Positions 1-64,000 of a stretch of DNA of 64,000 nucleotides are shown here, in pieces (position 1 is the first letter of the stretch; every line of letters starts with the position of its first letter). The position numbers and the translations under genes are program-made. The stretch is from NCBI GenBank assembly GCA_022821545.1, contig JAJEDJ010000050.1, positions 1-64,000 of the forward strand. Reading direction: 5' to 3'. This DNA comes from Caldilineaceae bacterium (GTDB lineage: Bacteria > Chloroflexota > Anaerolineae > Caldilineales > Caldilineaceae). The notes under the pieces are model-generated. The model was not told where the DNA came from. It did not search any database and worked only from the letters and a program-made list of their open reading frames with translations.

Positions 1-2
1 CG

Positions 3-146
3 GACGAGGAGCGGACCGGGAAACCGGGCGGTGATCCGACGAAGGAGCAACCGAAGATGGATTTCAGCGCGCTTAGCACGGAGGAGACAGAAGAGTTCCT
101 CAGACTGCTGTACAAGGGAACCGCCACAGATGATACCGGGGTCTAG
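3..146 (+). CDS. C-terminal end of an unidentified protein (5' end outside window)
   Basis: An open frame enters from the left edge and ends at a TAG at 144-146, giving about 47 residues. The stretch is hydrophilic and rich in Gly, Pro, Lys, Asp and Glu, and ends with a short helix-like segment (STEETEEFLRLLYKG). It lies on the plus strand and converges on the minus-strand solute-binding protein gene whose stop is at 198. No domain can be recognised from so short a tail. An acidic helical tail like this would fit a small regulator such as a MarR-type protein, but that is a guess. An internal ATG at 57 exists, but the frame is open to the edge, so a truncated longer gene is more likely. Confidence 0.4.
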   Translation, partial: DEERTGKPGGDPTKEQPKMDFSALSTEETEEFLRLLYKGTATDDTGV

Positions 147-197
147 GCGCTTGGGACAGATGGGTTGCGGGGGATTCAACCTGACGCCAGGCGACGG

Positions 198-1544
198 CTA
201 CCGGCCTACGATGACCGGTTCACCAGTCTGATATGAGGGTGGAAAGACGACTGCGGCGCCGACTGAGTCCTCGCCCTCACGCTGATATTGAACGACGGTT
301 ACAGCAGGGTCGGGGAACTGGTGCCACCACTTGGGATCGACGCCGGCTTCCTCGGGCGGGTTGCTGCTGTTGACGGGAAAGGTGATGGTACCCAGCGCGC
401 CTTCATAGGTGGTCTCTTCCAATGCGGCGATGACGGCCTGGGCCTCGGCCGTCCCGGCTTCGTTGATGGCCTGCGCGATAATTCGAACAGCATCGTAGGC
501 TGCGAAGGCGTAGGATTCGGCCCCTTCCTTGCCGGTGCGCGCTTCATAGGCGGCAAGAAAGGCGTGGGCGGCATCGTTGTAGAGCTGAGGCGGGAGACCG
601 ATGCGGCGCACGAAACAGTAGTTGCCGTCGGGAACGTTTGTCCAGAAGGCGTCGCTTTCCAGGGCCACATGGTCACACATGGTGGGAACGTCCTGCGGCC
701 CCAACCCGGCATCGGCAGACTGCTGGGCGAAGTTGTAGGAGGCTTCTCCGGTTGCCAGGGACATGATCAGATCCGGTTCTTCGGCCCTAATCCTCTCGAT
801 AATGCCGGCGAAGTCCTGGGTGCCGATGTCGACGCCGAAGGTGACGGAGTCGATCCCGGCTTCACCCAGCAGGCGGGCGGTATCTTCGGCGGCGGGTATG
901 CCATAGTCGGTATTCTCAGTCAAGAGGACGACCTTTTCGAGCCTGGCGCCGGCTTCGTCTCGCAGCCACTGCATGAAGTTGACGTCGACGGCGGAGACTT
1001 CGGAGCTGATCGGGGCGATCCGAAAGACCTGGGGATACTGGACGCTGGTGATGGTGTCGTTCCAGGTGTTGGCGAAGACTATGGGGACGTCGTAGTCGTG
1101 GGCGACCTCCTTGGCGACGACGCCGACTGAACTGTGGTAGCCGCCGGCAATGGCTACGACGCCGTCCTGGGTGATGAGCCGCTCGGTCACGGCGGCCCCC
1201 CGCTCCGGCAGACCTTCGCTATCGACAACGATCAGCTCAAGGGGCCTTCCCAGGATGCCGCCGTTCGCATTGATCTCCTCGGCGGCGATGATCATTGCGT
1301 CCCGCATTGCCTCGCCGCCCACGACGGAACCGGGGGCGGAGAGGGGGACAAGCGCCCCAATCCGAATGGATTCGGCAGCCGGTTGCCGGGAATCTTCCGC
1401 CGGCGTCGAAGCGGTCGCGGCGGCAGTTTCGGTGACCGGCTGCATCTCTTCAGAGGCGGGTGAAGCGGGACCGCAACCGACGATCACGAGGGTGAAGAGG
1501 GCCGCGGCAAGTGAGCGTTTTAGTCCTGACAGGGTGAATTTCAC
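198..1544 (-). CDS. branched-chain amino acid-type ABC transporter substrate-binding lipoprotein
   Basis: A 448-residue periplasmic-binding-protein-like lipoprotein of the LivJ/Peripla_BP_6 type, which captures amino acids, amides or similar small molecules outside the membrane. The GTG at 1544 is chosen because GGAGAG lies just upstream and because it gives a clean lipoprotein signal: KR, a hydrophobic run, then the lipobox LVIVGC. Upstream ATG choices would overlap the next gene. After a Ser/Thr/Glu-rich linker the fold starts with IRIGALVPLSAPGSVVG, followed by INANGGILGRPLELIVVD, both typical of the family. No LivH, LivM, LivG or LivF partners are adjacent, so the permease must lie elsewhere or the protein has a sensing role. 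It is the last gene of a minus-strand run. Family is clear, ligand unknown. Confidence 0.88.
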   Translation of the reverse strand: MKFTLSGLKRSLAAALFTLVIVGCGPASPASEEMQPVTETAAATASTPAEDSRQPAAESIRIGALVPLSAPGSVVGGEAMRDAMIIAAEEINANGGILGRPLELIVVDSEGLPERGAAVTERLITQDGVVAIAGGYHSSVGVVAKEVAHDYDVPIVFANTWNDTITSVQYPQVFRIAPISSEVSAVDVNFMQWLRDEAGARLEKVVLLTENTDYGIPAAEDTARLLGEAGIDSVTFGVDIGTQDFAGIIERIRAEEPDLIMSLATGEASYNFAQQSADAGLGPQDVPTMCDHVALESDAFWTNVPDGNYCFVRRIGLPPQLYNDAAHAFLAAYEARTGKEGAESYAFAAYDAVRIIAQAINEAGTAEAQAVIAALEETTYEGALGTITFPVNSSNPPEEAGVDPKWWHQFPDPAVTVVQYQREGEDSVGAAVVFPPSYQTGEPVIVGR

Positions 1545-1620
1545 AGTTGTCTCTCCGGATGTGGGGAAGCAGTAGTCAGTAAGCAGGGCAAGGGGCCGAC
1601 GCCGGGGAGCGCGACCACGA

Positions 1621-2571
1621 CTACCCCGGATCTTCACGACCGGCCTCTCTCAGTTCGGTATGGGGGATTTCGGCGGCGGTCCCGTATTTGGGCATACGGC
1701 CCAGGATAAGGCGATCGCGCAGCGACGTCGGCAGACGTTCGATCAGATTGCGGATGACGGCGTCGCGGCCGACCAGATAGCGGGCTTTGGGCCTGGAGAC
1801 GGTAAGGACGTGGTCCACGATCCGGGCCACTTCTTCAGGATCGACGCCGCGCGGTCTTGCAAGAGCTTCGGAAATCCTGTTGAGAAGGGGGCCATAGTTT
1901 TCAAAGGCCTCGGGCGGGTACTTTTGCAGCTCCCCTTCGACGTAGGCGCGGGCTTTGCGCCAGATCTCGGTCTTGATCGCGCCCGGCTGGACGGAAACGA
2001 CTTCGATTCCCCAAGGATTCAGCTCGAGGCGGAGGCCGTCGGTTAGCGCTTCGAGGGCAAACTTGGAGGCGCTGTAGGGCGAGAGAAGGGGCGTCGAACT
2101 GAAACCGGCAATCGAGCTCATCATCACGATGCGGCCCTTTGCCCTTCTGAGCAGGGGGATCAGGGGCCTGGTGACGGCGAGGGGCGCGATGGTGTTTATC
2201 TCGAGGACGCGGCGCAGCTCGGCGGGGTCGAGGTATTCAACCAGGCCGCCCACGGCGATACCGGCGTTATTGACCAACCCGTGCAGGCCATTTACTGGCA
2301 CGGATTCGGCAACGGTCGCGGCGGCCGCGGCGATCTGGTCAGGGTCGGTGACGTCCAGGAGCAGGGCGCGCAGCGCGGGGGAGGCGTCGTTCTGCAGGTG
2401 CAGGGCGTCAGCCTCACTACGCACAGTTGCGAAGACGCGCCAGCCGGCGCGATCCATGCGAAGGGCGCAGGCGCGGCCGATGCCGCTGGAGGCCCCGGTG
2501 ATCATGACGGTCCGGGGCTGCGTGTTGCCGTTCTCTCCTGTCGCGCTCACGGTAGCAGTTGGAGTAGCCAT
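1621..2571 (-). CDS. short-chain dehydrogenase/reductase (classical SDR)
   Basis: A 316-residue NAD(P)-dependent oxidoreductase with a Rossmann fold. The glycine motif TGASSGIG is at residues 25-32, NNAG at 101-104, the catalytic Ser at 153, and the YSASK catalytic pair Tyr166/Lys170. An Arg (R51) after the second strand (ATVRS) suggests NADP(H). The PGAIKTEIW segment and the extra C-terminal 60 residues resemble the retinol/11-beta-hydroxysteroid dehydrogenase-like branch rather than FabG. Its start is about 50 bp from the preceding SDR gene, so the two are likely co-transcribed. The substrate cannot be inferred; a lipid or steroid-like carbonyl is possible. Confidence 0.88.
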   Translation of the reverse strand: MATPTATVSATGENGNTQPRTVMITGASSGIGRACALRMDRAGWRVFATVRSEADALHLQNDASPALRALLLDVTDPDQIAAAAATVAESVPVNGLHGLVNNAGIAVGGLVEYLDPAELRRVLEINTIAPLAVTRPLIPLLRRAKGRIVMMSSIAGFSSTPLLSPYSASKFALEALTDGLRLELNPWGIEVVSVQPGAIKTEIWRKARAYVEGELQKYPPEAFENYGPLLNRISEALARPRGVDPEEVARIVDHVLTVSRPKARYLVGRDAVIRNLIERLPTSLRDRLILGRMPKYGTAAEIPHTELREAGREDPG

Positions 2572-2622
2572 GGGGATGTTTGCAGGGATGGAAGGGGGCT
2601 GTCGCGCTGCGGCCGCAACGGG

Positions 2623-3459
2623 TCAGATTCCCATGCCGCCGGTCACTTCGAGAACGTGGCCGGTGATGTAAGAGGCAAGGGGCGAGGCGATCAGGACGAT
2701 TCCAGCCGCGGCTTCGTCCTCCGAGGCGGGCCGCCCGAGGGGGATCCGAAGCTGGATATCCTTGTCGAGCATGGAACGCACCTTTTGGGGGATACCGAGC
2801 ACAACCTCACGCCCGTCGATCTCGATCGATTCTTCCTGGACCTCCTGGGCGCGGGTCAGACGCGTGTCGACGAAGCCGAAGGCGACGGCGTTGCAGCGAA
2901 TCGCCAGCGGCCCCCACTCCCGGGCGATGGTTTTGGTCAGTCCCACGATCCCCATTTTGGCGGCAGCGTAGTTTGCCTGACCGATATTGCCATGCAGGCC
3001 GGAGGTGGAGGAGACATTGACGACGCAGCGGTTACTCATGCCGGCGCCGGACTCCATTTCGGCCGCGGCGGCTTCACGCAGGTGGGGGGCGGCGGCGCGG
3101 ATCATGCGAAAGGGAGCAGACAGGTGTACGTCGAGGATCGCCTGCCACTGCGGGTCGGCGATCTTGTGCGCCATCCCGTCCCAAGTGTAGCCGGCGTTGT
3201 TGACGAGGACGTTCAGGCGGCCACATCTGTCGACCGCCGTCTGCATGAGGCGTTCGGGGAATCCGGGTTCGGTGACATCGCCGGCGAGGGCGACGGCCTG
3301 CCCGCCGCGCGCCCGAATGGCGCGCGCGGTTTCCTCCGCCATCGCGTTTTCGAGGTCGTTCACCACGACGGCGGCGCCGTAGTCTGCGAACAGGCGCGCG
3401 GCGGCGGCGCCGATGCCGCGACCTGCACCCGTGATGACTACCACCTGGTTATTGAACAT
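2623..3459 (-). CDS. FabG-like SDR, 3-oxoacyl reductase family
   Basis: A 278-residue classical SDR. The cofactor motif TGAGRGIG is at residues 10-17, an acidic Asp35 at the end of strand 2 favours NAD(H), NNAG is at 87-90, Ser151 is catalytic, and the YAAAK pair is Tyr164/Lys168. Compared with FabG (about 245 residues) there is an insertion of roughly 25 residues after PGFVDTRL-equivalent sequence (QEVQEESIEIDGREV), before the C-terminal TGHVLEVTGGMGI end. This pattern is common in 3-hydroxyacyl-CoA dehydrogenase-type SDRs. The adjacent MaoC hydratase gene, 21 bp upstream, would supply the preceding step of a beta-oxidation-like route. The pathway assignment is inference. Confidence 0.86.
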   Translation of the reverse strand: MFNNQVVVITGAGRGIGAAAARLFADYGAAVVVNDLENAMAEETARAIRARGGQAVALAGDVTEPGFPERLMQTAVDRCGRLNVLVNNAGYTWDGMAHKIADPQWQAILDVHLSAPFRMIRAAAPHLREAAAAEMESGAGMSNRCVVNVSSTSGLHGNIGQANYAAAKMGIVGLTKTIAREWGPLAIRCNAVAFGFVDTRLTRAQEVQEESIEIDGREVVLGIPQKVRSMLDKDIQLRIPLGRPASEDEAAAGIVLIASPLASYITGHVLEVTGGMGI

Positions 3460-3480
3460 AGGATATTGGCACCGGTTTTC

Positions 3481-3960
3481 TCAATCTTCAACAAAGTAGA
3501 GACGCGAGACCATTTCGGCGACACAGGCAGGTTTTTCCACGCCATCGATCTCGACGGTAACGTTGTGAACCATCTGCAGGCCGTTGCCCTTCACTTCCTC
3601 GACCGACTGGAGCCGGGTTCGGGCGCGGATTGCGGCTCCGGCGAGCAGGGGGTGGGGAAAGCGGACCCGGTTGAGGCCGTAGTTTACGGTGAGGGCCACG
3701 CCCGGATATTGCGGCTTGTCCGGCTCGACCATGCCGGTAAGGTGTGGAATCAGCGAGAGGGTGAAGAAGCCGTGGGCGACGGTTGCGCCAAAGGGCGAGT
3801 CGCGCGCGGCCCGTTCCTCGTCAATGTGGATCCACTGGTGGTCGCGTGTGACGTCGGCAAAGCCGGTGATCATATTCTGGGTAACCGGGAACCATTCGCC
3901 GGGGCCGGATTCGGCGCCTATCTTGTCTTGCAGGTCCTGGTATGCCGCTTGTCGGGACAT
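3481..3960 (-). CDS. MaoC-like (R)-specific enoyl-CoA hydratase
   Basis: A 159-residue single hot-dog protein of the MaoC dehydratase family. The hydratase motif is complete: FADVTRDHQWIHID (catalytic Asp then His) followed by FGATVAHGF. This length matches PhaJ/NodN-type hydratases that add water to trans-2-enoyl-CoA. It sits between two SDR genes on the same strand, 21 bp before the FabG-like gene and 46 bp after the SDR at 4007-4756. A hydratase-dehydrogenase pair for a short acyl-CoA or branched-chain substrate is therefore likely. The N-terminal residues and the ending RLYFVED are typical of the family. The exact acyl substrate is unknown. Confidence 0.88.
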   Translation of the reverse strand: MSRQAAYQDLQDKIGAESGPGEWFPVTQNMITGFADVTRDHQWIHIDEERAARDSPFGATVAHGFFTLSLIPHLTGMVEPDKPQYPGVALTVNYGLNRVRFPHPLLAGAAIRARTRLQSVEEVKGNGLQMVHNVTVEIDGVEKPACVAEMVSRLYFVED

Positions 3961-4006
3961 CGTTTCCTCCAGTTCAGTGTTATGGCGATCGCTGTTATGG
4001 CGATCG

Positions 4007-4756
4007 CTAGGCGGTCATGCCGCCGTCCAGGTTAACGGCTTGGCCGGTGACAAAGGAAGATTCGTCCGAACATAGCCAGACGATGGCTTCAGCGATGTCT
4101 GAGGGCTGGCCGAAGCGGCGCATCGGGATGCGTTCGAGCATCTTTTCGACGCGCCGCGAGTTGCCGGCGATGAGCGGCGTGATCAGAGGCGTATCGGTGT
4201 AGGCGGGACAGACGGCATTGACGCGAATGTCGTGGCGGGCGACCTCCTGGGCAGAGACGCGGGTCAGGCCGATGACGGCATGCTTGGATGCGGTGTAGGC
4301 GGCCTGGTAGGGGAGTCCCCGTTTGCCGGCGATCGAAGCCACGTTGACGATGGCCCCTCCATTTCCGATCATGCGTTTGATCTCTTGCTGCATGCAGTAG
4401 AAGACACCGGTGAGATTGACGGCGAGAACGCTGTCCCAGCCTTCGTGCGGGTAGGTCTGCAGCGGTTCCCACGGCCCGCCGATGCCGGCGTTGTTTACGG
4501 CGAAGTCGAGGCGGGGGAAAAAGGATAAGGCCAGGTCTAACAGATGCACCACCTGGCGCGGATCAGAGACGTCGCAGCCGACGAAGATGCATCTAGCGCC
4601 GCGGGCGCGCAGCTCAGCCGCGGCCGCGGAGCCGTTTTGCCCGTCCAGATCGGAAATCACAACGGATGCGCCGAGTTCAGCGAAGCGGCGGGCGGTCGCG
4701 CGCCCGATTCCCGATGCGCCACCTGTAACCAGAGCTACTTTGCCCTCAAAGTTCAT
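4007..4756 (-). CDS. short-chain dehydrogenase/reductase (FabG/BacC-like)
   Basis: A 249-residue classical SDR: TGGASGIG at residues 11-18, acidic Asp36 after strand 2 (NAD preference), NNAG at 88-91, Ser141, and the YTASK pair Tyr154/Lys158. It ends in the usual VTGQAVNLDGG tail. The ATG at 4756 is preferred because the protein then begins MNFEGKVALVTGG, the canonical beta-strand start; a TTG at 4771 would add five residues and abut the upstream stop. The gene follows the solute-binding protein gene almost without gap. The plus strand shows four copies of GGCGATCGC-like sequence just downstream (3982-4008), including the direct duplication tggcgatcgct. Substrate unknown. Confidence 0.88.
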   Translation of the reverse strand: MNFEGKVALVTGGASGIGRATARRFAELGASVVISDLDGQNGSAAAAELRARGARCIFVGCDVSDPRQVVHLLDLALSFFPRLDFAVNNAGIGGPWEPLQTYPHEGWDSVLAVNLTGVFYCMQQEIKRMIGNGGAIVNVASIAGKRGLPYQAAYTASKHAVIGLTRVSAQEVARHDIRVNAVCPAYTDTPLITPLIAGNSRRVEKMLERIPMRRFGQPSDIAEAIVWLCSDESSFVTGQAVNLDGGMTA

Positions 4757-4771
4757 TTCAGCCGCTCGCAA

Positions 4772-6253
4772 TCAGGGTGCGGCGTTCTGCATTGCCGCAG
4801 GTGTGGACCGGGTTTCGGAAGCCGTCTGCAATAAAGTTTCGCCCAACTCCTGGAGTTCGGCAAAAAAGTCGGCGGCCTCGACAGTTGCGGCGAACAGCTG
4901 GACCATGCCGCGATTGAAGCTGTGCAGGAAGGTGTCGAAACCGGGCGGCAGCTGCCAGACTGCGGCGGTGGGCACGGCGTCGGCGAAGGGCGCGAGACGG
5001 GGGAATTCCCTTTTCCATTCCTCTCTCATCCCGTCGTGGGCAGGCATCCAACCCCCGTCGTTGGGGAGGGAGCCGACCAGATCGGGGCCGCTCAGGAAGA
5101 AGGCCAGCGCGAAGGCGTCCTGCTGGCGGGAGGAGCCGGCAGGGACGGCATAGCAGCTGGTAAAGGCCACGGAAGTGTTGCGCCCTGCGGGACCTGAGGG
5201 CAATGGCGCTACGCCGTAGCGGAAGCCGGGAAACTCGGCCTCAAAGTAGGGAACGATCCAGTTGCCCTCGATGGTGAGTCCGCCCTTGCCCTTTCCGAGC
5301 ACCTCTCCGGCCCACTCGTTGTTCGACTCGCCGGCGTGCCCGGCAAAGTTGTCGCGAAACACCTGGATATACCAGTCCATTGCGGCGGCGGCGGAGGAGG
5401 AGTCCAGGGCCATGCGGCCGTTCTCAGCGATGATTGTACCACCGGCGCCGTAGAGGATGGGAAGCCAGCGGGAGAGGTCGGGGGCCTGGATGAAGCCGAA
5501 GCGGTTGCGTTCAACGTCGGTTTGCGAGACTGCGGCGGCTCGGAGCGAGTCCCAGTCGGCGGGGGGCGGCAGGCCGGCGGCAGCCAGTCCGTCGCGGTCG
5601 TAGACGAGGGCAAGGGTACGCACTTCGCGGGGGAGGCAGTAGCGCTGCGGGTCGGCATCCTGTGTGGGCCAGGTGAAGGCGGCGGCAAGCCGGGGGGGCA
5701 GGCCGGCGGGGTCGAGGAGACCGGCTGGTGCGGGCGCGAGGAGACCGGCGGCGGCCAGATCGGGGAAGAGGAAGGCGGTGACGACGACGAGGTCGGGGGG
5801 GTCGGCGGCGGCCAGACGGCTGGGCAGTTCCTGGTCGTAGGCGGGGGACGCGGTCAGTTCGACGGGGAGGTCACGGGCGGCGGCCCAAGCGGCGATGCGG
5901 GCGCGCAGGGCCTCGGTGACATCTCCCTCCTGGGGGAGGAAGATGCGCAGCGGCAGTTCTTCGGCAGCGGATTCGGCGCGCGGCTGAAGGAAGGGCAGGC
6001 CGGGCAGGCGAGGCCGGGAGGGCGACGCGTCACAGCCGGTCAAGAGGAGCGCCAGTAGGAGCGCCGGCAGGAGCGTTAGCTTTGGCGTCAGCTTTAGCGC
6101 CAGGTTTGGCGTCAGCTGCGGGGGGCGGCGCGGGAAGGGGCAGCGGCGCGGCGCGGTAGTGCAGCTGGCGGTTTTGCCGGGCGTGCAGCTCCGGGGAACG
6201 CTCGTGCCCGGCCCGGTCTCACTGCTGACTCTCAACGAACGCTGAATAGGCAT
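4772..6253 (-). CDS. ABC sugar-type extracellular solute-binding lipoprotein
   Basis: A protein of up to 493 residues of the family-1 (MalE/UgpB-like) extracellular solute-binding group. A hydrophobic run with lipobox LLLTGC near residue 75 marks a lipoprotein. Mature features include an N-terminal lobe starting LRIFLPQEGD and the conserved NEWAGEVLGKGKGGLTIEGNWIVPYF stretch in parts. The start is uncertain: the only ATG in frame (6253) lies inside gcvH and places about 50 unusual Arg/Pro-rich residues before the signal peptide. No permease genes are next to it. The DNA for the signal region has a repeated ttggcgtcagct unit, so slippage could have lengthened it. Function as a sugar or glycerol-phosphate receptor is inferred from the family. 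Confidence 0.8.
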   Translation of the reverse strand: MPIQRSLRVSSETGPGTSVPRSCTPGKTASCTTAPRRCPFPRRPPQLTPNLALKLTPKLTLLPALLLALLLTGCDASPSRPRLPGLPFLQPRAESAAEELPLRIFLPQEGDVTEALRARIAAWAAARDLPVELTASPAYDQELPSRLAAADPPDLVVVTAFLFPDLAAAGLLAPAPAGLLDPAGLPPRLAAAFTWPTQDADPQRYCLPREVRTLALVYDRDGLAAAGLPPPADWDSLRAAAVSQTDVERNRFGFIQAPDLSRWLPILYGAGGTIIAENGRMALDSSSAAAAMDWYIQVFRDNFAGHAGESNNEWAGEVLGKGKGGLTIEGNWIVPYFEAEFPGFRYGVAPLPSGPAGRNTSVAFTSCYAVPAGSSRQQDAFALAFFLSGPDLVGSLPNDGGWMPAHDGMREEWKREFPRLAPFADAVPTAAVWQLPPGFDTFLHSFNRGMVQLFAATVEAADFFAELQELGETLLQTASETRSTPAAMQNAAP

Positions 6254-6611
6254 CTGCGTCCATCAGGTTGTCAAGCTCGGTCGCGTCTTCGACTTCGATT
6301 TTGAGGAACCAGGCTCCGTAAGGATCTTTGTTCACCAGTTCGGGCTCGTCGTTGAGGTCTTCATTGACGGCCGAGACGGAACCGGATACGGGGGCGATGA
6401 TGTCCTCCGCGGCCTTGACGGATTCGACGACGGCGATGGCATCGCCGGCGGCGACGGCAGCCCCTATTTCGGGCAGCTCGACGAATACGATATCGCTCAT
6501 CATGTCCTGGGCGGCGTCACTGATGCCGATGACGACGTGCGAGTCTTCGCGCCTGGCCCATTCGTGGGAGTCGGCATATTTCAGGTCCGGATCGTAGTGG
6601 TAGGATGACAT
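6219..6611 (-). CDS. gcvH: glycine cleavage system H protein
   Basis: A 130-residue lipoyl carrier protein, the usual length for GcvH. The lipoyl-lysine hairpin VVESVKAAEDIIAPVSG places the modified lysine at residue 66, and the C-terminal GAWFLKIEVED is typical. It shuttles the aminomethyl group between GcvP, GcvT and GcvL in the cytoplasm. The ATG at 6611 is chosen because AAAGGGAAGAAC precedes it; the frame extends upstream but into the repeat array. gcvT and gcvP are not in the window, and gcvH overlaps the start of the solute-binding protein gene, which is an unusual pairing. Regulation probably involves the 13-bp repeats upstream. Confidence 0.93.
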   Translation of the reverse strand: MSSYHYDPDLKYADSHEWARREDSHVVIGISDAAQDMMSDIVFVELPEIGAAVAAGDAIAVVESVKAAEDIIAPVSGSVSAVNEDLNDEPELVNKDPYGAWFLKIEVEDATELDNLMDADAYSAFVESQQ

Positions 6612-6630
6612 CGAGTTCTTCCCTTTGTAC

Positions 6631-6636
6631 AGTATA
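6631..6636 (-). promoter_or_regulatory. probable -10 element of gcvH promoter
   Basis: On the minus strand this reads TATACT, five of six matches to the sigma70 -10 box, 20 bp upstream of the gcvH start. No good -35 box lies 16-18 bp further upstream; that position is occupied by the TGGCCA repeat array. This suggests that a protein bound to the repeats assists or blocks the promoter. Seen in the sequence; the function is inference. Confidence 0.4.
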
Positions 6637-6640
6637 CAGT

Positions 6641-6711
6641 TTGGCCATAGAAACTGGCCATACAGATTGGCCATACGGTTTGGCCATACGGTTTGGCCAT
6701 ACAGGTTGGCG
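6641..6711. repeat. 13-bp-period tandem repeat upstream of gcvH
   Basis: The palindromic core TGGCCA occurs at 6642, 6655, 6668, 6681 and 6694, exactly 13 bp apart, with a decayed sixth copy at 6707. The unit is approximately TTGGCCATACGGT. The array lies between the ileS stop and the gcvH start, directly upstream of the likely -10 box. The constant spacing and palindromic core fit an array of protein-binding sites, or a simple minisatellite. It does not resemble a glycine riboswitch. Confidence 0.85.
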
Positions 6712-6816
6712 GCTGCGGCGTTGCGTGCGGCTGTCGAGGCCGGTCAGCAGTCCGAAGCGGGCGCGGCAGGAACAGGGGCCTGCGCCGGCGAGAGGGCCTG
6801 CGGACCGGCCTGGAAT

Positions 6817-9800
6817 TTACAGTTTTTTCAGGCCGACGGTCACTTCCTCGTCTCCCAGAGGAAAGGTGACGGTTGCGGCGTCGTGAAGCGCGGCTGCGCC
6901 GTCGGTCAGTGCAAGCTCCAGGGTGAGCGTTTCCTCCAGGACGTAGCTTTCGTACACGGACAGGAGTTTGGCGACGAGCGGCGAGTCGGAGAGCGTAAGC
7001 GTTATGCGGTCGGTGATGTCGAGATCGGAGTCCTTTCTAAGCTGCTGAATGCGGCGCACGAGCTCACGGGCGCGGCCCTCTAGCTCGAGCTCGGGGGTCA
7101 GGGTTGCGGCGACGGCGACGAGATAGCCGCCGTCCTCGGCGACGGCGAGGCCGGCGCGCGGGGTCCTGCGAACTTCCACGTCCTCGGCTGCGACGACGTA
7201 TTCCCGGTCCCCGTCGGTCACGGTCACGGTTTGACCGGCTTCCAGTTGGGCGGCCAGGTCACGCTGGTCCATCTCTGCGAACCTGCTCCTGATAACCGGG
7301 TAGCCGGGACCGTACTTCTGGCCAAGCTGCCTGGGGAGGGGAAAGACGGTCAGTTCGACGAGGTCGCCGGCCTCGTCCGCGAAGGCCAGCTCCTTGACGT
7401 TCAACTCGGAGAGGAGGAGATCTCTCACTCTTTCGAGAGCGGCGTTCTCCTCCTGTGAACGGGCGCGCACGACAACGCGTTGCAACGGCTGCCGCACTTT
7501 GAGCGCGGCGGACTCTCTGGCAGCCCGCCCCAGGGTGGTGATCTTTTGCGCGAGCGCCATGTCGGCATGAAGGCGGTCGTCGATGGCGGACTCGTCGAAG
7601 CCGGGCCAGGCGGCCAGATGGACGGAGTCGGGCGCGCCAGGCTCGACGCCGGCGACGAGATTCTGGTAGATCTCTTCGGAGATGAAGGGCATTGCCGGGG
7701 CGAGCAGCTTGGAGACGGTAACGAGCGTGCTGCGCAGCGTTGTCAGGGCGGCGGCGTCGCCGTCCCAGAAGCGCCTGCGGTTGAGGCGGACATACCAGTT
7801 GCTGAGCTGGTCGACGAAGTCGGCGATGGGGCGCGTGGCCGCGGTGACGTCGTAGGCCTCGTAGGCGGCGGTGACATCGCGGACGAGCCGGTTCAGCTCG
7901 GAAAGGAGCCAGCGGTCCTGGAGCGCGGCCTCAGCGGAAGCGGCCGATCCGTTCACATTTGCGGCAGGGGCGGCGTCTCCGTTTTGCAGATTGGCGTAGA
8001 CGACGAAGAAGCTGTAGGTATTCCAGAGCGTATTCAGAAAACGGCGTTTCACCTCCGCCACCAGGTTGCCGCTGAAACGGCGGGCGTTGCCGGGCGGCCC
8101 GGCGGTATACATGTACCAGCGGGTGGCGTCGGCGCCGTGTTCGGCGAATACCTGCCAGGGGTTGACGACGTTGCCCCTGGACTTGCTCATTTTCGAGCCG
8201 TCTTCGGCCAGAATGTGCCCGAGGCAGATGACGTTTTTGAAGGCCGGGCGGTCGAAGAGGAGCGTGCTGACGGCGTGCAGGGTGTAGAACCAGCCGCGCG
8301 TCTGATCGATGGCTTCGCAGATATAGTCGGCCTGCTTGTAGGTCTCCCACTCGTCCCGGTTTGAGAAGGGGTAGTGCCACTGGGCGACGGGCATGGCGCC
8401 GCTGTCGAACCAGACGTCGCAGAGTTCGCTGACGCGGCGCATTGTGCCGCCGTCGGGGGCGGGCCAGGTGATGTCGTCGACGTGGGGGCGGTGCAGGTCG
8501 AGGCCGTCGAGGTCGCGTCCGCACTTTTGGGCGAGCTCGGCGACGCTGCCGATGCACTCCATGTAATCGCTGCCGGGCGCGTCGCTCTTCCAGATCGGAA
8601 TCGGGGTCGCCCAATAGCGGTCGCGGCCCAGGGCCCAGTCTACGTTGTTTTCGAGCCAGCGGCCGAAGCGCCCGCCGCGGATGTGGTCGGGCACCCAGTT
8701 GATGGTGTCGTTGAGGGCGACCAGGCGGTCCTTGAACTGGCTGGTGCGCAGGTACCAGGTCTCTTTGGCCCAGTAGATGAGAGGCGTCTCGCAGCGCCAG
8801 CAGAAGGGGTATGAGTGTTCGTAGGTCGTTTCGCGGTAGAGGAGGCCCCGCTCCTCAAGGTCAGCGGAGATGCGGGGATCGGCGTCCTTGACGAAGAGAC
8901 CGGCCCAGGGGGTAACTTCCGGTTTGAACCTGCCGGAGGCGTCAACGGTGTGAAAGACCGGAAGGTTGTGGGCCTGGCCGACGGCGAGGTCGTCGGCGCC
9001 AAATGCCGGGGCAACGTGAACGATGCCGGTGCCGTCGGCAGTGCTGACAAAGTCGGCGGCGATGACGTAGGCGAATTTTTCCGCAACGGGAGGCCCGAAG
9101 AGGAAGAGCGGCTCATATTCGATGCCGACAAGATCGGCGCCCTTGAGCGCGGACAGAATTTCATAACCCGGCTCGAGAACGGCTTCGGCCCGCTCCTTTG
9201 CCACGTAGAGATGCGCGCCGGAGGCATCCTTAACTTTCAGGTAGTCGATGTTCTCGCCGACGGCCAGAGCGGCATTGCCGGGCAGCGTCCAGGGCGTGGT
9301 GGTCCAGGCCAGCAGGTAGGCGTTGTCCTCGCCGGCGACGGCGAACTTGACGAAGACGCTGGGGTCGACCGTACCTTCCTGGTAGCCGAGGGAAAGTTCA
9401 TGGCTGCTGAGGGGCGTGCCGCAGCGGGGACAGTAGGGGACGACTTTGTGACCTTCGAAGAGGAGTCCCTTGTCCCAAAGCTGCTTGAGTATCCACCAGA
9501 GCGACTGAACATAGTCGTTGGTCATGGTGACATAGGCGTCTTCAAGGCTGACCCAGAAGGCCATTCGCTCGGTGAGGGCCTCCCAATCGCTGAGGTATTC
9601 CCAGACCGATTCGCGGCACATCTGATTGAAGTTGGCGACGCCGTACTGTTCGATCTGCTCTTTGCCGGTGAGGCCGAGCTGCTTTTCGACTTCGAGCTCG
9701 ACGGGAAGGCCGTGGGTGTCCCAGCCGCCCTTGCGCAACACGTGATAGCCCCGCATTGTCTTGTAGCGAGGGAACATGTCCTTGAAGGCGCGCGCGAGGA

Positions 9801-10032
9801 CATGGTGGATGCCGGGCCGGCCGTTTGCGGTGGGAGGGCCTTCGAAGAAGACGTATTCGGGGCCGCCCTCCCGCTCTTTCATGGAACGGCGGAAGACGTC
9901 TTTTTCCTGCCAGAGTTCCAGGATCCGCTCTTCCAGCTCGGGAAAGGAGACGGCGGCGGGCACTTCGCTATAGCTGCCCCGCCCCTCTCCGGCGGCGGCC
10001 AAGGCGGCTGTACTCGCAGTTGTCTGTGTCAT
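6817..10032 (-). CDS. ileS: isoleucyl-tRNA synthetase
   Basis: A 1071-residue class I aminoacyl-tRNA synthetase that charges tRNA-Ile. The HIGH-equivalent GIHHVLAR is at residues 74-81 after PPTANG, the WDTHGLPVE segment follows, the CP1 editing domain contains the TTPWTLPGN motif, and KMSKS is at 614-618. The KMSKS loop context ([16 protein letters not shown]), the length and the C-terminal extension indicate the eukaryote-like (IleS2) branch, which often resists mupirocin; that trait is inference. Preceded by GGGGG as a ribosome-binding site. It is the distal gene of a T-box-controlled operon, 49 bp after the AlaX-like gene. Confidence 0.96.
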
Positions 10033-10081
10033 TTCAATACCCCCTGTCAGTCATAGAGAAGAAGCCGACGCGACCCCGGTC

Positions 10082-10816
10082 TCAGCCGATCTCGACGTAG
10101 ATCCGCTTGTTGATCGCGCCCTTGCTGCGGTAGTCGACGACGCGCATGAGACGGACTTCGCCGGTGCTGGCGGTATGTGTGCCGCCGTCGGCCTGGAGGT
10201 CGAGGCCTTCCAGTTCTACTGTACGCACTTCTTTTATCTGCTTGGGCAGCAGGTTGATCTTTGTGCGAATGAGGTCGGGAATTTTGAAGGCCGCGTCACG
10301 AGGCAGGGTCCTGGTGGTGACGGGACGGGCGGCCTCGATTTCGACGTTGCACTTTTTCTCGATGGCGGCAACGAGGTCGGCGGTCATGGCCTCGAATTCA
10401 AAGTCCATGCGACCGCTGCCGGGTTTCATGTCGCCGCCGGTGACTGAGGCGCCGTAGTCGCGCCAGACGACGCCGCATAGGATGTGCATGGCGGTGTGCG
10501 TGCGCATGAGGAGGTAGCGCCGCTCCCAGTCGAGGAGACCCCGTACCTGTCTGCCGGGCGCTATGGGTATGGACTGGCCCTTTATTCCGTCGAGCGTATG
10601 CCATATCCGGCCGCGTTCGCGCGCGACTTTGGCGACGGCGAGGCGGCGGTGGTCGATTGTCAGCCAGCCGGTGTCGTTGGGCTGGCCGCCGCCGCCAGGG
10701 TAGAAGGCGGTGCGGTCGAGGGCGACACGCGGCCGGCCTTCTTTTTTGTCGACGGCCACGATAGCGGCGTCGAATTCCCGAAGGTAGGCGTCGTCATAGT
10801 AGAGTTCGGTGGTCAT
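10082..10816 (-). CDS. AlaX-type alanyl-tRNA editing protein
   Basis: A 244-residue protein homologous to the editing domain of AlaRS plus the small N-terminal barrel. It should hydrolyse mischarged aminoacyl-tRNA in trans. Visible are the DRTAFYPGGGGQPNDTG segment of the N-terminal domain, the metal-binding HTAMH (HxxxH) motif and the later GGTH motif. The residue before GGTH is Asp (ADGGTH) where many AlaX and AlaRS proteins have the zinc-binding Cys, so metal binding may differ. The ATG at 10816 is favoured over the GTG at 10831 because GAGGAACGGGC precedes it. The gene is the first after the isoleucine-type T-box leader, so it may respond to uncharged tRNA-Ile together with ileS. Confidence 0.85.
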   Translation of the reverse strand: MTTELYYDDAYLREFDAAIVAVDKKEGRPRVALDRTAFYPGGGGQPNDTGWLTIDHRRLAVAKVARERGRIWHTLDGIKGQSIPIAPGRQVRGLLDWERRYLLMRTHTAMHILCGVVWRDYGASVTGGDMKPGSGRMDFEFEAMTADLVAAIEKKCNVEIEAARPVTTRTLPRDAAFKIPDLIRTKINLLPKQIKEVRTVELEGLDLQADGGTHTASTGEVRLMRVVDYRSKGAINKRIYVEIG

Positions 10817-10883
10817 GCCCGTTCCTCGCACGTTCTATATCACGCAGTCTAAAAGGGCCCACGCGCAGGCCACTCCAAAATGG

Positions 10884-10913
10884 AAAAGCCCGTCCCAAGT
10901 TCAGGGACGGGCC
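10884..10913 (-). terminator. T-box-controlled intrinsic terminator
   Basis: On the minus strand a GC-rich hairpin with arms GCCCGTCCC and GGGACGGGC around a loop TGAACTT is followed by TTTT. The 5' arm contains the CGTCCC that also pairs with the T-box, giving the mutually exclusive structures of a transcriptional T-box switch. It lies about 70 bp before the AlaX-like start codon. Confidence 0.88.
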
Positions 10914-11182
10914 ATAAGGTCCGCGGTACCACCCCGCTTCCCGGATCTGCGACCGGGCCGCTCGGTTGCCAGGAGAGGTCATCTCTTTGAATCTGGCCGT
11001 GAAGGTAACGGTTCACGAGACCGGCGACGCCTACGAGGCGGACATTGGCCTTTTCGGGCCGCGGCTCAGGAGTGATGTTGGCTGTCGCAGAGGCCGGCCC
11101 GGCTTCCACCTACCCGGGCTCGCTGGTGACTTGCAAGACAGTTAGTCGTCTCCGTCAGTGCCGTTAGGCTGTTGGATGAGAC
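10884..11182 (-). ncRNA. T-box riboswitch leader, probable Ile (AUC) specifier
   Basis: A roughly 300-nt leader read on the minus strand. The hallmark T-box GGGGTGGTACCGCGG lies at 10935-10921; its TGGT bulge would pair with a tRNA 3' end carrying discriminator A. Downstream CGUCCCU can pair either with the T-box (antiterminator) or with GGGACGGGC to form the terminator. In the Stem I region the triplet ATC at 11076-11074 (context CAACATCACTCC) is the best candidate specifier codon, matching Ile and the downstream ileS. Uncharged tRNA-Ile would stabilise the antiterminator and switch the operon on. The T-box core is certain; the exact 5' end and specifier loop are inferred without folding. 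Confidence 0.9.
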
Positions 11183-11188
11183 GGGGGC

Positions 11189-11217
11189 ATTGTAAGCGCG
11201 GGTGGGGGGGATGTCAA
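11189..11217 (-). promoter_or_regulatory. sigma70-type promoter of the T-box/ileS operon
   Basis: On the minus strand, a perfect -35 TTGACA (11217-11212) and a near-perfect -10 TACAAT (11194-11189) are separated by exactly 17 bp. Transcription should start near 11182, just before the T-box leader. This is one of the strongest promoters visible in the window. Confidence 0.85.
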
Positions 11218-11281
11218 TTCGGACGGACCGCCGGGTGCATCCTGGAATGACTTTGAGGAGATTTGGCACTTAATCAGCAGC

Positions 11282-11310
11282 TGACCTGCCCCCGATGTTT
11301 GTACCAACTG
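11282..11310 (+). mobile_element. IS3-like terminal sequence, solo remnant
   Basis: TGACCTGCCCCC here is identical to the first 12 bases of the ends at 12769 and 14476, and is followed by a less similar TACCAACTG in place of the CTGGTCC of the others. No transposase lies next to it. It sits at the point where composition changes, so it probably marks an old insertion boundary. Confidence 0.5.
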
Positions 11311-11521
11311 TTATGTTAGTCCGACAAGCACGGGGACAGGGGCGGCAGGGCATCACCATATGATTCTTCTTGACGACTATAAGTTGATGCGCTATATTTG
11401 CGTGCAGTCCCATCAGAAGCACAAGCTTGTCCTGAAGAATTTGGATCGCTCGAAAGCTTGCTTCTTGCCATGTGAGAGCCAGAGAAATCCAAAAAGATGG
11501 TGACCGAAACCCTAATCGCCG

Positions 11522-11540
11522 ACAATGATTGATTCATTGT
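11522..11540. promoter_or_regulatory. palindromic operator-like site upstream of two-gene unit
   Basis: Arms ACAATGA and TCATTGT are perfect inverted repeats around a TTGAT spacer, about 40 bp before the start at 11580. A weak promoter (TTGATT, 16 bp, TTATTC) overlaps it. The arrangement would allow autoregulation by one of the downstream proteins. This is inference from position and symmetry. Confidence 0.4.
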
Positions 11541-11579
11541 GTCAAATGCGTTATTCTTTCAAGCGATAGGAGGCGCATG

Positions 11580-11891
11580 ATGGACACAGAGAAAGACAAG
11601 AAAGTAGATCCGGAAGTCCTGTCAGGTTATCTGTCTAACCTCAGAGGCTCAATTGCAGGGTTAGAACTCCTGTTAACGCTCCATATTGGTAATTCGTCCA
11701 CGAGTACAAACATAGAATTCTACATCGAGACTCTATTGGTGGCTGAAAAGAGCATAAGAGAGTCAATTGATTCAAACGAGCATGATGCTTTCCAACAAGA
11801 CTACTTGGACGGTATGCTCGACAGAATCACAACTATAAAATCTTCTTTGCTTTATTTATTAAAAGAGAGAAAAGGAGGCAAAAATGAGTGA
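11580..11891 (+). CDS. small helical protein of unknown function, gene 1 of a pair
   Basis: A 103-residue acidic, Leu- and Ser-rich protein predicted to be mostly helical, with no signal peptide or membrane segment. The ATG at 11580 is preferred: AGGAGG at 11568-11573 gives six bases of spacing, against three for the ATG at 11577. The stop overlaps the next ATG by 8 bp (11884-11891), so the two products are probably made together and may bind each other. Codon use is AT-rich compared with core genes. I do not recognise the family. A toxin-antitoxin or effector-immunity pairing is possible but unproven. Confidence 0.65.
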   Translation: MDTEKDKKVDPEVLSGYLSNLRGSIAGLELLLTLHIGNSSTSTNIEFYIETLLVAEKSIRESIDSNEHDAFQQDYLDGMLDRITTIKSSLLYLLKERKGGKNE

Positions 11892-12489
11892 GGAAGTTTC
11901 TCTGAATGACCTGATGAATGAACTAAACAGAAGGTTTGATAAGATCGATGAAAGATTCGATGGAATAAGTAATGAGTTTAAGGGAATCAATGACGAACTC
12001 AAGGAAGTCAAAAAGCAGCTAAGAAAGCAAGACAGGAAGCTAAATGAGTTAGGTGACGGCTTTACAATGTTTAAGGGCGCAATTGCCCTCTTGGAGACAT
12101 TGCTGGAAACGGGCAATATACTGCATGAACTGGGCTTGCACGGAAACCGATTCCTGTCAAAAGGTGAGATCGAAAAAATCGTTAACCAAATCAGCACAAA
12201 AACTGGAAGCGAAATCGTTGGGGACCTTCAGGCATTGCTCGATGTCGATGTGTTAATGTCGGCATTTTCATACGAGATAGAGACGCATCACTTTATACCT
12301 GTTTCAGTCTCATGGACAGTTGACAGAAGCGATGTAGACCGGTCCCTATCGTACGCTAGACTCCTGCGTGAACTCCCCGACATTCAGGAGGTAGTTCCAG
12401 CAGTATCAGGGCGTTATATTTCTGAAAAGATCGAGGAGTATTGCAGGCATGAAGGAGTCTTTGTAAACAAGTTGCGCCAGATTTATTGA
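11884..12489 (+). CDS. coiled-coil protein with possible PD-(D/E)XK-like C-terminal domain
   Basis: A 201-residue protein. Residues about 8-60 are a heptad-patterned coiled coil (NELNRRFDKIDERFDGISNE and onward, rich in Lys/Glu). The C-terminal half contains VDVLMSAFSYEIE, then VSVSWTVDRSDVDRSLSYARLL, then VVPAVSGRYISEKIEEYCRHEGV. That order recalls a family of bacterial coiled-coil proteins with a nuclease-like core in which an E-V-S/SW segment is followed by a helix and a V-P-V-hydrophobic-G strand. The catalytic residues are not clearly present, so it may be inactive or another fold. It overlaps the preceding small gene by 8 bp. A hairpin about 110 bp downstream may end the transcript. Confidence 0.65.
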   Translation: MSEEVSLNDLMNELNRRFDKIDERFDGISNEFKGINDELKEVKKQLRKQDRKLNELGDGFTMFKGAIALLETLLETGNILHELGLHGNRFLSKGEIEKIVNQISTKTGSEIVGDLQALLDVDVLMSAFSYEIETHHFIPVSVSWTVDRSDVDRSLSYARLLRELPDIQEVVPAVSGRYISEKIEEYCRHEGVFVNKLRQIY

Positions 12490-12601
12490 CCTCCCGCGGT
12501 TAGCCTGGTCTTTTCCCGCTTAACTTCCCCAACGAATCAAATGAAACATTGCTGCAAGAACTGCCGCTTCTTGGTCAGATTCTACCTTCCTTAATGATCA
12601 A

Positions 12602-12629
12602 CAAGAGCCACTGTCATCAGTGGCTCTTG
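12602..12629. terminator. terminator-like perfect hairpin
   Basis: Twelve-base arms CAAGAGCCACTG and CAGTGGCTCTTG enclose a TCAT loop. There is no long T run on either side, so it is a weak or bidirectional terminator candidate for the coiled-coil gene pair on its left. Confidence 0.5.
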
Positions 12630-12686
12630 CTTCTACGCCCGGTTGAGAATTACATCTCTGGGTAAGCAGGCCCTCCCGCGTATTGT

Positions 12687-12738
12687 TGGCCCCAATGACT
12701 AGACCACGAAACGGGGAAAATAAGGTGTAATCATACGG
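12687..12738. repeat. diverged IS-end repeat, copy A
   Basis: About 50 bp that aligns with 19438-19489: both share GCCCCAAT, GACCACG, an A-rich AGGAAAA/GGGAAAA run and AGGTGTA followed by TCA and ACG. Both copies are in the same orientation. The pattern TGAGCCCCAA..TTTGGACC matches the style of IS3-family ends, so these are probably relics of one insertion sequence family near both edges of the island. Confidence 0.6.
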
Positions 12739-12768
12739 ATACGGTCTGCCGAAGTCAGAGCACGAAGT

Positions 12769-12798
12769 TGACCTGCCCCCAAAAACTGGTCCAGGTAT
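12769..12798 (+). mobile_element. solo IS3-like terminal inverted repeat interrupting a PIN gene
   Basis: TGACCTGCCCCC followed by AAAAACTGGTCCAGGTAT. The same 30 bp, with one inserted C and one A-to-G change, forms the left end of the element at 14476. Here no transposase follows; instead the sequence runs straight into the start of a PIN-domain reading frame on the opposite strand, which it truncates. Confidence 0.65.
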
Positions 12799-12877
12799 TT
12801 TGATTGGCTTGCTGGTTTTTCGCAGCATCCTGAACGACATAGGCATGGACCAAGACATCCGTGTCGATGTAGATCAC
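12799..12877 (-). pseudogene. N-terminal fragment of a VapC-like PIN-domain toxin
   Basis: Read from a GTG at 12877 the sequence is MIYIDTDVLVHAYVVQDAAK and a few further residues, the characteristic first strand of PIN ribonucleases with the first catalytic Asp (D5 or D7). The frame is cut by the IS end at 12798 after about 26 residues. The GTG overlaps the stop of the upstream ORF (GTGTGA), the coupling usual in vapBC operons. Too short for activity, so a relic. Confidence 0.6.
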
Positions 12878-13695
12878 ACTTCAAGCCCCATGTCCATGTC
12901 GTTCATTTCGTCGGCCAAGCGGGAGATATCGATGTCAGGGGCGACGTGAAGCCGCCGGGTGATATTGTTGTCGACGATGGTCTGCCATGCTTCACGCCGT
13001 CTGTTGTCGAGCCCTTCCTCTTCGACTCTCAAGACGCTCAGGCCCTCACTTTTTGCCCAGGCGATAAAGGCTCCGGCGATACCGTCGGACAAGATGTCTT
13101 TCAGGGACTCGCGCTCATCTGCGAGTTTATCCCGAATGACCAGGTCTTTCAGCGTGAAGCGTTCGCTGAGTATATCCTGGAGACTTTGCTCCACTTTTGG
13201 GATGTCGGTGATGTCTTCAAAATAGTTGGGGTCTTTGCGATGATAGTGGGAGATCTGTTCACCGTTGGTCCATACACCAATCGGCGCGCCGGTGGCGTTG
13301 CAGTAGGAGCGGAGTTGGCTTTTGCCGTCTTTTAGCTTTGGCTTTTTCAGTTCAACGATTATGTAGGCGGTATCGGGGCGGTCTTTGTCGAAGACAACTA
13401 TGTCGGCCTTTTTCTTTTCCTTGCCAAAGTTGACGGCGTGCTCGAAACCGAGGCGTTTGGCGGGGTACGCGTACTGATTGATCAGCCTTGTCGCGTACAG
13501 TTGGCGAACGATCTCCTCCGGCTTCAGCTGAACTTCCTTGTCGCGGACAATACAACGGACGAAGGGCGCTTCCTTGCCCTTGGTTGTCTTGAGGAAGATT
13601 CCGGCGCGCAGTTCCTCGATCTCGTCTTCCCGAAATAGGGAGAGATGGTAGTTGCTGTCTCTGAGAACTGTCCGGATGATGTCGGGATGTTTCAT
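12874..13695 (-). CDS. HsdR-N/type I restriction N-terminal domain protein, possibly chimeric
   Basis: A 273-residue protein. Residues about 25-180 match the type I restriction N-terminal (HSDR_N_2-like) nuclease domain, with the PD-(D/E)XK core ADIVVFDKDRPD followed by IIVELKKPK. In full proteins the segment RDKLADERESLKDIL leads into a methylase or helicase. Here it changes abruptly into LSDGIAGAFIAWAKSEGLSV and an Asp/Met-rich end, then overlaps a PIN-toxin start. The likely reading is that a deletion joined the front of a restriction gene to the back of an antitoxin gene. Whether the product is functional is unknown. GC content is intermediate. The fusion interpretation is inference. Confidence 0.7.
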   Translation of the reverse strand: MKHPDIIRTVLRDSNYHLSLFREDEIEELRAGIFLKTTKGKEAPFVRCIVRDKEVQLKPEEIVRQLYATRLINQYAYPAKRLGFEHAVNFGKEKKKADIVVFDKDRPDTAYIIVELKKPKLKDGKSQLRSYCNATGAPIGVWTNGEQISHYHRKDPNYFEDITDIPKVEQSLQDILSERFTLKDLVIRDKLADERESLKDILSDGIAGAFIAWAKSEGLSVLRVEEEGLDNRRREAWQTIVDNNITRRLHVAPDIDISRLADEMNDMDMGLEV

Positions 13696-13862
13696 AGGTC
13701 GGATTTCCTAGCGACAATGTGCTTGGCGACAGTGTGCCTGGCATCTCTGTAAGGTCGGATAATCGGCGCTTACGCCTGGCCTTGGAAGGGCCATGGGCCG
13801 GAACCGGTCCGGCTGGCGGGATGGCAGGCGACGCCAAGACCTGTATAACAAGTGGCAGTGGC

Positions 13863-14195
13863 CTAACGTCGCAGCAAAAGTCTTTCGGCGGCCAAGCGGT
13901 TCATGCTGACGCCGGCTTCAGCGGCGTCCAGTGCCAGGGCACGGTGTGTCTCAGGAGGGATGCGAAGGGTTATGGCGCCGCGGTAGCGGCGTGTAGACAG
14001 TGGTTCAGGACACGGGGCGCCATCTTCGTCTAAGGCATTCACGGCGAAGGCGACCACGTCCCTAATGCCTGAGAACGCCTTTTCCGGCGTGTCGTCGAGA
14101 TGGCTAAGCAACGCAAACTCCGCACACAGGCCCACGAACATCTCATCCTCTTCGGACCAGGTAACGCGATAGGTATAGCGGTCATGGCGATTCAT
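13863..14195 (-). CDS. hicB: HicB-like antitoxin
   Basis: A 110-residue protein with the two-part HicB layout. Residues 1-60 are the degenerate RNase-H-like fold (RYTYRVTWSEEDEMFVGLCAEF, then LLSHLDDTPEKAF in pieces), and the end is a ribbon-helix-helix DNA-binding part (TLRIPPETHRALALDAAE, SMNRLAAERLL). It should neutralise HicA and repress the operon. It follows hicA with a 4-bp ATGA overlap. The order toxin then antitoxin is normal for this family. It is fairly GC-rich, unlike much of the island. Confidence 0.85.
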   Translation of the reverse strand: MNRHDRYTYRVTWSEEDEMFVGLCAEFALLSHLDDTPEKAFSGIRDVVAFAVNALDEDGAPCPEPLSTRRYRGAITLRIPPETHRALALDAAEAGVSMNRLAAERLLLRR

Positions 14196-14431
14196 TGCCG
14201 TTCCTCCAATAGTTTGTCGATTGCCTTAAGCGCCTGGCGAACCCGATATGGCTTGGCCATGCCCTTTATTCGCTGGATGTTGACCAGTGGCTCACCCTGC
14301 CATGGCGTTCTGTAAAACAGGTGGCTGCCGCCCTGTCGGGGATGTCCGAAGTAACGGTCACAGACCTTGCGGAGATCGTCAAAGCGAACGTTTCGGGGGT
14401 TCCGCCTGATCTTAGCCAGGGTCTTGTCCAT
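14192..14431 (-). CDS. hicA: HicA-like mRNA interferase toxin
   Basis: A 79-residue toxin-sized protein with a double-stranded-RNA-binding-like fold. It has the helix NVRFDDLRKVCDRYF, then GGSHLFYRTPW with the catalytic His of HicA, then the helix YRVRQALKAIDKLLEE. It should cleave mRNA when free of HicB. Its stop overlaps the hicB start. The upstream side is the island element whose left end begins at 14476, only 45 bp away, so its promoter may be altered by that insertion. Confidence 0.82.
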   Translation of the reverse strand: MDKTLAKIRRNPRNVRFDDLRKVCDRYFGHPRQGGSHLFYRTPWQGEPLVNIQRIKGMAKPYRVRQALKAIDKLLEERQ

Positions 14432-14539
14432 AAGCGTATGATAGCATTATTGCAACCGAATGTCAAGCGACAAGATGACCTGCCCCCCAAGAACTGGTCC
14501 AGGTATAATGTTAATATTGGGCCGTAGAAAGGGGGAAAG

Positions 14540-14680
14540 ATGGCGAGGAAGAAACATACGCCGGAGCAGGAGACCAATAAGCTGCGAGAGGCTGAGGTGG
14601 CGATAGCCGAGGGCAGCACAGTGGCTGAGGCCGCCCGCCGGATCGGCGTGACCGGGCAGACCTTCTACCGCTGGCGGAAG
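14540..14680 (+). pseudogene. truncated IS3-family transposase OrfA
   Basis: The first 47 codons read MARKKHTPEQETNKLREAEV and continue through the helix-turn-helix AAARRIGVTGQTFYRWRK, a standard IS3 OrfA start. After Lys47 similarity stops; the frame stays open to 14797 but with unrelated sequence. The leader from 14476 to 14539 has the usual IS3 spacing. OrfB with the DDE catalytic core is absent, so this copy cannot move by itself. Confidence 0.85.
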
Positions 14681-14793
14681 CCTGCCTTATGCCTAGCTCT
14701 TTGCGATGCTAAAAGAAAATCGGCGTCTGGGGCCGTAGATGGTTCGAGTCTTATGGTGGCTTTCCCCCCTAATTATGGAGCAGGAGTTCTAAA

Positions 14794-14898
14794 ATGAGTA
14801 AGGAGAGATGGGAGAGGTGGGGTTGGTTGGCGGCATGTGTTGTTGCCGCTGTGACGGGATTGGCCATTGTGGGGTACCTGGGTTGGTTCGGAGGCTGA
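14794..14898 (+). CDS. 34-residue single-pass membrane miniprotein
   Basis: ATG at 14794 follows GGAGCAGGAG with good spacing. The peptide begins MSKERWERWGW, then has a hydrophobic helix of about 20 residues (LAACVVAAVTGLAIVGYLGW) and ends FGG. A charged, Trp-rich N-terminus plus one transmembrane helix is a plausible membrane-inserted small protein. It lies inside the IS3-ended element. No homologue can be named. Confidence 0.5.
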   Translation: MSKERWERWGWLAACVVAAVTGLAIVGYLGWFGG

Positions 14899-14949
14899 GC
14901 ATAGGTGGTGGTTGTAGGCAGGGGAAGCAGGCCAGGCCGGCGTTTCCGA

Positions 14950-15288
14950 TCATTTCTCCTTTGGTTGTTTTCGCCTGCGTCTTCCCCTTATCCAGTCACG
15001 CACTACGAAGACGACGTCAACAATCAATCCAATGGCCGCTACAACAAACAGGCCCCCGCTTTCAATGAACGGTTCCACAAACCCTTCAATGATGTTCGCA
15101 ACATACCATAAACCCACTCCTGGAGGTAGTATCAAGAGCAACAACCACAGAAAGAAGAGAATGCCAATAATCCAAAAAGTGAAATAGCCAAAGATCGGCC
15201 TCCCCTTCCTGGATTCATCATCACCAGAAATGCCGAACGTCTCTACGCCCTTTTGCCTGATTTTGTCGGTGACCTGTCTCTTAGTCAC
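14950..15288 (-). CDS. small membrane protein, two transmembrane segments
   Basis: A 112-residue protein starting at a GTG (15288) with AAAGGAG eight bases upstream. The N-terminal 30 residues are charged. Two hydrophobic segments follow (about residues 32-60, FGYFTFWIIGILFFLWLLLL, and 78-97, GLFVVAAIGLIVDVVFVVRD), and the tail is strongly basic (RGRRRRKQPKEK), which should stay in the cytoplasm. No family recognised. It is the only minus-strand gene in the element and faces the 34-residue gene. Confidence 0.65.
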   Translation of the reverse strand: MTKRQVTDKIRQKGVETFGISGDDESRKGRPIFGYFTFWIIGILFFLWLLLLILPPGVGLWYVANIIEGFVEPFIESGGLFVVAAIGLIVDVVFVVRDWIRGRRRRKQPKEK

Positions 15289-15839
15289 AATCCAAACTCC
15301 TTTGTGACAGCGTAAGGTCCACGTTTACTGCGCCTGAACGCGCAAGTGGACAGTCAATCCGGCCTTTCAGGTATCAGTTGATGTCCTGTGGGATTGGGAG
15401 CGAAACGAAGTAACAACCCTGGCCGGCAGGAAGCAAGACTTCACAATGAAACGCCTGATGCAGCGCTTGACCGCTCTTACCAGCCAGTTCCTGGAAAAGA
15501 GCGGTCGTGACACGGTCCTGGGGCACAAAGGTGGAGAGAAACAGCTCCCCAAAGCCGCTGATGCCCCTACCAAACGCGATTCTGTCAGGCAATGTACCGA
15601 TATTGGTACATTCGCCCTACCCAAATCGGTACGTTTGAGCGAGCCAAACCCCGTTGAAAGCGCGTATACTGTCCCCACAAGTGTATAGTGCCTTTCGCGC
15701 CGGCACAATCCGGCGAACAAGTCCAATGGATCCATCAGTTAAAATCCAACTGGGTCCGCTCTTTGAACGTGGTCTTGCGTTATGTTGACAATCCCCCACC
15801 CCGGCACACCAGAACAGTACCCGGAAAAAGGAGGAAAAC
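15289..15839. other. 550-bp stretch without a supported gene
   Basis: No frame here is convincing. A minus-strand frame of 72 codons (15374-15592) has protein-like composition but only a TTG start and no recognisable family. The stretch contains the palindrome at 15591-15612. A TTGACA at 15783 lacks a matching -10 box. The end provides GGAGGAAAAC, the ribosome-binding site for the gene at 15840. Confidence 0.45.
15591..15612. promoter_or_regulatory. operator-like inverted repeat
   Basis: Perfect 8-bp arms AATGTACC and GGTACATT around a 6-bp spacer (GATATT). A related half-site (AATCGGTACGTTT) follows about 15 bp to the right. This spacing is typical of dimeric repressor sites. No regulator gene is adjacent, so its target is unknown. 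Confidence 0.45.
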
Positions 15840-16481
15840 ATGGGGATGAAACTTACAGGCAATGACAGGATATGGGGACTGGCAATGGCGGGTGTAATGA
15901 TTAGTTTCTGGATCTGGGGATTCCAGGGCTCGAGGCCACTGATAACGCTTGCAATCATCCCCTCCCTCCTTCTCGTCTTCGATTTGGCCGTCCCATCGAA
16001 ATACCAGCCGTATCTCTTGACGTCCATCATTCTGCTCATGGCAGGCGTCCTCGCCGGTGTCTCCCTTGAAAAGCTGTTCGGCGACATCCCCTACATCCGG
16101 TGGACTGTATACACGTGGGCGGTAATTGCCGTTGCCGTGGGTATCCTGCGGCCCTTTCCTGTCCTGAAAAGGTATCTTCTCTTCCTGAAAACGACAGCGG
16201 CAAGTGATGCTGCAAAAAAGGAAGGAAGAGAGAAATGGAGGAAGTACCGGCCCCAGATTATTTCCATTCTCGTTTGTGGAATGACAAGCACGGTTGGCGT
16301 CGGCATTGCCTACCTGTTCAGCCTCTATGGCCCCGATGTATACGGATCCCGTGGGATGTTTGAGATCTTAGGACCTGTAGAGTACGCCATCATCTTTTGG
16401 ATATGTTCTTCACTTTCCGCACTGCGCTTTGGCCTTTTCAAGGCATATCTGCCAAAAGACCGGAAGGACGGCGAAGCGTGA
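15840..16481 (+). CDS. polytopic membrane protein of unknown function
   Basis: A 213-residue protein with about five hydrophobic segments: residues 13-30, 33-52, 58-77 and 88-103 in the first half and one or two near 142-165 and 180-200. They are separated by a charged cytoplasmic-like loop (TTAASDAAKKEGREKWRKYR). The start has an excellent ribosome-binding site, GGAGGAAAAC. The loop plus paired helices recalls no family I can name. It leads a run of small membrane genes (16516, 16721, 16922) on the same strand that probably form one transcript. Confidence 0.75.
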   Translation: MGMKLTGNDRIWGLAMAGVMISFWIWGFQGSRPLITLAIIPSLLLVFDLAVPSKYQPYLLTSIILLMAGVLAGVSLEKLFGDIPYIRWTVYTWAVIAVAVGILRPFPVLKRYLLFLKTTAASDAAKKEGREKWRKYRPQIISILVCGMTSTVGVGIAYLFSLYGPDVYGSRGMFEILGPVEYAIIFWICSSLSALRFGLFKAYLPKDRKDGEA

Positions 16482-16515
16482 GGAATCCTGCCCGACAGAC
16501 CAGGGAGACGCGGTT

Positions 16516-16728
16516 GTGATTATCGTCCTCACAAGCCTGCTCGATCTCTATAGTCTTCCGCCATGGGCCGCGCTCTCTTGGTTGACGAAGTTCCCCGATT
16601 AACATTCAGCCATCCAGTGGCTAATTGGAGTGTCTATACTGATTCTCATGCTCGTACTGCTGTGGGTGTGTGTTCACTTTGGGTGGCTACGGGTTGGGAT
16701 AATAAGAAGGGAGAGACAAGATGACTGA
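16516..16728 (+). pseudogene. small membrane protein gene with in-frame TAA
   Basis: From the GTG at 16516 (GGGAG upstream) the frame codes 28 residues, VIIVLTSLLDLYSLPPWAAL and onward, then meets TAA at 16600-16602. It then continues open for 42 residues containing a strong membrane helix (IGVSILILMLVLLWVCVHFG) and a basic end. The final stop overlaps the next ATG by 8 bp (ATGACTGA), a coupling that only makes sense if the second half is or was translated. Either a nonsense mutation or two separate miniproteins. Confidence 0.45.
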
Positions 16729-16915
16729 CGGTCTGTGGAGGTTTCCTTGGGGAACGTTTACAGACGAGGAGGTATGGCAGTTCACGAACTTCATTGAAAA
16801 CATTGAGGTCGTAGTCCTGCCCGCTGTCTATTTCATTCTCGTTGTTCTGGTTCCATCGGTAAGAACACTGCTCAATATCTGGTATGCCGTCGGAGTATGG
16901 CTATTGGGCGGCTAA
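16721..16915 (+). CDS. 64-residue membrane miniprotein
   Basis: The sequence MTDGLWRFPWGTFTDEEVWQ and the following residues form an amphipathic, acidic N-terminus. A hydrophobic stretch follows (VVVLPAVYFILVVLVPSV) and then a second short hydrophobic tail (IWYAVGVWLLGG). The ribosome-binding site GGGAGAGACAAG is well placed. It overlaps the preceding damaged frame by 8 bp and ends 6 bp before the next miniprotein. No family recognised. Confidence 0.55.
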   Translation: MTDGLWRFPWGTFTDEEVWQFTNFIENIEVVVLPAVYFILVVLVPSVRTLLNIWYAVGVWLLGG

Positions 16916-16921
16916 AAGTCG

Positions 16922-17035
16922 GTGATAAGTTCAGCCAAGTATATAGATCCCATTTGCAAAGGGGCTTGGTGGATGATCCTTATCATTCTTGGGTCTGTGG
17001 CTTGGATCTGGTTCAGGGATCGGAAACGGGACTGA
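16922..17035 (+). CDS. 37-residue single-pass membrane miniprotein
   Basis: Read from a GTG at 16922, six bases after the previous stop. The product is MISSAKYIDPICKGAWWMIL, then IILGSVAWIWF, then the basic end RDRKRD. One helix of about 19 residues rich in Trp and Ile, with a positive C-terminus, looks like a genuine small membrane protein. There is no clear ribosome-binding site, so it would depend on coupling to the upstream gene. Confidence 0.4.
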   Translation: MISSAKYIDPICKGAWWMILIILGSVAWIWFRDRKRD

Positions 17036-17262
17036 CTTCTCACAAAATTGGGTGAATTTGTCCATTATGCACCTTAGCTTGTGGTCCAGTTTTTGGGGTC
17101 AAGATCACATCGCTTTACAGGACCAGTATTCGAACTTTGGTGCTGTTTGTCTCGAAAGAGTAGGAACCGGGTCTAATCTCTATGCTAGAGCCTGGACGGT
17201 ACTGTCTGACCATTCCCGGCTTACTCTGAAATCCTACAAAACCTGCTCTTCTCTGTGGTGAC

Positions 17263-17290
17263 TTGACACTAAGTCTCGCCCATGTAAAAT
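17263..17290 (+). promoter_or_regulatory. sigma70-type promoter of the ATPase-nuclease pair
   Basis: Perfect -35 TTGACA (17263-17268), 16-bp spacer, and -10 TAAAAT (17285-17290, five of six matches). Transcription would start near 17297, giving a leader of about 30 nt before the ATG at 17329. The promoter lies outside the right end of the IS3-ended element. Confidence 0.65.
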
Positions 17291-17328
17291 CATAGCATAG
17301 GTTGACACAGTTAGGGACGGTCACTGAA

Positions 17329-18771
17329 ATGAATTTCTCATTCCAAAATCTAGGGCCAATTGAGGAGGCGAAGCTAGAACTTGGCGATCTCACGATTGTA
17401 GCAGGCCGGAATAATACAGGTAAGACCTATATCGCTCACGCTTTGTACGGCTTCTTGAAAAAGATTCCGGAGATCACTTTAGGTGGTGGAGCTACGAATA
17501 GTTTCTTCGAGAGACACTTTGAGGAGATAACAACTCTTGAAATAGATGAAGTAATCGTACAGCTAATTGAGTCTGGGAAGTATGAATGGCCGCTAGATCG
17601 CGAAATGTTTGCATCAGCACAAGCAGGTTTCATGCAGGCGGTAGAAAGTGACTATTCGAGTAGGTATATATTTGATGTGGTTGCTATCCCAGAAAGCAAG
17701 TCAAAACCTGTTTCGATGGGGGTAAGACTGGATAGTTCTTTTCACCCACCCCGCTTGACGAACCTTTTTTCCAAGAATCGACAAATGAATTTCGAATACA
17801 GTGAAGGCACCATGGACGTTTCACTTAGTGGGGGTTCAGGGATCGATGATTCAGACGAAGAAGATCCTCTGATTTATTTTGATATTGTTCGAAACACTTT
17901 CCTGCTAACGTATTCGGCTATACTGACATGGCAACTAAGTGACGAAAAATTTCGACCATTTATCCTGCCATCATCACGACATTCGGCCCCCTTATTCTAC
18001 AAAGAGGTTGATTACGTAAATAACCAAGTGGTAAGAGGAAGACCGAGCGTCCCCCTGTTACGCCGTCCAAGTAAATTAGAACAGGAGATGGCTTCCGTTG
18101 CACAGAGATCCATAAGTCAACACTATTTGCCCATACTTGACAATGTTAATTTTAACCGAGATATGTCGAGGATTGCGGAAAGGCACAAAAACACCCCAAC
18201 TAGCGACAAGTCTCGTGATATAGAGAAAATGCTAGGAGGATCCTTTCAGAGCAGAGATAGCCAGATTCGCTTCATTTCCAATAGAGGTACGAAATTCGAT
18301 ATTCCTTTGTCTGCTGCGTCATCGTCAGTTTGGGAGTTATCCCAGTTATATTTCTTTCTCAGTTATGTTCTAGCTAATGGTAACTTAGGATTTGTGGTAA
18401 TTGATGAGCCTGAAAGCCACCTGGACACAGCCAATCAGATACTGTTTGCACGTCTCTTGGTGCGATTGGTGAATTCTGGCGTGAGAGTATTGATCACGAC
18501 TCACAGTGACTATATCATTAGAGAAATAAACAACCTCATCATGCTAAGCAGTCCGTTAGGAGATGAAGGACAGACGAAAGAGAAGCTCGGATATCGACCC
18601 GATGAACAGTTATGTCTCAACCAAGTTCGAGCATATATAGCTGAAAAAGGAGGACTAACTCCGTGTAAGAAGGATAAGTATGGAATCGAGGTTAAATCCT
18701 TAGATGATGTTATTGACCGGCTCAATGAAAGGTCAGAAGAGTTGGCGATACAGATAATGAAAAATGAATAG
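17329..18771 (+). CDS. AAA/ABC-class ATPase of the OLD/AAA_15-like group, putative defence component
   Basis: A 480-residue ATPase. The N-terminus (FSFQNLGPIEEAKLELGDLT) and Walker A GRNNTGKT (residues 26-33) are those of OLD/RecF/SMC-like ATPases that bind DNA or sense foreign nucleic acid. Walker B is FVVIDEPESHL with Asp359 and Glu360, and the switch His is in TTHSDY (His392). A long middle insertion (about residues 50-330) separates the two ATPase halves. There is no TOPRIM domain as in OLD or GajA. The ATG at 17329 is preferred to the TTG at 17302. The gene is AT-rich and is followed after 9 bp by a PD-(D/E)XK-like gene, suggesting an ATPase sensor plus nuclease effector. Confidence 0.88.
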   Translation: MNFSFQNLGPIEEAKLELGDLTIVAGRNNTGKTYIAHALYGFLKKIPEITLGGGATNSFFERHFEEITTLEIDEVIVQLIESGKYEWPLDREMFASAQAGFMQAVESDYSSRYIFDVVAIPESKSKPVSMGVRLDSSFHPPRLTNLFSKNRQMNFEYSEGTMDVSLSGGSGIDDSDEEDPLIYFDIVRNTFLLTYSAILTWQLSDEKFRPFILPSSRHSAPLFYKEVDYVNNQVVRGRPSVPLLRRPSKLEQEMASVAQRSISQHYLPILDNVNFNRDMSRIAERHKNTPTSDKSRDIEKMLGGSFQSRDSQIRFISNRGTKFDIPLSAASSSVWELSQLYFFLSYVLANGNLGFVVIDEPESHLDTANQILFARLLVRLVNSGVRVLITTHSDYIIREINNLIMLSSPLGDEGQTKEKLGYRPDEQLCLNQVRAYIAEKGGLTPCKKDKYGIEVKSLDDVIDRLNERSEELAIQIMKNE

Positions 18772-18780
18772 GATTAGGGC

Positions 18781-19362
18781 ATGACCTTTTGCGAGTGGAT
18801 TAAGAGCAATGTCCATCCAGACATGTTGTTAGCTGAAGGTGAAAGGGTTGGGCAGACAGTTCATCTAATAGAAAAAGCGGGGAATTCTACGGCCAAGATA
18901 ATCGTAGAAGATGTTCCTGAGTCAACGGCAATTGTCCGCCTTGATATTGGCGGCCTGTCGAAAGTATTTCGGTCCAAGAAGGAAAGAGACGAGGAAAGGA
19001 ATTTTGACGAGAGATGTGACTTTCTCATGTTGAATGAAACATGCCAAAAATACAGGGCGATATTTGTCGAGCTGAAATCTCAAGATCCTAGAAACATTCC
19101 AAAGGGGAAACGGCAACTGAGGTGGTCCCTGCCCTACTTGAAGTATTACCTAGCCGTTTTTGAGGCGGACTGTTTTGAAGAAAAAGTGAAAAAGGACGTG
19201 GAGGCCAATTTTTTCATCTTCTCTAAAGAACCCCGAAAGAGAGCTACTAGAAGCCATCTAGCGTCAGGCCGATACGAAAACATATTTGTCAACATTTATA
19301 CACGAGATAAATTCGAGTTTAGTGAGCTTCTTGACATAGGCACGATCCCTTCCTTGTCTTAA
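18781..19362 (+). CDS. putative PD-(D/E)XK nuclease, partner of the ATPase
   Basis: A 193-residue protein of unknown family. A nuclease-like core can be read: a strand with CDFLML (Asp80), then AIFVELKSQ (Glu97-Leu-Lys99), the D...ExK signature of restriction-endonuclease-fold enzymes. A helix follows containing KRQLRWSLPYLKYYLAVFEA, whose Gln is at the usual motif IV position. The C-terminal part (NFFIFSKEPRKR, then ENIFVNIYTRDKFEFSELL) adds strands. It lies 9 bp after the ATPase stop on the same transcript and shares its AT-rich codon use. No known two-gene defence system that I recall has exactly this pairing. Motif reading is by eye, so the nuclease call is provisional. Confidence 0.6.
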   Translation: MTFCEWIKSNVHPDMLLAEGERVGQTVHLIEKAGNSTAKIIVEDVPESTAIVRLDIGGLSKVFRSKKERDEERNFDERCDFLMLNETCQKYRAIFVELKSQDPRNIPKGKRQLRWSLPYLKYYLAVFEADCFEEKVKKDVEANFFIFSKEPRKRATRSHLASGRYENIFVNIYTRDKFEFSELLDIGTIPSLS

Positions 19363-19437
19363 CTCTGGGCCAATTGTAAAGGCCGATTCCTCCCAACTTG
19401 AATCCACGTACCTTAGCCGACCCCATAATTGTATGGT

Positions 19438-19489
19438 GAGCCCCAATCTTTGGACCACGGGACAGGAAAAATGAGGTGTATTCAGACGT
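19438..19489. repeat. diverged IS-end repeat, copy B
   Basis: TGAGCCCCAATCTTTGGACC and the next 30 bp align with the copy at 12687-12738 in the same orientation. It lies between the nuclease stop and the recQ stop, exactly where composition returns to GC-rich, so it marks the right edge of the island. No transposase is attached. Confidence 0.6.
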
Positions 19490-19495
19490 AGGTTG

Positions 19496-21385
19496 TTAGC
19501 CGCCATCAACGTCGTGAGGTCCGAGGCCAAGTTTTCTGAGACGTGAGCGAATCGCCCCTGGCTGGCGCGGTTGGACAGGAAAATCGCGCTCTTCCAGGTT
19601 GCGCGACTGGGCGTAAGTGGTGATTTCCGATAGGAATGTTTCCCCCAGATCTTCGAGCTTCTTGGCGCCAACGCCAGAAATCTGAGATAGACTGTCTCGT
19701 GTTTGAGGGAGATAGTAGGCCATCTGCTGCAGGGTGACATCGTTGAATATGATGTAAGGAGGTACTTGCCTTTCCGATGCCAGCCTCCTCCTCAGTTCGC
19801 GGAGCAGGTCGAAAAGCGCCTGGTCGTAGTCCAGCGCGGCGCGGCTGGCTGATGACACTTTCTCTTCCTCGCGCTTGGGCATTGCAAGGGTCAACGAGTC
19901 GCGGTTCTTGAGGAAAATCCGCCCGCTCTCGGATACCCTGAAGGTAACGTAGTCCCCGCTGTTTTTCGCCAGGAAACCTTTGGCAACAAGGAGCCCGGCG
20001 ATCTCCTTCAGTTCGCCAGTGGAAAACTCCTTCGCGATGCCGTACACGCTCAGCTCGTTGTGATTCCAGCGCCTGATGGCCTTGGTGTTGCCGCCGCGCA
20101 GTACGCTGATGACATGGTTGATGCCGAAACGTTCGCCGGTACGGATTACCGCGGAAAGGATCTTCTGGGCGATGATGGTGGCGTCGAACTCTTCCCTGGG
20201 CACGAGACAGAAGTCGCAGCCGCCGCAGTTTTCCTCATCCCATGCCTCACCGAAGTAGTGGAGAATATATTTGCGCCGGCAGGATTGGAGCTGGCAAAAC
20301 TCGACGACCAGCCCCAGCTTCCGGCGGGCGTTGCGGCGCTCGGCCTCGTCTTCGACCTGGTCGATGAAGAATTCCTGTTTTGCCGCATCGCCATAGTTGT
20401 ACAGCAGAACGCAGTCGCTGGGCAGACCGTCGCGGCCGGCGCGGCCGGTCTCCTGGTAGTAGCCTTCAAGAGACTTGGGCAAGTCGTAGTGGACCAGCAG
20501 CCGGATATTCGGCTTGTCGATGCCCATTCCGAAAGCGATGGTGGCTACGACAGTGGAGACGCGATCGCGGATGAAGCGTTCCTGGGTCTGCCGGCGCACT
20601 TCGTTCTCAAGGCCGGCATGGTAGGGCAGGGCGTCGAATCCGCCTTCACGCAGGCGCGCAGCCAAGCCTTCGGTCTCCTTGCGAGAGGTACAGTAGATAA
20701 TTGATGACTCACCTTTATGCTTCTGCAGGAGGTCGACGAGGACTTCGAAGCTGTCCCTGTTTTTGGGCAGGACGCTGTAGTTGAGGCTGGCGCGATTGAA
20801 GCTGGCGATGAACTGACGCGGTTGATTCAGGTGAAGCTGGCCAAGGATGTCGCGTCGGACGCGCTCGGTGGCGGTGGCGGTCAGCGCCAGGAAGGGCACG
20901 CCAGGGAGAGCATTGCGCAACTCGCCCAGCCTCCGGTAGTCGGGACGGAAGTCGTGGCCCCAGACGGAGATGCAGTGGGCCTCGTCTACGGCTACGAGGC
21001 TGACTTTGAGCCTGGAAAGGAAGCTCTGGAAGGCATCCAGCGAAAGCCTCTCGGGGGCGACGTAGAGGATCTTAACTTCACGGCGCAGGGCTTGCTCCTG
21101 GACGCGACGCAACTCAGAAAAGGTGAGAGTGCTGTTGATGAACTCCGCCGAGATGCCATTGGACTTCAGGGCGTCGACCTGGTCCTTCATCAGTGCTATC
21201 AGGGGGGAGACGACCAGCGTCAGGCCGGCGAGGCGGAGGGCGGGCAGCTGGTAGCAGAGTGACTTGCCGCCACCGGTCGGCATGAGGACCAGTGAATCTT
21301 CTCCGTTCAGGACGCTGGCGATGATCTCTTTCTGCAGCGGGAGGAACTCGTCATAGCCGAAATACTTCTTGAGCAGTTCTAACAT
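19496..21385 (-). CDS. recQ: ATP-dependent DNA helicase RecQ
   Basis: A 629-residue superfamily 2 helicase unwinding DNA 3'-5' in recombination and repair. Motif I is PTGGGKS (residues 36-42) after the Q-motif-like DEFLPLQKEII. The DEAH box is VDEAHCISVWGHDFRP with the RecQ aromatic loop, and motif VI is QETGRAGRDG. A zinc-binding cluster (C-x-LQSCRRKYILHYFGE, CGGCDFC), the RQC winged helix and a C-terminal HRDC domain (near IIFNDVTLQQMAYYLPQTRD) follow. Length agrees with RecQ. The gene is GC-rich and looks like core genome; its 3' end borders the island. Confidence 0.95.
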   Translation of the reverse strand: MLELLKKYFGYDEFLPLQKEIIASVLNGEDSLVLMPTGGGKSLCYQLPALRLAGLTLVVSPLIALMKDQVDALKSNGISAEFINSTLTFSELRRVQEQALRREVKILYVAPERLSLDAFQSFLSRLKVSLVAVDEAHCISVWGHDFRPDYRRLGELRNALPGVPFLALTATATERVRRDILGQLHLNQPRQFIASFNRASLNYSVLPKNRDSFEVLVDLLQKHKGESSIIYCTSRKETEGLAARLREGGFDALPYHAGLENEVRRQTQERFIRDRVSTVVATIAFGMGIDKPNIRLLVHYDLPKSLEGYYQETGRAGRDGLPSDCVLLYNYGDAAKQEFFIDQVEDEAERRNARRKLGLVVEFCQLQSCRRKYILHYFGEAWDEENCGGCDFCLVPREEFDATIIAQKILSAVIRTGERFGINHVISVLRGGNTKAIRRWNHNELSVYGIAKEFSTGELKEIAGLLVAKGFLAKNSGDYVTFRVSESGRIFLKNRDSLTLAMPKREEEKVSSASRAALDYDQALFDLLRELRRRLASERQVPPYIIFNDVTLQQMAYYLPQTRDSLSQISGVGAKKLEDLGETFLSEITTYAQSRNLEERDFPVQPRQPGAIRSRLRKLGLGPHDVDGG

Positions 21386-21437
21386 GGGGGAATTCTCTTT
21401 CTTGTGAGAGGGCGCCGGTGAAGAGGACCCCCTTCGC

Positions 21438-22463
21438 CTACTCCCACGGCTTGAGCAGCACTTTGCCGCACTGGGCGCTGGCCTGCAGCTCCCAAGCGTC
21501 GGCCACGCGCTCCATGGGGAAGCGGTGAGTGATGAGTTTGTCGAGCTTGTCGGGATTGGCGGCGATTACGCGCAGGATTTGGGGCGTATCGGCCATGTTG
21601 TAGTGCCACGAGCCATGCAGGCTGAGGCCCTTGCGCAGCATGTCGGTGCTGACGAAGATCGGCGTCTCGTTCGAAGCGCTTTCGCCGACGAAACTGACCG
21701 TGCCCTTGCGGCGGGTGGCGTCGATGCACAAGCGGTGGGCGGCGACGACGCCGGAGCAGTCTATGCTATGGTCGACGCCGCGGCCGTCGCGAGTGAGAGC
21801 CAGAACGCTTTCCAGGGCGCCGGGCTCGGTCGGGTCGATGACCGCGGTCGCGCCTAATTCCAGGGCCTTGGCGGCGCGGTAGCTGTTGGTGTCGACCCCG
21901 ATGACGGTTGCCCCGCGATGGGCGCCGTTGATGACGCCGCCGAGGCCCACGGGACCCAGGCCGGTGATCATCAGGGTATCGTCGGGACCGAGTTTGGCGC
22001 GCTGGACTGCACCGAAGGTGGGGCCCAGGCCGCAACAGGCCATTGACGCGTGGTCGTAGGAGATGCCGTCGGGGATCGGGACCAGCATCCAGTCCTGTTT
22101 GAGCATGAATTGGGCCATGGTCGCCCTGCCTTCGCCGTCGTCCGGTTGCGGGGGAGGCGCCTCCGCGTCCAGGCAGTGGATGTACTCTCCGTCCAGACAG
22201 AGTTCGCACTGACCGCAGGGCGTCTGCGGCATTACGACCACCCGGTCTCCCACTTTGACGCGACAGGGCTGCGCCACTTCGACGACTTCGCCGGCGGCTT
22301 CATGGCCCAGATAGGGGGCCTCTCTGCCGGAAACGTACACCTTGAACTCGGTACACATGGGAGCGGTATGGATTTTGACGACGACCCAGTTCTCGCCGGC
22401 GGTTGGGGTGGGCGCATCGATTACGCCGCCCTGCTTTGGTCCGAATACGGCAGCTGTTTTCAT
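21438..22463 (-). CDS. zinc-dependent alcohol dehydrogenase (MDR family)
   Basis: A 341-residue medium-chain dehydrogenase. Catalytic zinc ligands lie in APMCTEFKVY and GHEAAGEV. The structural zinc site has four cysteines (CGQCELCLDGEYIHC). The Rossmann motif is GLGPVGLGG and the acidic residue after strand 2 (GVDTN) favours NAD. It should oxidise a secondary alcohol or polyol to a ketone. It is followed on the minus strand by recQ with about 50 bp between, and lies downstream of the enolase-superfamily gene at 22556-23695, so a sugar-acid route is a reasonable context. Specific substrate unknown. Confidence 0.88.
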   Translation of the reverse strand: MKTAAVFGPKQGGVIDAPTPTAGENWVVVKIHTAPMCTEFKVYVSGREAPYLGHEAAGEVVEVAQPCRVKVGDRVVVMPQTPCGQCELCLDGEYIHCLDAEAPPPQPDDGEGRATMAQFMLKQDWMLVPIPDGISYDHASMACCGLGPTFGAVQRAKLGPDDTLMITGLGPVGLGGVINGAHRGATVIGVDTNSYRAAKALELGATAVIDPTEPGALESVLALTRDGRGVDHSIDCSGVVAAHRLCIDATRRKGTVSFVGESASNETPIFVSTDMLRKGLSLHGSWHYNMADTPQILRVIAANPDKLDKLITHRFPMERVADAWELQASAQCGKVLLKPWE

Positions 22464-22555
22464 TGTTCCTTTCCCTTCCTCGTCGCTTTCGATTTCGGCG
22501 GTAACCGCTTAGCCAAGTCTCTCATTCTTTACGATGACGACTAGCCGCACTCAAC

Positions 22556-23695
22556 CTACCAGTTGGTGAAGGAGCCGTCGAGGCGGCGCACTTGCGGCGT
22601 CTCGCGCCACTGCGATGGCTGGCGGGCGGCCGCCTCTCTGTCGAATTCAATGCCTAGCCCTGGTAGCTCTGTCGGCGTCAGATAGCCGTCCTCCCAGTGA
22701 TGCTGCACCGGGACTATGTCAGGCAGAATCTCGGCCGGTTTGCGAGGCTGTTCCTGCACGCCAAAGTTGGGCGTCGCCATGTTCATCTGCAAGCAGGCCG
22801 CCGACGAGACCGGGCCGAGCGGGTTGTGTACGACCAGTTTTATGTAGTGCGTCTCGCACCAGCCGGCGATCTTGCGGGTCTCGGTGAAGCCGCCGGCGAT
22901 GCACATGTCGACGCGGGCGTAGTCGATCCACTCCTCCTCGATCAGCTGGCGAAACTCCCACTTGGAGGAGAACTGTTCGCCGGCGGCGATGGGCACGTGG
23001 GTGCGCGGCCGCAACGTCTTGAAGGAGTCGGGATTCTCGCAGCGCAGAGGGTCTTCGATGAAGAAGGGGGCATACTGTTCGACTTCGCGGCAGAGCCAGA
23101 CCACATCGGGAAGATCGAGGCGAGTGTGGACGTCGAAACAGATGTCGATCTCATCGCCGACCGCGTTGCGCACGGCCTCAAACTGGCGCAGGGCGGCGCG
23201 CACGGCCTGGCGGGGCTCAAGAATATCGCCGTCCTGGGGCAGGCCCCAGCGAACGAACTTCCAGCCCTGCTCCTTGGTCTCCAGGCAGCTCTCGACCAGG
23301 GGTCCCACTTCCAGGGCATGGACGTGATTGTGAGGGTAGCAGACGACCTTGTCGCGCACGCGGCCGCCAAGCAGTTCGTAGACGGGCACGCCGAGCGCCT
23401 TGCCCTTGATGTCCCAGAGAGCGATGTCGATGGCGGAGATGGCCGAGCTCAGAACGCGCTGGGCGGGGAAGAAGCCGCCGCGGAACAGCCACTGCCAGAT
23501 GTGTTCTATGCGAAAGGGGTCCTGGCCCACGAGCAGCTCTTTGAAGTGCTCAACCGCGCCTATAACTGCCTTTTCGCGGCTGGTCAGACCGGACTCGCCC
23601 ACGCCGAAGATCCCTTCGTCGGTGTCAACGACGACGAAGAGAAAGTTGCGATGGCCGGCCCAGACAGGATAGGCGGTGACGTCGGTTATCTTCAT
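22556..23695 (-). CDS. mandelate racemase/enolase-superfamily sugar-acid dehydratase (galactonate dehydratase-like)
   Basis: A 379-residue enolase-superfamily enzyme. The N-terminal capping domain starts MKITDVTAYPVWAG. Barrel metal ligands are visible: DVHTR (Asp), FIEDPL (Glu) and AAGEQF (Glu). The late-barrel His is in VVHNPLGPVSSAA, as in galactonate/gluconate dehydratases, which abstract the alpha proton with a His. ATG at 23695 follows AAGGAGCGCCAT, so the long upstream extension is rejected. It is divergent from the related gene at 23978 and precedes an alcohol dehydrogenase. Dehydration of a hexonate to a 2-keto-3-deoxy acid is inferred. Confidence 0.88.
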   Translation of the reverse strand: MKITDVTAYPVWAGHRNFLFVVVDTDEGIFGVGESGLTSREKAVIGAVEHFKELLVGQDPFRIEHIWQWLFRGGFFPAQRVLSSAISAIDIALWDIKGKALGVPVYELLGGRVRDKVVCYPHNHVHALEVGPLVESCLETKEQGWKFVRWGLPQDGDILEPRQAVRAALRQFEAVRNAVGDEIDICFDVHTRLDLPDVVWLCREVEQYAPFFIEDPLRCENPDSFKTLRPRTHVPIAAGEQFSSKWEFRQLIEEEWIDYARVDMCIAGGFTETRKIAGWCETHYIKLVVHNPLGPVSSAACLQMNMATPNFGVQEQPRKPAEILPDIVPVQHHWEDGYLTPTELPGLGIEFDREAAARQPSQWRETPQVRRLDGSFTNW

Positions 23696-23872
23696 ATGGC
23701 GCTCCTTGGAGATGGCTTTGAAGCGAACTGTTAAGGCGGCCCGGCCACGGAGCGGCCGCGGCTGCCATTTCCGGCAAAGCCTACACCCGTCAGGCGATCT
23801 TCGCAAGCTGTCCGCCCGCCCACAGGCCGGCAGGTCAGACGGCGTTGACCGCTCAACCCTCTCTGCTCGCAG

Positions 23873-23901
23873 TTGTGTGCAGGTGCATAAGCGCGTATAG
23901 T
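23873..23901 (+). promoter_or_regulatory. candidate promoter for enolase-superfamily gene at 23978
   Basis: TTGTGT (23873-23878), a 17-bp spacer, and TATAGT (23896-23901, five of six). It lies in the 282-bp divergent intergenic space, with about 70 bp of leader before the ATG. The -35 match is moderate. Confidence 0.4.
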
Positions 23902-23977
23902 GCTGAACAGGGTCCTACCCAGGCGGTGGGGCCGATTCACCTTGGCGGATGCGACCCCAGCGGCTACGGAGGAATTT

Positions 23978-25138
23978 ATGCGAATTGCGTCGATCCAAGC
24001 CTATGCGATCAAGATTCCCCCTTCAGGGGCGGAATCGAAATCAGACAGTGACCGGGTCGAGGCCTATGGCGACTACACGATCGCCGCCGATGCCTGGACC
24101 TCCATCTACTCTCGCAACCACGAAACCTGCCTTGTGCGCCTCGAAACCGACGACGGTCTTGTTGGTTGGGGCGAAGGGCAGGCGCCGGTCGCGCCGCGGG
24201 CGACTGCCGCAATCGTGGAGGAGTTGTGCGCGCCCCTCCTGCTAGGCAGGGACCCCTTTGACGTGGAATATATCTGGTACCGCCTGTACAGCGCCATGCG
24301 CGAGCGCGGCCACGTGACCGGCTTCTATGTAGATGCCCTGGCGGCCGTCGATCTGGCCCTTTATGATCTTTTGGGCAAAGCCCTGAACAAGCCGGTCTAC
24401 AAGATTCTGGGCGGCGCCTTTCGACCGGACGTGCAGGTCTACGCCGGCCTGGGCGGGACAGAGCCGGACGCCGCCGCGGCCAACGCCAGGGCGCTGCTTG
24501 CCGCCGGTTACCGCGCCCTGAAACTGCACCTGCGCATGCCCAATCCGCAGATTCTTGTTGTCGTCGAGGCGGTGCGCAGGGCGGTGGGGCCGGAAATCGA
24601 ACTGCTGGTGGACGTGCATGGCACGCGCGACGTGTCGGAGGCCATCGAACTGGGGAAAGGGTTGGAACCGCTTGGCGTGCGCTGGCTCGAAGCCCCGTGT
24701 CAGCCGGAGGACATTCGCGGCCAGGCCGAGATCGCGCGCGCCCTCTCAATGCAGGTGGCCACCGGCGAGTGGCTGCGCACGGTATGGGAATGGCGCGACT
24801 GGATCGCGGTACGCGGCTTCGACGTCGCCATGCCGGACGTCGCCCGCACGGGCCTCTCCGAGGGCAAGCGCATCGCCGCCCTCTGCGACAGTTTCAACCT
24901 GCCCATTGCCCCTCACGTGGGGGGCGGCGGCATCCTGTCCGTGGCCGCCACTATTCACTACTCGCTGGCGATCCCCAACTTCCAGATCATGGAGCACAGC
25001 CACGAAGCCCAGACCTGGAAAGGGAGCATCGCCAGCGCCTATCCGATGCCCCAGCAGGACGGGCGCTTCGCGGCGCCGCAGGAAGCCGGCCTGGGCGTTG
25101 AAATCGACGAGGCCGCCGTGGCGCGTTTCGCAGTCTGA
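23978..25138 (+). CDS. mandelate racemase/enolase-superfamily protein
   Basis: A 386-residue enolase-superfamily enzyme starting at ATG 23978 behind GGAGGAATTT; the frame upstream is not used. The Lys motif LKLHLRMP has a KxH form rather than KxK. Metal ligands are in LLVDVHG (Asp), WLEAPC (Glu) and VATGEWL (Glu), and a PHVGGGG loop supplies a barrel His. KxH plus an acidic/His pair suggests a sugar-acid dehydratase or epimerase of the mandelate-racemase or gluconate type. It is transcribed away from the gene at 22556-23695 and is followed by an alcohol dehydrogenase and a GH2 glycosidase. Confidence 0.87.
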   Translation: MRIASIQAYAIKIPPSGAESKSDSDRVEAYGDYTIAADAWTSIYSRNHETCLVRLETDDGLVGWGEGQAPVAPRATAAIVEELCAPLLLGRDPFDVEYIWYRLYSAMRERGHVTGFYVDALAAVDLALYDLLGKALNKPVYKILGGAFRPDVQVYAGLGGTEPDAAAANARALLAAGYRALKLHLRMPNPQILVVVEAVRRAVGPEIELLVDVHGTRDVSEAIELGKGLEPLGVRWLEAPCQPEDIRGQAEIARALSMQVATGEWLRTVWEWRDWIAVRGFDVAMPDVARTGLSEGKRIAALCDSFNLPIAPHVGGGGILSVAATIHYSLAIPNFQIMEHSHEAQTWKGSIASAYPMPQQDGRFAAPQEAGLGVEIDEAAVARFAV

Positions 25139-25266
25139 GTACCGCATCACCAGTTGACCGCCGCAGTTCCGGTCCGGGTCGCAGCGGCGCGGCGTTATTG
25201 CAGATCGGGCCGGGATTCCGTATGATGGGGCAAGCGACGAAACAAGGAAAGTAGTGGAGGATAGCG

Positions 25267-26307
25267 ATGCAAGCGCTCGTCTGGACAGCGCCGGAAACGA
25301 TGGAAATGCAGGAGCGGCCTGATCCAGCGCCGGTCGCGGATGAAGTGGTGATCCGCGTGGCCTTTGCCGGGATCTGCGGCTCGGAGTTGAGCGGGTTTTT
25401 GGGCCACAACGCCCTGCGAACGCCGCCGCTGGTGATGGGGCATGAGTTCGCGGGCGAGATCGTGGAGGTGGGGCGCGAGGTAACCTGCTTAAAGGCCGGC
25501 GACGCGGTCACGGTCAACCCGCTTACATACTGCGGGCAGTGCCGCACCTGCCGCATGGGGTTGACGCAGCTCTGCCCCGAACGGGTGCTCGTCGGGGCGC
25601 ACAGGCCGGGCGCCTTTGCCGAATACGTCAGCATCCCGGCCTTTGTGACCCACAAGCTGCCGGATGGGATGTCCCTGCGCAGCGGCGCACTGACGGAGCC
25701 GGTTGGGGTCGGCGTGCGCATCGGCAGGTTGGCGGGCGACGTCGCCGGGGAGTCGGCGCTCATTATTGGGGCCGGGCCGATCGGCTTGCTGGCCTTGCAG
25801 GCACTGCGGCTGGCCGGCGCGGAGCGCATCTTTATTGCCGATCTCGATCCGGAGCGGCTGGCGATGGGCGGCGAGCTGGGCGGGATTACGATTTCTCCGC
25901 CGGGTGCAGGGACGGGCGGGAGCGATGGGGGCGCTGACGTCGTTGAGACCGTTAAAGAGGCCACGGGCGGGGACGGCGTGGCTGTCAGCGTGGACGCGGT
26001 GGGGACGGGCGGCACGCGCAGCCAGTGCGTGGCTGCCACCCGCAATGCGGGAATCCTGATACTTTCCGGCCTGCACGAGGAGACCAGCCCCATGCCGGCG
26101 GCGGCGATCATTCGGCAGGAGTTGACTGTACGGGGCAGTTTTGCCTACGGCGCAGCCGACTTCGCCGACGGACTGGAGCAGCTTCACGCCGGCCATTACC
26201 GGCTTGATCCCTGGATCGTGGAGGCGCCTCTCGCCGAGGGAGGCGACTGGTTCAAACGTCTCATCCACAGCCCCGGCAATGTCTCGAAAGTGCTGCTGGT
26301 CCCGTAA
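25267..26307 (+). CDS. zinc-binding alcohol/sorbitol-type dehydrogenase
   Basis: A 346-residue medium-chain dehydrogenase. Catalytic-zinc residues are in AGICGSEL and MGHEFAGEI, the structural zinc cysteines in CGQCRTCRMGLTQLC, and the cofactor loop is GAGPIGLLALQ with an acidic strand-2 end (IADLDPERL, NAD). The region after strand 2 is atypical: a Gly/Pro-rich segment (SPPGAGTGGSDGG) replaces the usual GA motif. Ribosome-binding site GGAGG is six bases before the ATG. It lies between an enolase-superfamily gene and the GH2 gene, all on the plus strand, consistent with polyol or threonine-type oxidation in a sugar pathway. Confidence 0.87.
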   Translation: MQALVWTAPETMEMQERPDPAPVADEVVIRVAFAGICGSELSGFLGHNALRTPPLVMGHEFAGEIVEVGREVTCLKAGDAVTVNPLTYCGQCRTCRMGLTQLCPERVLVGAHRPGAFAEYVSIPAFVTHKLPDGMSLRSGALTEPVGVGVRIGRLAGDVAGESALIIGAGPIGLLALQALRLAGAERIFIADLDPERLAMGGELGGITISPPGAGTGGSDGGADVVETVKEATGGDGVAVSVDAVGTGGTRSQCVAATRNAGILILSGLHEETSPMPAAAIIRQELTVRGSFAYGAADFADGLEQLHAGHYRLDPWIVEAPLAEGGDWFKRLIHSPGNVSKVLLVP

Positions 26308-26400
26308 CGGCGCTGAATTCGACGGGGCGCTGTCACGACGGCGGAGCCAGAGACCCAGGTCCCTCACTCAGTTTCGTAAACTCTACCCTGGAGAAAATCC

Positions 26401-28257
26401 ATGACCATACCCCGCCCCGAGTATCCGCGTCCGCAGTTTGTACGCAAGGACTGGCTCTGCTTGAACGGCAGCTGGCAGTTTGAAATCGACCAGGGCGACA
26501 GCGGCCTGGAAAGAGGGCTGCTAGCGCGTGATCTCGCCGGCCGTATTACGGTCCCGTTCTGCCCGGAATCGGAGCTGTCGGGGGTGGAGAGCCGCGACTT
26601 TGCGGAGGCGGTCTGGTACCGGCGCGAGGTGGAGATCCCCCGTGCGTGGGGCGGGCGGCGCGTGTTGCTGCACTTTCAGGCGGTCGACTATGACGCGACC
26701 GTGTGGGTCGACGGGAAGGAGGTCGGTCGTCACCGGGGCGGGTTCAGCCCGTTTACGTGCGATCTGAGCGACGCGGCCCAGCCGGGCGAGCGCGTTACAG
26801 TTGTGGTGCGGGCGCGGGACAACCACCGGGACCCGCAGCCGCGCGGCAAACAGGCGCAGACGTACGGGCCAAAGGGCGCCATTTACGTTCGAACGACCGG
26901 CATTTGGCAGAGCGTATGGATGGAACCTGTGCCGGAGATTCATCTCGGCCGTCCCCGGCTGACCCCGGATGCGGCCAACGGCGTTATTCGTCTTGAGCAG
27001 CCCCTCGTCTTGCGGCGAGCGGCTGCGGAGCAGTTTCAGGCTGCGAAGCGGGAAGGGCTACGATTGCAGGCCCAGCTTCTGGACGGCGAGGGCGTTGTTG
27101 CGGAGGCGGAGTGCTCCGCCGGGCTGGACCTCTGCCCGCAGCTGGAGTTGAGGATTCCGGCAGAACGGCGCCGCTTGTGGTCGCCCGAGGACCCGCATCT
27201 GTATGATGTCGCCTTGCAGCTGGTGGACGGGGACGGCGAGGTGGTTGACGCCGCGCGCAGTTACACCGGACTGCGCGGGGTGGCGATTGAAGGGAAGGCG
27301 ATCACGCTCAACGGCCAGCCTGTCTTCCAGCGGCTGGTCCTGGACCAGGGCTATTACCCGGACGGCATCATGACGGCACCCAGCGATGAGGCCCTGCGGC
27401 GGGACATTGAGCTGAGCAAGGAGGCCGGATTCAACGGCGCGCGCCTGCACCAGAAGGTCTTTGAGGAGCGGTTCCTCTATCATGCGGACCGTCTCGGTTA
27501 CCTGATTTGGGGCGAGTTCGGGGATTGGGGCTGCAGGAACTATGGCCCGCCGGAGGACCATCAACAGCCGACGCCTTCTTACATTACCGAGTGGCTGGAG
27601 GTTTTGGAGCGGGACTACTCCCATCCCTCGATCGTCGGCTGGTGCCCGCTTAACGAGACCTGGCAGCCGCTGCACGATCGCATCACGACGCTGGATGCGG
27701 TGACGCGCGGGCTGTACCTGGCTACGAAAGCAATGGACCGAACGCGGCCGGTGCTGGACACGTCGGGCTACTCGCATCGAGTGCCGGAGGCGGACGTATA
27801 TGATTGTCATGACTATACGCAAGAGCCTGAACCATTTGCCGAGCATCATGCAGACGTGGGCGCAGGGAACCCGTATTGTAATGGCCGGGATGGACAGACG
27901 TGGTCGATTCCTTACAGGGGGCAGCCGTTCTTTGTGAGCGAGTTTGGCGGCATCTGGTGGAACCCTGAGGCGGCGGAGGGGGAGGATTCCTGGGGCTACG
28001 GGGAGCGGCCGAAGTCGATTGAGGAATTCTACGAGCGCTTCACGCGTTTGTGCGCAGTTCTGTTGGACGATCCGGCCCACTTTGGCTACTGCTACACGCA
28101 GTTGACCGATATCTTTCAGGAGCAGAACGGGATCTACGGCTTCGACCGGTCGCGCAAGTTCGATATGGCAAGGATACGCGCGGCGCAGCAGAGACCGGCG
28201 GCGATCGAAGCGGGTGACGGCCAGCCGGGCTGCAAGTCCGGATCAACCCCGGCCTGA
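26401..28257 (+). CDS. glycoside hydrolase family 2 protein
   Basis: A 618-residue GH2 enzyme without signal peptide, so cytoplasmic. Domains in order: jelly-roll sugar-binding (residues about 15-185; LNGSWQFEID, AVWYRREVEIP), immunoglobulin-like (about 190-300), then the TIM barrel. The catalytic acid/base is Glu419 in CPLNET and the nucleophile Glu514 in FVSEFGG. This composition fits beta-galactosidase, beta-glucuronidase or beta-mannosidase activity; the sugar cannot be chosen by eye. Its last 15 bp overlap the end of the convergent LLM gene. Together with the neighbouring dehydrogenases and dehydratases it suggests breakdown of an oligosaccharide containing uronic or aldonic acids. Confidence 0.9.
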   Translation: MTIPRPEYPRPQFVRKDWLCLNGSWQFEIDQGDSGLERGLLARDLAGRITVPFCPESELSGVESRDFAEAVWYRREVEIPRAWGGRRVLLHFQAVDYDATVWVDGKEVGRHRGGFSPFTCDLSDAAQPGERVTVVVRARDNHRDPQPRGKQAQTYGPKGAIYVRTTGIWQSVWMEPVPEIHLGRPRLTPDAANGVIRLEQPLVLRRAAAEQFQAAKREGLRLQAQLLDGEGVVAEAECSAGLDLCPQLELRIPAERRRLWSPEDPHLYDVALQLVDGDGEVVDAARSYTGLRGVAIEGKAITLNGQPVFQRLVLDQGYYPDGIMTAPSDEALRRDIELSKEAGFNGARLHQKVFEERFLYHADRLGYLIWGEFGDWGCRNYGPPEDHQQPTPSYITEWLEVLERDYSHPSIVGWCPLNETWQPLHDRITTLDAVTRGLYLATKAMDRTRPVLDTSGYSHRVPEADVYDCHDYTQEPEPFAEHHADVGAGNPYCNGRDGQTWSIPYRGQPFFVSEFGGIWWNPEAAEGEDSWGYGERPKSIEEFYERFTRLCAVLLDDPAHFGYCYTQLTDIFQEQNGIYGFDRSRKFDMARIRAAQQRPAAIEAGDGQPGCKSGSTPA

Positions 28258-29502
28258 AATCGCCGTGACGATGTTGTCCCCTTCGGTGGGGCGTTGCGGT
28301 TGTTCGCCCTGCCCGGCCTTGGCGGCCAGGACCGGGTAGGCGTCCAGCGGCGGCAGGTCGGCTGCCGGGGGCAGGGGGGGAACGCGTTGCATCGCCCTTG
28401 CAACGGCGGGCTCAAGTCTTTCCAGTTTTCGCCTTTGGCTCCCCTCGTGACGGTCTTTGAAGGCCGGCATAACCTGTTCGGAAAAGAGTTCGAGAGACTC
28501 GCAGATGTGCTCGTGGCGGTTGTTGCCGGCCTGCTGCACGAACACGACCTGGTCCACGCCGGCTGCCTCCAGCGCCTGGAGGTTTTCGGACACCTGGGCC
28601 GGGCTGCCGATCCCGGCGGACGGTTCGTATTTCTCCGGCATGTTGCGCTGAAAGTCCTGCCACAGATCGAAGCCGCCGGGCACGTGACTGCCGGTGATGT
28701 AGAAGTGACTGAGCGCGTAGCCGAAGAACTGGAAATTGCGCGCGCCGCGGCGCTCGGCCTCGTCGCTGTCTTCGTGAAGCATGAAACCGGCCACGATGGC
28801 GAGATTGGGGTTGACCGCGCGGCCGATGGGGTTGCACTCGCGCTCGAATGTCTCGTAGTACTCCTCCACCCAGTGGCAGGCGCTGTCCGCGTCGATGAAT
28901 GCGAAGGTCAGGGCGCCCATGCCGTAGCGGGCGGCGATCTTGATCGTTTCACGGTTGGAGCAGGCCAGCCAGAGGGGCGGGTGCGGCTTCTGCAGCGGCT
29001 TGGGTACAACATTGCGCGCAGGCATGGTAAAGCTCCGGCCCTGGAAACCTGCGTACGGTTCCATCACCATCATTTTGGCGGCCTCGCGCACCGACTCTTC
29101 CCACATCAGGTGCTTCTGTTCCGGGTCGATTTCGAAGCCTTCAAGTTCGCTGCGGCTGCTGGAGGAGCCGGTCCCCCATTCGACGCGGCCGTCGCTGATC
29201 AGGTCGAGAGTGGCGAGGCGTTCGGCCACACGGGCTGGGTGGTTGAAGTTACTCGGCATGAGGACGATTCCGTGGCCGAGCCGGATCTGCCGGGTGCGCT
29301 GGCTGCAGGCGGCCAGAAAGACTTCGGGGGCGGAGGAGTGGGAGTACTCCTCCAGAAAGTGATGCTCCACCTCCCAGGCGTAGTCGATTCCAAGTCGATC
29401 GGCCAGCTCGACCTGGTTCAGCGCCTCTTTGAGAAGACGGTGTTCGCTGTCCTCCGCCCAGGGACGGGGCAGCTGGTGTTCGTAGAAGATTCCGAATTGC
29501 AA
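28243..29502 (-). CDS. LLM-class (luciferase-like) flavin-dependent oxidoreductase
   Basis: A 419-residue TIM-barrel flavoprotein of the bacterial-luciferase-like monooxygenase group. Typical stretches are IDYAWEVEHHFLEEYSHSSA, RIRLGHGIVLMP-like text (RQIRLGHGIVLMPSN), VEWGTGSSSSRSELEGF and KPHPPLWLACSNRETI. Such enzymes use reduced FMN or F420 to oxidise diverse organics. The C-terminal 60 residues are extra and Pro-rich (PPLPPAADLPPLDAYP). It is the last gene of a minus-strand run from cupin through desaturase and lactonase. Large LLM families are a known trait of some marine Chloroflexota. Substrate unknown. Confidence 0.9.
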   Translation of the reverse strand: MQFGIFYEHQLPRPWAEDSEHRLLKEALNQVELADRLGIDYAWEVEHHFLEEYSHSSAPEVFLAACSQRTRQIRLGHGIVLMPSNFNHPARVAERLATLDLISDGRVEWGTGSSSSRSELEGFEIDPEQKHLMWEESVREAAKMMVMEPYAGFQGRSFTMPARNVVPKPLQKPHPPLWLACSNRETIKIAARYGMGALTFAFIDADSACHWVEEYYETFERECNPIGRAVNPNLAIVAGFMLHEDSDEAERRGARNFQFFGYALSHFYITGSHVPGGFDLWQDFQRNMPEKYEPSAGIGSPAQVSENLQALEAAGVDQVVFVQQAGNNRHEHICESLELFSEQVMPAFKDRHEGSQRRKLERLEPAVARAMQRVPPLPPAADLPPLDAYPVLAAKAGQGEQPQRPTEGDNIVTAISGRG

Positions 29503-29523
29503 GGGTAGATCCTTCGGCTGCGG

Positions 29524-30582
29524 CTACGGGCCCCAGAGCAGGCAGACCGGCATGGGCGTCGGCGTCAAGTCGCCGAAGGGCGTCAGCTGACCGCTGTCGA
29601 CGTCGCGGCGGAAGACGCAGATATCGTCGGAATCCTGGTTGGCGGCCAGCACCCAGTTGCCGGTTGGGTCAATGGTGAAGTTGCGCGGGGTCCGTCCCCG
29701 GGTCGACGCATGGCCGGCCGGGGTGAGCCGCCCGCTCTCCCGGTCGATGGAAAAGATGGCGAGCGTGTCATGGCCGCGGTTCGAGCCGTAGAGAAAACGG
29801 CCGTCGGACGAGACATGTACGTCGGCGCAGCTGAAACCGGTGCGGTCGACTGTGCCTTCGGGCAACGTCGTATGCGTCTGAATGGGATCGAGCGCGCCGC
29901 TGCCGGCGTCAAAGGCGCATGCCGTCACCGTGAGGTCCAGCTCGTTGATGATGTAGGCGAAGCGCCCGTTGGGATGGAAGTCAAAATGACGCGGGCCGGC
30001 GCCGCTGTAGACGAAGACATGGTCCGGATCGTTGGGTTCCAGCCGTCCGTTGTCGAACCGGTAGATCATCACTTTGTCGATACCCAGGTCGGCCACGTAG
30101 ACGCGCGTGCCGTCGGGGCTCAGGGTCGTATTGTGAGCGTGGGCGCCTTCCTGCCGTTCCGGGTTGGGTCCGCTGCCTTCGTGTTGAATAATTTGGGAGG
30201 GCTCGCCCACCGAGCCGTCGGAGTTCAGAGGGTAGACCGCGACGCTGCCGCTCAGGTAGTTGGCCACGACCAGCGTGCCGCCGTCCGGTTTCACGACCAG
30301 GTGGCAGGGCAGAGTACCGTGCGTCGGCTGGCGGTTGAGGAAGGTCAGAGCGCCGGTTGCCGGGTCAATGGCGTAGCTGCTGACCTGCCCGGCATCCCAG
30401 TTCTCGTCCACTGCGTAAAGTATATGGCCCTGCGGATGAAGCGTCAGAAAGGACGGGTTGGCGTGTTCGGCGCCGAGAGCTTCCTGCCGCAAGGCGCCGG
30501 TCTCCGTATTGAAACGATAGATATAGATTCCTTCGCTGTCTTTCTGCGTGTAGGTTCCCACATAAAGCGTGCGTTCCGTCAT
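29524..30582 (-). CDS. lactonase, 7-bladed beta-propeller (6-phosphogluconolactonase-like)
   Basis: A 352-residue beta-propeller of the YbhE/Pgl-like lactonase family. It starts TLYVGTYTQKDSEGIYIYRF, repeats blade signatures NPSFLTLHPQG, LVVANYLSGSVAVYPL, HAHNTTLSPDGTRVYVADLG, GPRHFDFHPNGRFAYIINEL and RTPRNFTIDPTGNWVLAANQ, and ends close to PVCLLWG. It should open sugar lactones such as 6-phosphogluconolactone or a related aldonolactone. ATG at 30582 is preferred because GAGGAGACT precedes it; the frame upstream overlaps the desaturase gene. The Shine-Dalgarno region is tandemly duplicated. Sugar-acid genes nearby fit the role. Confidence 0.9.
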   Translation of the reverse strand: MTERTLYVGTYTQKDSEGIYIYRFNTETGALRQEALGAEHANPSFLTLHPQGHILYAVDENWDAGQVSSYAIDPATGALTFLNRQPTHGTLPCHLVVKPDGGTLVVANYLSGSVAVYPLNSDGSVGEPSQIIQHEGSGPNPERQEGAHAHNTTLSPDGTRVYVADLGIDKVMIYRFDNGRLEPNDPDHVFVYSGAGPRHFDFHPNGRFAYIINELDLTVTACAFDAGSGALDPIQTHTTLPEGTVDRTGFSCADVHVSSDGRFLYGSNRGHDTLAIFSIDRESGRLTPAGHASTRGRTPRNFTIDPTGNWVLAANQDSDDICVFRRDVDSGQLTPFGDLTPTPMPVCLLWGP

Positions 30583-30588
30583 TATAAG

Positions 30589-30612
30589 AGTCTCCTCGAT
30601 AGTCTCCTCGAT
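30589..30612. repeat. perfect 12-bp tandem duplication containing the lactonase ribosome-binding site
   Basis: On the minus strand ATCGAGGAGACT occurs twice in a row, just before the lactonase ATG at 30582. Each copy holds a Shine-Dalgarno-like GAGGAG. Only the proximal copy is at usable distance. It is probably a slippage event that could tune translation. Confidence 0.7.
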
Positions 30613-30629
30613 GGTACGGGGTTTTGCCG

Positions 30630-31661
30630 TCAAACCGGCGCCGGTGTCGGAAGGTCGGGAATGTGCTGATAGGCCGGGTCGGTCTTCTGCTTGCGCATGA
30701 TGGCGATGATCTCCATCCAGGCCGGCAGCAGGCCGCGTTTGCATTCGGGCATCTCCGACTTGATGGCCCGGTGGAGCTTGGGCAGATTGTAGCAGGGCAC
30801 ACCGGCGTACATGTGATGTTCGGTGTGATAGTTCATCTGCCAGTAGAGAAAACTGGTGAAGGGATTGAGATAGACTGTGCGGCAGCAGAGGCGGAAGTCG
30901 GGCACGTTATCCTGGAGACCGGCGTGCTGCAGGTTGTTGCAGAGGTAACGCAGCCAGCCGCCGTAGAAAGGAGCAAACGTCGTCAGGACGGGCAGGAGCC
31001 ACCAACCGGTTGCGAAGGCCAGGGCCAGAATCAGCCCGTGCCCCAGGAGCAGCAGCCGCGCCCAGCCAAATAGCCTGCGCCGCTCGCGGACGGCTTCCGG
31101 CGGGAAGAGGGAATGTTCCCACTCGCCTTCCAGGCGGCCGAGACTGAGGCGAACGGTCGACCTGATGGTGTCGTAGAGCGCCCAGGGGTTCACCACCGCG
31201 TTCTTGAGAAATCCGGCCACGGTCAGCTCCATCGGCAGCTCCACCTCGAGATCGTCGGGCGGGTGCAGCGTGTACTTGTGGTGTTCGACGTGGCTCGTGG
31301 AAAACATCAGGTGGTTGCGCCAGACGAGGAAGCTCAGAAGGTAGAGACAGACGATGTTCAGCGATTTCGTCTTGAAGACCGTATAGTGACAGAGTTCATG
31401 CGTGCCGTTGTAGAGAAAGACGTAGAAAGTTCCATGCAGCAGGAGGATGAGAAGGAGCAAGGGCAGGGGCAGATTGGCGGCCGCATACCAGGCGGCGAGA
31501 CCTGTGACAACCACCAGGCCCAGGTGCCCGGCGACCTGGAGCGCACCTTGCCAGTCGTCGCGTTGATTGAGAGCGTTCAGTTCAGCGCGTGCAATTGGAA
31601 CTCGATACCAGTTGATTTTGACCGGTTTGCGGGCCTCCGGTTTCGTCGCGGCGGCAGGCAT
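30630..31661 (-). CDS. membrane fatty acid desaturase
   Basis: A 343-residue integral-membrane di-iron desaturase. Three histidine boxes are intact: HELCH (residues 88-92), HVEHH (124-128) and HTEHH in the C-terminal third (QMNYHTEHHMYAG). Hydrophobic segments around 42-60, 65-85 and 200-240 flank them. It should introduce a double bond into a lipid acyl chain or hydroxylate or desaturate a related lipid such as a carotenoid-like substrate. It is 47 bp upstream of the lactonase gene on the minus strand and likely co-transcribed with the cupin gene. Confidence 0.9.
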   Translation of the reverse strand: MPAAATKPEARKPVKINWYRVPIARAELNALNQRDDWQGALQVAGHLGLVVVTGLAAWYAAANLPLPLLLLILLLHGTFYVFLYNGTHELCHYTVFKTKSLNIVCLYLLSFLVWRNHLMFSTSHVEHHKYTLHPPDDLEVELPMELTVAGFLKNAVVNPWALYDTIRSTVRLSLGRLEGEWEHSLFPPEAVRERRRLFGWARLLLLGHGLILALAFATGWWLLPVLTTFAPFYGGWLRYLCNNLQHAGLQDNVPDFRLCCRTVYLNPFTSFLYWQMNYHTEHHMYAGVPCYNLPKLHRAIKSEMPECKRGLLPAWMEIIAIMRKQKTDPAYQHIPDLPTPAPV

Positions 31662-31707
31662 CTTGTACCTCCTTCAACGGTTCGGGACGGCTGTCATTCG
31701 TCGGCTG

Positions 31708-32073
31708 TCATTCGTCGGCTACAATTGTCTGCCGGTCCGGCGTGGAAAACATGATCGTCATGATGGCAACGTCGTCGCCGTCATTGCTGGCGTTGTGAAC
31801 GACGTTGGCCGGAATCACGATCGTGTCGCCGGGTCCCATGGGGAAGAGCTCGTCCTCCAGGGAGTGAACGATGTGTCCGCTCAGGACATGCAGGATCTCT
31901 TCACAGTTGGGGTGTGAGTGACGGAAGTTGTCGTGTCCGGGTTTGAGCACGGCGCGCCCAAATGTCATGGTGGCGCTGTTGCCCATTTTGCCGTTGGCAT
32001 ACCAGACCAACTCCCCCCAGTCAAACTCCTGGACGGTTGCGTCAGAGGCGGGCAGGACAGTTTTTTCGTTCAT
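31708..32073 (-). CDS. small cupin-domain protein
   Basis: A 121-residue single-domain cupin. The two metal motifs can be read as HSHPNCEEILHVLSG (GxHxH-x-E type) and GPGDTIVIPANVVHNASN. Such proteins are often metal-dependent dioxygenases, isomerases or small-molecule sensors. It is the first gene of the minus-strand group cupin, desaturase, lactonase, LLM. Preceded by no obvious strong promoter; a 15-bp direct repeat (GCGAGTCGGCAGTCA-like) occurs about 130 bp upstream at 32207-32236. Function unknown beyond the fold. Confidence 0.85.
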   Translation of the reverse strand: MNEKTVLPASDATVQEFDWGELVWYANGKMGNSATMTFGRAVLKPGHDNFRHSHPNCEEILHVLSGHIVHSLEDELFPMGPGDTIVIPANVVHNASNDGDDVAIMTIMFSTPDRQTIVADE

Positions 32074-32294
32074 GGTTTATCTCGCTTTGCAGATGGTCGT
32101 TTCAGCCGGGAGGCGGCGTTGATCGGGCGTCGATGGCGCTACTCTCCGTTGCTTTGCGCCATATTACCATAGACGGTGTCATGTGTCATGGCCTGGGAAA
32201 CCGGCAGCGAGTCGGCAGTCAGCGAATCGGCAGTCGCAGTGAAAGGCGGCAGATTTGGAGCCGGCTGCCCGGACAGACGCTTCAATCTTCGCGA

Positions 32295-33080
32295 CTACGG
32301 ATTGAGGCGTTGCACCAGCTCGTCGTGGATAGCGCCGCCCGTGGCGATGACGCCGTTTCCATAGAGGGGATCGCCGCCCTGCCAGTCGGTAATGCGTCCG
32401 CCGGCGCCTTCGATGATCGGGACCAGCGCGGCGCGGTCCCAGAAGTTCATCACCGGGTCGGTCATTACGTCGGCGCCGCCTACTGCGACAAGATAGTAGC
32501 CGTGACAGTCGCCCCAGGTGCGGTACTGTGCCGCGCGGCGGGCTACCTTTTCAAAGGCGGGGCCATTGTGAAAGTTGGCGACGTTGTAGTGGTCGGTCGT
32601 CAGGAAGACCGCTTCTTCGATACGGGCGCAGTCCCGCACGCGTACCGTCTTTCCGTTCAGCCAGGCAGTCCGGCCGTCGCCCATCAGAAGATCCTCGAGG
32701 ATGGGCTGGTGGATTGCGCCGAGAAGGGCCTTCCGCTCATGCATGAGGGCGATGAGAGTGCCGAAGAGGTAGCCGTGGCTGATAAAGTTCTTGGTGCCGT
32801 CGATCGGGTCGAGCACCCACTGGAAGGGGGCGTCCGGCTGATGATGGCCGTACTCCTCTCCCAGGATGCCGTGGGAGGGGTAGCGCTGTTGGATTAACTC
32901 GCGCATGCGCTCTTCGGCCTGACGGTCGGCGATGGTCACAGGCGTTTCGTCGGTCTTGCTGTCGACAGTGTAGCCTGTGCGAAAGTAGCGGCGGATGATG
33001 GATCCGCTTTCGGCGGCCAGGACGCGAATGAACTCTTGCAGCGCGGATTGTTCTGAGGGTGACAGGACGGACTTGGGCAT
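32295..33080 (-). CDS. inositol monophosphatase-family phosphatase (histidinol-phosphatase-like)
   Basis: A 261-residue Mg-dependent, Li-sensitive-type phosphatase. Metal-binding motifs are ILGEEYG, WVLDPIDGTKNF and, near the end, MNFWDRAALVPIIEGAGGRITDW. The stretch YRTWGDCHGYYLVAVGGADV is characteristic of the HisN-type histidinol-phosphate phosphatases in this superfamily, so that role is somewhat more likely than myo-inositol-phosphate hydrolysis. No other his genes are adjacent. It is divergent from the SDR at 33243 with about 160 bp between them. Confidence 0.88.
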   Translation of the reverse strand: MPKSVLSPSEQSALQEFIRVLAAESGSIIRRYFRTGYTVDSKTDETPVTIADRQAEERMRELIQQRYPSHGILGEEYGHHQPDAPFQWVLDPIDGTKNFISHGYLFGTLIALMHERKALLGAIHQPILEDLLMGDGRTAWLNGKTVRVRDCARIEEAVFLTTDHYNVANFHNGPAFEKVARRAAQYRTWGDCHGYYLVAVGGADVMTDPVMNFWDRAALVPIIEGAGGRITDWQGGDPLYGNGVIATGGAIHDELVQRLNP

Positions 33081-33242
33081 GGTGAATCACCTGCAGTTGG
33101 AGTATAGTGGCTGTTGGAAGGCGACAGTCAGGGAGATTGGGCTGCGCGCCGGCAGGATTTCAGGGTATGATAGCTTCTTTCCGGCGGATGGCGAAAAGCT
33201 GCGGGCAGGGCTGTCCGGCAACCATATAAGCGGAGGGGAAGG

Positions 33243-34019
33243 ATGTCAGTTCTCGACAAGTTCAAGCTCACGGACCGGGTCGCTCTTGTCACCGGGGGCA
33301 ACCGCGGGCTGGGGTACCAGATGGCGCTGGCGCTGGCGGAGGCGGGCGCGGCGGTCGCGCTCACGAGTCGGGATCAGGAGCGGGCGGAGGGGGCCGCGAG
33401 GGAGATCCAGCGGTCGCCGACGACCGGCGCTGAAGCGCGCGGCTACGCCTGCGAAGTCAGCGACCACGAGCAGACGGCGGAGGTGGTGGAGAAGGTAATT
33501 GAGGACTTTGGCGGTCTGCACATCTTGGTAAACAACGCCGGGATCAACATCCGGGGGCCGATCGACGAGTTGGCGCCGGAAGAGTTCCAGCGGGTGATCG
33601 ATACCAACCTGAAGGGTGTTTGGAATGTGTGCCGGGCGGCGGCCCGACACCTGAAGGCGCAGAGATACGGCCGCGTGATCAACGTTGGTTCCACCCTGTC
33701 GGTCATCGCTCTGCCGGAACGCACCCCGTACGCCTCCAGCAAGGGCGCGGTCTGGCAGATGACCAAGGTGCTGGCGCTTGAGTGGGCGCCCTATGGCATT
33801 ACCGTCAATGCGATGTTGCCGGGACCTTTTTCCACGGAGATGAATGTAGCCCTGGAGCAGGACCCTGAGAAATATCGGGAGTTTATCGCCAGGATCCCGC
33901 TGGGACGGTGGGGCGACCTGGATGAAATCGGCGGGCTGGCGGTCTTTCTTGCCAGCGACGCTTCCAGCTACGTGACCGGGGCCGGGATGACAGTTGACGG
34001 TGGATGGACGGCGCATTAG
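33243..34019 (+). CDS. SDR, gluconate 5-dehydrogenase-like
   Basis: A 258-residue classical SDR with TGGNRGLG at 17-24, an Arg after strand 2 (TSRDQER) favouring NADP(H), NNAG, and a YASSK catalytic pair. The opening LDKFKLTDRVALVTGGNRGLG and the ending TGAGMTVDGGWTAH are typical of gluconate 5-dehydrogenase/2-deoxygluconate dehydrogenase-type enzymes. GGAGGGGAAGG precedes the ATG. It is followed after 51 bp by an enolase-superfamily dehydratase, which would fit oxidation and dehydration of an aldonic acid. The exact substrate is inference. Confidence 0.87.
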   Translation: MSVLDKFKLTDRVALVTGGNRGLGYQMALALAEAGAAVALTSRDQERAEGAAREIQRSPTTGAEARGYACEVSDHEQTAEVVEKVIEDFGGLHILVNNAGINIRGPIDELAPEEFQRVIDTNLKGVWNVCRAAARHLKAQRYGRVINVGSTLSVIALPERTPYASSKGAVWQMTKVLALEWAPYGITVNAMLPGPFSTEMNVALEQDPEKYREFIARIPLGRWGDLDEIGGLAVFLASDASSYVTGAGMTVDGGWTAH

Positions 34020-34070
34020 ACCTTTGCCGGCTAGCGGCTCCCGCAAAGAGATCGGAAGGAAACGCAAACC

Positions 34071-35213
34071 GTGAAGATTGTAGCCATTTCCACGCTCATC
34101 GTACACGTCAACCACAGGGGCGACTGGCTGCATATCGTCGTGGAGACGGACGCCGGGATCACCGGTGTAGGCGAGGCGAGCCACAACGGCAACGACGCCC
34201 TGTGCGCCGCGGTCGTAGAGCAGTTCAGCCGGATTCTTGCGGGTGAAGACCCGCGCCAGATCGCGCGCATCCGCCAGTTGTTGCGGCGCAAGGACGGAGG
34301 ACGCACGTACAATACGGCGTTGAGCGGGCTGGAACAGGCGTTGTGGGATCTCCTGGCGCAGTCGCTGGATGTACCGCTGCACGTTCTTTTTGGCCGGGCG
34401 GTCCGGGACCGTCTGCGGCTGTACGCCAATATCAACCGCCATGTGAGGGACCGTTCGCCGGAGGGATTCGCGCGGGCGGCGCGGCAGGCGGCGGACGAAG
34501 GCTTCACGGCGGTCAAGATGGCGCCCTTTGACGAGCTGCGCCACCCCTACCGCTACCGCACCGGGCCACGGGCGGACTGGCGCCCCGGCGTCGAGCGGGT
34601 ACGCGCGGTGCGCAGGGCGATCGGCGACGACGTTGAACTGGCGGTTGACTGCCACGGCAGGATGGAGGTCTCCGAGGCGGTTGTCGTTGGGCAGGAGCTG
34701 GCGGAGCTGAACCTGTTCTGGTATGAGGAGCCGGTGGCGCATACCGACCCGGAGGGTTTGGCGGCAGTGGCAGGCCGCGTGCCGCAGCCGGTCGCGTCGG
34801 CGGAGAGCGTTTTTGGCGTCGAAGGCTTTCGACCCTTTACGGCGGAGCGCTGCGTCGATGTGATCATGCCGGACGTGAAGCATTGCGGCGGAATTCTGGA
34901 GCTCAACGAGATCGCCGCCGCGGCGCGCATGGGACAGGTGCTGGTTGCGCCGCATAACCCGGCGGGGCCGCTCTCGACCGCGGCGACCGCGCAGGCAGCC
35001 GCCACCTGGCCCAACTTCTACATTCTGGAATTTGCCTGGGGCGAGGTTGACTGGCGTTCGGACCTGCTCAGCCCGCCGGAACGAATTGAAGAGGGCTACC
35101 TGCTGTTGTCGCAGGCGCCGGGAACGGGCCACCGGCTCAACCCGAAGACGGTGGAGGCCCACCGCGTGTCGGTTGCTGGAACTGCGGACTCATCGAAAGT
35201 GCGATTTGGTTAG
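34071..35213 (+). CDS. mandelate racemase/enolase-superfamily dehydratase
   Basis: A 380-residue enolase-superfamily enzyme with GTG start (GGAAGGAAACGCAAACC upstream). It has the capping domain, KMAPFDEL (Lys on strand 2), metal ligands in LAVDCHGR (Asp), WYEEPVA (Glu) and ASAESVFG (Glu), and APHNPAGPLSTAA carrying the strand-7 His. The His-Asn-Pro sequence is like galactonate dehydratases. It shares an operon with the SDR just upstream. Third enolase-superfamily gene in 12 kb, all distinct in their active-site loops, so paralogue expansion rather than simple duplication. Confidence 0.88.
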   Translation: MKIVAISTLIVHVNHRGDWLHIVVETDAGITGVGEASHNGNDALCAAVVEQFSRILAGEDPRQIARIRQLLRRKDGGRTYNTALSGLEQALWDLLAQSLDVPLHVLFGRAVRDRLRLYANINRHVRDRSPEGFARAARQAADEGFTAVKMAPFDELRHPYRYRTGPRADWRPGVERVRAVRRAIGDDVELAVDCHGRMEVSEAVVVGQELAELNLFWYEEPVAHTDPEGLAAVAGRVPQPVASAESVFGVEGFRPFTAERCVDVIMPDVKHCGGILELNEIAAAARMGQVLVAPHNPAGPLSTAATAQAAATWPNFYILEFAWGEVDWRSDLLSPPERIEEGYLLLSQAPGTGHRLNPKTVEAHRVSVAGTADSSKVRFG

Positions 35214-35262
35214 CCGGGGGTCCGGGCGTTTCGAGAGTGCTCCAGGCTTTTTGCCCGCTAAC

Positions 35263-36093
35263 TTACGCTGCGCGAGTTGCAGCCTCCCCGGTTTCGACCG
35301 CCAGCCAGTCCAGTTCCAGCCATTGGACCTCCCTTTTCTCCACCAACCCCCAGCGGAAACGGCCCCAAGGCGCAAACTGCAGGAACTGGTTGTCCAGCCA
35401 GATTACAAGCCCCAGGGGGCCGGACGGCGCTTGCGATGTTTCCAAGAGCGGGACGCCGTCCAGATAGAAGCGAACCCTTTCAAGCTGCCAGTCGATCGTG
35501 TATACGTGCCAGTCCGTCATGGCCGCGGGGAGAGTTCGTTCCGCGATGCCGGCCGCCCTCTGCACACAGGGCCACAGGCTGCGGCAGAGGCGGGGAATGC
35601 GCGTCAGGGGCGCGGCCAGGGAAAGCAGGGGCGCCTGCAGCAGAAAACGGCTGGTACGCGTGTCGATAACGGAAGCCTTCCATCCCCAGGCCGGTTGATC
35701 CAGGGCCAACGGCATGGCGCCGTCGGGGCCGGTATAGAAGAACCAGAGGGCCTGGGGCAAGGCGACGCGGCGCAGGCCGGTCATGCAAAGGCCGGTCATG
35801 CGAAAGGGGTCGTTCCAGAAACCGAATCCGGCGGTTCCGTTCAGGCTTCCGCTTGCGTGGGAAAAGCGCGCCCGGAGTGAGAGGCGCAGAGGTGGACGCC
35901 AGGGAAAGCGCCAGCGGGGGCGGCCGCGGCAGTCGTCGATCTGCGCGTTTGTGTAGGCCTGTTTCGATGCGCCCTCGTTCCCCAGGAGAAGACCGGAGGC
36001 GCCCGTTCGCAGGAATGCGGATCCGCTGGTTGACTTGCGCCAAAGTGGGGCCAGCCCGTTCGCAAAGCGGGCGTAGACATCGGGCCGGGTCAT
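35263..36093 (-). CDS. concanavalin/GH16-fold protein without visible catalytic motif
   Basis: A 276-residue protein whose C-terminal half resembles the sandwich fold of GH16 glucanases: WHVYTIDWQLERVRFYLDG, then GPLGLVIWLDNQFLQF and WLELDWLAVE. The N-terminal half has LRARFSHASGSLNGTAGFGF. The GH16 catalytic motif E-x-D-x-x-E is not seen, so it may bind polysaccharide or be a non-catalytic relative. The ATG at 36093 overlaps the methyltransferase stop by 4 bp. No signal peptide is visible, so an exported role is doubtful. Last gene of the lar operon. Confidence 0.65.
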   Translation of the reverse strand: MTRPDVYARFANGLAPLWRKSTSGSAFLRTGASGLLLGNEGASKQAYTNAQIDDCRGRPRWRFPWRPPLRLSLRARFSHASGSLNGTAGFGFWNDPFRMTGLCMTGLRRVALPQALWFFYTGPDGAMPLALDQPAWGWKASVIDTRTSRFLLQAPLLSLAAPLTRIPRLCRSLWPCVQRAAGIAERTLPAAMTDWHVYTIDWQLERVRFYLDGVPLLETSQAPSGPLGLVIWLDNQFLQFAPWGRFRWGLVEKREVQWLELDWLAVETGEAATRAA

Positions 36094-36713
36094 CCGGAGC
36101 CTCTCTTTTCGGCAACGATGATCAGGGGCCGAACGCTCCCGTCCCCGACAACATGCGTCTCCCTGCTCAGGCCGGCGCTGCGGGCCGCCTCGTCGAGCCT
36201 CTGACGGGTGTCCGGCGCAGAGGGAAAAACCAGGTGGTAAAACAGTTTCAGCAACAGGCCGGACTCGGCCAGGACCAGTTCGACGACAACGGCTCGGCCT
36301 GCGGGACGCAGACAGCGGGCGAACTCCTGGTGGGTACGCGGGTCGAGGATATACGGCGCCGGGAAGGCGCTGACGATGGTATCGAAGCTGGCGTCGGCAA
36401 AGGGTAGCCGCTGCGCGGTCCCTTGAACTCGGGGGACGGACTTTGCCTGCCGGCGGAGTCTTGCGGAGGTCATTCGCTGCATCGCGGCGGACGGTTCGAT
36501 TCCGACCACGCGGCAAGCTTCGTTTTGTAGTACTGGCAGCAGTTGGCCCGTACCGAAACCGACTTCAAGAATGCTGTTTCCGCGGACAAATGGCAGGGCG
36601 GCCCTGCGCCAGCTGTCCCAGCGGCCAAGGCTTACGGCCCAGCTGACGGTGTCATAGGCCCAGGCCATCTCATTGTAGAGAAGCCGGTACAGAAGCCGGT
36701 AGATCGAGCGCAT
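36090..36713 (-). CDS. class I SAM-dependent methyltransferase
   Basis: A 207-residue Rossmann methyltransferase. Motif I is ILEVGFGTGQLL, followed by VVGIEPSAAMQR (acidic ribose-binding Glu), and post-motif ADASFDTIVSAFPAPYI, matching the UbiE/ubiquinone-type group. The substrate could be a lipid quinone or a small molecule; nothing in the neighbourhood settles this. It lies in the lar operon: 45 bp after the aldo/keto reductase gene and overlapping the following gene by 4 bp (ATGA), which indicates translational coupling. Confidence 0.87.
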   Translation of the reverse strand: MRSIYRLLYRLLYNEMAWAYDTVSWAVSLGRWDSWRRAALPFVRGNSILEVGFGTGQLLPVLQNEACRVVGIEPSAAMQRMTSARLRRQAKSVPRVQGTAQRLPFADASFDTIVSAFPAPYILDPRTHQEFARCLRPAGRAVVVELVLAESGLLLKLFYHLVFPSAPDTRQRLDEAARSAGLSRETHVVGDGSVRPLIIVAEKRGSG

Positions 36714-36758
36714 CGGGCCGCGGATGTCGTCAGTGGGCGCAAGCCGTAACCTGCAAGG

Positions 36759-37619
36759 TCAGGCGAACAGGGGGGTCATGGTCTGTTTCTCCACCATGGC
36801 CGTCATCTCTTCGTCGCTTGGCCCGGCGCCGTCGAAGCGGCTGGCGGCATCAAGGACTTTGGGCAGCAGGTCGATATCCCCGGGCGTATTCAGAAAGAGG
36901 TCGCCTTGCGCGAGGATCCAGTGGACGGCGCGGTCGATGTCGAGCTGCTCTTCCAGGGGCTGGTACCAGGTGGTGCGGTTTTTGGGCGTGGTCCCCCAGG
37001 GGCCGCGCAGAAGGGACTTTATCACCTGCACGGCAAGGCCGCGTTCGCGGGCCAGGCCCACGGCGCGGTCAAAGTCGGAGGCATACTGGTCATTCTGTTT
37101 CATCTGGATGTTCCAGGGGAGCAGGATCGAATCGAAGTCGAAGGCGCGCAGGCTGCGGTGGTGGAAGGCAGCGATTTTGAGGCCGTGGCCGGTCACGCCG
37201 ATGTAGTCTACCAGGCCCTGGTCGCGCGCTTCCCTGGCCGCTTCGAGGGCGCCGTTTTCGCCCATGGCCGTATCCCATTCGTCCGGATGGCCCAGATTGT
37301 GGAGTTGGATGAGGTCGATCCGGTCCACGCGCATGCGTTCCAACGAACGGTGGATTTGGGCCTTTGCAGGCTCATATTGGCGTTCGCCTGTCTTGGTCGC
37401 GAGGAAGAAGCGGTCGCGATGTCTCTCGAGCCAGGGACCGAGGAGGACTTCTGCGTCGCCATAGCTGGCGGCGGTGTCGATGTGATTGACGCCGTACTCG
37501 AGCAGGAGTTCGACGGTGCGGTCGGCATCGGCCTGTGAGACGCGGCCCAGCGCGGCTGCGCCGAAGAGAGTAACTGTGCTCTTGTGGCCTGTGCGGCCGA
37601 ATGTCCGTTGTGGAATCAT
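36759..37619 (-). CDS. aldo/keto reductase
   Basis: A 286-residue AKR TIM barrel. The catalytic tetrad is visible as D in [11 protein letters not shown] in the same segment, K in LATKTG and H in DLIQLHNLG. The start is placed at ATG 37619 after AAGGAGATGCC; the 56 residues upstream in frame are not part of the family. A strikingly low-similarity C-terminus ([21 protein letters not shown]) replaces the usual cofactor loop. It sits in the lar operon between Nudix and methyltransferase genes. Substrate unknown, likely a sugar or aldehyde. Confidence 0.87.
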
Positions 37620-37653
37620 CGAGGCATCTCCTTTTCTTCGTCTGAAGTGAGTT

Positions 37654-38085
37654 CTACAGCGGTCCTTCTGCTTGCATCCGGCGGCGGACATGGGCCAGGG
37701 CGCGTCGAAAATCTGCATGCCAACCGCAGCCGGGCGGCTGATGAAGTTCGTGCCAGAAAAAGTCGAACAGGTGGCCGCCGCCGTCATGCGTAAAGAAGGT
37801 CCAGCGATCGGGCAACTGACCCTGTGGTCTGCACAGATAGAAGTGCCAGTGCTGTCTTATGCGCCGGAACGGCAGCTGGCCAAGCTCTCTTTCTACGGTG
37901 GCGTTCTCGATTCCGGATTCCTCGGCCAGTTCGCGCAGCGAGGCTTCCTCGCCGCCTTCACCTTCTTCCCAGGTCCCCTTGACCAGCTGAATGCCGGCCC
38001 GGGGATGGCGGAAAGCCAGGATTTCCAGCCCTTCGCTTCTCCGCCGCAGAACGATGGGAGCGACCTTTTGCACGAACTTCTCCAT
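37654..38085 (-). CDS. Nudix hydrolase
   Basis: A 143-residue Nudix protein. The Nudix box can be read from [20 protein letters not shown] through SGI, matching the G-x5-E-x7-R-E-U-x-E-E-x-G-U pattern with one Gly/Glu shift. It should hydrolyse a nucleoside diphosphate linked to X; the Trp- and His-rich C-terminus ([15 protein letters not shown]) may shape specificity. It starts one base after the larC stop, so it is firmly in the lar operon. Removing nicotinate-adenine-dinucleotide-like by-products or recycling the pincer precursor is a possible role, but this is speculation. Confidence 0.85.
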
Positions 38086-38086
38086 T

Positions 38087-39328
38087 CTAGGCAGTTTCGC
38101 TTCCCTTCTCCGGCTTGGGCTGATCGGAAGTCGAGTTGACGAGGGGTGAAGCGGCTGCCAGTGCGGCGGCGTAAACGACCGGCAGCGGTGTCCCCGTGGC
38201 CGCGGCCAGCGCTTGACAGTCGTCGAACTCCGGTTTGGCGCCGGCGGTCTTTCCTTCGACCCTTTTCACCTTGACCCGCACGGGGCCGAAGGGCGTCGCC
38301 ACCGTCTTCAAGTCCCGTTCGGCAACATGGCGGCGTACCTGATGGACGCGGACGCCGAGCGTGGTTGTCTCGCGCAGAAGGAGCGCTGCCAACTCGGATT
38401 CGACGGCTGGAGGGGCGAGAACGCGGAGCAGCGTGGCGGGCCGGGACTTTTTCATCCCGATCGCCGTCGTCCAAACGTCGAGGGCGCCGGCATCGAAAAG
38501 ACGCTGCTGGACGGGCTCGAAGAGCTCCGGATTCATGTCGTCGATATTGGTCTCAATTACGACCAGCCGTTCGGTGGGTTCGCGGGCTGTCCGGACCGCC
38601 GCATTTTCGATCTCCTCACCGACCCAGAGGCGGGCGACATTGGGCCAGTCGAAGACCTTTTGGCCGGCGCCGTAACCGATCCGGCGCAGCTGAAGCTCAG
38701 GTTGGCAGAACTGTGCGAGCTCGGCCAGCAGCGCAGCTCCGGTTGGTGTAACAAGCTCGCCCGGGCCCGGGGCAGGGGCGGTAGGCGCGCCGACAGCAGC
38801 CAGCAGTTCGAGCGTTGCCGGGGCAGGAAGTGGAATGCGGCCGTGCATTGAACTGCCCCACCCGGGGCCGAGGGGCAACGCCGATGCGTACAGCCTTTCG
38901 ATTCCGAGGTCATGCAGTCCGGCGCAGACTCCGACAATATCGATAATGGCGTCGAGTGCGCCGACCTCGTGGAAGTGGACTGCTTCGGGCGTTGTACCGT
39001 GTATTTTGGCTTCGGCCGCGGCCAGCCGTGCGAAGACGGCGCGGGCGCGGCTTGTCACCCGGTCGGGCAATGAGGCTGCCTCGAGGATCTCCGACACTTC
39101 GGCCAGGCGGCGCTCCGCGGCCTCGTCCGCCACCTCGACGAGGATGCGCGTGGCGCGGATGTTTCCCTGCGCCACCGGTTGCGCGTTGATGCGCCAGCTG
39201 CCGTCCGGCAGGTTCAGGTTTTTGACCGTCGCGCGCAGTGAAGCCGGGGGCCAGCCGGCGTCCACAAGGCAGCCGAGAAAGATATCACCGGAGATTCCGG
39301 ACGGCGTGTCGAGGTAGGCGAGGGGCAT
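38087..39328 (-). CDS. larC: nickel-pincer cofactor biosynthesis protein LarC
   Basis: A 413-residue LarC, the CTP-dependent cyclometallase that inserts nickel into the pincer nucleotide in the cytoplasm. The start MPLAYLDTPSGISGDIFLGC matches the conserved YFDCxSGISGDMFLG with Phe to Leu and Cys to Thr changes. HFHEVGALDAIIDIVG is the conserved metal-region motif, and ELVTPTGAALLAEL follows. A TTG at 39358 would add ten residues; ATG 39328 is preferred because it gives the canonical N-terminus. It begins 43 bp after larE and ends one base before the Nudix gene. Continuous single ORF, not split into larC1 and larC2. Confidence 0.92.
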   Translation of the reverse strand: MPLAYLDTPSGISGDIFLGCLVDAGWPPASLRATVKNLNLPDGSWRINAQPVAQGNIRATRILVEVADEAAERRLAEVSEILEAASLPDRVTSRARAVFARLAAAEAKIHGTTPEAVHFHEVGALDAIIDIVGVCAGLHDLGIERLYASALPLGPGWGSSMHGRIPLPAPATLELLAAVGAPTAPAPGPGELVTPTGAALLAELAQFCQPELQLRRIGYGAGQKVFDWPNVARLWVGEEIENAAVRTAREPTERLVVIETNIDDMNPELFEPVQQRLFDAGALDVWTTAIGMKKSRPATLLRVLAPPAVESELAALLLRETTTLGVRVHQVRRHVAERDLKTVATPFGPVRVKVKRVEGKTAGAKPEFDDCQALAAATGTPLPVVYAAALAAASPLVNSTSDQPKPEKGSETA

Positions 39329-39371
39329 GGTGAAGTGGTCGGCGGCAACTGCGGCCAAGGGAGCCGATCCG

Positions 39372-40349
39372 TTAGTGGGGGAAGGAAATCAGTTCATCCA
39401 TGGGGACAAGGGAGATTTCGGCATTGCCGTTCGCCGAGGCAGTGCTGGTCGCGCAGGCATTGCTGTTCGCGCAGGCCGCGCTGTTCGCTGAAGCATTGAG
39501 GCCGCCGCTGCGAAAGCCGGCCAGGTCGAGAGTGACGAAGCGGTAGCCGGCGGCCTTGATGCCGGAGACGATCTGATCGTGGTGGGCGATGATCGTCGGG
39601 AACTCTTCGGGCGGCAGTTCGAGGCGGGCGATCTCACCGTGATGGCGCACGCGAAACTGGCGCAGACCCAGGGCGACCAAAACGTCCTCGGCGGTCTCTA
39701 TTTGACGCAGGAGCTGTGGGTCGATGTGTGTGCCGTGGGGCACGCGCGAGGAGAGGCAGGCCATGGCCGGTTTGTCCCATACCGGCAGCCCGAGATGTTT
39801 CGCGATAGCGCGAACTTCAGGCTTGGTGATGCCAGCTTCCAGCAGAGGGGAGCGTACGCCGCGTTCCCGCGCTGCCAGTACGCCGGGGCGGTCATCGCCG
39901 ACGTCGCTGGCGTTTGTTCCGTCGCAGACGATGCCCCAATCCTCCCGCTGAAGGATTTCATGCAGGCGGTTGTGAAGTTCGGACTTGCAGAAGTAGCAGC
40001 GATTATTGGGATTGGCGGCGTAGTTGGGGTCGAGATACTCTTCGGTTTCGACGAGGCGATAGGGAACGCCGATCTGGTCAGCGAGGCCGACCGCGTCCCG
40101 CATTTCGCGCTGCGGGTAGCTTGGTGAAACGCCGATGCAGGCCAGCGCGCCCTGATCTGTCGCGGCCGTCGTGCTGCGGCCTCCCAACTCCTGGTAGGCA
40201 ACCGCCATAACGACGGCGCTGTCGACACCCCCGGAGTAGGCGACGATGACGGAAGCGAAGGAGCGCAGGGTTGTACGCATGGCTTCCAGTTTGGCGGCTG
40301 TTTCCGCTGCGAGGGTGGATGGAACCGCTTGATTCTCGGATGCGTTCAT
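39372..40349 (-). CDS. larE: ATP-dependent sulfur transferase LarE
   Basis: A 325-residue PP-loop ATPase that activates and thiolates the LarB product. SGGVDS (residues 39-44) is the PP-loop. RCYFCKSEL carries Cys118 and Cys121, and ACLSSR carries Cys198, the residue I align with the sacrificial cysteine of characterised LarE. Three cysteines could instead hold an iron-sulfur cluster as in some LarE enzymes. The C-terminus is unusual: residues about 286-309 are four six-residue Ala/Asn/Ser/Cys repeats encoded by 18-bp tandem repeats, then a short tail. It lies between larB (33 bp) and larC (43 bp). Confidence 0.93.
   Translation of the reverse strand: MNASENQAVPSTLAAETAAKLEAMRTTLRSFASVIVAYSGGVDSAVVMAVAYQELGGRSTTAATDQGALACIGVSPSYPQREMRDAVGLADQIGVPYRLVETEEYLDPNYAANPNNRCYFCKSELHNRLHEILQREDWGIVCDGTNASDVGDDRPGVLAARERGVRSPLLEAGITKPEVRAIAKHLGLPVWDKPAMACLSSRVPHGTHIDPQLLRQIETAEDVLVALGLRQFRVRHHGEIARLELPPEEFPTIIAHHDQIVSGIKAAGYRFVTLDLAGFRSGGLNASANSAACANSNACATSTASANGNAEISLVPMDELISFPH
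39421..39492. repeat. four 18-bp tandem repeats inside larE
   Basis: Units begin at 39421, 39439, 39457 and 39475 with consensus GCATTGCTGTTCGCGCAG; a fifth partial copy starts at 39493. The period is a multiple of three, so the reading frame is kept and each unit adds a hexapeptide of the type Ala-Cys/Ser-Ala-Asn/Thr-Ser/Gly-Asn. Such repeats often vary in number between strains. Confidence 0.85.
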
Positions 40350-40382
40350 TGTCGCGCCTCAACTCTAGGCTATAAGCTCTGA

Positions 40383-41207
40383 CTATAAGCCGGTTACTGA
40401 TCGCGCCTCTTGCCCGGATGGCGTACTCCCATTCCTCGACGCGCTTGCACCGTTTTCAATCTTCTCATTTATCAGCGCCGCCATGTGAGCGGCGCCGTAG
40501 CCGTTGTCGATGTTTACCACGGCCATTCCCGAAGCGCAACCATTCAGCATGGCAAGGAGGGCGGCGATGCCGCCAAGGCTGGCGCCGTAGCCGACGCTGG
40601 TCGGAACCGCGATCACCGGCGCCTGGGTCAGACCCGCCACGACCGATGCGAGCGCGCCTTCCATGCCGGCGATAACGACGACCACGTTGGCCTCCTGCAG
40701 GACAGGGACATGGGCAAGCAGACGGTGGAGGCCGGCGACGCCGACGTCGGTGATCCTTCGGGGTTCGTGCCCCATCAGCCGCAGCGTCAGCGAAGCTTCT
40801 TCCAGCACCGGCAGATCGCTCGTCCCTGCGCAGACGACGACTACACCCTGCCGCAGCTGTTCAGCCGGTTCCCGGTCCAGCCAGATGCAGCGGGCCTGAT
40901 CGTTCCACGCCAGTTCGGACACAAGCCGCGCGGCCGCTCTGAACTGTGACTCCGTCGCCCGCGTTCCCAGTAGACGAGGCGAGCGGGCCGCCAGCCTCTC
41001 TGCGATCAGGGCAACCTGGTCCTCCGTCTTGCCCTCGCAGTAGATCACCTCGGGGAAGCCGGTGCGCAGGGAGCGGTGATGGTCCAACGTCGCCACGTCT
41101 TCGAGTGTCTCGAAGGGCAGTGACCGCAGGCGGGTCAGGGCGGCATCGACGGAAAGCGAACCACCAGCTACATCGGACAGGAGGGCAGCCAACACTGTTT
41201 CGTTCAT
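40383..41207 (-). CDS. larB: nickel-pincer cofactor biosynthesis protein LarB (NAMN carboxylase/hydrolase)
   Basis: A 274-residue LarB, related to PurE, that carboxylates nicotinic acid adenine dinucleotide and hydrolyses the phosphoanhydride. Visible are FPEVIYCEGKT in the N-terminal half, then VVVVCAGTSDLPVLEEA, the AIR-carboxylase-like GMEGALASVVAGL and VIAVPTSVGYGASLGGIAALLAML. First gene of the lar operon; a 138-bp gap to the next gene on its right should hold the promoter. The last 25 residues (ENGASASRNGSTPSG) are low-complexity. Together with larE and larC it makes the cofactor used by LarA-type racemases and epimerases. Confidence 0.93.
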   Translation of the reverse strand: MNETVLAALLSDVAGGSLSVDAALTRLRSLPFETLEDVATLDHHRSLRTGFPEVIYCEGKTEDQVALIAERLAARSPRLLGTRATESQFRAAARLVSELAWNDQARCIWLDREPAEQLRQGVVVVCAGTSDLPVLEEASLTLRLMGHEPRRITDVGVAGLHRLLAHVPVLQEANVVVVIAGMEGALASVVAGLTQAPVIAVPTSVGYGASLGGIAALLAMLNGCASGMAVVNIDNGYGAAHMAALINEKIENGASASRNGSTPSGQEARSVTGL

Positions 41208-41344
41208 CTGAGACGGTCAAGTAAACAGTTCTGCAGTACAAGCCGGTTGGAAAGTCACTGTACCTCGCGTCCTGAGAGCTGTAAATCTCGGCTTCCGAAG
41301 AGTTTGCGAGCGTTTTTCGTGCGGCGCCAGGCCATGCAAACGGA

Positions 41345-42361
41345 TCAGACCAGGGAACGGTGGAGGCTGGGACCAAAGTCGGCCTCGTAGAACGGGCTGA
41401 CCATGCGGCCCGGCGGGACCAGCTCATCGATGCGGCGGCGGTCCTCGTCGGTGACGGCAACGTCGAGTGCGCCGAGGTTGTCCACCAGGTGTTCCATCGT
41501 GCGGGGGCCAAGAATGGGACTGGTGACTCCCGGCTGATGAATACACCAGGCCAGCGCCAGTTGAGAGACCGTGCAGCCCTTTGCTTCGGCCAGGGGCAGC
41601 AGGCCCTCATTCACGTCATAGACGGTCTCGTTGAGACGGCGGAACCGGGGCGGCACATCCTCTGCTTTGGCGTATCGCGTCCCTTCCGGCGCCTCGCCCC
41701 CGCGCCTGTACTTGCCGGTCAGGAGGCCGCCGGCCAGCGGGCTCCAGGGGATCAGGCCGATGCCGTATGTAACGGCCATGGGGACCAGTTCCCGCTCGAT
41801 GCGGCGGTCCAGGATGTGATAGGGCGGCTGCTCGGAGACGAAGCGGTTCAGGCCCAGCTCCTTTGCGACCCACAGAGATTCCACGACCTGCCAGGCCGCG
41901 AAAGTGCTACTGCCAAGATAGCGGACCTTGCCGGCGCGCACCAGGTCGTCCAGGGCGCGCAAGGTCTCGTCGATTGCGGTATCGGGGCGGGGCCGGTGAA
42001 TTTGATAGATGTCGATGTAATCGGTCTGCAGCCGTCGGAGGCTGGCTTCACACTGTTCAACTATGTGGCGGCGACTGCTTCCGGCGGCGTTTGGATCGTC
42101 GTCGTCCATTCTGCCGTGGAATTTCGTGGCCAAAACAGTGCGGCTGCGGCTGCCGTTGCGCTTCAACGCCTCGCCCGTGATCTCCTCGCTGCGGCCGCGG
42201 CTGTAGACGTTGGCGGTATCCAGGAAGTTGAGGCCGGCGTCCAGCGCCCGGTCGACGATTGCGTACGAGTCTTCGGGAGGTGTGCGCTCGCCGAAGTTCC
42301 AACAGCCCAGGCAAAGGGGGCTGACCTTCATTCCAGTTCGCCCGAAATTTCGGTACTCCAT
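41345..42361 (-). CDS. aldo/keto reductase (AKR11/12-like)
   Basis: A 338-residue AKR. Conserved tetrad: LDTANVYSRGRSEEI (Asp and Tyr), LATKFHG (Lys) and IYQIHRP (His). The barrel opening YRNFGRTGMKVSPLCLGCWNFG and the SPLAGGLLTGKY segment are typical of AKRs close to the YajO/voltage-channel beta-subunit type. Preferred substrates are usually aldehydes or sugars, with NADPH. It stands on its own, with no close co-directional neighbour on the left (larB starts 138 bp away) and a divergent ATPase gene on the right. Confidence 0.9.
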   Translation of the reverse strand: MEYRNFGRTGMKVSPLCLGCWNFGERTPPEDSYAIVDRALDAGLNFLDTANVYSRGRSEEITGEALKRNGSRSRTVLATKFHGRMDDDDPNAAGSSRRHIVEQCEASLRRLQTDYIDIYQIHRPRPDTAIDETLRALDDLVRAGKVRYLGSSTFAAWQVVESLWVAKELGLNRFVSEQPPYHILDRRIERELVPMAVTYGIGLIPWSPLAGGLLTGKYRRGGEAPEGTRYAKAEDVPPRFRRLNETVYDVNEGLLPLAEAKGCTVSQLALAWCIHQPGVTSPILGPRTMEHLVDNLGALDVAVTDEDRRRIDELVPPGRMVSPFYEADFGPSLHRSLV

Positions 42362-42604
42362 ACGGCTCCTCGTTCAGAAGAAAGGACAGATTTCGAACTG
42401 TCCGGTCAGGTTGTGTGGCCTGACGCGATGTGCCCACAGTGTACAAGTGAATTGAAGCGATGTAAAATCTCACACGGATGCCGTGTTGCGCGTGCAGCCC
42501 TGGGCTGAACCGCGGGCGCGCCGGCCGGCGCGCGTTCCTGCAAGGGGTTGGCGCGGTCCATCGCAGACTCGTATGGGAACGATCTTTCAAGCACTTTGGG
42601 AACA

Positions 42605-44320
42605 ATGCCCGTTACAGCCACCGCAGAATCGTTGCGCCGGATTCTTGACCGCATAGACGGCCGGGGATACAAGTCGTATCGGGATATCGCCGGCGTCTAC
42701 CGTTTCACCGAATTCACTCTCGCGATCGATTGGGTGCAGCCTGACCCATTCGCGGCGCCAAGCCGTCTGCGGGCGTTGATTCCGCCCGAGGTCGCCCAGC
42801 TTTCCGGGCGGCTTTATGCGAATGACAGCCGGTCCGTAGGCGTGAGCTGCTTTCTTGCCAGGGCCTTTGCGGAGCGGACACGTGAGCGGTCGGCTCGCCG
42901 CGGTAGCGGCAAAAGCGGGGAAATCCGGATCGAGGCGCCGGGCCAGCAGGCGCTGGCGAACACTGCCGTACAGATTTGCGGCGACGGAGCCGTCGAGGCC
43001 CGTTTTTCGTTGGGATTGCCGGCGCAGGGGAGACGTGTGCTGGGCCGGCAGGCTTGTCGGATGCTCCTGGAAGACCTGCCGCGAGTGGTCGCCGACAGCC
43101 TCTTTGCGCGCAGCCATACGGCGGAAGAGCTGTGGCGCCACGCGGCCGTAAACGAGGACGCCGACGCGTTGCGGGCCATGTTGGCGGAGCGCGGTCTGAT
43201 CGCCTTTGTCGCGGACGGCTCGATTCTCCCCCGGTCCAGCGGAGTCGACGATCGCCCAATGCGGGGCGAGTCGGTCATCCCTTTCAGCTCACCGGAAAGC
43301 TTGAGAGTTTCGTTTTCCCTGCCCAATACGGGAACCGTGACCGGCATGGGCGTTCCGGCGGGCGTGACACTCATTGTGGGGGGCGGCTATCACGGAAAGT
43401 CGACGCTGTTGCGGGCAATCGAACGCGGCGTCTACAATCACCTGCCCGGCGACGGGCGCGAGCTCGTAATCAGTGCGGCGGACCTGGTCAAGATACGAGC
43501 GGAAGACGGGCGCGCCGTCAGCGGCGTCGACATTTCGGGATTCATTGGGGACTTGCCGCCGGGAATGTCTACACGCCGTTTTTCCAGCGCCAACGCCAGC
43601 GGCTCTACAAGCCAGGCAGCGGCGATCGTTGAGGCGATGGAGTCGGGGGCCAGCGGACTCCTCATTGATGAAGACACGGCGGCCACGAATTTCCTCATCC
43701 GGGATGCAAGGATGCAGATTCTGGTGCCCAAGGAAAAGGAGCCGATTACGCCATACATCGACCGCGTGCGAGCGATGTACGAGCAGTATGGCGTCAGCAC
43801 GGTGCTGGTCGTTGGTGGAAGCGGTGATTATCTGGATGTAGCCGACACGGTTATCGCGATGGAGACGTTTCGCCCGCACGATGTAACGTCGCGTGCAAGT
43901 GCCGTCGCGGCGGCTCACCCTACCGGCCGCGTTTCTGAGGAAGACGGTCCGTTCGATGTCAATCTCCAGCGCCGGCCCCGGACCGGAAGCGTCGATCCAA
44001 GGAAAGGCCGGAGAGAATCAAGTATCAGGACCAGAGACATTCAGACGGTCCAGTTTGGCACGGAAACGCTTGATCTGACGGCAGTGGAACAGATTGTGCA
44101 TAGAACCCAGACGCGTGCCATCGGCGCGGCGCTCGACTACGCCCGGCGCCGCCTCATCGACGGGCGGCGGTCCCTGTCCGAAATACTGGACCGTGTGATG
44201 GCCGATATTGAAGAAGAAGGGTTGGACGTGCTGGACGGCCGCCGCACAGGGGAGTTCGCCCTGTTTCGACGCCACGAGCTGGCCGCGGCCTTCAACCGTC
44301 TGCGCTCATTAAGAACGTAA
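42605..44320 (+). CDS. predicted ABC-class ATPase (PF09818-like)
   Basis: A 571-residue soluble ATPase of the ABC_ATPase family (COG3044-like). Walker A is VGGGYHGKSTLLRAIERGVY, with GGYHGKS characteristic of this family. LLIDEDTAATNF carries the Walker B Asp and Glu, and SANASGSTSQAAAI is the signature-like segment. The N-terminus (LRRILDRIDGRGYKSYRDIAG) is the conserved family opening. Cellular role is not known; the family has been guessed to work on nucleic acids. It is followed 12 bp later by a DinB-domain gene, probably in one operon. ATG at 42605 is preferred to the TTG at 42548. Confidence 0.9.
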   Translation: MPVTATAESLRRILDRIDGRGYKSYRDIAGVYRFTEFTLAIDWVQPDPFAAPSRLRALIPPEVAQLSGRLYANDSRSVGVSCFLARAFAERTRERSARRGSGKSGEIRIEAPGQQALANTAVQICGDGAVEARFSLGLPAQGRRVLGRQACRMLLEDLPRVVADSLFARSHTAEELWRHAAVNEDADALRAMLAERGLIAFVADGSILPRSSGVDDRPMRGESVIPFSSPESLRVSFSLPNTGTVTGMGVPAGVTLIVGGGYHGKSTLLRAIERGVYNHLPGDGRELVISAADLVKIRAEDGRAVSGVDISGFIGDLPPGMSTRRFSSANASGSTSQAAAIVEAMESGASGLLIDEDTAATNFLIRDARMQILVPKEKEPITPYIDRVRAMYEQYGVSTVLVVGGSGDYLDVADTVIAMETFRPHDVTSRASAVAAAHPTGRVSEEDGPFDVNLQRRPRTGSVDPRKGRRESSIRTRDIQTVQFGTETLDLTAVEQIVHRTQTRAIGAALDYARRRLIDGRRSLSEILDRVMADIEEEGLDVLDGRRTGEFALFRRHELAAAFNRLRSLRT

Positions 44321-44332
44321 GGAAAGTCTACC

Positions 44333-45370
44333 ATGACGCAAGATCATCCCGCTCCGGCCCGCGCGTTGGGGGCCGAGTACGCTGAAAGACTGCGCAGAAG
44401 CTATCTCAATTTTCGATGGCCCCTGTTCCTGCTCGAACCTGACGAGCAGACGCTGCCCTGCCTGGAAAACGGATGGACGCCGATCGCGGCCGCAGCCCAC
44501 GTCGCCTATTGGGACAACTACCAGCTGCGGCGCATGCAGGCGGCGCTCGATTCCCAGGGGATGTTGCCGGTCCCTGTGTCGGTGGAGACAAATGACGAGA
44601 GGGCCGCGAGTGAAAACCGAAGCTGGGAAACGGTATTGGAGGAGGCCGACGCGGCGCGGCAGGAGCTGATCACCTTTGCGCTGTCGCTCGCCGATGAGCA
44701 GATCGAAGCCGAGTACGTTTACCGCGGCGAACGCAGCCGGATCGTGAAGCTGCTGCTGGAACATATGCCCAAACATGTGGCCGAGCATGCCGTCGACGTG
44801 CATCGCTACTGCTTCTCGATTGACCGCTGGGGCCGCGAACGCCTGCTCGGCTTTTACCGGCGCCATTTCAATAGCCTGTTGGACGCTATCACCGGCCTCA
44901 CGGAAGAGAGTTGCAATACCGTACCCGTCAGCGGCAACTGGGCCGTGCGCGACCTCCTCGCCCACATTCTTGCATGGGACGAGTATGTCCTGGAGCTTGT
45001 CAAGCGCTGGCCCGACATCTCTTTGCCCGAGAGCGGCTCCTCGGAAATGGAAAGCGGAAGGGCCGACGATCTGTCGCATTGGGCCAGCGGCGATGTTGAT
45101 ACGGTCAACGCCCGGCTGCATGGGGCACGCGCCGGATTGTCGATGATTGAAGTGTTGGACGGGCTGGCTACCTGCCACCGGCGAATCGTCAGCCGCTGCC
45201 GGCGGCTGAGCGACGAAGAGATGCGAACGGAGGTGGAGTACGATAAGGGCGAGAAGGGCAACGTCGTAAACCTGCTGGTTTCGACGTCGGCACATACGGC
45301 AGACCACGCAGCGGAGATCTATGCGGCCCGCGCGGATGGACGGCTGGTCCCTCTGGAGCTGCGGTCCTAG
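44333..45370 (+). CDS. protein with two tandem DinB/MDMPI-like domains
   Basis: A 345-residue protein with two four-helix DinB-superfamily repeats. The first (about residues 40-165) has GWTPIAAAAHVAYWDNYQLR and ends EHAVDVHRY. The second (about 180-335) has NWAVRDLLAHILAWDEYVLE and ends HTADHAAEIYAA. The His residues in each could bind a divalent metal, as in thiol-dependent transferases (bacillithiol or mycothiol type) and stress proteins. Ribosome-binding site AAGGAAAG precedes the ATG. It is co-transcribed with the ATPase upstream and overlaps the end of the convergent phosphatase by 4 bp. Specific activity unknown. Confidence 0.85.
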   Translation: MTQDHPAPARALGAEYAERLRRSYLNFRWPLFLLEPDEQTLPCLENGWTPIAAAAHVAYWDNYQLRRMQAALDSQGMLPVPVSVETNDERAASENRSWETVLEEADAARQELITFALSLADEQIEAEYVYRGERSRIVKLLLEHMPKHVAEHAVDVHRYCFSIDRWGRERLLGFYRRHFNSLLDAITGLTEESCNTVPVSGNWAVRDLLAHILAWDEYVLELVKRWPDISLPESGSSEMESGRADDLSHWASGDVDTVNARLHGARAGLSMIEVLDGLATCHRRIVSRCRRLSDEEMRTEVEYDKGEKGNVVNLLVSTSAHTADHAAEIYAARADGRLVPLELRS

Positions 45371-46011
45371 CCGGAGTGGGCGTAGCGCTTGCTGGACGCC
45401 TGGTTGCTCAGGTGGGAGGTCTCGGAGAGCTGCACAACTTCCCAGCCGGCGTCATTGCGCTGCAAGGTGAATATACAGCACAACGGCACTGAAATGCGGT
45501 CTTTGAGGCCGGTCAAACCGCGGACGATGCCGACGACCGGGGCGCCGTGGGTAACCATGAGCAGGTTCTTTTCGGGAAAACGGTCGGTCAGCGCCTGGGC
45601 TGCGGCCGCGGCCCGTTCGTGGCCCTCTTCCGAAGACTCCGGGTAGGAAAGCTCTTTGAGCGCTGTGTAATCTTCGTCGATGCGGGGAAAACGCTGCTTG
45701 CGTTCGACTTCCGGGAGGAGCGCCGGCGTGCTTTCAACGTTGGGCAGGATTTCGCCGAGACCCGGTTCCAGGCAGACCGGCAGGTTGAGTGCATCGGCGA
45801 TATGAGATGCGGTCTGGATTGTACGCAAAAAAGGTGATGCGAAGACGCGGTGGACCTGCTCGCTCTGCAGGCTGAGGCCGACTTCCCTGGCCTGTGTCTC
45901 ACCGTCCGCGCTCAGGGCAGGATCGAAGGGGCGCTGCGCGGTCCTGGACCAGCCGGGATTCTGAAAATCCTCCCGATTGCCGTGCCTGACGATCCATATC
46001 CTCTGGCTCAC
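45367..46011 (-). CDS. histidine phosphatase (phosphoglycerate-mutase superfamily)
   Basis: A 214-residue enzyme with the phospho-accepting RHG motif (IWIVRHGN) near residues 7-10, the SPFLRTIQTA segment and the later MVTHGAPVVG His. It should remove phosphate from a small molecule or protein. GTG at 46011 is preferred with AGGAGCCGATCA before it; 29 upstream residues in frame are unlike the family. The converging stop codons with the DinB gene overlap by 4 bp. The insertion PALLPEVERKQRF and the substrate cannot be interpreted by eye. Confidence 0.85.
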   Translation of the reverse strand: MSQRIWIVRHGNREDFQNPGWSRTAQRPFDPALSADGETQAREVGLSLQSEQVHRVFASPFLRTIQTASHIADALNLPVCLEPGLGEILPNVESTPALLPEVERKQRFPRIDEDYTALKELSYPESSEEGHERAAAAAQALTDRFPEKNLLMVTHGAPVVGIVRGLTGLKDRISVPLCCIFTLQRNDAGWEVVQLSETSHLSNQASSKRYAHSG

Positions 46012-46196
46012 TGATCGGCTCCTCTTTTGACCTTGAATCCGCCGCCTGCCGTGGTCGTTGGCCCGCCCTTCGGAAGAGGCTGACTCCCTCCAGTTCACGG
46101 CTGAGAGCGCCTTTGCGGCGCGGCCGCGCTAGTGTATCACAGCAGCTTCTCGGAGGACGAAAACCATGGCGGCAGGTCAGCCGGAGGCAGACGGAG

Positions 46197-46616
46197 ATGG
46201 CATACACGTTTACTGACCACTACCGTGCAGCGCGGCTGTGTCTGCGGGTTGACGCTATCCTGATCGGCCTGGGATTGGGACTGTTGCTGCTGGCATATCC
46301 ACGCGACCTCTTCGCGGAGGCCGGGATCACGCTCGGGTCCGCGTGGACTGCTCGCGTTGGGGGAGGCGCCCTGATTGGATTGGGGATTGGACTGTTATCG
46401 GCTTCGATGGAAACGGACCTGCATCCGGCCTGGTTGCTGTCCGCCATTGCCTGCAACAGCGCGATCTCTATCAGTCTGCTGATCGCCTACATTGAAGGAG
46501 AGATAGCGGCCCTGCATCCGATCGGCGCGGGCGTCCTGGTGATTGTCTTCGTAGTTTGCATTCTCACCGTCGCGTTGTCTGCCCCGCACGTTCGAACAAG
46601 GGCAAGCCAGCAATAG
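46197..46616 (+). CDS. small membrane protein, four transmembrane segments
   Basis: A 139-residue protein with four hydrophobic segments at about residues 20-38 (AILIGLGLGLLLLAYP), 50-68 (ARVGGGALIGLGIGLL), 77-97 (PAWLLSAIACNSAISISLLI) and 105-130 (GAGVLVIVFVVCILTVALS). Start at ATG 46197 gives MAYTFTDHYRAARLCLRVD. Two-fold symmetric small membrane proteins like this are common and of unknown role. It lies between the histidine phosphatase (divergent) and the phosphoribosyltransferase. The next 288 bp hold no gene that I can support. Confidence 0.75.
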   Translation: MAYTFTDHYRAARLCLRVDAILIGLGLGLLLLAYPRDLFAEAGITLGSAWTARVGGGALIGLGIGLLSASMETDLHPAWLLSAIACNSAISISLLIAYIEGEIAALHPIGAGVLVIVFVVCILTVALSAPHVRTRASQQ

Positions 46617-46767
46617 AGCGCTTCCAGATCGGGGACCTGCCTCAAACGCCTGCCCGGAGGAAACCGGACGGACTGGGCGTTGGGTCGGCCCGCTTCCTGC
46701 CTAATCTCTTTCCCCGCTTGACCGTGCCCTCCCCAAAATCCGGGATGCGTCCTTACCGACTGAATTC

Positions 46768-46796
46768 TTGGAACATGCTGAGATCAGTGTTAGGAT
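46768..46796 (+). promoter_or_regulatory. candidate promoter of the phosphoribosyltransferase-prfA-prmC group
   Basis: TTGGAA (46768-46773), 17-bp spacer, TAGGAT (46791-46796). Four of six matches in each box; the spacing is ideal. Transcript would run into the gene starting at 46905. Confidence 0.35.
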
Positions 46797-46904
46797 GTAC
46801 CGTCTTATTTGTTTCTGACAGGACTGTCCAGTACGGCGGTGCAAGGGCCGGATCTTACGCCGCAGTTTCAGACGCAGGAACTTCCGCCCGCAGGAGCCGG
46901 TTCT

Positions 46905-47456
46905 ATGAGTTACGATGGACGAACTTATCGAGTTACGGTCGGAGAATGCGAACGCGAACTGCCCATCTTTGAAGTCGCGCCCGGCGTAAAGATTGCCATC
47001 TTTAACATGCTGGGCGATACAGAAGTTGTCGAGACCGCTGCCCGGATGCTGTCTCGGCAGGCGCCGGCGACGGCGGAAGTGATTCTGGCGCCGGAAGTAA
47101 AGGCCGTTCCCCTCGGACACGCACTGTCGGCGGCGACCGGACTCCCACTTGTGGTCGTGCGAAAGTCGCGCAAGCCCTACATGGTCGACTGCCTTGAGAC
47201 GGAAGTGGTGAGCATTACGACGGGGGAGCCGCAGACTCTCTACGTTGACGGCAAAGACTTGGCGCTGATCAAAGGGAAGCAGGCGCTCCTGGTGGACGAC
47301 GTCATCAGTACAGGAAGTACCCTGAACGGGCTGCGCTCACTGGTAAAGAATGGTGGAGGCCGGGTTGCGGGTGAGATGGCAGTCTTTACCGAGGGGGATC
47401 CCGGTCCCTGGGAGCAGATAACGGCCCTGGGAAACCTGCCGATTTTCACCGACTGA
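46905..47456 (+). CDS. phosphoribosyltransferase, adenine-phosphoribosyltransferase-like
   Basis: A 183-residue type I PRTase. The PRPP-binding loop is [18 protein letters not shown], and [21 protein letters not shown] gives the first loop. [15 protein letters not shown] is close to Apt and XPRT-type enzymes. It transfers a phosphoribosyl group to a purine base (salvage). ATG at 46905 follows AGGAGCC at good distance; the frame upstream has no family match. It is followed after 42 bp by prfA. Whether adenine or xanthine is the base cannot be told by eye. Confidence 0.87.
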
Positions 47457-47498
47457 ACCTGGCCGGTCGGACGCTGGAATCAGACCGAACGCAGAACT

Positions 47499-48581
47499 AT
47501 GATCCTGACTGAACAGCTGTCGAGAGTTGAGGAGCGCTACGAGGAGCTGGATCGCCTGATGGCCGATCCCGATGTGGTGGCAGACTACGCGCGCGTGCTG
47601 GAGCTGGCGCAGGAAAGGAGCGGTCTGGAGGAACTGGTCGCCGCATTTCGACGTTACCAGGAACTGCAAGGACAGTTATCGGATAGCAGGGAGCTACTGG
47701 CCGAAAGTGACGATCCGGAGATCGTTGAGCTGGCCGAACTGGAGATTGCTGAGCTTGAGGACCAGGTAGCGGGGCTTGAGGACCAACTGCGACGTATGCT
47801 CCTGCCGAAAGACAGGAATGATGAAAAGAATGTCATCGTCGAGATTCGGGCCGGCGCCGGAGGGGATGAGGCCGGGATTTTCGCGGCGGACCTCTTACGC
47901 ATGTACACTCGCTGGGCCGACGATCACAAATTCAAGTCCGAGCTGATGAGCGTTAGCGAGACCGGCGTGGGCGGGATCAAGGAGGCGATACTTGAAGTTC
48001 GGGGCAAGGGCGCTTACAGCCGGATGAAGTACGAATCGGGCGTTCACCGGGTGCAACGTGTGCCGACCACCGAAAGCCAGGGGAGGATCCATACCAGTAC
48101 GGCCACTGTCGCTGTACTGCCCGAGGCCGAAGACGTGGAGATTGAGATCGCGCCCAATGAGATGAAGGTTGACGTGTTTCGCAGCAGCGGCCCCGGCGGG
48201 CAGAGTGTCAATACGACCGATTCAGCCGTGCGGCTTACCCATCTTCCGACAGGCATTGTGATCAGCTGCCAGGACGAAAAGAGCCAGCTTCAGAACAGGC
48301 TGAAAGCGGTTCGTATCCTGAAGACCAAGCTCTACGATGTCGAGATGCAAAAACAGTTGGAAGATATGGGCGCGGCCAGACGCAGCCAGGTCGGCTCGGG
48401 CGACCGCAGCGAAAAGATTCGGACATACAACTTTCCACAAGGCCGTGTTACCGATCACAGGATCAACAAGACGCTCTTTCAGCTGGAACAGGTGTTGAAC
48501 GGCGAACTAGACGAGTTTATCGAGGATTTGGCGGCATTTGAACAGGCGCAACAGTTGCAAGCCATGGGCGAAGAAGAGTAA
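47499..48581 (+). CDS. prfA: peptide chain release factor 1
   Basis: A 360-residue class I release factor for UAA and UAG. The GGQ motif is [18 protein letters not shown], and the codon-recognition P-x-T region lies in [13 protein letters not shown]. The second half of the protein has [20 protein letters not shown], which together with a RF1-type anticodon loop distinguishes it from RF2. Length is normal. It is followed after 3 bp by prmC, the methyltransferase that modifies its GGQ glutamine, the usual prfA-prmC pairing. Confidence 0.96.
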
Positions 48582-48584
48582 CGC

Positions 48585-49643
48585 ATGTATGAACCCAGAG
48601 TGAATCCCCCGCAAAGGGACCGATGGGCTCTCTACCTGGCCCCAGACCGTGCGGACGGCCGGAATGACGCCGTCTTGCGTCGGCGCGACCGTGACGGTGG
48701 GCAGGAAGATCGGCAAGGCGGAGCAGGGAACGGCCCAACTCTTGAGGACAGTCCGCACGAGGACCCTTTCAACTGGAGTCTGACCACGGGAACCACTGTT
48801 GGGCGCGCCTTGATTTCGGCTGCGCAGCGATTGGGTGAAACGAGCGGCGAGACGGCGCGACTGGACTCGCAGGTGCTGCTGGCCCATGTACTGAAACAGA
48901 ATCGCAGCTGGCTGTTCGCCCACCACGAGCATGAACTCAGCGAAGGGGACTGTCGCCGTTACGCAGATCTCATAACCCGGCGCCGGCGGCGGGAACCTGT
49001 GGCCTATCTGTTGGGTCGCCAGGCGTTTTACGGACTGGAATTTGGCGTGGACCGGCGCGTTCTGATTCCGCGGCCGGAAACGGAGCTGTTGGTCGATCTT
49101 GTGCTGGCGCAGGTCAGCGACAGGGCGGGCAGGCAGGTGGTTGTTGCCGACGTCGGCACGGGCAGCGGGGCGATTGCAATCACCGTCGCGATGCACGCGC
49201 CGGAGGCGAAGGTCTACGGTATCGACATCAGTCGCGATGCGCTTGACGTGGCGGAAGAAAACAAGAGGCGGCTCACACCGGATGGTGGACCCAAGTTTCT
49301 GGAAGGCGATCTCTTGAGCCCGCTTCCTGAACCGGCAGATGTAATCGTTGCGAATCTTCCTTACATCGCCGACGAGGAGTATTCCGGCCTGCAGTCGGAC
49401 GTGCGAGACTACGAGCCGCGTGTGGCATTGAAGGCCGGGGCCGAGGGGCTGGACCTGATCGAGCGGCTTTTGCAGCAGTTACCCAACAGGGTGCAGGCAC
49501 GCGGCGCCGTGCTGTTGGAGATCTCCCCCAGGCAAGGGGAAATGGTGCAAAGGATGGCGCAAGAGCTCCGCCCCAAGCCTTCCTACGTCGGGCTTCGCCG
49601 GGATTACAGCGGGCAGGTGAGGATGATAACGCTGGAGTATTGA
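48585..49643 (+). CDS. prmC: release-factor glutamine N5-methyltransferase
   Basis: A 352-residue PrmC. Residues about 70-140 form the N-terminal helical domain (LISAAQRLGETSGETARLDS, LLAHVLKQNRSWLF). ADVGTGSGAIAITVA is SAM motif I and VYGIDISRDAL the acidic motif. The substrate-binding motif is NLPY here (VIVANLPYIADEEY), where many PrmC proteins have NPPY. The N-terminus carries about 65 extra residues rich in Arg, Asp and Gly. No ATG or GTG gives a shorter start in frame, so the extension is probably real. It sits 3 bp after prfA. Confidence 0.92.
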   Translation: MYEPRVNPPQRDRWALYLAPDRADGRNDAVLRRRDRDGGQEDRQGGAGNGPTLEDSPHEDPFNWSLTTGTTVGRALISAAQRLGETSGETARLDSQVLLAHVLKQNRSWLFAHHEHELSEGDCRRYADLITRRRRREPVAYLLGRQAFYGLEFGVDRRVLIPRPETELLVDLVLAQVSDRAGRQVVVADVGTGSGAIAITVAMHAPEAKVYGIDISRDALDVAEENKRRLTPDGGPKFLEGDLLSPLPEPADVIVANLPYIADEEYSGLQSDVRDYEPRVALKAGAEGLDLIERLLQQLPNRVQARGAVLLEISPRQGEMVQRMAQELRPKPSYVGLRRDYSGQVRMITLEY

Positions 49644-49799
49644 GAGCCGTGAGCCGCCTTTCCCGGACGGATGAAGCCGGGTTGTCCTGGAGGCCGTCCC
49701 TGTCCTCCGCATACTGGAAACTCCTCCTGAGAGTCCCCGACCGGCAAGACTGAACTGACAGCTCCTGCCGGACCTCCATCCGAGGTTGAAAAAAGAAAG

Positions 49800-50669
49800 A
49801 TGAAAAACGGAATCGATTTGGTCGTCCTCGATATGGACGGCACGATCTATGGCAGACAGTTCGCGGGCGGCATTACTGTGAGGGTGCGGCGTGCGATTGA
49901 AGCTGTGCAGGAGGCGGGGACGCCGGTCACCATTGCCACAGGGCGAATCTTTGACTTTGTACGTGCCGTGGCGCCGGAGTTGGGCATAACGCTTCCGGTG
50001 ATCACGGCGCAGGGCGCGGTGATCGGCGATCCGGGCAGCGGAGAGGTACTGTACGAGTCGCTGATTGGGGAGGATGACGCCTGCAACGTGGCGGCCTGGG
50101 CTGACGGTGAGGAGCGCACGACGGTCTTCTATCTGAACAGTTCCGCGGGGCGTACGCGGCTGGTACAGAGGGGGCCTGGCGGAGGGAACGGCAGCGGCGG
50201 CTGGGAGGGTTGGGACAGCTCTACATATGATCACTGGTTCGGCAGCCCCAGAGAGATGCACGACAGGCTCTTAGACGTCTTGTCTGTGCCGGGCGTCCGT
50301 CCCCTGAAATTCATAACGGTGAACGACCCCGCGCTGGAACCGGATCAGACCGGCGCCCTGCAGAGGCGGTTTGGCGGAGGTATCCTTGTGAGCCGTTCGC
50401 ACCAGTACCTTGTGGAGGGAACGGCTCCGACGGCGAACAAGGGTCACGCTCTTTTGAGGTTGACGGAGCGGCTTGGAATCGACCCCAAACGCGTCCTGGC
50501 CATCGGCGACAACGAAAATGACATCCCAATGTTGCGGGAAGCCGGTCTGGCCGTGTGTATGGGCCAGGCGCCCGCGGTCGTACGGGCGGAGGCAGATTGG
50601 ATCGCGCCGACGCTGGATGAGGATGGCGCCGCGGTTGCGCTGGAACGGTTTGTGCTTTCCTGGAAGTAG
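49800..50669 (+). CDS. HAD-superfamily hydrolase (Cof-type)
   Basis: A 289-residue HAD phosphatase with a C2-type cap. Motif I is VVLDMDGTIYG (Asp9/Asp11 region), motif II PVTIATGR, and motif IV RVLAIGDNENDIPMLREAGL; the Lys motif is NKGHALLRL. Cof-type enzymes remove phosphate from sugar phosphates, pyridoxal phosphate or flavin-type substrates. The cap region contains a glycine-rich segment (GPGGGNGSGGWEGW) not typical of the family. Its ATG follows AAAAAAGAAAG. It is 156 bp after prmC and may be its own transcript. Confidence 0.87.
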   Translation: MKNGIDLVVLDMDGTIYGRQFAGGITVRVRRAIEAVQEAGTPVTIATGRIFDFVRAVAPELGITLPVITAQGAVIGDPGSGEVLYESLIGEDDACNVAAWADGEERTTVFYLNSSAGRTRLVQRGPGGGNGSGGWEGWDSSTYDHWFGSPREMHDRLLDVLSVPGVRPLKFITVNDPALEPDQTGALQRRFGGGILVSRSHQYLVEGTAPTANKGHALLRLTERLGIDPKRVLAIGDNENDIPMLREAGLAVCMGQAPAVVRAEADWIAPTLDEDGAAVALERFVLSWK

Positions 50670-50739
50670 GATTTGGTCGCTTCTCCCGCCTTGCACGAAT
50701 TTCCGGGGCTGTCGGGCCGAAACCAACCTGTCACGAGAA

Positions 50740-50769
50740 TTGGGATATTACCGGGTTTGCTGCTATACT
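50740..50769 (+). promoter_or_regulatory. candidate promoter of the carbohydrate ABC operon
   Basis: TTGGGA (50740-50745), 18-bp spacer, TATACT (50764-50769, five of six). It lies in the 361-bp gap between the HAD gene and the solute-binding gene, where no gene is supported, giving a leader of about 255 nt. The rest of this gap shows no recognised feature. Confidence 0.4.
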
Positions 50770-51030
50770 CTTGCCGAATCAGGGTCAAGATAGCAGACCT
50801 CGTGAATTCCCCCTCGCAACTGCACCCGCTGCCGTCAAGCATGTTGGGCGGGACCCTTCTGCAAAGATGCCTTTTTCCTATCCGAGCGCCTTACCCGTGC
50901 TCGACCGGTCCTAGTCAGATACCCTGCGGCCCGCGGGCGTTTTACAGCGCCGGCATGCAGCCGCCCCGGTTGGAATTGTCATTAGCCGTTGACACCTTAT
51001 CATTCAAAACGCATAAGGAGAGTGCATACC

Positions 51031-52446
51031 ATGCAAGAGAAGAAAAGTGTAAACCGACGCCAGTTCCTGCGGATGAGTTCTGCCGCAGGCGCGACTGCAT
51101 TTCTGGCGGCCTGTGCGGCGCCGGCCGCGCCGGCGGCCGACAGTTCGGGCGACGGCGAGATGATGGCCGAAATGATCTCGCTCCGTTACCAGTCGCGAGA
51201 ACCGGAGCGGGCGGCAGGCATTGCGCAGCTCTGGAAGGAGTTCTATCCGCAATTCCAGGAAGCCAACCCCAACATCGAGGTTGAATTCCTGCCGGATCCC
51301 GGGGGCGCCAACCGCCGTGAAGGCGCTCTGAGCGCGATGGTCGCCGGCAATGCGCCGGACCTGACAGAGTGGTGCTGCTCCAGTTCCACCTTTTTCATGC
51401 AGAAGGGCGAGACGCTCAGTTTGCAGCCCTATATCGACCGTGATGCCGAAGAGGTAAACCTGGACGACTACTATGAGGCCCAATTCGATCCCTGGACGTT
51501 GGATGGAGACATTCACCTGATGCCCCGCTTCACCGGCACGCAGGTGATCTACTTCAACAAGGACATGTTCGACGCCAGGGGTGTCGACTACCCGCCCCAG
51601 GAGTGGGGCGCCTGGAATTGGGAGGACTACACCAACCTCATGCGCCAGTTTGCCGATGCAGACGAGCAGCCGCAGATCTGGGGTACCTCAAACTACGGCC
51701 TGAACGCCAACTGGCTCTCCCAGTACTGGATTCGGGGCTTCGGCGCCAACATGGTGGACCAGGAAGACAATACCCATTGCGGTCTGGATTCACCCGAAGC
51801 CTATGACGCCCTGACATGGATGCGCAGCATCGTCCACGATGAACCGCTCTTCGCTTACGGCGCCGACATCGGCATGGGCGTAGTCGAGCTCTTCCTGGGC
51901 CAGCGCATCGCCCTGATGGAGATCGGCCCCTGGAATCTGGGCGTGCAGGCAGACGGCGCAACCTTCCGCTGGGACGTCGCTCCGATGCCGGACGGCCCGG
52001 CAGGACACACGACCCATCAGTCAGTCGACGGCACGATGGTCTGGAAGGGAACAGCCTATCCGGACGAGTCGTGGGAGCTGATGAAGTGGCTGACCAGCCC
52101 TCTCTACGGCCGCCTGTACATCACCTGGGCGCAGAAGCAGCCTTCGCGCAAGAGCCTGCTGCCCGAGTATGCGGAGATTATGCGAGCCGCCAATGAAAAG
52201 TTCGAAGATATCAACCTCGACGTGTTTACCAATTCAGTAGGCCAGGACATTGGCGGGCCGGAAGAGATGTTCGCCGAGGACCTGATTACGAAGAATCAGA
52301 TTCTGAAGCCTGCCTTCGACCTGGTGATGTTGCTCGGCGAGCAGCCGGTTGAACTGATCGTAGATCACGCCGACGTTGCAACCCGCTTCAATCGCGGCGA
52401 GATAAACATCGAAGATCTGGGCGCAGAGCTGGATAAGCTCAGCTAG
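51031..52446 (+). CDS. carbohydrate ABC transporter substrate-binding protein (Tat-type lipoprotein)
   Basis: A 471-residue family-1 solute-binding protein. The N-terminus NRRQFLRMSSAAGATAFLAA followed by Cys is both a twin-arginine signal (RRQFLR) and a lipobox (FLAAC), so it should be exported folded and lipid-anchored. The binding-protein fold shows FNKDMFDARGVDYPP and WELMKWLTSPLYGRLY. ATG at 51031 follows AAGGAG. It is the first gene of an importer operon with two permeases after a hairpin. The ATPase is not encoded here and is probably shared, as is common for sugar importers. Sugar unknown. Confidence 0.93.
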   Translation: MQEKKSVNRRQFLRMSSAAGATAFLAACAAPAAPAADSSGDGEMMAEMISLRYQSREPERAAGIAQLWKEFYPQFQEANPNIEVEFLPDPGGANRREGALSAMVAGNAPDLTEWCCSSSTFFMQKGETLSLQPYIDRDAEEVNLDDYYEAQFDPWTLDGDIHLMPRFTGTQVIYFNKDMFDARGVDYPPQEWGAWNWEDYTNLMRQFADADEQPQIWGTSNYGLNANWLSQYWIRGFGANMVDQEDNTHCGLDSPEAYDALTWMRSIVHDEPLFAYGADIGMGVVELFLGQRIALMEIGPWNLGVQADGATFRWDVAPMPDGPAGHTTHQSVDGTMVWKGTAYPDESWELMKWLTSPLYGRLYITWAQKQPSRKSLLPEYAEIMRAANEKFEDINLDVFTNSVGQDIGGPEEMFAEDLITKNQILKPAFDLVMLLGEQPVELIVDHADVATRFNRGEINIEDLGAELDKLS

Positions 52447-52461
52447 TTCGTCGACCTGAAG

Positions 52462-52489
52462 GGCGCGGGAGGTCTCCTCCCGCGCCTTT
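52462..52489 (+). terminator. intergenic hairpin between solute-binding gene and permease
   Basis: Perfect 11-bp arms GGCGCGGGAGG and CCTCCCGCGCC with a TCT loop, followed by TTT. It lies 16 bp after the solute-binding protein stop. Such a hairpin commonly partly ends transcription or protects the upstream message, so that the binding protein is made in excess over the permeases. Confidence 0.8.
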
Positions 52490-52585
52490 CGGTCCGGGAA
52501 CGAACTGCCGCGAACGACAGAGATTGAGCCGGCGGCGAGGACTGTTTCAGGCCGCCGGCAACCTGCATGCTAACCGGGGATTCAG

Positions 52586-53545
52586 ATGGCCAGCATCAGC
52601 GAAACCCAGACACAGAAGGGTCTTGCCTCTTGGTTCAGGCGGGACGGGAAGCCAATGAAGCCGTCCACGCGCGAAGCGTGGTATGGATATCTGCTCGCGT
52701 CGCCGTGGATCATCGGGTTCATCGTCTTTACGGTTGGGCCGATGCTGGCTTCGCTGATTATTGGAATGTACCGCACCGACTTTCTGACTGAGACGACATT
52801 CGTCGGTTTCAAGTGGTATCAGAACGTGCTGCGCGACAGTCTCGTGCGTAAAGCATTGATTAATACTGCGATCTTCAGCTTCACGGTTGTGCCTATCAAT
52901 ACTGCGCTGGCGCTGCTGATCGCGGTGATGCTGAATCAGGGCATCCGGCTCCAGAGTTTCTGGCGCACCGTATATTATCTGCCGTCGGTCGTGTCCGGCG
53001 TGGCCGTTTCGTTGCTGTGGAAGTGGCTTTACCAGCCGGATATCGGTCTGTTGAATTCAATTCTGGGTCCGCTTCTGCGTCCCTATGGCATCGACCCGCC
53101 GCGCTGGATCTTCAGCACGGAGTGGGCGCTGCCGTCTTTGATCATCATGGCGTTCTGGGGCGCGGGCGGCGCAATGCTGATCTACCTGGCCGGGCTGCGG
53201 GGGATCCCGACGTCACTCTATGAGGCCGCCGAGATCGACGGCGCCAGTTCCTTCCGCCGTTTCTTCGCGGTTACGCTGCCATTGCTCACGCCGACAATCT
53301 TCTTCAACGTTGTCCTCAACATCATCATTTCATGGCAGGTATTTACGCAGGCCATGGTTATGACGCGCGGCGGTCCCAACAACGCCACTCTCACCATGGT
53401 CTTGCACATTTACAATACCGGCTTTCAGAATTTCTATTTCGGCTACGCGTCCGCCCAGGCCTGGTTCCTTTTCATCATCGTACTCATTTTCGTCATTCTC
53501 GCTTTGCGGAGCGCGTCATCCTGGGTGCATTACGAGCGGGTCTAG
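52586..53545 (+). CDS. carbohydrate ABC transporter permease (MalF/UgpA type)
   Basis: A 319-residue inner-membrane permease with about six transmembrane segments (first at residues 34-58, YGYLLASPWIIGFIVFTVGP). The conserved EAA loop EAAEIDGASSFRRFFAVTLP docks the ATPase. It has the usual FRTVYYLPSVVSGVAVSLLW-like segment of the first permease of CUT1-type sugar importers. It lies 140 bp after the solute-binding gene and 39 bp before the second permease. Forms a heterodimer with the product of the next gene. Confidence 0.92.
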   Translation: MASISETQTQKGLASWFRRDGKPMKPSTREAWYGYLLASPWIIGFIVFTVGPMLASLIIGMYRTDFLTETTFVGFKWYQNVLRDSLVRKALINTAIFSFTVVPINTALALLIAVMLNQGIRLQSFWRTVYYLPSVVSGVAVSLLWKWLYQPDIGLLNSILGPLLRPYGIDPPRWIFSTEWALPSLIIMAFWGAGGAMLIYLAGLRGIPTSLYEAAEIDGASSFRRFFAVTLPLLTPTIFFNVVLNIIISWQVFTQAMVMTRGGPNNATLTMVLHIYNTGFQNFYFGYASAQAWFLFIIVLIFVILALRSASSWVHYERV

Positions 53546-53584
53546 CCGGCGAATCCGGCAATCTCTGAGGCAGGAGCTTCTAGC

Positions 53585-54472
53585 ATGGCAACCACGGTCC
53601 AGACGCGAGCAGCCGTTCAGCCGGCCGAGCGGCACGACAACAGCAAGCTGACTGAGGGGATCTATCGCACTCTCCTGTACGGCGCGGTCGTTTTGGGAGG
53701 CATCGTTTTTGCTATCCCCTTTTACTGGATGATGCGCACTTCGGTCATGCCTACAACGCAGGTCTATCTTTTCCCGCCGGAGTGGTGGCCTGAACGGTTT
53801 GAATGGCATCACTTTAAGACGCCTTTTGCGGTCTTTCCTTTTGCCAAGTTCTTTTTGAACAGTACCTTTATCGCCGCCGGCAGTGCAGTTGGGGCGGCGC
53901 TTTCCGCCTCCGTGGTTGGATTCAGCTTTGCGCGCCTGCGTTTTCCACTCCGAGATGTCATGTTTGTGGTTGTCCTTGCCACCATGATTCTGCCCGAACA
54001 CGTCCGGCTTGTTCCGACCTACCTGCTTTTCGTCCAGTTGGACTGGATCGGGACTTACAGGCCTCTCATCATTCCGAACTGGTTTGCGCCCGCCTTCTAT
54101 GTGTTTCTGATGCGCCAGTTCTTTATGACGATCCCGAGAGAGCTGGATGATTCCGCAATGATTGACGGCTGCAATCCCATCGGACTGTTCTGGCGCATTC
54201 ATATGCCGCTGAGCCTGCCGGCGCTCGGCGTGGTCATCATTTTCATGGTCACGAACCAGTGGAATGATTTCCTCTACCCGCTCATCTACATCCAGGGCGT
54301 GCCGAACTACACTGTCGCGCTCGGTTTGCGCCTGTTTGAAGGCCATATGACAAACAATATGCAGGCGCTGATGGCGGCGTCGATTCTCGGTGTCTTGCCG
54401 ACGATCATTCTGTTTTTCTTCGCCCAACGCCACTTCGTTCAGGGAATCGTCATCTCCGGCGTAAAGGGGTAG
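53585..54472 (+). CDS. carbohydrate ABC transporter permease (MalG/UgpE type)
   Basis: A 295-residue second permease of the CUT1 type. First transmembrane segment about residues 30-47 (LLYGAVVLGGIVFAIPFYWM), then a periplasmic loop and five more. Its EAA-like loop is ELDDSAMIDGCNPIGLFWRI, with the consensus EAA changed to ELD, tolerated in the family. NSTFIAAGSAVGAALSASV is the typical core-domain start. The final ISGVKG is the common ending. Its stop codon meets the next gene region, so it is co-transcribed with the dioxygenase-like gene. Confidence 0.92.
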   Translation: MATTVQTRAAVQPAERHDNSKLTEGIYRTLLYGAVVLGGIVFAIPFYWMMRTSVMPTTQVYLFPPEWWPERFEWHHFKTPFAVFPFAKFFLNSTFIAAGSAVGAALSASVVGFSFARLRFPLRDVMFVVVLATMILPEHVRLVPTYLLFVQLDWIGTYRPLIIPNWFAPAFYVFLMRQFFMTIPRELDDSAMIDGCNPIGLFWRIHMPLSLPALGVVIIFMVTNQWNDFLYPLIYIQGVPNYTVALGLRLFEGHMTNNMQALMAASILGVLPTIILFFFAQRHFVQGIVISGVKG

Positions 54473-54555
54473 TGCAAGTTAGATTTCGGCCTGCTTTCAC
54501 TTCGCTTGCAGGCCGCCGGGCAGTGGCCCGCTTCACAACGGGAGGTACCGCGACT

Positions 54556-55446
54556 GTGCGCACGAAAGAAGAAGACAAGGAACTCGATTACCTCTTCGAC
54601 TTGCAAGGTTATCTCGTCCTGAAGGGCGCTATCTCCAAGGATGACCTGGCGGAGATGAACGGCTGGGTGGACGACCATTGGGAGATCGTCGAAAATCCGC
54701 CGCTCCTGGGCAATGCGCAACTCGACGTAAATCCTGGCGAAGAGTACTGGATAGGCAACGTTGAGGTCCACAGTTACGGCCCCGACGACGGCGTGAACTT
54801 CCAGAACATTGTCGAAGGGGGCGCAGTCTTTGAGCGCCTTATCGATCATCCGGCCTGGCATCCTCTGGCTGAACGCTATGTCAATCCGGTCAACGGCCTC
54901 TCAATTCACGAGAACCTGCTTAACGTGCGCGGCCCGGGGGGATTCCTGTACATTCACTGCGGCGGCCACACGCCTCTCTTCTATCTGACCTTCCGCCAGC
55001 ACAATACGGGCGAATGGATGGTTGGGCAGATCAACGTGTTGATGGCGCTGGAGGATATCGGTCCCGGTGATGGGCCTACCGTCCTGGTCCCGGGCAGTCA
55101 CAAGGCGACGGAGATTCACCCGCGGCTGGAGCTGGACGGCAAAGGCATCGTCGCGGCTCACCATGAGCGGGAGGCCGCGGGCACAGCGCTGGCGATGAAG
55201 GAGATCTATCTGGAAGCCGGAGACGTGGTCTTCTTCACCGACGCCATCACGCACGGATCCGCTGAGCGCACCAATCCCGGCTACCGGCGCTCGGTCATCT
55301 TCCGCTACTCGCCCCGCTACCTGCGTACGCGGTTCAACTACCAGTTGTCATCTGAACTGTCCGCGCGTCTGACGCCCCGTCGCCGCGAGATTCTCGAGCC
55401 CGTCGCGCCCCGTGGAAGCATGTTGACCCCGGCAGGCAGCGGCTAA
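54556..55446 (+). CDS. phytanoyl-CoA dioxygenase-like (PhyH) Fe/2-oxoglutarate oxygenase
   Basis: A 296-residue member of the PhyH superfamily. The family opening is YLFDLQGYLVLKGAISKDDL. The usual iron H-x-D pair is not obvious near GFLYIHCGGHTP, where residues HCGGH occur, but PGSHKATE and the second-half His (FTDAITHGSAERTNPGYRR, with the oxoglutarate Arg) are clear. It is placed as an Fe(II)/2-oxoglutarate hydroxylase, with the proximal ligand uncertain. GTG at 54556 with GGGAGG is preferred to the GTG at 54472. It lies behind the sugar permease and before a radical SAM gene, so it may act on the imported compound. Confidence 0.85.
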   Translation: MRTKEEDKELDYLFDLQGYLVLKGAISKDDLAEMNGWVDDHWEIVENPPLLGNAQLDVNPGEEYWIGNVEVHSYGPDDGVNFQNIVEGGAVFERLIDHPAWHPLAERYVNPVNGLSIHENLLNVRGPGGFLYIHCGGHTPLFYLTFRQHNTGEWMVGQINVLMALEDIGPGDGPTVLVPGSHKATEIHPRLELDGKGIVAAHHEREAAGTALAMKEIYLEAGDVVFFTDAITHGSAERTNPGYRRSVIFRYSPRYLRTRFNYQLSSELSARLTPRRREILEPVAPRGSMLTPAGSG

Positions 55447-55488
55447 CCGCTGTTGCGCCTCCGCCCACGGCCCTCGGCAGCTTGCGCA

Positions 55489-56985
55489 ATGGATATCCTC
55501 TACATTCATCCGGCCAAACAGGAAGTTGAAGCGCGTTATGACAAGTTTCGCTCCTGTCCGCCCTATCCTTTTATTCCGGTGGGCGTCGTCGGCTTCGTCA
55601 ACATGCTGCGGGCTGAAGGGTATCAGGTCCGCGGTCTGAACCTCCCGGTTGAACTTCTGCAGCGCCCCACTTTCAGTCTGCGCCAGTGGCTGAAAAGCCA
55701 GCGCATCCTGCCGAAGCTCGTTCTGATCGACCTTCACTGGTACGAGCACGCCTTCGGCGCAATGGCGGTGGCCCAAGCGGTCAAGGAGACACTGCCAGAT
55801 ACGACGGTGGTGGTCGGCGGACTGACGACTTCGTATTACGGCGAAGAGATTCTTGCCGGCTTTCCCTACGTCGACTACGCGATCCGCGGCGACGCCGAGG
55901 AACCGCTGCTTCAGCTGGCTGCTCGGGTGGTCGGCAAAGGTTCGTCACAGGTCGACGATATACCCAACCTGATACGGCGTCCCGGTAGCGGACGGAAACC
56001 GGAGCAGAATCTGGGCTTCTATTTCGCCGACTCGGCCATGCTGGACAGCCTCGACTTTGTGTCGATGGACTGGCTTTCGAATCAGCGGGCCTATGCTGCG
56101 CTCCAGTACTCCGGCGCGGGACTCATGACGCTGCGCAAGCCGAAACTGCTCAGCCACTGGCTCACGGTTGGCCGCGGCTGCGTCTTTGACTGCATCTACT
56201 GCGGCGGCGGCAAGGAGTCCCACAGCGAACTCGCCGGTCGCAACGGTTATGTTATGCGTTCACCTGAGGCGGTGGTTGAGGACGTGGCCCGCCTGGCAAA
56301 GGAGGGATTCCAGCAGGTCAATCTGTCGCTGGACATCGCCACCTATCCGGCCAAATGGTGGCGCGCCTTCTTTGCGCAACTCCGGAACGACGAAATACGC
56401 ATCGGCATCTATAACGAGTTTTTCCAGCTTCCTTCGAATGACTTCATTGACGAGTTATGCAGGACGGCCGATCTTTCTCACACAGAGGTGGCGATTTCTC
56501 CTCTTTCGGGTGACGAGGAGGTGCGGCGGCGCAACGGAAAGTTCTACACCAATGAACGCTTTTTGCGGATGCTGGAGACGCTAAAGAAGTATGAAGTGCC
56601 AATCTTTATCTATTTCAGCCTGAATCTGCCGGGGGAAACGCCCCAAACCTTTAAGAAGACGCTCAACCTGGCGGACCGGATCGGCAAGACCTACCCTCAT
56701 CACCTGTTGCGAATGCTTAATCCCTGCCATACGCTCGACCCTATGTCGCCGATGAGCCGTCAACCCGACAGCTTCGGCATGAATGTTCAGTTCACGACCT
56801 TCCAGGATTATTACGACTACTGCAAGGGGACCGGTTGGGAGCCTCGGAGGGTGGTGAGAGGCCAGCACCGCGGATTCGAAATGGCTGGCCGGCCGACGCG
56901 TATCGTTGAACAGATGGCACAGATCTGGGACGTATTCGCCCAGGCCCAGCAGTTTCGTTGCTTCCCCGTTCCCCGCGGCTGGTAG
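55489..56985 (+). CDS. B12-binding-domain radical SAM protein
   Basis: A 498-residue radical SAM enzyme with an N-terminal cobalamin-binding-like domain (residues about 1-140; DILYIHPAKQ, GFVNMLRAEGYQVRGLNLP, VVVGGLTTSYYGEEIL). The iron-sulfur cysteines are C231-V-F-D-C235-I-Y-C238, the CxxxCxxC motif. The TIM barrel follows (VNLSLDIATYPAKWW, IFIYFSLNLPGETPQTF). Members often methylate unactivated carbon or rearrange sugars and cofactors. The cobalamin-binding DxHxxG pattern is not clearly present (a DLHWYE occurs), so it may not bind B12 in the usual way. Last gene of the importer cluster. Confidence 0.87.
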   Translation: MDILYIHPAKQEVEARYDKFRSCPPYPFIPVGVVGFVNMLRAEGYQVRGLNLPVELLQRPTFSLRQWLKSQRILPKLVLIDLHWYEHAFGAMAVAQAVKETLPDTTVVVGGLTTSYYGEEILAGFPYVDYAIRGDAEEPLLQLAARVVGKGSSQVDDIPNLIRRPGSGRKPEQNLGFYFADSAMLDSLDFVSMDWLSNQRAYAALQYSGAGLMTLRKPKLLSHWLTVGRGCVFDCIYCGGGKESHSELAGRNGYVMRSPEAVVEDVARLAKEGFQQVNLSLDIATYPAKWWRAFFAQLRNDEIRIGIYNEFFQLPSNDFIDELCRTADLSHTEVAISPLSGDEEVRRRNGKFYTNERFLRMLETLKKYEVPIFIYFSLNLPGETPQTFKKTLNLADRIGKTYPHHLLRMLNPCHTLDPMSPMSRQPDSFGMNVQFTTFQDYYDYCKGTGWEPRRVVRGQHRGFEMAGRPTRIVEQMAQIWDVFAQAQQFRCFPVPRGW

Positions 56986-57157
56986 GGATTCCTACAGGTG
57001 AATTCGCAAGCCGCGTCGCCGCCGGTCTGTATCCTCTCAGGACTCTCAGCAAAGCCGTTTCTTCGTTCAGACGATGCCGTTACGTTTGCAGCCAGAGTTG
57101 CGGCGGCCTGCTATTTCGGTGACAATGAGGCTGTCAATTTTTTTGGCGCCCGTATCG

Positions 57158-57171
57158 ACTGACCGGTCAGT
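57158..57171. promoter_or_regulatory. perfect palindromic operator upstream of TetR gene
   Basis: ACTGACCGGTCAGT is a perfect 14-bp palindrome, 29 bp before the TetR start codon. TGACCGGTCA-type sites are typical for TetR-family repressors. It could autoregulate this gene and, because the men genes follow on the same strand, may govern them too. Seen directly; the binding protein is inferred. Confidence 0.7.
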
Positions 57172-57199
57172 TTGGGCCGGCTTACCCTCTGCTTTTGCG

Positions 57200-57799
57200 A
57201 TGACCGAAGAGCCCATCCGCAGCCCTGAATCGACAAGGGAGCGCATCCTGGATGCCGCCCTCAGTGTTTTCAGCCACAAGGGCTACCATGACGCGCGCCT
57301 AGACGAGATCGTCGCCGAATCCAAAACATCGAAAGGCTCGATCTATTTCCACTTTCCCAATAAGGAGCGGCTCTTCTTGGCGCTTGTGGAGAAGTTCGCG
57401 GACCTGGTCGAACGTCGAGTCACGGAAGCAATTGAGCGGCAGACGAGCCCGATGGCGAAGGTCGAGGCCGCGCTGGAGGCCTGCCTGGAGGCATTTGGAC
57501 GGTACCGGCGCCCGGCCAAGGTGATGCTGGTCCAGGCCACTGGATTGGGTACCGTCTTTGAGGAAAAACGGCTTGAAATCAACGAGCGTTTCGCCAATCT
57601 GATCCGAATCTATCTGAATGAGGCCGTCGCCGCCGGTGAAATCGATGAGGTTGACACCGACGTAATCGCTCATGCGTGGCTGGGCAGTATCTACTACCTG
57701 ACGATTCGCTGGGTCTACAGCGGAGAACCGGAACCTTCACGCATTGTCGGCACGCTGGTGCCGATGCTTCTGCAGAGCGTGAACTACACGAGGGACTGA
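57200..57799 (+). CDS. TetR-family transcriptional regulator
   Basis: A 199-residue TetR-type repressor. The N-terminal helix-turn-helix (residues about 15-60) reads RERILDAALSVFSHKGYHDA and then DEIVAESKTSKGSIYFHFPNKERLF, the standard pattern. The remaining helices form the ligand-binding and dimer domain, with the hydrophobic core GSIYYLTIRWVYSG. ATG at 57200 gives the usual short start; 42 upstream residues are not used. It lies 74 bp before menF on the same strand. The ligand is not evident; fatty acyl-CoA or quinone-like ligands are common in similar regulators, so this is guesswork. Confidence 0.88.
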   Translation: MTEEPIRSPESTRERILDAALSVFSHKGYHDARLDEIVAESKTSKGSIYFHFPNKERLFLALVEKFADLVERRVTEAIERQTSPMAKVEAALEACLEAFGRYRRPAKVMLVQATGLGTVFEEKRLEINERFANLIRIYLNEAVAAGEIDEVDTDVIAHAWLGSIYYLTIRWVYSGEPEPSRIVGTLVPMLLQSVNYTRD

Positions 57800-57872
57800 G
57801 CGGGTCCTTCCATGCATTCTACGTGACAAAATCTGGCGAAGAGGCGACGGGTACTTTCTGGGTTCATGTAAG

Positions 57873-59378
57873 ATGACGGCGCAAAATCACCTGGTTGAGG
57901 CGGCCGGCCGCAATGGCCCCGAATTGAACGAGGATGCCCGCTGGTTGGAAAGCGTCGAGGGTGGCGGCGGAGACGAATACAGTGTGGAGCGCCACGGCCG
58001 CCTGGTGAGCGCCAGCCGGCCGGTAGCCGGCCTACCCTTTGAACGCTTTCTTCAGGCCGCATCGGGCCAGGAGCGCTTCTTCTGGCGCGACGGCAGGCAG
58101 GGCATCACTTTCGCGGGTTCAGGGGTGGCGGCCCATCTCATTGGCTACGGCCGCAGCAGGTTTGCCGCCATTCAGCGGCAGGCGAGCGAGCTCTTTGCAT
58201 ACGCCGAAACTCGCCCATCCCATCGCTTCGTGCAGGCGCCCAGGCCCGAACTTGCTCTGCCCCGACTGTTCGGCGGCTTTGCCTTTCGGGAGGAGTTTGT
58301 GCCGGACATGACCTGGACCGGCTTCCATCCGGGACACTTTATTCTGCCCCACTACCAGTTCGTCGAGCAGGACGGCCTCGGCTGGCTCACCATGAACGCT
58401 TTCTTGCCTCGCGAAGATGACGCGTCGGCGACTATCCCACTCCTCGAAGAGGCTTTGGACGCTCAGACCGCGTTGCTGGCGAAGGGAGAGATTGAGGTCG
58501 GGGTCCGGGACGCCGAACTGCCGCCCCGGGACGGGGACGGAAAGCGGAAATGGCTGGAGATCGACTACCCTTTACAATACGACGAATGGGCGAAGCTGAT
58601 CGAGAATGCCCTGGAATCCTTTGATGCTACGCAGTTGAGAAAAGTCGTCCTTTCCCGGATCGCGCAGCTGCGGGCGCCGCAGCCCCTCATTATCAGGCAA
58701 ATGCTGACGCGTCTCTGCGCCGACTATCCGGACTGCTTCAGTTTCCTGTTTGAACCGCGGCCGGGGCACGCCTTTCTCGGTGCCACGCCTGAGCTTCTGG
58801 TGCGCGTTCAGGGGGTGGAGCTGGAGACTATGGCGCTGGCCGGATCGATCAAGCGGGGCGCGACGGCAGACGAGGATGCGGAACTGGCTACTGCGCTGGC
58901 GGCTTCGGCCAAGGACCGCCGCGAGCACGCGCTCGTGGTTGACGCGCTGCGTGTCATCTTGCAACCCCTGTGCCGGCAGCTGAACGTCGCCGCCGAACCG
59001 ACAGTGCTTGCACTCAGCAACATTCAGCACCTCTACACACCGGTCAAAGCCACACTCAACAGTCCGGAGGGTGTCCTACCGCTGGTGGAAGCTCTGCACC
59101 CGACGCCGGCTATGGGGGGAACGCCGCGCGAACTGGGAATGGCGTTCATCCGGGGGAATGAGCCGACGCTGCGGGGCTGGTACGCGGCTCCGGTCGGCTG
59201 GATCGATCGCAACATGGAAGGCGCATTTGCCGTGGCGATCCGGTCGGCCGTTGTGCAGAAGGAGCGGGCTTGGGCCTATGCGGGCGCCGGCATCGTTCCC
59301 GGTTCCGTTCCACAGGCGGAGTGGGAAGAGACGAACTGGAAGTTCCAGCCGATTATTCGTTCGGTGGTGGGTGGGTAG
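57873..59378 (+). CDS. menF: isochorismate synthase
   Basis: A 501-residue chorismate-using enzyme, first step of menaquinone synthesis by the classical route. The C-terminal half has the conserved ADC/isochorismate synthase signatures: FLGATPELLVRVQG, LAGSIKRGATADED, HPTPAMGGTPRELG, then VGWIDRNMEGAFAVAIRS and YAGAGIVPGS. The first 120 residues are less conserved (sugar-like NEDARWLESVEGGGG). Salicylate and siderophore synthases have similar sequences, but the adjacent menD and menB settle the role. The stop is 5 bp before the menD ATG. Confidence 0.92.
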   Translation: MTAQNHLVEAAGRNGPELNEDARWLESVEGGGGDEYSVERHGRLVSASRPVAGLPFERFLQAASGQERFFWRDGRQGITFAGSGVAAHLIGYGRSRFAAIQRQASELFAYAETRPSHRFVQAPRPELALPRLFGGFAFREEFVPDMTWTGFHPGHFILPHYQFVEQDGLGWLTMNAFLPREDDASATIPLLEEALDAQTALLAKGEIEVGVRDAELPPRDGDGKRKWLEIDYPLQYDEWAKLIENALESFDATQLRKVVLSRIAQLRAPQPLIIRQMLTRLCADYPDCFSFLFEPRPGHAFLGATPELLVRVQGVELETMALAGSIKRGATADEDAELATALAASAKDRREHALVVDALRVILQPLCRQLNVAAEPTVLALSNIQHLYTPVKATLNSPEGVLPLVEALHPTPAMGGTPRELGMAFIRGNEPTLRGWYAAPVGWIDRNMEGAFAVAIRSAVVQKERAWAYAGAGIVPGSVPQAEWEETNWKFQPIIRSVVGG

Positions 59379-59383
59379 CCGGC

Positions 59384-61144
59384 ATGAGCAGCGTCGCCAG
59401 TACTCCAAACCCGAATCTGCGGTTCTCCGAGACCCTGGTCGCGGGGTTGGCGGATGCCGGGCTGAAGGCGGTCTGCATAGCGCCGGGCTCGCGTTCGACA
59501 CCGCTGGCGCTCGCCTTTGACGCCCACCCAAGTATCGAGAACTTCGTCCACCTGGATGAACGCTGCGCCAGCTTTTTTGCCCTGGGAATGGCTCAGGCAA
59601 GCGGCCGGCCTGTGGCGCTGGTATGCACATCCGGAACTGCGGCGTTGGAGTTTCATGCAGCGGTGGTAGAGGCGAAAATGGCCGGCGTGCCGCTGCTGCT
59701 GCTGACGGCGGACAGGCCGCCGGAACTTCGACATAGCGGAGCCAACCAGACAATCGACCAGATTAAAATGTACGGGGACCATGTTCTGTGGGCGGTGGAC
59801 GGAGCGCTGCCGGAAGAGGACCCGCCCGATGTTGCGTTGAGGAATGCTCGTACGCTGGCGGCCAGGTGTTATGCCGTCGCCGACGGCATCCGTAAAGGAC
59901 CTGTACATATCAACTTCCCTTTCCGGAAACCGCTGGAGCCGGAAGCTCCATACAGCCCCCATTTTGACCAGGGACGGAGCAGTTCCGTTCAGCGGGGCGT
60001 GCTGGTACCGACGGCAGAGCAGATGGAAGAGATGGTTGCGCTCGTTTCCGCCAATGAGAAGGGCTGGATCGTCTGCGGGCCGTGGGCTGGACGCCCGCCT
60101 TGCGATCTGGTCGATGCGGTGGCGGAACTGGGCCTCAGCGCCGGGTATCCCATTTTCGCGGACCCGCTTTCAGGGCTTCGTTTTGGCCCGCAGACGGCAA
60201 CTGCGCCGATCATAGGCAGCTATGAAAGCTTTCTCCAGCATTCGGCCCGTTTTGAGGCCCCCCAGGTCGTTATTCGTTTCGGCGCCGTACCAACTTCGAA
60301 AAATCTCAACGCATACCTGGAGCGCACTGCGCCGGCGTTGCAGGTACACGTTCGCAGCGACGGAGTTTGGGCGGACGACAGCCACCGCGTACACTCCTAT
60401 CTGCAGGTGGACGAGACCGTCTTCTGCCGGCAGCTGGCGGAGCGGTTTCGAAGGACGCCGGGCCGGTGGGCAGCCTCCGTTCTGGCAGCCGAGGAACGCA
60501 GCCGCCAGCGCCAGGAGCGTTTTCTGCAGGCGAGCTGGTTTGACGCTGCCGCGGCCGCAACCGCTGTGACGGCCCTTCCGGATGACGGCAATCTCTTTGT
60601 TGGCAACAGCCTGCCCGTGCGCCACGTGGACCAGTTCGCCCAGCCTGATGCGAAGAGAATGCACGTTTACGGCAACCGGGGGGCCAGCGGCATCGATGGC
60701 GTAATGTCGAGTGCGCTGGGTGTGGCCGCAGCAGAGCGGAACAGACCGATGTTGCTGCTCATTGGCGATGTCAGCTCTTACCACGACATGAACGGGCTGC
60801 TGGCCGTTAACAGGTATGGGCTGGACAACGTCACGGTAGTGCTGTTGAATAACGGCGGCGGCGGCGTTTTCCGCCGACTTCCAATTTCAAGAGATAATGC
60901 CCGGTTCGAGGAGTTGTTTCTCACGCCGCCCGGCCTGGACTTCTCCCTTGCGGCGGAGATGTACGGTCTCGACTTTGTGCGCATTCAGGGTGAAAACAGG
61001 GCGGGCCTGGCCCAGGAAGTCTGCGCGTCACTCCGCGACAGGAGGCCCACGGTTATCGAAGTGTGTACCGACGGAGCGCGGGACGAACAGATACGGCGAG
61101 AACTGGTCGAATCCTTAAAAGACCATCAGGAGGAATATACGTGA
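59384..61144 (+). CDS. menD: SEPHCHC synthase (2-succinyl-5-enolpyruvyl-6-hydroxy-3-cyclohexene-1-carboxylate synthase)
   Basis: A 586-residue thiamine-diphosphate enzyme that joins isochorismate and 2-oxoglutarate. The family opening is [20 protein letters not shown], followed by [20 protein letters not shown] and [11 protein letters not shown]. The ThDP motif runs [15 protein letters not shown] through [15 protein letters not shown] (GD...NN). Start at ATG 59384 is chosen because it is 5 bp after the menF stop and matches the family length; the longer frame overlaps menF. Its stop overlaps the menB start by 4 bp. Confidence 0.95.
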
Positions 61145-61992
61145 CGATCCCTCAGAGTGCAGACTGGCAGGAAGTCGCCCAATATAGCGATATCACCTTT
61201 CACAAGGCGGATGGTATGGCGCGCATCGCCTTCGACCGGCCGGAAAAACGCAACGCCTTCCGCCCCGAAACCATCGATCAGATGACGGAGGCGTTCAAAG
61301 ATGTTTGGGCGGACGACCGGATCGGCGTCGTTCTCCTGACAGGGAACGGACCTTCACCCAAGGACGGTGTCCACGCATTCTGCGCGGGGGGCGACCAGGG
61401 TGTGCGCGGGCACGCAGGTTATATGAATGAACAGGGTGTGGCACAGCTGAATGTGCTGGAACTCCAGCGGATCATGCGCAATATGCCCAAGCCCGTGATT
61501 GCGCTGGTAAACGGCTTCGCAATTGGAGGCGGGCACGTGCTCCACGTCATCTGCGACCTTTCCCTGGCTTCGGAAAACGCTGAATTCGGCCAGACAGGGC
61601 CCATCGTCGGCAGCTTCGACGGCGGACTTGGGGCGTCATACCTTGCTTCCGTCGTGGGCCAGAAAAAGGCTCGGGAGATCTGGTATCTGTGCCGTCGTTA
61701 TGGGGCCCGGGAGGCGTTGGAGATGGGGCTGGTCAACAAGGTGCTGCCGACAGTGGAGGCGCTGGAGGAGGAGGGCGTGGACTGGGCGCAGGAGATTCTG
61801 CGGAAGTCCCCGATCGCGATTCGATTCCTTAAGGCAGGCTTCAACGCCGACCTTGACGGGCAGACAGGATTGCAAGTTCTGGCGGGAGACGCCACGATGC
61901 TCTTTTATATGACGGAAGAGGGCAAGGAAGGGAGGGACGCTTTCAACGAGAAACGCAGGCCGGACTTCCGTCAGTTTCCCTGGAGGCCGTGA
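61141..61992 (+). CDS. menB: 1,4-dihydroxy-2-naphthoyl-CoA synthase
   Basis: A 283-residue crotonase-fold enzyme closing the second naphthoate ring. Visible are [59 protein letters not shown] and [20 protein letters not shown], and the ending [18 protein letters not shown], diagnostic of MenB. GTG at 61141 is supported by CAGGAGGAATATAC and by overlap with the menD stop (GTGA). It acts after MenE, whose gene follows 54 bp later, so the gene order does not follow the pathway order. Confidence 0.95.
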
Positions 61993-62046
61993 GGCGGTTA
62001 AGAAACACAAGAATAGACAGATCCCCTTGGTCAGGTATGAATCCCT

Positions 62047-63621
62047 ATGCTTTCAATGAAGAAAGACTGGCTGCGCTGGCGTGCGCTGGCTACGCCCGGC
62101 AAAGTCGCCGTTGTTTTTGAAGGGCGGTCGGTCAGCTACGCTGAATTGGACCGGTTGGCCCGTGGACAAGCCGCCGGACTCGCGGCGCATGGTTTGCGGC
62201 CTGGCGACAGGGTGGCGACGCGGATGGAAAACAGCGTAGAGGCCATCGCTCTCGTTCACGCTGTGGCCCGAATTGGGGCCGTACTCGTGCCGCTGAACAC
62301 GCGGTTGACAGCCCAGGAGATTGCGAGGCAGTTCAGCCTGGTCGAACCGGCGCTGCTGGTGATTGACGACGAAAGCGCTGGCGCGGGTAACGGCGACCCA
62401 AAGCATAGGCCGGCCCCGACACCGGATTTCCAGGCATGTCCGGTGGAGCCACTGCAGACCGTTTCCTTGACCAGGCTGGTCGGGGACGGGTCTGTGATTG
62501 GGAGAGAGGAGGAAAGGAACTGGCAGGAGCCACGCCAGGCGGAAAAAGATCAGGTCCAGTCAATTGTCTTCACGTCCGGCTCGACGGGGACTCCCAAAGG
62601 AGTGCAGCTCAGTCTTGCCAACCATTTTTGGAGCGCCACCGCCTCTGCCTTCCGTCTGGGCGTGGACACCGAAGACAGTTGGCTCTCATGCCTGCCGCTT
62701 TATCATGTGAGCGGCATGGCCGTTGTGTTTCGTGCCTGCCTTTACGGCACGGCGGTCGTTCTTCAACGCCGCTTCCAGCTTGAAGAGTTTCAGCGCTGCC
62801 TGCGCGAGAATAGGGTAACGCAAACTTCGCTGGTGCCTACGTTACTCCACCGACTGCTGCACAGTTCCACCGCCACGGAATGGCCGCAGAGTCTGCGCAC
62901 AGTTCTGATTGGCGGCGCGGCAGCCGCGCCTGAACTTTTGCGTGACGCCCTTGAAGAGGGTGTACCCGTCACGCCTACGTATGGTTTGACGGAAACCGCT
63001 ACACAGGCGGCGACGGCTTTGCCGGCTGAAGTGCGGAAAAAGCCGGGAACTGTAGGGCGGCCCCTGCTCTTTACGGAGCTGCACATTGCAGATTCCGCTG
63101 GGCATCCTCTTCCTCCTGGGGAGATAGGTGAGATTCTTGTGCGCGGCCCGCAAGTGACGACGGCTTACTACCGCAACCCCGCCGCGACCGCGGCAGCTCT
63201 GCGGGAGGGCTGGTTGCGCACCGGCGACATGGGCCGCCTTGACAGCGACGGCGATCTGTTTGTCCTGCAGCGGCGGGCAGACCTGATCGTCAGCGGCGGG
63301 GAGAACATCTACCCGGTCGAAGTGGAGGCGGCGATGAGGGAACATCCTGCCGTGGCAGACGTCTGCGTGGTGGGGCTGCCGGACGCCGAATGGGGACAGC
63401 GTTGTGCGGCGGCTGTGCAGCTTCATGCAGGGGCAACCGTGACCCGCGACGCGCTCCTGGCCTTCAGCCGGGAGCGTCTGGCCGGCTATAAGCAGCCTTC
63501 AGCCAAACATGTCCGCTTCGTTGACTCCCTGCCAGAGACGGCTTCGGGCAAGATCGCACGGCAGGCGGTCAGAACTATGTTTGAGGATGTCATCGCAACA
63601 CGAAAGGAATGCCAGCCATGA
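62047..63621 (+). CDS. menE: o-succinylbenzoate-CoA ligase
   Basis: A 524-residue adenylate-forming acyl-CoA synthetase. The AMP motif SIVFTSGSTGTPKGVQLS, YGLTETATQAATALP, and the hinge RTGDMGRLDSDGDLFVLQRR with DLIVSGGENIYPVEVE are all present, as is the catalytic Lys region GKIARQ near the end. Sequence placement after menF, menD and menB makes succinylbenzoate the likely substrate rather than a fatty acid. menC, menA, menG and menH are not in the window. The stop overlaps the next ATG by 4 bp. Confidence 0.93.
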   Translation: MLSMKKDWLRWRALATPGKVAVVFEGRSVSYAELDRLARGQAAGLAAHGLRPGDRVATRMENSVEAIALVHAVARIGAVLVPLNTRLTAQEIARQFSLVEPALLVIDDESAGAGNGDPKHRPAPTPDFQACPVEPLQTVSLTRLVGDGSVIGREEERNWQEPRQAEKDQVQSIVFTSGSTGTPKGVQLSLANHFWSATASAFRLGVDTEDSWLSCLPLYHVSGMAVVFRACLYGTAVVLQRRFQLEEFQRCLRENRVTQTSLVPTLLHRLLHSSTATEWPQSLRTVLIGGAAAAPELLRDALEEGVPVTPTYGLTETATQAATALPAEVRKKPGTVGRPLLFTELHIADSAGHPLPPGEIGEILVRGPQVTTAYYRNPAATAAALREGWLRTGDMGRLDSDGDLFVLQRRADLIVSGGENIYPVEVEAAMREHPAVADVCVVGLPDAEWGQRCAAAVQLHAGATVTRDALLAFSRERLAGYKQPSAKHVRFVDSLPETASGKIARQAVRTMFEDVIATRKECQP

Positions 63622-64000
63622 TCACTCAGCAACAGATCGAATTTTTCAACGAAAACGGATACCTGCGATACGGCCGCGTATTGGACATGGCCGAAGTCGA
63701 GGCGTTGCGTACGGGCCTGGACAATGTCATCGCTATCGAAGAGGCCGGCGGCGATGAATCGGAAATAGAGTTCAAGTATGGACACCGTCGGGGAGCATCG
63801 ATGGGGGGTAACGCGGAAGAGCATCAGCCGCGCCATATCGTTCAATACGTGAATATGTTCAAGAGGGAGCCTATATATGAGCGTCTGCTCCACCACCCCG
63901 TGATCTCGGGCGCGGCCTGCGCCCTGTTGAACACGCCGCGCGTGCGGCTCTGGCACGATCAGATCATCTCCAAGCCACCGGAGGAGAACCGTCACTTTCA
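63618..64000 (+). CDS. phytanoyl-CoA dioxygenase-like protein (3' end outside window)
   Basis: The first 127 residues of a PhyH-superfamily Fe(II)/2-oxoglutarate oxygenase. ITQQQIEFFNENGYLRYGRV and DMAEVEALRTGLDNVIAIEE are the usual N-terminal helices, and VRLWHDQIISKPPEEN contains the iron-binding H-x-D. The ATG overlaps the menE stop (ATGA), so it is translationally coupled to the menaquinone operon. Whether it modifies a quinone or a lipid is unknown. The gene runs off the right edge. Confidence 0.88.
   Translation, partial: MITQQQIEFFNENGYLRYGRVLDMAEVEALRTGLDNVIAIEEAGGDESEIEFKYGHRRGASMGGNAEEHQPRHIVQYVNMFKREPIYERLLHHPVISGAACALLNTPRVRLWHDQIISKPPEENRHF

What the first reader, a model, noticed from the sequence alone, without database searches (positions are those of the whole stretch)
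51031..56985. Sugar importer linked to a PhyH oxygenase and a B12-type radical SAM enzyme
Seen: Tat-lipoprotein receptor, intergenic hairpin, two permeases, PhyH-like enzyme and a radical SAM protein with an N-terminal cobalamin-like domain, all on one strand with short gaps. Known: neither oxygenase nor radical SAM genes are usual in sugar importer operons. Inference: the imported compound is modified by hydroxylation and a radical reaction, for example a methylated or unusual sugar.
Basis: partly seen in the sequence, partly recalled or inferred. Interest (0 to 1): 0.5.

Follow-up and report, generated by a model that had tools for sequence, protein, structure and literature searches.

The report
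Sugar importer with paired radical enzymes
In a group of bacteria related to sponge-derived genomes, a sugar importer travels through evolution with an uncharacterised B12-type radical enzyme, and in one genus also with an iron oxygenase relative whose usual metal-binding acid is missing, which suggests unusual chemistry on the imported compound.

Summary
Window 51031-56985 holds a Tat-lipoprotein sugar receptor, a conserved hairpin, two CUT1-type permeases, a PhyH-family protein and a B12-binding/radical SAM protein. It lies in a Caldilineaceae (Chloroflexota) genome; close relatives are largely sponge-derived. The five-gene order is intact on one contig in 13 of 17 genomes of the genus, split between contigs in 1, decayed in 1, and absent from the same site in 2.

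Across 46 family genomes the receptor and the radical SAM gene occur together in 21, radical SAM alone in 1, receptor alone in 0. In four genera they share one cluster; in three of those, sugar dehydrogenase or isomerase genes lie between them instead of this PhyH. So importer plus radical SAM is the old core and the oxygenase an exchangeable partner: three genera pair the importer with three different PhyH subfamilies.

Two things are unusual. The radical SAM protein belongs to an unnamed sister subfamily of TIGR04190 (227 bits, cut-off 500). The PhyH protein lacks the HxD acid: it has HCG (HxGG in 36 of 36), with an invariant Asp four residues before the distal His. A halogenase-like site or a relocated carboxylate would fit. 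No substrate or reaction is shown.

The parts
51031..52446 (+). Tat-type lipoprotein, CUT1 sugar-binding protein (SBP)
   Evidence: PF01547 E 2.3e-30; nearest solved chains are sugar/oligosaccharide-binding proteins and Lmo0181; median dN/dS 0.045
52462..52486 (+). conserved 11-bp stem-loop between SBP and first permease, no T-run
   Evidence: 98.3% of cells paired in 11 sequences, 3 of 11 pairs with two-sided changes
52586..53545 (+). sugar ABC permease 1 (UgpA-like)
   Evidence: PF00528 2.8e-15, best NCBIfam NF007852 UgpA, below its cut-off
53585..54472 (+). sugar ABC permease 2 (UgpE-like)
   Evidence: PF00528 1.2e-13, best NCBIfam NF008210 UgpE, below its cut-off
54556..55446 (+). PhyH-family protein without the HxD acid (H134-C135-G136-G137; D229; H233; R244)
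   Evidence: PF05721 51.4 bits; motif positions; median dN/dS 0.053
54955..54963 (+). codons of H134-C135-G136, in the place of HxD
   Evidence: aligned to 100 PhyH loci of the same genome, 94 of which have D at the third position
55240..55254 (+). codons D229 to H233: acid four residues before the distal His
   Evidence: both invariant in 36 of 36 subfamily sequences
55489..56985 (+). B12-binding domain plus radical SAM protein, sister subfamily of TIGR04190
   Evidence: PF02310, PF04055; TIGR04190 227 bits, cut-off 500; AF2 model pLDDT 84; median dN/dS 0.057
55729..55749 (+). DLHWYEH motif in the B12-binding domain; D-L-H-W and the last H shared with TIGR04190 members
   Evidence: invariant in the 15 sequences
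56179..56202 (+). CxxxCxxC radical SAM cluster motif
   Evidence: the three Cys are invariant in the 17 sequences

Best explanation
A genus-level cassette for taking up a carbohydrate-like compound and changing it inside the cell by radical chemistry. The SBP and two permeases (with an ATPase encoded elsewhere) import the compound. The B12-type radical SAM enzyme is the old, conserved partner and acts on the imported compound or a product of it. In related genera the same importer and radical SAM gene sit with Gfo/Idh/MocA dehydrogenases and xylose-isomerase-like enzymes that resemble 3-keto-glycoside/levoglucosan pathway enzymes. In this genus a PhyH-family iron enzyme takes their place. Shown: gene content, conserved order, joint gain and loss, purifying selection. 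Inferred: that the substrate is a sugar or glycoside, that the enzymes act on the imported compound, and the kind of reaction.
For: Co-occurrence in 46 family genomes: SBP orthologue (57% identity or more) in 21, radical SAM orthologue (59% or more) in 22, both in 21 (Fisher p 3e-12, not corrected for kinship). Linked in 4 genera: g1 (this one), and L075, L076, L077. Where unlinked (genus g2) both are still kept in 4 of 4 genomes. In G020 the SBP and permeases are gone and the radical SAM gene is a fragment, while PhyH is intact; in G015 and G018 the whole cassette is absent between HAD and TetR, which are about 240 bp apart. Relatives' neighbours: Gfo/Idh and xylose-isomerase-type enzymes; GfoB best hit levoglucosan dehydrogenase, 403 bits of a 650 cut-off; IsoB matches 2-hydroxy-3-keto-glucal hydratase 8ro4, E 1e-39. 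dN/dS 0.036-0.057 across the five genes, against 0.125-0.17 for HAD, MenF, MenD.
Against: No ligand, activity or transcript data. SBP similarity to solved proteins is low and spans several sugars. Linked genes are lost together trivially, so much of the co-occurrence within g1 counts as few events. IsoB is present in 42 of 46 family genomes, in this one at C27, so its closeness to the radical SAM gene is weak evidence. G036 has the radical SAM gene without the SBP orthologue. In g2 the radical SAM gene stands alone. The two more distant relatives L083 and L084 have other neighbours. Low dN/dS does not mark the cassette by itself: TetR, which stays when the cassette is missing, also has 0.052.
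Confidence: 0.55

Rival explanations
1. The PhyH protein is a halogenase: the 2-His iron site with HxG leaves room for chloride or bromide, and the imported compound is halogenated.
For: HxG replaces HxD, invariant in 36 of 36, with distal His and Arg kept; HxG/A is the mark used to pick Fe/2OG halogenases (PMC11186838, passages), and SyrB2 has a chloride pocket in place of the carboxylate (PMC4019311, passages). Close relatives are sponge-derived genomes, and halogenases are said to be enriched in sponge symbionts (PMC6306507, passage).
Against: No match to the chlorinating-enzyme model TIGR01762 at E 1e-3; an invariant D229 lies four residues before the distal His and could restore a carboxylate ligand; the same HxGG subfamily occurs in family members whose habitat I did not check; the structure prediction failed (pLDDT 34).
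Confidence: 0.15
2. The PhyH protein is an oxygenase with a rearranged facial triad: the carboxylate has moved from HxD to the position four residues before the distal His.
For: D229 invariant in 36 of 36. Of the same genome's 100 PhyH loci, those that by my reading of the raw sequences lack HxD (7: L228 HCG, L184 HSG, L226 HGG, L218 HVV, L201 HMG, L224 HRG, L215 HHH) have an acid there in 6 of 7, against 5 of 93 of the rest. Automatic columns alone: 4 of 6 against 7 of 94, Fisher p 0.001; the intermediate count tested, 6 of 8 against 5 of 92, p 1e-5.
Against: The re-reading is by hand and was made after the pattern was seen; several of these paralogues fall near each other in the tree, so they are not independent; no structure.
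Confidence: 0.4
3. The five genes are neighbours of convenience: the PhyH gene is one of about a hundred, landed there once in the genus ancestor and has nothing to do with the importer.
For: PhyH is intact in G020 where the importer is lost; none of this PhyH in L075, L076, L078; 100 PhyH matches listed in this genome; 6 of 30 PhyH loci lie near a sugar-ABC gene, which may be no more than the genome's wealth of sugar transporters gives.
Against: The same importer is directly followed by a different, canonical (HQD) PhyH in genus g2 (L122, L123, L127), and the L077 cluster holds a third PhyH right after the radical SAM gene; low dN/dS of PhyH; whole cassette absent as a unit in 2 of 17.
Confidence: 0.3
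4. The radical SAM enzyme is a sugar diol dehydratase of the AprD4 sort, with a B12-like domain that need not bind B12.
For: VIA-align ranks AprD4 with paromamine first (Z 24.4, rmsd 3.3, 399 aligned); sugar enzymes are its neighbours in relatives.
Against: TsrM (Z 24.1) and MgmA (23.7) are tied with it and Foldseek puts TsrM first; PF02310 passes its cut-off.
Confidence: 0.2

Closest known systems
TIGR04190 family (Ta0216-type B12-binding/radical SAM proteins, function unknown)
   Same: Same two domains and the D-L-H-W-x-x-H motif; 43 invariant columns over 8 window-type and 7 TIGR04190-type sequences; TIGR04190-type genes also sit beside GfoA-IsoB-GfoB in two genomes of one genus (L151, L152)
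   Different: Scores 227 bits against a 500 cut-off, true members 629-634; about 26% identical; linked to a sugar importer
AprD4, TsrM, MgmA, CysS, OxsB (solved radical SAM enzymes with a B12-type domain)
   Same: Whole-length fold match, Z 22-24
   Different: 11-16% sequence identity; no shared substrate evidence
PhyH family Fe(II)/2-oxoglutarate oxygenases (PF05721)
   Same: Family score, distal His and Arg
   Different: HCG instead of HxD, invariant Asp before the distal His
Fe(II)/2-oxoglutarate halogenases (SyrB2, WelO5, BesD, AdaV)
   Same: HxG/A in place of HxD
   Different: No match to the chlorinating-enzyme model; an acid sits near the distal His
Levoglucosan / 3-keto-glycoside pathway clusters
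   Same: Relatives' clusters hold a levoglucosan-dehydrogenase-like protein and a 2-hydroxy-3-keto-glucal-hydratase-like protein with the same importer (L077)
   Different: These genes are not in the window's cluster
CUT1 sugar ABC importers (UgpA/UgpE, MalF/MalG type)
   Same: SBP plus two permeases, shared ATPase presumed
   Different: Two radical enzymes follow

Membership tests
TIGR04190 | score over the curated cut-off of 500 bits | tested here: not met
   227.2 bits
B12-binding radical SAM proteins (PF02310 + PF04055) | both domains over Pfam cut-offs | tested here: met
   38.5 and 66.8 bits
B12-binding radical SAM proteins (PF02310 + PF04055) | CxxxCxxC cluster motif | tested here: met
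   C231, C235, C238 invariant
B12-binding radical SAM proteins (PF02310 + PF04055) | binds cobalamin | not testable with these tools
   needs purified protein
AprD4-type radical SAM diol dehydratase | closest fold and residues of the paromamine site | tested here: inconclusive
   Z 24.4, tied with TsrM 24.1; site residues not compared
PhyH oxygenases (PF05721) | family score over cut-off | tested here: met
   51.4 bits against 22
PhyH oxygenases (PF05721) | HxD/E...H iron-binding triad in its usual place | tested here: not met
   HCG; no conserved HxD/E anywhere in the subfamily
Fe/2OG halogenases | HxG/A in place of HxD | tested here: met
   HxGG in 36 of 36
Fe/2OG halogenases | match to chlorinating-enzyme model TIGR01762 | tested here: not met
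   no hit at E 1e-3
Fe/2OG halogenases | halide bound at iron, halogenated product | not testable with these tools
   needs assay
CUT1 sugar ABC importer | SBP_bac_1 receptor and two BPD_transp_1 permeases | tested here: met
CUT1 sugar ABC importer | ATPase gene in the same cluster (often absent in CUT1 systems, recalled) | tested here: not met
   none among the genes 49800-57799

The most novel reading that the evidence does not exclude
A sugar importer feeds two unusual metalloenzymes: a cobalamin-type radical SAM enzyme of an uncharacterised family (signature DLHW) used in carbohydrate uptake and breakdown, and a PhyH-family iron enzyme whose metal-binding carboxylate has either been dropped for a halide (an importer-linked halogenase) or moved to four residues before the distal histidine, a rearranged facial triad that recurs in other PhyH proteins of the same genome.
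Probability: 0.35. Interest if true: 0.72.

Novelty: new variant of a known kind. Interest (0 to 1): 0.5.

Why it matters
B12-type radical SAM enzymes are known mainly from biosynthesis (recalled). A member tied to a sugar importer and to sugar dehydrogenase/isomerase genes would put this chemistry into uptake and breakdown of sugars by uncultured bacteria, and would give TIGR04190 and its sister subfamily a first substrate class to test. The PhyH question is sharp and cheap to test: one mutant and one structure decide whether the iron site is a halogenase site or a triad with a moved acid.

Tried and rejected
AlphaFold2 on the PhyH protein with an alignment of 13 close sequences failed (pLDDT 34); no fold search was run on it. 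Rfam found nothing in the window. The promoter and terminator scan is no better than shuffles. TIGR04190 gives no paper in the full-text library. A paper search for cobalamin-dependent radical SAM with sugar ABC transporters gave no paper holding the radical SAM term among the 12 listed of 95. The idea that TetR belongs to the unit was dropped: TetR stays next to HAD in G015 and G018, which lack the cassette. The idea that the relatives' isomerase B marks the pathway was weakened: it is in 42 of 46 family genomes. A first reading that six PhyH loci lack HxD from alignment columns alone was corrected by reading raw sequences: L200 has HWD and returns to the HxD group, L218 and L226 leave it. 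In the 18-row alignment MAFFT put H149 in the HxD place; phmmer put H138 there; neither is followed by an acid at +2, so the loss of HxD does not hang on one alignment. The first seed profile for the PhyH loci contained wrong-strand frames and was rebuilt.
Full report
What is there. The window is one contig stretch of an unnamed 4.87 Mb genome. Named relatives of the radical SAM gene at 90-96% identity are Caldilineaceae MAGs; I take several of them to be sponge-derived from their bin names (recalled). Reading + strand: prfA, prmC, HAD phosphatase, then SBP, permease, permease, PhyH, radical SAM, then TetR, menF, menD, menB (the names prfA, prmC and Men are mine, from the sequences). Two starts need moving inward (PhyH 54556, radical SAM 55489).

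The hairpin. The stem at 52462-52486 is kept in 11 of 11 genus sequences with 3 of 11 pairs changed on both sides. It has no T-run and is not listed as a terminator. From general knowledge (recalled), a stem between a binding-protein gene and its permease genes is usual and sets their relative expression; I regard it as ordinary.

Conservation of the five-gene order. Genus g1 holds 17 genomes including this one. From the coordinates: 13 of 17 have SBP, PhyH and radical SAM on one contig in the same spacing; G009 has SBP on one contig and PhyH plus radical SAM on another; G020 keeps PhyH (83%), has lost SBP and permeases, and has only a C-terminal piece of the radical SAM gene; G015 and G018 have none of the five at this site, where HAD and TetR lie about 240 bp apart. 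Their PhyH matches at 45-48% identity elsewhere in the genome are other paralogues. The cassette therefore comes and goes as a block at a fixed site, and TetR is outside it.

Outside the genus. In L075, L076 and L077, which are genomes G024, G043 and G021 by matching coordinates, the same SBP-permease-permease set stands upstream of the radical SAM gene, but the genes between are a sugar-isomerase-like protein, a Gfo/Idh/MocA dehydrogenase and/or a small protein without Pfam match. L078 (G036) has two dehydrogenases and two isomerase-like genes before the radical SAM gene and a more distant importer on the other strand. In genus g2 the importer and the radical SAM gene lie on different contigs, yet both are present in 4 of 4. 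Over all 46 family genomes: both 21, radical SAM only 1 (G036), SBP only 0, neither 24 (Fisher 3e-12, which ignores kinship; the fragment in G020 is counted as absent). In 400 genomes spread over the phylum only this genome matched at E 1e-60, so the subfamily is close to family-specific in that sample.

What the neighbours say. The relatives' dehydrogenase B scores 403 bits on the levoglucosan dehydrogenase model (cut-off 650, so a relative and not a member), and isomerase B matches the solved 2-hydroxy-3-keto-glucal hydratase 8ro4 at E 1e-39. These are enzyme types of 3-keto-glycoside cleavage (PMC10628242 and PMC13273386, abstracts in the listing). Caution: isomerase B is in 42 of 46 family genomes, so it is near-core. 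Dehydrogenase A at E 1e-70 is in 10 of 46, none in g1 or g2. TIGR04190-type radical SAM genes (about 26% identical) in G038 and G039, one genus, also stand next to dehydrogenase A, isomerase B and dehydrogenase B, but in g6 they have other neighbours. I take this as moderate support for a carbohydrate role.

The radical SAM protein. It scores 227 bits on TIGR04190, cut-off 500, while the distant paralogues L145 and L152 score 634 and 629. An alignment of 8 window-type and 7 TIGR04190-type sequences has 43 invariant columns, among them D81-L82-H83-W84 and H87 in the B12-binding domain and the three cluster cysteines. It is best called an unnamed sister subfamily. The AF2 model is good (pLDDT 84, pTM 0.87). 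Foldseek's first hit is TsrM; VIA-align gives AprD4 24.4, TsrM 24.1, MgmA 23.7, CysS 23.5, OxsB 22.9, of which the first four are tied. AprD4 is a radical SAM diol dehydratase acting on a pseudodisaccharide (PMC5461906, passages). Whether this protein binds B12 cannot be told here.

The PhyH protein. I aligned the 100 PhyH loci that one search listed for this genome (the list ends at exactly 100, so it may be cut). The column of the iron-binding Asp holds D in 94 of 100; this protein has G in H-C-G. In the subfamily (this protein and 35 homologues from this family and three other Chloroflexota families; L085 is the same gene as L045, L032 is the window's own copy and L184 is its paralogue) H134, G136, G137, D229, H233 and R244 are invariant in 36 of 36, and no HxD/E is conserved. 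So the loss is old, and the gene is under purifying selection (median dN/dS 0.053 over 11 pairs). HxG/A is the mark of Fe/2OG halogenases. Against a simple halogenase reading, D229 sits four residues before the distal His. Among the 100 loci, by hand reading, 7 lack HxD and 6 of these 7 have an acid at that place, against 5 of 93 others (automatic columns: 4 of 6 against 7 of 94, p 0.001). Several are neighbours in the tree, and the hand reading came after the pattern was seen. I judge a moved carboxylate more likely than a halogenase; both are open. My paper searches on halogenase motifs and on PhyH did not test whether such a moved carboxylate is already in print.

PhyH as partner. In g2 the importer is directly followed by a canonical HQD PhyH (L122, L123, L127, three of the four g2 genomes looked at), and in L077 a third, also HQD, follows the radical SAM gene. 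Three genera, three subfamilies. A similar PhyH wealth is in print for Poribacteria, over 1.9% of genes (PMC3909097, section 13 read); the main text of the sponge Chloroflexi paper PMC6306507 does not mention PhyH (find), though it reports many sugar ABC importers in Caldilineae.

Verdict. Real, conserved, and a coherent unit at the level of importer plus radical SAM. The oxygenase is a swapped-in partner with an unusual iron site. The reaction and substrate remain inference.

Noticed in passing
whole genome G000; e.g. window 63645-64000 and beyond: About 100 PhyH-family genes in one 4.87 Mb genome, a level that I found in print only for Poribacteria (PMC3909097); only 1 of 14 control genomes has any match.
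   Followed up: partly
L184, L201, L218, L224, L226 (G000 stretches): Other PhyH paralogues that lack HxD also carry an acid four residues before the distal His (F-[TV]-[DE]-x3-H), as if the metal-binding carboxylate had moved.
   Followed up: partly
window 51031-55443 against L062 and L063: Synonymous divergence from the two nearest genomes is 0.5-1.1 for SBP, permeases and PhyH but 0.25-0.46 for HAD, radical SAM, TetR and Men genes, which suggests a recombined segment that stops before the radical SAM gene.
   Followed up: no
L151, L152 (G038, G039): TIGR04190-type radical SAM genes directly upstream of the levoglucosan-dehydrogenase-like/isomerase-like gene set; a lead to the function of TIGR04190.
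   Followed up: partly
L147, L148, L150 (genus g6): TIGR04190-type radical SAM genes between genes that look by eye like xanthine/CO-dehydrogenase-type subunits; not tested with models.
   Followed up: no
L083 and L084: The most distant window-type radical SAM genes (49% and 45%) have other neighbours: phosphodiesterase and MmgE/PrpD in L083, arginine-deiminase-like in L084; the L084 copy is frameshifted.
   Followed up: partly
L079-L082 (genus g2): The radical SAM gene stands alone upstream of a gene that looks by eye like hflX.
   Followed up: no
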